Shown in pieces: positions 1 to 9,895 of a stretch of DNA of 9,895 nt. Source of the stretch: a bacterium. GTDB lineage: Bacteria; Patescibacteria; Dojkabacteria; JAKAPS01; JAJZLI01. The notes beneath the pieces are model-generated. The model was not told the origin of the DNA. It saw nothing but the letters and a program-made list of their open reading frames with translations, and did no database searches. Each line of letters starts with the position of its first letter. Within the stretch, counting starts at the first letter, position 1. The DNA is taken from positions 1 through 9,895 of the forward strand of contig JAJZKG010000017.1 of the NCBI GenBank assembly GCA_021809565.1, read 5' to 3'. A program made the position numbers and the translations under genes.

Positions 1-1
1 A

Positions 2-691
2 GGACGTGTTCTTGTGAAGGTTACAAACTATAACGGGAATATTAAGGTGGGGGCAATGATCACAGGCTCTCAATTTGCAGGTTATGGCGAGCTTGCAACA
101 ACGGGAGGACGTGTAGTTGGTATGGCATTAAACTCTCTAAATTCGAGTACACCGGGTGTTTCAACATTCATATATAATGGTACAAACTATTTAAGAGGAG
201 AAATATTAATGTTGGTTAAGAATGAATATTATAACCCTATTGTATCCCAAGTTTCTGGTTTATCATACCAGGATATCCAAGATATCGGGGGAAATATCAA
301 TATCAGTGGTAATTTAAATCTATCTGGTAACCTAGCAGTAGGAGGACATATCATATCAACTGGAAGTTTACCTACCCTTGTTATAAACTCTAATGCGGGA
401 ATTGGTGCACAAGCTAGTCTAAACACTGGATCTACTGACACAACAGGAGTTTTGAATCTTACTACCGGCACATCATCACTAAAAGCAGGAACGCAAATAA
501 CAGTAAATTTTAAAACACCATATACCTCTACACCTAAAGTTTTAATTACACCTACCAATCCTTTCAAACAGATAAGCATGGATATGCAAGGAGTATATGT
601 TACAGAGAGTAAAACTGGCTTTACTATTAACTTTGCAAATCATAATACTACATCAGAAGCTTATTCTTGGAACTATTTTGTAATACAATGA
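2..691 (+). CDS. C-terminal part of a surface/tail-fibre-like structural protein (5' end outside window)
   Basis: The reading frame is open from the first bases of the window, so the gene very probably begins upstream; the GTG at 14 is only an internal Val codon of the run GRVLVKVTNYNG. What is seen: an N-terminal block with KVTNYNGNIKVGAMIT, then GRVVGMALNSL and a GEILMLVKNEYYNP strand. I recall this arrangement from long CPR surface proteins and from proteins carrying phage-tail-fibre (peptidase S74-type) domains. A Gly/Asn/Ser-rich stretch with repeated SGNL (about residues 94-112 from the GTG) follows, as in beta-helical fibre shafts. The last 90 residues are a beta-rich domain (TSTPKVLITPTN, ending in NYFVIQ) like receptor-binding or H-type fibre tips. 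No chaperone-type S74 catalytic end is visible. The function is probably an extracellular adhesin or fibre, which is inference. The gene ends with TGA only 2 bp before the convergent gmk stop. Reading that TGA as sense would run antisense through gmk, so it is a true stop. Confidence 0.7.
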   Translation, partial: GRVLVKVTNYNGNIKVGAMITGSQFAGYGELATTGGRVVGMALNSLNSSTPGVSTFIYNGTNYLRGEILMLVKNEYYNPIVSQVSGLSYQDIQDIGGNINISGNLNLSGNLAVGGHIISTGSLPTLVINSNAGIGAQASLNTGSTDTTGVLNLTTGTSSLKAGTQITVNFKTPYTSTPKVLITPTNPFKQISMDMQGVYVTESKTGFTINFANHNTTSEAYSWNYFVIQ

Positions 692-693
692 GT

Positions 694-1389
694 CTACGCC
701 TTTGATCTATACTTATTGTTTATAATTTCAAGAATAGGGTTAATATCATCATTCCATACTTCATATGATGCGTCATAAAAAGAATGGGCGGACTCTTTGA
801 GTCTAGACTCTTTAAAATATTCTATTTCTGCCTTTGCAGCAATCATTCTATCTTCTATACTGTTAGCGTCATCCCCTCTTTTTTTCATCCTGTAGTACAG
901 AAAGTTTATATCTTTCGGATATAAAAATATGGAAAATGAATCCTCAAATAATGGTTTGATCTGATTAATAGTAAATATATAAATTAATACTAAAGGTGTA
1001 AATCCAGAATCAGATACATTTTTAAAAGCATCTTTTCTAAATCCATATTTTGCTCCATAAAAAGTATTTGATATTAAAAATTCACCTTTATTCTCCATAT
1101 CAGTATATTTTTTATTAGTCACGAATTCATATTCTATGTTATTATTCTCTCTGCCTCTTTTTTTACGTGTTGTAGTAGACATTACCCTCCTGAAATTGTA
1201 CTGATTATTAGAAAGTAACTTATTCATAATATAGGTTTTACCTATACCTGATGGACCTGATATTAATAGGGGAATGTTATTCCAACTAGATGTATCCCAA
1301 GGGGATGTATTCCAATGGGATGTATCCCAATGTTTAAAATTCATGAATCTAGATTCCATAAATTTAAAAAGAAACTTTATAAAGATCAT
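694..1389 (-). CDS. gmk: Guanylate kinase with repeat-bearing N-terminal extension
   Basis: Guanylate kinase phosphorylates GMP to GDP with ATP in the cytoplasm. The P-loop GPSGIGKT is at residues 45-52. The GMP-binding region STTTRKKRGRE is at 71-81, followed by YEFV (87-90), GEFLI (102-106) and YG (115-116). The lid segment has IFLYPKD (154-160), RMKKRGDD (167-174) and an R-AA-AEIE helix, and the C-terminus has the ND motif (213-214, family VVND). At 231 residues it is longer than the usual about 190-210. The excess is residues 1-40, which contain a pentapeptide repeat (WDTSH-WNTSP-WDTSS-WNN) coded by 15-bp DNA repeats. The residue after GEFL, usually Glu (LEW), is Ile-Ser here, so GMP contacts may differ. 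Start: the first ATG is used, but ATGs at residues 11 and 16 (1344) are equally possible and none has a clear ribosome binding site. It is last in the mraZ-ftsI operon, 48 bp after ftsI, an unusual place for gmk. Confidence 0.85.
   Translation of the reverse strand: MIFIKFLFKFMESRFMNFKHWDTSHWNTSPWDTSSWNNIPLLISGPSGIGKTYIMNKLLSNNQYNFRRVMSTTTRKKRGRENNNIEYEFVTNKKYTDMENKGEFLISNTFYGAKYGFRKDAFKNVSDSGFTPLVLIYIFTINQIKPLFEDSFSIFLYPKDINFLYYRMKKRGDDANSIEDRMIAAKAEIEYFKESRLKESAHSFYDASYEVWNDDINPILEIINNKYRSKA
799..813. repeat. 12-bp perfect palindrome plus TTT spacer inside gmk
   Basis: GAGTCTAGACTC (799-810) is a perfect palindrome followed by TTT. The half-unit GACTCTTT occurs at 791-798 and again at 806-813, exactly 15 bp apart. 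It encodes KESRL-KESAH in gmk. This matches the 12+3 geometry of the arrays elsewhere in the operon, but as little more than one unit. Confidence 0.45.
1271..1331 (-). repeat. 15-bp palindromic tandem repeat in the 5' end of gmk (4 units)
   Basis: On the plus strand the units are GGGATGTATCCC (1317-1328) with spacer AAT, GGGATGTATTCC (1302-1313) with AAT, TAGATGTATCCC (1287-1298) with AAG, and GGAATGTTATTCC (1271-1283, one base longer) with AAC. The first is a perfect inverted repeat GGGAT/ATCCC around GT. The array is in frame and encodes repeated W-[DN]-T-S-x just before the P-loop domain. Confidence 0.9.
1344..1358. repeat. Dispersed palindromic repeat, copy 1 (TGAATCTAGATTCCA)
   Basis: This 15-bp stretch contains the perfect 12-bp palindrome GAATCTAGATTC (1345-1356). 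Its reverse complement is identical to 5355-5369, upstream of the ATP-grasp gene, and both copies have GAATTTT and AATTTA nearby at almost the same distances. It lies in the N-terminal extension of gmk and overlaps the candidate internal start codon at 1342-1344. Confidence 0.6.
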
Positions 1390-1437
1390 AACATAATAAA
1401 CAATATAGTTTAATATATGATTTTTTAAAGAAGGAAT

Positions 1438-3255
1438 TTATGGTGCAATACCATAGTACTGGAATAATTGTTTTGCTATTGCCCCCCACTCTACACAGGC
1501 TGTGGTTGCAGCATAATATTGGCCTAAGAGTGGTTTATGAGGAGAGTTCATCATTGTAAGTAGTATAAATTTAGGGTTATTTGCTGGAGCATATGCTACA
1601 TATGTCATCACATAATTGTGAGTAGAATATTGTCCAGGATGTTTTACGGATGGCATTTGAGCAGAACCAGTCTTTCCAGCGATAATAGGCATATATGCTC
1701 CAACTCCAGTTTGGTGTAACGCCCAATTAGGTTCTCCACCCGTTGTATATGTAAACATAGAATTAAGCTGTGATGCTACTGTAGGAGTTATGGGCCTGTT
1801 CACTACAGTTGGATGATACACCACAGTCTTACCATCTGGAGTTGTGATGCTATTCACTACATATGGTTGCATTCTCACTCCTCCGTTTGCAACAGCAGCA
1901 TATGCATCTATAATCTGAAGCGGAGATACGGAAACAAATTGTCCAAAAGAATCTGTTGCAAGATTGGATTCATTCCATGTTTGATATGGAGGAATAATTC
2001 CTGTCTCCTCACCTTGAAGTGTAATACCAGTAAGTGAACCAAACCCAAAATTTTTGGATTCATTATACATAATTTGTGATGAAAGGTATTTTGTTGCAAT
2101 AATACTAGCTCCAACATTTGATGATTGAAATAGAATTTGACCAAGATTCATCACTCCATCAGGAGCCTTATTCCAGTTATATATAGTTTTTCCTCCAACT
2201 ACGAACCTTCCTGTTTTATCATCTACTGTAGTTTGTGGAGTAACCTTACCAGATGATAGTGCTGCTGCTGCCATAATCAGTTTTCCTACAGACCCAGGCT
2301 CATAAATAAATGAAATAGCATTATTAAGATAATCCGAATATTGATACTTCCAGTAAGTATTTGGATTAAAACTAGGGTATGAAGACATAGCAATAATAGC
2401 ACCTGTTTTAGGGTTCATAACTATTGCTGCACCAGATGTTGCGTCTTCTTTTTTTGACCAATATTGGATATCCGATGATACAATATTTTGTATAGCTGGG
2501 TTTAGTGTTAGATTTATAGTATCACCATTTTGTGGTGGTATGAATTTATAATTTTTATTAAGTAAGGGTATTCCTAAAGCACTTTCTATCCCTTGGGTGT
2601 AGCCAGAATGTCCTGTTAAAGCCCCATTAAAGTATCCTTCAATACCATAAAATCCACTAATATTACCACTTCTATCCTTGCCTAAAAACCCTAATACATG
2701 AGCAAATAAACTACCATTAGGATATGACCTTTGTTCATTTTGGATGAAAGATAAAGAGGTTAGATTAGATAATTTATTCTTCTCTTTTGTAGTTACATTT
2801 GAAGCAATTCTAACCCATATAAGCTTTAGATTTATTAAATTCCAAATTTGCTGCTGTGGGAGACCTAATTCCTTTGTTACCTCACTGACAAAATTATTTC
2901 TATTTGTAATATTTTTTATTGTGACATAGGCATCATATATAGGTACATTATCAGCGAGAACAAGACCATTAGATGCAGTTATAAGACCTCGGAGTGATGG
3001 AATTGTAGTTGAAAAATTATTTTCCTGTGCAGCCTGTATTGTGTATTTACTATTCTGACTTATTTGTATATTAAAAAGCTTAAACCCTAATACTAAAGAT
3101 ATTATAACAAAAATTATCATTATACTTGATATTTTTCTGCTAAATGATCTATACCCTGAGGAGCTTGCTCCTGCGGGGCTTGCTCCTCCGGGGCTTACTC
3201 CTGAGGATATTGACCCTGATTTAGCAGGTTTGAGACCGAATTTTCTACTGTCCAT
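1438..3255 (-). CDS. ftsI: FtsI-type class B penicillin-binding protein (peptidoglycan transpeptidase)
   Basis: This membrane-anchored DD-transpeptidase cross-links septal peptidoglycan and works with the FtsL-like protein coded just upstream. A short cytoplasmic tail (1-40) is followed by one membrane helix (about 44-62). A pedestal/dimerisation domain begins with the conserved LRGLITASNGLVLADN and includes YPNGSLFAHVLGFLG. The transpeptidase domain covers about residues 260-600 and has all three active-site motifs: SxxK as S322-V-G-K325 in YEPGSVGK, SxN as S378-S379-N380, and KTG at 528-530 (KTGSAQ). At 605 residues it is normal length for FtsI/PBP2. Gly in the third SxxK position (often Phe or Met) is unusual but leaves the catalytic Ser and Lys intact. 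The cytoplasmic tail contains a G-x-S pentapeptide repeat coded by 15-bp palindromic units. The start codon is 28 bp after the ftsL stop. PBP2/SpoVD-type is the alternative name; the dcw context favours FtsI. Confidence 0.95.
   Translation of the reverse strand: MDSRKFGLKPAKSGSISSGVSPGGASPAGASSSGYRSFSRKISSIMIIFVIISLVLGFKLFNIQISQNSKYTIQAAQENNFSTTIPSLRGLITASNGLVLADNVPIYDAYVTIKNITNRNNFVSEVTKELGLPQQQIWNLINLKLIWVRIASNVTTKEKNKLSNLTSLSFIQNEQRSYPNGSLFAHVLGFLGKDRSGNISGFYGIEGYFNGALTGHSGYTQGIESALGIPLLNKNYKFIPPQNGDTINLTLNPAIQNIVSSDIQYWSKKEDATSGAAIVMNPKTGAIIAMSSYPSFNPNTYWKYQYSDYLNNAISFIYEPGSVGKLIMAAAALSSGKVTPQTTVDDKTGRFVVGGKTIYNWNKAPDGVMNLGQILFQSSNVGASIIATKYLSSQIMYNESKNFGFGSLTGITLQGEETGIIPPYQTWNESNLATDSFGQFVSVSPLQIIDAYAAVANGGVRMQPYVVNSITTPDGKTVVYHPTVVNRPITPTVASQLNSMFTYTTGGEPNWALHQTGVGAYMPIIAGKTGSAQMPSVKHPGQYSTHNYVMTYVAYAPANNPKFILLTMMNSPHKPLLGQYYAATTACVEWGAIAKQLFQYYGIAP
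3145..3219 (-). repeat. 15-bp palindromic tandem repeat in the 5' end of ftsI (4 clear units plus 1 degenerate)
   Basis: Plus-strand units are TGATCTATACCC (3145, degenerate), GGAGCTTGCTCC (3160), GGGGCTTGCTCC (3175), GGGGCTTACTCC (3190) and GGATATTGACCC (3205), each followed by a 3-bp spacer (TGA, TGC, TCC, TGA, TGA). GGAGC-TT-GCTCC is an inverted repeat. The array encodes x-G-x-S-x pentapeptides in the cytoplasmic tail, before the membrane helix. The 12-mer at 3160-3171 is identical to one in the ftsL array (3365-3376). Confidence 0.9.
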
Positions 3256-3283
3256 TATGATAATCCATATTTATTAACAAGCT

Positions 3284-3673
3284 TTAATTGGAACTAGTTG
3301 TCTTAGGTCCAGATCCAGTGGATCCAGATCCAAGGGAACTTGCTCCAAGGGATCCAGATCCAAGGGAGCTTGCTCCAAGATTGAAACTATAAGTACCTCC
3401 TGGGACATACTGTACGCTCTTTACACTTTTATATCCATTCTTCAATACCGTATTTTTGATTGCCATAATTGATTGGGCAGAAGAAACTTCTCCTTGTAGA
3501 TTTTGATTCTGTATATTGATAGCACTATATTGATTAACAAGGTTTGAAACCTGTATACTTGCCAGATCAATTTTATTCATTAAATATAACTGACCGGCAA
3601 CCACCATGATAAGTACTACTATCATAAGATTTAACAATTTATTTAATTTTGTTGTTTTTTTATTTCTTTTCAT
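3284..3673 (-). CDS. ftsL: FtsL-like bitopic cell-division protein
   Basis: The 129-residue protein has a basic cytoplasmic N-terminus (MKRNKKTTKLNK), one membrane helix (about 13-29) and a hydrophilic, heptad-like outer segment (about 36-75, rich in Asn, Gln and Ser). That is the architecture of FtsL/DivIC, which bridge FtsI to the rest of the divisome. Sequence conservation in this family is weak, so the call rests on topology, size and position between rsmH and ftsI. The start codon overlaps the last codons of rsmH by 14 bp, suggesting translational coupling. The C-terminal 25 to 30 residues are a Gly/Ser pentapeptide repeat (LGASS-LGSGS-LGASS-LGSGS-TGSGP) that looks like a flexible tail and is coded by the 15-bp palindromic array. 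Confidence 0.75.
   Translation of the reverse strand: MKRNKKTTKLNKLLNLMIVVLIMVVAGQLYLMNKIDLASIQVSNLVNQYSAINIQNQNLQGEVSSAQSIMAIKNTVLKNGYKSVKSVQYVPGGTYSFNLGASSLGSGSLGASSLGSGSTGSGPKTTSSN
3305..3379 (-). repeat. 15-bp palindromic tandem repeat in the 3' end of ftsL (5 units)
   Basis: Plus-strand units are AGGTCCAGATCC (3305), GGATCCAGATCC (3320), GGAACTTGCTCC (3335), GGATCCAGATCC (3350) and GGAGCTTGCTCC (3365), with spacers AGT, AAG, AAG, AAG, AAG. Two unit types alternate, so the array also has a 30-bp period with a single difference between copies. GGATC-CA-GATCC and GGAGC-TT-GCTCC are inverted repeats with a 2-bp centre. Confidence 0.93.
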
Positions 3674-4727
3674 ATACTCTTAATTTTGCAGATCTTGCTC
3701 TTTTATTTTTTTCAATCTCCATAGTTTCTGGAACAATGGGTTTTTTATATAAGCTTATAAACTCCTTATTGCCACCAGATCTATATTCATTGGATCTTGA
3801 TCCATTAAAAAAATTCTTAACAATTCTATCTTCCAGTGAATGGAAAGATATTATTTCTACCCTACCCCCATGTTCAAGTATTTCTGGCACTTGGTGCAGT
3901 GAATCAAATAAAGCGCCCAACTCATCGTTGACTGCTATTCTTAATGCCTGAAATATCCTTGATACATGGTGATAGAGATAAGCTTTATTTCTTGACTCTA
4001 ATTCCTTCTTTAGTGGTATTTTTACACTATAACTAATGATTTTAACTAGTTCATCTGATTTGACAATTTCCTTTTCTTTACGTTTTTTTATAATATTCTT
4101 AGCTATAATTCTAGAGAATGGTTCTTCCCCATATTTTTTGAAGATATTATAAAGCTCATCTTCATATAGTCCATTTATTAAATCTGAAGCCTTCACTTTT
4201 AAATTCTTATCCATCCTCATATCAAGATCAGAATTCTCAATATATGAGAATCCTTTATCCGAATTATCTATCTGAAAACTAGAAAGCCCAAGATCATAGA
4301 CTATACCATTTACCTTACTTTCTATATTAATACCTGAAAGTATGGATTTAATATTCCTGAAGTTTGAGTTTACTATGTATACTCTTACATCACCTACTAA
4401 GATATATGTATTCATATCCTTGATATTTTTAAAATGCTTATCTAGTAATTTTCGAAAATTCAAGCAAGCATCATTATCAACATCAATAGATACCAAAGTA
4501 GCTTTTCTAAAACCACCTTGTTGTAGATTTTCTATAATCTTTAAACTTACCCCTCCACCCCCAAGAGTCATATCTACATATATCCTTTCTTTACTAATAT
4601 TCCCAGTATCACCATTCTTGGTATAAATACCAGAGGTATAGATACCAGAGGTATAGATACCAACGGTATATATACCTAGATTGTCTAAAACTTGTTGTAA
4701 AAGGACACTGTTATGATAGTTATTCAT
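3660..4727 (-). CDS. rsmH: 16S rRNA (cytosine1402-N4)-methyltransferase RsmH (MraW) with internal repeat insertion
   Basis: RsmH transfers a methyl group from S-adenosylmethionine to N4 of C1402 in the decoding centre of 16S rRNA. Family blocks seen in order: HNSVLLQQVL (5-14), the SAM-binding loop YVDMTLGGGGVS (50-61), SIDVDNDA (80-87), GIVYDLGLSSFQID (141-154), GFSYIENSDLDMRMD (159-173), FQALRIAVNDELGAL (259-273), GGRVEIISFHSLEDRIVK (287-304) and the closing RARSAKLRV (343-351). At 355 residues it is some 40 longer than usual. Part of the excess is an insertion at about residues 18-46 between the first two blocks, made of GIYTV, GIYTS, GIYTS, GIYTK and then NGDTGNIS; E. coli RsmH has only a short linker there. 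The usual His after the glycine run (GGHS) is Val60. It starts 6 bp after mraZ and overlaps the start of ftsL by 14 bp. Confidence 0.96.
   Translation of the reverse strand: MNNYHNSVLLQQVLDNLGIYTVGIYTSGIYTSGIYTKNGDTGNISKERIYVDMTLGGGGVSLKIIENLQQGGFRKATLVSIDVDNDACLNFRKLLDKHFKNIKDMNTYILVGDVRVYIVNSNFRNIKSILSGINIESKVNGIVYDLGLSSFQIDNSDKGFSYIENSDLDMRMDKNLKVKASDLINGLYEDELYNIFKKYGEEPFSRIIAKNIIKKRKEKEIVKSDELVKIISYSVKIPLKKELESRNKAYLYHHVSRIFQALRIAVNDELGALFDSLHQVPEILEHGGRVEIISFHSLEDRIVKNFFNGSRSNEYRSGGNKEFISLYKKPIVPETMEIEKNKRARSAKLRVYEKK
4586..4619. repeat. Dispersed repeat, rsmH copy (pairs with 9863-9895)
   Basis: TTTCTTTA (4586-4593), one extra C, then 20 bp (4595-4614) identical to 9871-9890, one mismatch, then TCTT. 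In rsmH it encodes KNGDTGNIS directly next to the GIYTx array. At the window end the same frame reads KTGDTGNII before a stop codon. Confidence 0.75.
4620..4679 (-). repeat. 15-bp palindromic tandem repeat inserted inside rsmH (4 units)
   Basis: Plus-strand units are GGTATAAATACC (4620), GGTATAGATACC (4635), GGTATAGATACC (4650) and GGTATATATACC (4665, a perfect palindrome), with spacers AGA, AGA, AAC, TAG. Read on the minus strand they encode GIYTV-GIYTS-GIYTS-GIYTK. All units have arms GGTAT/ATACC around 2 bp, the same 12+3 geometry as the ftsL, ftsI and gmk arrays but with a different sequence. Confidence 0.95.
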
Positions 4728-4733
4728 AACAAG

Positions 4734-5207
4734 TTATTCATATCCTAAACCTTTGTTTCCCGAACCTAAGCTCCCAGACACATTAACTCCATTTAATGCA
4801 TCTGCAATATTGGAACTGTTAGTTCTTAAAAAGTTTTCTCTCTCCTTCCACCTTGCCTCATTCCATATTTCAACCCAATTTATAAGGCCAATAAATGATA
4901 TATCCTCACTAAGTTCTGCATGGTTAACCAAACTTTGAGGTATAACAAATCTACCCTGATCATCTAAAGATACTTCTTGAGCGGAACCTAGTATAAATCT
5001 CGCGGTATCTCTAGCACTCCCTATAGTAAAAGGTTTATTTGTTATATCTTTGATCATTAAATCCCATTTTGAAAATGGAATGACCAAAAGACAATCTTCA
5101 TATCCTTTAGATATAATTAACTTGTCACCAGTTTCTGATCTAAATTTCTTTGGTAAAGAAGTTCTATTTTTATCTTGTAATTTTGCACTAAATTCGCCTA
5201 TTAACAT
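4734..5207 (-). CDS. mraZ: Transcriptional regulator MraZ
   Basis: MraZ is a ring-forming DNA-binding protein of the AbrB-like fold that, in studied bacteria, controls its own dcw operon by binding short direct repeats ahead of the gene. Both copies of the family motif are present: DKNRTSLPKKFR (12-23) and DDQGRFVIP (82-90), each with the DxxxR/LP-type core. At 157 residues it is slightly longer than the usual 140-150; the extra is a Gly/Ser-rich tail (NVSGSLGSGNKGLGYE) that resembles the low-complexity tail of the ftsL product, though its DNA repeats are too degenerate to call. It is the first gene of the operon, and the MLIGEF start is the normal family start. A weak AGAAAG lies 10-15 bp ahead of the ATG. 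The presumed operator (three AGTGGT) is 27 bp upstream. Confidence 0.95.
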   Translation of the reverse strand: MLIGEFSAKLQDKNRTSLPKKFRSETGDKLIISKGYEDCLLVIPFSKWDLMIKDITNKPFTIGSARDTARFILGSAQEVSLDDQGRFVIPQSLVNHAELSEDISFIGLINWVEIWNEARWKERENFLRTNSSNIADALNGVNVSGSLGSGNKGLGYE

Positions 5208-5234
5208 ATTTTTTATTCTTTCTAATTATAAAAA

Positions 5235-5260
5235 ACCACTCATCACCACTTTCAACCACT
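5235..5260 (-). promoter_or_regulatory. Presumed MraZ operator: three AGTGGT direct repeats at 10-bp spacing
   Basis: On the plus strand ACCACT occurs at 5235-5240, 5245-5250 and 5255-5260; read toward mraZ this is AGTGGT three times, exactly one helical turn apart. Known MraZ sites are short G-rich direct repeats with 10-bp period (TGGG-type in E. coli, AAAGTG-type in mollicutes), so the form and place fit autoregulation. The site lies just after the predicted transcription start. Confidence 0.75.
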
Positions 5261-5273
5261 AACTGTAATCATT

Positions 5274-5302
5274 AATTTAATACTTATAGTAATTTGTGTC
5301 AA
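5274..5302 (-). promoter_or_regulatory. Sigma-70-type promoter of the mraZ operon
   Basis: Reading the minus strand, a perfect -35 TTGACA (5297-5302) is followed after 17 bp by TAAATT (5274-5279; 4 of 6 matches to TATAAT). The start of transcription would be near 5267, just ahead of the AGTGGT repeats, giving a leader of about 60 nt that contains the operator. Confidence 0.6.
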
Positions 5303-5354
5303 GCAACCTTAAAAAAATGCTTTAAATATAAATAAATACATACATTAATTTAGT

Positions 5355-5369
5355 TGGAATCTAGATTCA
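5355..5369. repeat. Dispersed palindromic repeat, copy 2 (TGGAATCTAGATTCA)
   Basis: This is identical in reverse complement to 1344-1358 in gmk and contains the perfect palindrome GAATCTAGATTC (5357-5368). It lies in the 217-bp divergent region between mraZ and the ATP-grasp gene. GGAAT recurs 15 bp later (5371). Confidence 0.6.
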
Positions 5370-5383
5370 CGGAATTTTGACCA

Positions 5384-5417
5384 TATAATTTCATTATCAT
5401 ATTTTTTATGGGATAAT
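5384..5417 (+). promoter_or_regulatory. Candidate promoter(s) for the ATP-grasp gene
   Basis: There are two alternatives. TATAAT (5384-5389) has no good -35 but would give a leader of about 30 nt. GATAAT (5412-5417) ends 7 bp before the ATG and would give a leaderless mRNA. TTGACC (5377-5382) could serve a weaker -10 at 5400-5405. In such AT-rich DNA these matches are only suggestive. Confidence 0.3.
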
Positions 5418-5424
5418 ATGGACA

Positions 5425-6300
5425 ATGAAAATACTAATAATAGGAAACAAAAAATCAGAACAGACTATATATATATACAAAGAAGCAATTAATAGAGGTC
5501 ATACAGCAGATATTATATCTAAAAAAAGTATATCTATTAAATATGACGGACCTTCTATTTTTGTATCAAGTGATGATATTCACAACGAGTTTCTATCATA
5601 TGATGTATACATATTCAGAATTATAAAGAATGATTTTGCCTCAACTATAGCTTCTTATTTGAAATTACATGGTAAAGTTTTTATAGATAAAGATATGGAT
5701 GTTCCTGGAATAGGCATGAAGAATATTACAACCGTGTTAAAAAACCCTAAATTTAGTATACCATCGTTTGTATTGTCCCCACAAAAAAGTGATATTGAAA
5801 ATTTTAAATATCCAGCTGTTTTGAAAGATACATATGGTAAAAAGGGTAAAAATGCCTATATAGTAGAGGATAGCAATCAAGCTATAAAGATATTAAAAGA
5901 TAATAAAGATATAACATTTATGATGCAAGAGTATATAAAAAAAGATAAGGAAATCCGTATTATATTTGTAGGAGATAAAATACTTAATATTGGAATGCTA
6001 AAGATAAATGATAAAAAATTTGTACAAAATATTGCTCAAGGAGGAATTGGAATACCTGTAAAATTGAGTAAAGAGGAACTTGAAATTGCAGAACAATGTA
6101 TGATGATATCATCTTTTGATATCGGAGGTATAGACATTATGTTAGGATCCAAAGATTCAATAGAACCTAAACAAGAATATTTCGTACTTGAGATAAACAG
6201 ATCACCTATTTTCTTAGAGTTTATGAAAGTAACAAATATGAATGTACCTAATGAAATAATAAAGCTCTTAGAAGAAAGGTATACAGAAAACAAAAATTAA
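5425..6300 (+). CDS. RimK-like ATP-grasp ligase
   Basis: ATP-grasp ligases of this type join a carboxylate to an amine through an acyl phosphate, using ATP and Mg. RimK adds glutamate to ribosomal protein S6, and relatives make amino-acid or peptide conjugates. Seen here: an N-terminal Rossmann-like part (MKILIIGNKKSEQT), a linker, then the ATP-grasp fold. This has the nucleotide-binding Lys in YPAVLKDTYGKKGKNA (K134, with its Gly-rich loop), the hinge FMMQEYI (E169), the RIIFVGDKIL strand, and metal ligands in GGIDIML (D237) and FVLEINRSP (E256, N258). The 291-residue length fits RimK/LysX-type enzymes. The substrate cannot be read from the sequence, and no carrier protein or obvious acceptor tail is coded next to it, so I give no gene symbol. 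The gene opens a plus-strand run that may include ybjQ and the exonuclease, though the 71-bp gap to ybjQ leaves room for a separate promoter. Confidence 0.85.
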   Translation: MKILIIGNKKSEQTIYIYKEAINRGHTADIISKKSISIKYDGPSIFVSSDDIHNEFLSYDVYIFRIIKNDFASTIASYLKLHGKVFIDKDMDVPGIGMKNITTVLKNPKFSIPSFVLSPQKSDIENFKYPAVLKDTYGKKGKNAYIVEDSNQAIKILKDNKDITFMMQEYIKKDKEIRIIFVGDKILNIGMLKINDKKFVQNIAQGGIGIPVKLSKEELEIAEQCMMISSFDIGGIDIMLGSKDSIEPKQEYFVLEINRSPIFLEFMKVTNMNVPNEIIKLLEERYTENKN

Positions 6301-6371
6301 AAAGATACTGCTATTTCAATAAAAATCAAAAAGGAATATAATAAATTTAGTTAATTTATAAATATACAATT

Positions 6372-6716
6372 ATGCAAAATTCAAATTTTGATAGTAACAT
6401 GGTTACAACAACATTTAAATTACATGGATATAAAGTTACAGAAGATCTTGGTGTGGTAAAAGGTATAATAGTAAGATCTAGAAGTATTGTAGGTAACTTA
6501 GGAGCAGGATTACAAACTATATTTGGAGGAAATATAACCATATATACTAATATGTGTGAAAAGGCTAGGGATGATACATATAACCTTATGTGTGAACATG
6601 CTAAATCTTTTGGTGCTAATGGAATAATAGGTATGAGATATGATACTAATGAGATATCACAAGGAATATCAGAAGTGTTATGTTATGGTACAGCTGTTAA
6701 AGTTAAAAAGGTATAA
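6372..6716 (+). CDS. YbjQ/UPF0145 family protein
   Basis: The 114-residue protein matches the UPF0145 (YbjQ, formerly DUF74) pattern along its length. [20 protein letters not shown] is followed by the Arg-Ser-rich turn [21 protein letters not shown], the helix with [20 protein letters not shown], and the signature [29 protein letters not shown]. Members are small beta-alpha proteins that assemble into rings; their role is uncertain (heavy-metal binding has been suggested). Family members usually begin close to the residue-10 methionine (6399), so the start may be there; the first ATG adds nine residues. No ribosome binding site is clear at either. The stop codon lies 11 bp before the exonuclease start. 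Confidence 0.9.
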
Positions 6717-6717
6717 T
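6712..6717 (+). promoter_or_regulatory. TATAAT box 10 bp before the exonuclease start codon
   Basis: A perfect TATAAT overlaps the ybjQ stop codon and ends 10 bp before the ATG at 6728, so a transcript from it would have almost no leader. A similar TATAAA (6357-6362) sits 9 bp before ybjQ. No supporting -35 was found, and AT-rich DNA gives such boxes by chance. Confidence 0.25.
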
Positions 6718-6727
6718 TTTACATTTT

Positions 6728-7324
6728 ATGATAGTAGTAGATGTTGAAACTACAGGTCTAAACCCAAGGAAAAATTCTATAGTTAGTATAGGAGCAGTAA
6801 ATTTTGAAAACCCAAAAGAACAATTCTATGGAGAGTGTAGGCCTTGGATTAGTGCAGCAGTGAATGACCAAGCACTGTCCATAAATGGATTTTCTAAAGA
6901 ATACTTAAAGAACAATAAAAAGTCTCACAATAAACTCATTTTGGAATTTGCAGAATGGATGGATGGACAGGTTGAGAATCAGATTATAGGTGGACACAAT
7001 CCATTCTTTGATACTGAATTCCTCACTTATTCATATAATAAATGTAAAATAAAACCTACTTTCGGATATAGGATAGTTGATCTTCATTCGATATGTTATG
7101 CAAAAATCATTAACGATATAAAACTCCAAAATAAAAGTAGCGTAGATAAACTACACCTAACATCAAATGATATATTTAATTATGTGGGACTTTATGATGA
7201 ACCTAATCCTCATAATGGACTAACTGGAGCTAAGATGGAGGCAGAAGCATTATCAAGATTAATATCACATAAGAACTTACTTGAGGAATTTCAAAAATTT
7301 GAAATACCATACTATATTAAATAG
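6728..7324 (+). CDS. DEDDh-type 3'-5' exonuclease (DnaQ/RNase T-like), one acidic residue altered
   Basis: These enzymes remove nucleotides from 3' ends of DNA or RNA with two metal ions held by four acidic residues and a His. Motif I is VDVETTGL (D5, E7). Motif II is IGGHNPFFDTEFL (D95). Motif III has the His of PHNGLTGAKMEAEAL (H162), but the Asp expected five residues later (HxxxxD) is Gly167; E171 or E173 further along could take its place, or activity may be changed. Residues 139-157 (VDKLHLTSNDIFNYVGL) resemble the SLDKL-LG helix that precedes motif III in the family. At 198 residues it is a stand-alone domain with no polymerase or helicase part, so the role (proofreading, RNA processing or repair) is open. 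It starts 11 bp after ybjQ and its 3' end overlaps the convergent membrane-protein gene by 13 bp. Confidence 0.85.
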   Translation: MIVVDVETTGLNPRKNSIVSIGAVNFENPKEQFYGECRPWISAAVNDQALSINGFSKEYLKNNKKSHNKLILEFAEWMDGQVENQIIGGHNPFFDTEFLTYSYNKCKIKPTFGYRIVDLHSICYAKIINDIKLQNKSSVDKLHLTSNDIFNYVGLYDEPNPHNGLTGAKMEAEALSRLISHKNLLEEFQKFEIPYYIK

Positions 7325-7830
7325 TTTTTTTTGGATAGTTCTAATTCTTTTTTACTTCTAGCTTTCTCAAAATATACACCAATGTATATAAATAATATAC
7401 CAAATGCCATTGATACTACAGTAGATAATATAAATAGTATCATCATTTCGAAAAAATATGATGACTGAGTAAGATAAGTTATTGGAATACCTTGAGATTT
7501 GAATAAATGTTGGTTATGTTTTATTACTTGGTTCTGATATAGCCAAGGGTGAGTAGTAAGATCTATTATAAAAGTTAAAAGTGTTCCTAATATCCCTGCT
7601 ATAAGATTTAGAAAAATTGCAAAAAATACTATGGACTTCATAGAGAATTGAGTCTTTTGCATAAGATGACCAGCATACACAAAAAATAATATGAACCCTA
7701 TAAGAATAAAAAGTGAAATCACATCTGGAACTATTGTTTTGTATAAAATATCATCTATTAAAGTTAAAATTAGATATACAATTAAGAATCCCATCCCATA
7801 CAACTTTATTGGCCCAAATTTTTTTAACAT
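7312..7830 (-). CDS. Four-helix membrane protein of unknown function, paralogue A
   Basis: I do not recognise the family. The 172-residue protein has four predicted membrane helices (about 12-30, 36-54, 66-90, 127-154). A polar loop between helices 3 and 4 contains the motif FIIDLTTHPWLYQNQ, and the C-terminal tail is charged (EKARSKKELELSKKN). It is clearly related to the next gene upstream (7888-8361): both have four helices, a FID-x-x-T-x-PW-x-Y motif with PW at residues 95-96 in each, and a GxL/MGxxFYI-type last helix ending in a charged tail. The two lie in tandem 57 bp apart and probably arose by duplication. Its stop region overlaps the exonuclease gene by 13 bp tail to tail. No ribosome binding site is visible. 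Confidence 0.8.
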   Translation of the reverse strand: MLKKFGPIKLYGMGFLIVYLILTLIDDILYKTIVPDVISLFILIGFILFFVYAGHLMQKTQFSMKSIVFFAIFLNLIAGILGTLLTFIIDLTTHPWLYQNQVIKHNQHLFKSQGIPITYLTQSSYFFEMMILFILSTVVSMAFGILFIYIGVYFEKARSKKELELSKKNYLI

Positions 7831-7862
7831 AATATTAAGTAAAGAAAATATAAAATTATTTC

Positions 7863-7902
7863 GGATTTAAATTCTAGGATTTAGATCTTAGGACTTAGAT
7901 CC
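7863..7902. repeat. 14-bp tandem repeat across the end of the paralogue B gene (3 units)
   Basis: Units are GGATTTAAATTC (7863), GGATTTAGATCT (7877) and GGACTTAGATCC (7891); the first two are each followed by TA. The last unit codes the end of paralogue B; the middle unit holds the first base of the stop codon, the rest of which (TA) is the next spacer, and the first lies in untranslated DNA. The 12-bp core beginning GG resembles the coding arrays, but the 2-bp spacer makes the period 14, which would not keep a reading frame. Confidence 0.75.
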
Positions 7903-8361
7903 TTTTGTATATTCATGAATTTTAGTACCCATATATACAAATGCCAGATAAAATATAGTTAAAATAACCAGATCTAATATGAATGATCCAGATATCTGAC
8001 CATAAAAAGCAGCTTGAGATATTGATTCTATACTTTTATGATTTATTGAATAATATAAATTAGAAAAGTAAACCCAAGGCTCTGTATATGAATCAATGAA
8101 TACTGTTGTTACAAAACTAAGTATTTTAGTTGCAAAAATTACTAGAAAGGCATATAAATAAGGTTCCATTTTTGTATATTTTTTAAAATAGAAACCAAAA
8201 TATATAAAAAACAGTATAGAAACAACAATCATGAAATAATATAGTATCTCAGACAAAATAGTAGTTTGGTAAAAAATTCCAGTAAAAATAGATACAAGAA
8301 TATTCAAAAGAAAATATAAAATTATATACCTTTGGAGCCAACTCCTTTTTACGTCTATCAT
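7888..8361 (-). CDS. Four-helix membrane protein of unknown function, paralogue B
   Basis: The 157-residue integral membrane protein is related to the downstream neighbour and of unknown family. Helices are at about 11-30, 37-57, 68-89 and 127-146. The motif VFIDSYTEPWVYFSN lies between helices 3 and 4, matching FIIDLTTHPWLYQN in the paralogue at the same residue positions. The N-terminus is basic (MIDVKRSWLQR) and the tail short and polar (HEYTKGSKS). AATAAT (8370-8375) lies 8 bp ahead of the ATG and could be a -10 for a leaderless message. The TAA stop falls inside a 14-bp tandem repeat that continues into the intergenic DNA. Aromatic content is high (many Phe and Tyr), and no catalytic motif is visible. 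Confidence 0.8.
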   Translation of the reverse strand: MIDVKRSWLQRYIILYFLLNILVSIFTGIFYQTTILSEILYYFMIVVSILFFIYFGFYFKKYTKMEPYLYAFLVIFATKILSFVTTVFIDSYTEPWVYFSNLYYSINHKSIESISQAAFYGQISGSFILDLVILTIFYLAFVYMGTKIHEYTKGSKS

Positions 8362-8427
8362 TAGATATAATTATTACATAAGTGAGTATTAATGTACAAG
8401 AGAACTGATTCTATAAAAATAAAGGTA

Positions 8428-9759
8428 CTATTTAAATATATAGAAATCTCCAGAAAGGTTATCTGCATAAAATTTACCATTAGCATAAAACATTCCTCCA
8501 ACTGCAACTTTTCCTCCTGTGGTACGAGTAGCTAAATATTTTCCCGTATTTTTATTATATACTTGAATATTACCAAGACCATTATCAAAATATAGATAGT
8601 TACCAACTACAATAAATGGTTTATTATTTAATCCTGTAGAATGTGTAGACCATACTATTTTACCTGTATTTGTATTTACTGCAATGATCTTTTGTGTTGC
8701 AGTGGAACCTACATAAACCATATTTCCACTTATTGTAGGAACACTACCTATCATTTGAGCTCCATGAGGTAGATTCAAAGGTCCATATCCTTCATTTAGA
8801 GACCATACGATAGATCCTGTCTGAGCATTAATCTTATATAAATATTCATATCCAGAGTTTGTTTTATCATTAACCAATTTTGCAGCATCAGTATAAATAT
8901 AACCATTTGAATATGCAGGAATAACATCATCTAATCCACCATTTATTCCAATATTTCCAAAATTATGTTTCCATACTATTTGGTGTGTTTGTATATTTAC
9001 ATCAAATAAATAATAAGGATAAGAACCTCCAAAATATAAATTATTACCAACCAATAGTGGAGATGCTTGTGAAGATATTGAACCATAATCTAGACTCCAT
9101 AACACTTTTCCAGTACTAACATCAAGTGCATACAGCATTCTATTCCCTCCTATTGTGTATACTACTCCATTCTTGTATGCAGGGGTTGGTTTCCTTTGAC
9201 CATTGGTAACTGTGAATTTCCAAATGATCTTCCCAGTACTAATATCCAAAGCATAAACACCACTAAGCCCAGTACCTCTATTAAATGTAGTCTTAGAGGT
9301 ATTAAAGAATGCATCATTCCCAGTACTCACAATAACCATACCAAGTTGAGATAGAACCAATGGGTTATTCATAACAAGATTAGGAAAATTTGTTCTCCAT
9401 ACAATTTTACCAGTTTTATTGTCTATTTTGACTATAGCTCCTTGATAATTTGGGTTGGGAACGCCATAGGTTTCAAAATAGTTAGCAGTATCTAGAAAAG
9501 AATAATCTCCAGAAACAACAGGTTGAGAAAAGAATGGAAGACCATAGTTCTTCTTTAAAACAACTTTATCCAGATATGTCTCTGTCTTGGTAACAACTGA
9601 ATTATTTTTTTCACTACCATATGCTGAAGAAACATTACTTGTATAATATGATGTTTGAGGCGTTACTACAACAGTCTTTTTAGTTAATAGTGAAACTACT
9701 ACAACTAATATTACTGCCAGAAGAACACCTATTATATATTTTTTATTATTTATTCTCAT
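8428..9759 (-). CDS. Membrane-anchored PQQ-type beta-propeller protein
   Basis: I place the start at the ATG of residue 15 of the longest frame (which begins at 9801). From there the protein begins MRINNKKYIIGVLLAVILVV, a basic stretch followed by one strong membrane helix, and a TATAAT box sits 6 bp upstream; the longer form adds 14 residues. The rest (about 400 residues) lies outside the membrane. It contains seven propeller repeats of the form (V/A)-x-x-x-(T/D)G-K-I-V-W, with tryptophans (numbered from the longer start) at 135, 194, 235, 277, 333 and 384 and a last repeat NKNTGKYLA without Trp. This is the PQQ/YWTD-like eight-residue signature seen in BamB and in PQQ dehydrogenases. No dehydrogenase active-site residues or cofactor ligands are obvious, so a structural or binding role on the cell surface is more likely than catalysis. 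A Thr/Ser/Tyr-rich linker (50-75) separates helix and propeller. Confidence 0.88.
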   Translation of the reverse strand: MRINNKKYIIGVLLAVILVVVVSLLTKKTVVVTPQTSYYTSNVSSAYGSEKNNSVVTKTETYLDKVVLKKNYGLPFFSQPVVSGDYSFLDTANYFETYGVPNPNYQGAIVKIDNKTGKIVWRTNFPNLVMNNPLVLSQLGMVIVSTGNDAFFNTSKTTFNRGTGLSGVYALDISTGKIIWKFTVTNGQRKPTPAYKNGVVYTIGGNRMLYALDVSTGKVLWSLDYGSISSQASPLLVGNNLYFGGSYPYYLFDVNIQTHQIVWKHNFGNIGINGGLDDVIPAYSNGYIYTDAAKLVNDKTNSGYEYLYKINAQTGSIVWSLNEGYGPLNLPHGAQMIGSVPTISGNMVYVGSTATQKIIAVNTNTGKIVWSTHSTGLNNKPFIVVGNYLYFDNGLGNIQVYNKNTGKYLATRTTGGKVAVGGMFYANGKFYADNLSGDFYIFK

Positions 9760-9765
9760 ATATCT

Positions 9766-9771
9766 ATTATA
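9766..9771 (-). promoter_or_regulatory. TATAAT box 6 bp before the preferred PQQ-protein start
   Basis: On the minus strand TATAAT is followed by AGATAT and then ATG (9757-9759), so transcription would begin at or next to the start codon. There is only a weak -35 (TTTTTA, 9789-9794). It supports the shorter start and a leaderless message, with the caution that the DNA is AT-rich. Confidence 0.35.
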
Positions 9772-9801
9772 TATACATTTAAATAATATAAAAAGTTTCA
9801 T

Positions 9802-9819
9802 ATAAGAAGATTTTCTTAT
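9802..9819. other. Short perfect inverted repeat between the last two minus-strand genes
   Basis: ATAAGAA (9802-9808) and TTCTTAT (9813-9819) form a 7-bp stem with a GATT loop. It lies between the stop at 9851-9853 and the PQQ gene. It is AT-rich and has no long T-run after it on the minus strand, so it is at best a weak terminator. Confidence 0.3.
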
Positions 9820-9850
9820 TCATTATAACATACTATTGTTATTTCCCCTT

Positions 9851-9895
9851 TTATAGAAGTTTTTTCTTTATAATATTCCCAGTATCACCAGTCTT
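9851..9895 (-). CDS. Last codons of a further minus-strand gene (cut by the window end)
   Basis: Read from the window end the frame gives KTGDTGNIIKKKLL and then TAA (9851-9853). Only 14 codons are visible. Support comes from the match to 4586-4619 in rsmH, where the same DNA in the same frame encodes KNGDTGNIS, and from the fact that a minus-strand gene here would be in line with the PQQ gene. If real, the unseen protein ends in a TG-x repeat tail like other proteins in this window. It could also be non-coding. Confidence 0.35.
   Translation of the reverse strand, partial: KTGDTGNIIKKKLL
9863..9895. repeat. Dispersed repeat, window-end copy (pairs with 4586-4619)
   Basis: There are 20 identical bases (9871-9890 with 4595-4614), flanked by TTTCTTTA on the left (one 1-bp gap) and TCTT on the right after one mismatch. 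The repeat may continue past the window end. Confidence 0.75.

Follow-up and report, generated by a model that had tools for sequence, protein, structure and literature searches.

The window analysed here, a 9,895-nucleotide stretch of DNA from an uncultured lineage with a genome of roughly 0.8 Mb, carries four neighbouring genes on its reverse strand: gmk (guanylate kinase; 694..1389; Pfam PF00625, E 3.8e-20), ftsI (PBP transpeptidase; 1438..3255; PF00905, E 4.2e-58), an ftsL-like ORF (3284..3673), which has no Pfam match and is named from its position between ftsI and rsmH, and rsmH itself (3660..4727; PF01795, E 6.1e-80). The first-pass annotation had reported tandem arrays with a period of 15 bp in all four genes, and all four have been confirmed at or near the positions originally given. 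The N-terminal gmk array (1287..1331) has three units, beginning at 1287 (two mismatches), 1302 (one mismatch) and 1317 (perfect). That in ftsI (3160..3219) has a perfect unit at 3160, one with a single mismatch at 3175 and eroded units at 3190 and 3205. In the ftsL array (3305..3379), where two different arms alternate, the units at 3320, 3350 and 3365 are perfect, 3335 has one mismatch and 3305 is eroded. The rsmH array (4620..4679; residues 18-36) consists of four perfect units with identical arms and the 2-nt centres AA, AG, AG and AT. A fourth gmk unit had been claimed at 1271-1283 (GGAATGTTATTCC); this is actually a 13-mer of 5+3+5 geometry, which is also present in the relative L001, where the gmk array is absent.

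When near-palindromic 12-mers are required three in a row, spaced at period 15, four positions of the window qualify and none in 200 second-order Markov windows. The units show less regularity than the first-pass annotation gave them: nine are perfect 5+2+5 palindromes (one in gmk, one in ftsI, three in ftsL and four in rsmH) and three have one mismatch, while the rest have at least two mismatches or another geometry. The codon phase of the gmk array does differ from that of the other three, as had been noted. The cores had also been said to differ by gene, which is only partly so, because GGATC-NN-GATCC dominates in the close relative G001 and several other cores lie one paired change away from it; moreover, the ftsL array has both GGATCCAGATCC and GGAGCTTGCTCC, the latter in common with ftsI.

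The repeat system extends beyond the four arrays. Solo perfect 12-mers whose arms are over-represented in G001 lie in gmk at 799..810 (GAGTCTAGACTC; the orthologous site of L001 reads GGGTCTAGACCC, with both arms changed and pairing kept) and, outside the array, at 1345..1356 (GAATCTAGATTC), in rsmH at 3792..3803 (GGATCTTGATCC; residues 309-312), and at 5357..5368 (GAATCTAGATTC again), outside the listed ORFs of at least 60 aa. Those at 6102 and 6878 carry other arms and may be chance occurrences. A degenerate 14-bp array at 7863..7903 falls mostly between the ORFs at 7312-7830 and 7888-8361. Single-strand DNA folding is clearly above that of shuffled sequences for the rsmH and ftsI arrays only (z -5.2 and -2.9, against -1.2 for ftsL and -0.8 for gmk).

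Comparison with relatives shows gains of units and differences in unit number. Between the window and L001, unit-sized indels separate the two copies of rsmH (15 bp, at codon 3) and of gmk (45 bp, a segment missing from L001), and a 12-bp gap in ftsI is exactly filled by one unit, with differing flanks. Further indels of 6, 9 and 24 bp are found in the same genes, and the lengths seen at unit sites of gmk, ftsI, ftsL, rsmH and mraZ (6, 9, 12, 15, 24, 30, 45 and 60 bp) are all multiples of three. Several orthologous unit sites are empty in relatives. The Gmk protein P0241 is identical at 182 of 186 positions outside the array region and has an array one unit shorter; FtsI P0122 is identical at 14 of 23 array columns versus 554 of 568 positions elsewhere; and the rsmH array varies in length among P0001-P0005, as judged from proteins, DNA having been compared for the window and L001. 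Among 194 reciprocal-best pairs, perfect units are about 20 times denser at G001-specific insertions of at least 4 aa (2.43 per kb; 21 units) than elsewhere (0.12 per kb; 25 units), though 25 of these 46 units lie away from any insertion. The insertion lengths in G001 proteins (31 of 4 aa, 34 of 5 aa and 25 of 6 aa) are not sharply concentrated on multiples of 5 aa.

A genome-wide scan was carried out in G001, of which 769 kb was read, with part of the outgroup G002, and further period-15 palindromic arrays were found. Perfect GC-rich 5+2+5 palindromes number 162 in G001 against 56.3 to 62.0 expected, whereas the part of G002 read has no excess at this centre (6 versus 10.3). GC-rich palindromes with 5-bp arms and a centre of 3 are also in excess in G001 (110 versus 60.3), which fits inter-unit spacers read as the loop; the sole other strong excess, at centre 7, is common to G002. 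The Markov expectation is too low in G002 at centres 4 (20 versus 10.3), 6 (18 versus 9.3) and 10 (27 versus 12.0), so the strength of the excess in G001 rests mainly on its location at centres 2 and 3, plus the arrays. Perfect palindromic consensuses are found in 27 of 72 period-15 arrays (2.7 expected) and 7 of 34 period-14 arrays (1.0 expected), and the GGATC core is present in 52 copies at 41 loci. The system in G001 is both genome-wide and lineage-specific. The sequence GGATCYRGATCC has 34 matches there, against one or two in each of five of the other 56 genomes searched and none in 51. The small samples scanned from G003, G004, G005, G007 and G008 (13 to 140 kb each) gave no clear array signal in the geometry test, with one period-15 pair in the part of G003 covered. 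Viral spread was considered and rejected: in the viral contigs no RsmH relative and no match to the 14-bp double-unit pattern were found, and a megablast search of plasmids gave no match; the single viral match to the 15-bp double-unit pattern, in L135, was judged to be a chance Gly-Ser stretch, its ORFs looking unrelated.

Period and coding position go together in G001, within the approximation of coding limits called by a greedy longest-ORF method. Spacing in multiples of three inside genes had been proposed as a check, and the arrays of perfect palindromic consensus that lie wholly within called ORFs are 25 of 27 at period 15 and none of seven at period 14 (Fisher p 7e-6). Five of those seven are outside called ORFs, one of them covered by an uncalled 102-aa frame, and two overlap an ORF end; of the 162 perfect GC-rich units, 139 are inside called ORFs. 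The further arrays of the scan, the change of period from 15 bp in genes to 14 bp elsewhere and the paired arm changes support the earlier proposal of a nucleic-acid-level process without a peptide motif. The data point to a process acting on DNA or RNA and filtered by the reading frame, with a peptide motif disfavoured; core division genes would then be gaining new peptide segments from events at the nucleic-acid level.

The two arms of a unit tend to change together. In the GGATC family of G001 there are 52 intact pairs and 37 compensated doubles (at 36 loci), where independent arm mutation predicts 0.6 such doubles and the background, taken from six other centres, averages 9.2 (range 5 to 17); these counts are of units or loci rather than proven single events, and independently arisen similar arms would inflate them. 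Within arrays, compensated doubles number 17 against 3.8 expected, alongside 82 single-side changes and nine non-pairing doubles. For a nucleic-acid process as opposed to protein selection, the window and L001 give a mixed answer: of 17 ungapped comparisons of perfect 12-mers, chance palindromes included, six are perfect in both, four of them through paired change, but 11 are perfect on one side only, and the arm pairs comprise 61 conserved, seven compensated and 17 broken. That paired halves change together suggests that DNA copying itself would write and repair the units. Shape is here separated from sequence, in that the arms co-vary but neither the cores nor the peptides persist.

The explanation favoured, and judged probable, is a minimal coding palindromic repeat that spreads by copying and slippage and whose palindromy is kept by template-switch correction. 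Its unit would be a 12-bp palindrome, in which a 2-bp centre separates two inverted arms of 5 bp each (GGATC-NN-GATCC being dominant in G001), plus a short spacer. As the relatives show, lone units or short arrays have been gained at many sites of the lineage, and the unit-number differences between close relatives suggest that arrays grow or shrink by one unit through slippage or unequal exchange. A change in one arm would then be transferred to the other, as the co-variation indicates, so that the palindrome is kept as its sequence drifts; the likeliest route for this transfer is intrastrand template switching when the DNA replicates (quasi-palindrome correction). Statistically, arrays have 12+3 = 15 bp within genes and relax to 12+2 = 14 bp outside them; the cause would be selection that, within genes, retains mainly frame-keeping lengths in tolerant loops and termini. 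No beneficial function would be required, the repeats acting as neutral or selfish sequence, and they would offer a natural record in which template-switch correction could be tested as a force shaping genomes. Against this explanation, purely local copying does not readily account for the dominance of GGATC across a genome, nor for the complete GGATCTGGATCCAAG unit at codon 3 of rsmH: the empty site there holds no such template, and the unit looks as if it had moved in from another place. The one-sided and broken arm changes, the indels of other sizes, the insertion lengths, the units away from insertions and the weak folding of the ftsL and gmk arrays also count against it. A lost ability to process hairpins or mismatches was considered as a cause too; it is not indicated, since all eight genomes searched have MutS matches as well as SbcD-like ones, the latter all under the family cut-off.

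A bolder reading, which can be held only tentatively, is that an active process in this lineage writes palindromes by geometry alone. The 5+2+5 units would be made or repaired from any available sequence, so the inherited thing would be the shape and not the sequence, and essential genes would continually be given new protein segments; the gmk array adjoins a conserved GGAAT-NNN-ATTCC seed, which suggests such writing. An unlikely alternative is a mobile miniature element, in which a trans-acting enzyme would insert 12-bp palindromes with a 2-3 bp target duplication and arrays would be nested or repeated insertions. The 15-bp insertion at rsmH codon 3, the 12-bp insertion in ftsI and the many copies of one core in G001 are in its favour, and the 3-bp flanks of 13 strictly solo genic units with enriched arms match one another at 0.54 per base, weakly suggestive of target duplication; however, full 3-bp duplications are found at only two of these 13, and the arms are highly variable, unlike a recognised end. 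None of the five families searched supplied a mobility gene specific to G001, which has no match for PF01797 (Y1 transposase; matched in one of six genomes searched, namely G002), PF00078 (reverse transcriptase), PF00239 (resolvase) or PF01609 (DDE_Tnp_1) as a mover, while its two matches for PF00589 (tyrosine recombinases) compare with at least two in all eight genomes searched.

It is improbable that the units are selected nucleic-acid sites, binding a chromosomal or regulatory protein or forming mRNA hairpins: regular half-site spacing, arm co-variation and the folding of the rsmH array far above shuffles (RNA z -5.5) would agree with this, but one geometry with many different arms is contrary to sequence-specific binding, the gmk and ftsL arrays barely outfold shuffles, and units are missing from several orthologous sites. 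Selection at the protein level, for flexible linkers of Gly/Ser type made of pentapeptide repeats, is very improbable, and is largely contradicted by the noncoding arrays, of period 14. The GSxS phase is used by 34 of the 43 perfect GGATC units that G001 has within called genes, and both RsmH unit sites are placed by the structure model in low-confidence stretches (pLDDT <50 for residues 311-319, overlapping the solo site, and 21-45, which include array residues 21-36). Nevertheless other phases are in use (DxDP in 9 of 43, WDTS in gmk, GIYT in rsmH, and RIQIP in Gmk P0242, seen as protein), and paired arm changes alter residues.

Several known systems share features with these repeats. As in minisatellites (VNTRs), units are tandem and differ in number between close relatives (Gmk P0241; rsmH of P0001-P0005), but palindromy is no requirement of an ordinary minisatellite, and we know of none with a single geometry across different sequences genome-wide. 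Against the definition of a MITE, by terminal inverted repeats, target-site duplication and a source transposase, the units set a weak similarity of their 3-bp flanks and, in G001, no match for four mobility families, the fifth being matched in all eight genomes searched. As with Rickettsia-type coding palindromes, the units are frame-keeping insertions in ORFs, at lineage-specific insertions; those elements, however, are longer single insertions, of about 100 bp or more, with a family consensus, whereas the units here are 12 bp, often tandem, with many different arms, and would to our knowledge rank among the smallest coding palindromic repeats. PARCELs are described in PMC2996958 as tandem coding repeats with dyad symmetry in their DNA, Mollicutes being among the hosts, which encode a 25-residue amphipathic motif in ORFs that lack assigned functions, some being surface lipoproteins; that description sets them apart from a 5-residue period, peptides varying by gene and phase, and core genes. 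REP and REPIN sequences are short palindromic repeats, at times in tandem clusters, REPINs being linked to Y1-type RAYT transposases (PMC3116915), and most REPs belong to two super-families with GTAG/CGTC tags (PMC3733652). They differ in being 20-40 bp and extragenic by name, the units here being 12 bp and mostly within called ORFs, and in the RAYT link, there being no Y1 match in G001. PMC6649704 reports that Rickettsia palindromic elements lose arm identity over time, unlike the co-varying arms of the present units (which nevertheless show erosion too), and that palindromes in protein genes of Nematomorpha mitochondria keep matched arms, with template switching as one possible mechanism; the latter are long repeats of up to 284 bp, in contrast to tandem 12-bp bacterial units. 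The claim of an undescribed repeat system may hold for the family and its geometry but fails for the kind, since in-frame insertions of palindromes at tolerant sites of housekeeping genes are already established in Rickettsia, Wolbachia and Methanocaldococcus jannaschii (PMC2996958, whose reference list includes a Rickettsia insertion in guanylate kinase). Relative to these, the tandem 12-bp form with conserved geometry would be new; the titles and abstract openings listed for a few search terms in open-licence papers mention no coding palindromes of 12 bp in tandem.

The minus strand of the window carries gmk, ftsI, an ftsL-like ORF, rsmH and mraZ, and all of these except mraZ contain arrays with a period of 15 bp. 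The palindromic arrays that the first-pass annotation had described in four neighboring genes are borne out, with four qualifying triples (near-palindromic, period 15) in the window and none in 200 Markov windows. Its description of the units as palindromes holds for 9 that are perfect (5-bp arms around a 2-bp centre) and, nearly, for 3 with a single mismatch, while the remainder are more eroded. Also present in the window are a 229-aa ORF at 2-691, open at the window start, a RimK-like ATP-grasp gene at 5425-6300 and, at 8428-9801, a protein resembling a BamB/PQQ beta-propeller.

Taking only relatives that carry an organism name, the top match is from Daviesbacteria for RsmH and from Dojkabacteria for FtsI, which suggests that the window belongs to a Patescibacteria lineage. 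The genome nearest to the window is G001 (isolate YP4.bin81; contig L001, JAKAWT010000001.1), with 69% identity in RsmH and, between the window and L001, 83% DNA identity across 8,762 aligned columns; about 0.87 kb of the RimK-like gene and its upstream region is without a syntenic counterpart there (gaps of 391, 104, 193 and 177 bp). Close comparison is with this one genome, the remaining close relatives having been seen as proteins only. The genome data are MAGs, sampled as 769,118 of about 800,000 bases for G001 (contigs C1 and C2) and 269,952 of about 900,000 for the outgroup G002, and coding regions were assigned by home-made ORF calling. The 127-bp ends C1:1-127 and C2:1-127 are identical, which suggests an assembly word of that size; the longest array listed for G001, about 90 bp, is shorter. 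This shared stretch contains a GGTACTAGTACC palindrome.

G001 has an excess of palindromes with GC-rich 5-bp arms (three or more G or C) when the centre is 2 bp (162 observed, 56.3 expected under the Markov model) and also when it is 3 bp (110 against 60.3), while the 269,952 bases of G002 show no excess at centre 2 (6 against 10.3). The excess at centre 7 is common to both genomes (127 against 52.3 in G001, 35 against 14.0 in G002); tRNA arms would produce such an excess. The 162 units occupy 136 loci, 139 units lying within called ORFs and 23 outside, at 0.19 and 0.43 per kb respectively. As about one third of them are expected by chance, a lone unit is weak evidence and arrays are strong. 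With no GC filter, the most over-represented centre-2 arm is GGATC (52, compared with an average of 0.2 for the other centres); next come GGTAC (7), GAATC and CCATC (6 each) and GGGTC (5), each at most 0.2 elsewhere. Unit density is uneven, with peaks near contig ends: C1 240-287 kb (9 and 10 units per 20 kb, 8 in the final 7 kb) and C2 0-20 kb (18).

Tandem arrays were detected blind to symmetry, with the chance level taken from shuffled units, and the genome-wide scan did find more of them: a perfect 5+2+5 consensus is seen in 27 of 72 period-15 arrays in G001 (2.7 expected) and 7 of 34 period-14 arrays (1.0 expected), with numbers near chance at the other tested periods and in G002. Wholly within called ORFs are 25 of the 27 palindromic period-15 arrays and none of the 7 of period 14 (Fisher p 7e-6). 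This split is what would be expected of a DNA-level process passed through a frame filter and is not what selection on peptides would give, in keeping with the earlier proposal of a DNA- or RNA-level process rather than a peptide motif. When near-palindromes are counted at distances of 0-24 bp from each perfect unit, the commonest distance is 3 bp inside ORFs (64 of 162 neighbor counts) but 2 bp in the remaining sequence (10 of 33).

Among 194 reciprocal-best protein pairs between G001 and the G002 part, length differs by more than 10 aa with G001 longer in 55 and shorter in 13. Perfect units occur at 2.43/kb in G001-specific insertions of at least 4 aa (n=21), compared with 0.123/kb elsewhere (n=25; p 2e-17). 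The insertion lengths lack a sharp 5-aa peak, which counts against a simple picture; many of the insertions have other causes or have since eroded. RsmH of the window's clade has insertions at about five places where the related proteins P0006-P0013 are gapped. In an RsmH structure model built with 13 sequences (mean pLDDT 73.4), the stretches located at the two unit sites, residues 21-45 and 311-319, fall below pLDDT 50, as do residues 1-6, 149-151 and 270-272.

The two arms of a unit co-vary. In the GGATC family of G001, with 52 intact arm pairs, single-change pairs number 59 (background mean 17.3), and in 37 pairs, at 36 loci when counted by arm type, a change in one arm is matched in the other; the background for such pairs, taken from six other centres, averages 9.2 and runs from 5 to 17. 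The excess of compensated doubles is 27.8, where independence of the arms predicts 0.6; that of non-compensated doubles, 9.3, matches the expectation of about 7.7. An orthologous instance is a gmk site that reads GAGTCTAGACTC in the window and GGGTCTAGACCC in L001. Other results speak against co-variation. Where perfect palindromes of the two align ungapped, including any that arose by chance, the pairs divide into 61 conserved, 7 compensated and 17 broken; for 11 of 17 12-mers the palindrome is perfect in just one of the two species, so that erosion is common too. In 44 arrays of G001 and the window, with 78 further units, changes on a single side number 82, and the doubles comprise 17 that are compensated and 9 that do not pair.

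Unit numbers differ among relatives, the Gmk protein P0241 having one unit fewer than that of the window; L001 lacks 45 bp of the window's gmk. FtsI of the window and P0122 are identical at 14 of 23 positions in the array region and 554 of 568 elsewhere. At codon 3 of rsmH, L001 has a 15-bp GGATCTGGATCCAAG, which, to judge from its absence in the window and, at the protein level, in P0002-P0004, is probably a gain. The gmk array is similar to the adjoining conserved GGAATAACATTCC (sense strand), as if nucleated locally.

The favored mechanism is template-switch correction, which would keep the units palindromic, with slippage acting alongside it; this leaves the dispersal of the dominant unit unaccounted for, and a dedicated mobile enzyme may move the units. 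Folding z-scores are -5.2 for rsmH, -1.2 for ftsL, -2.9 for ftsI and -0.8 for gmk as DNA, and -5.5, -1.8, -3.1 and -0.6 as RNA; since the program forbids 2-nt hairpin loops, it pairs neighboring units, in rsmH by way of the 3-nt spacer. A viral contig, L135, encodes GSGSLGSGS at 1145-1171 and fits the 15-bp double-unit pattern, probably by coincidence.
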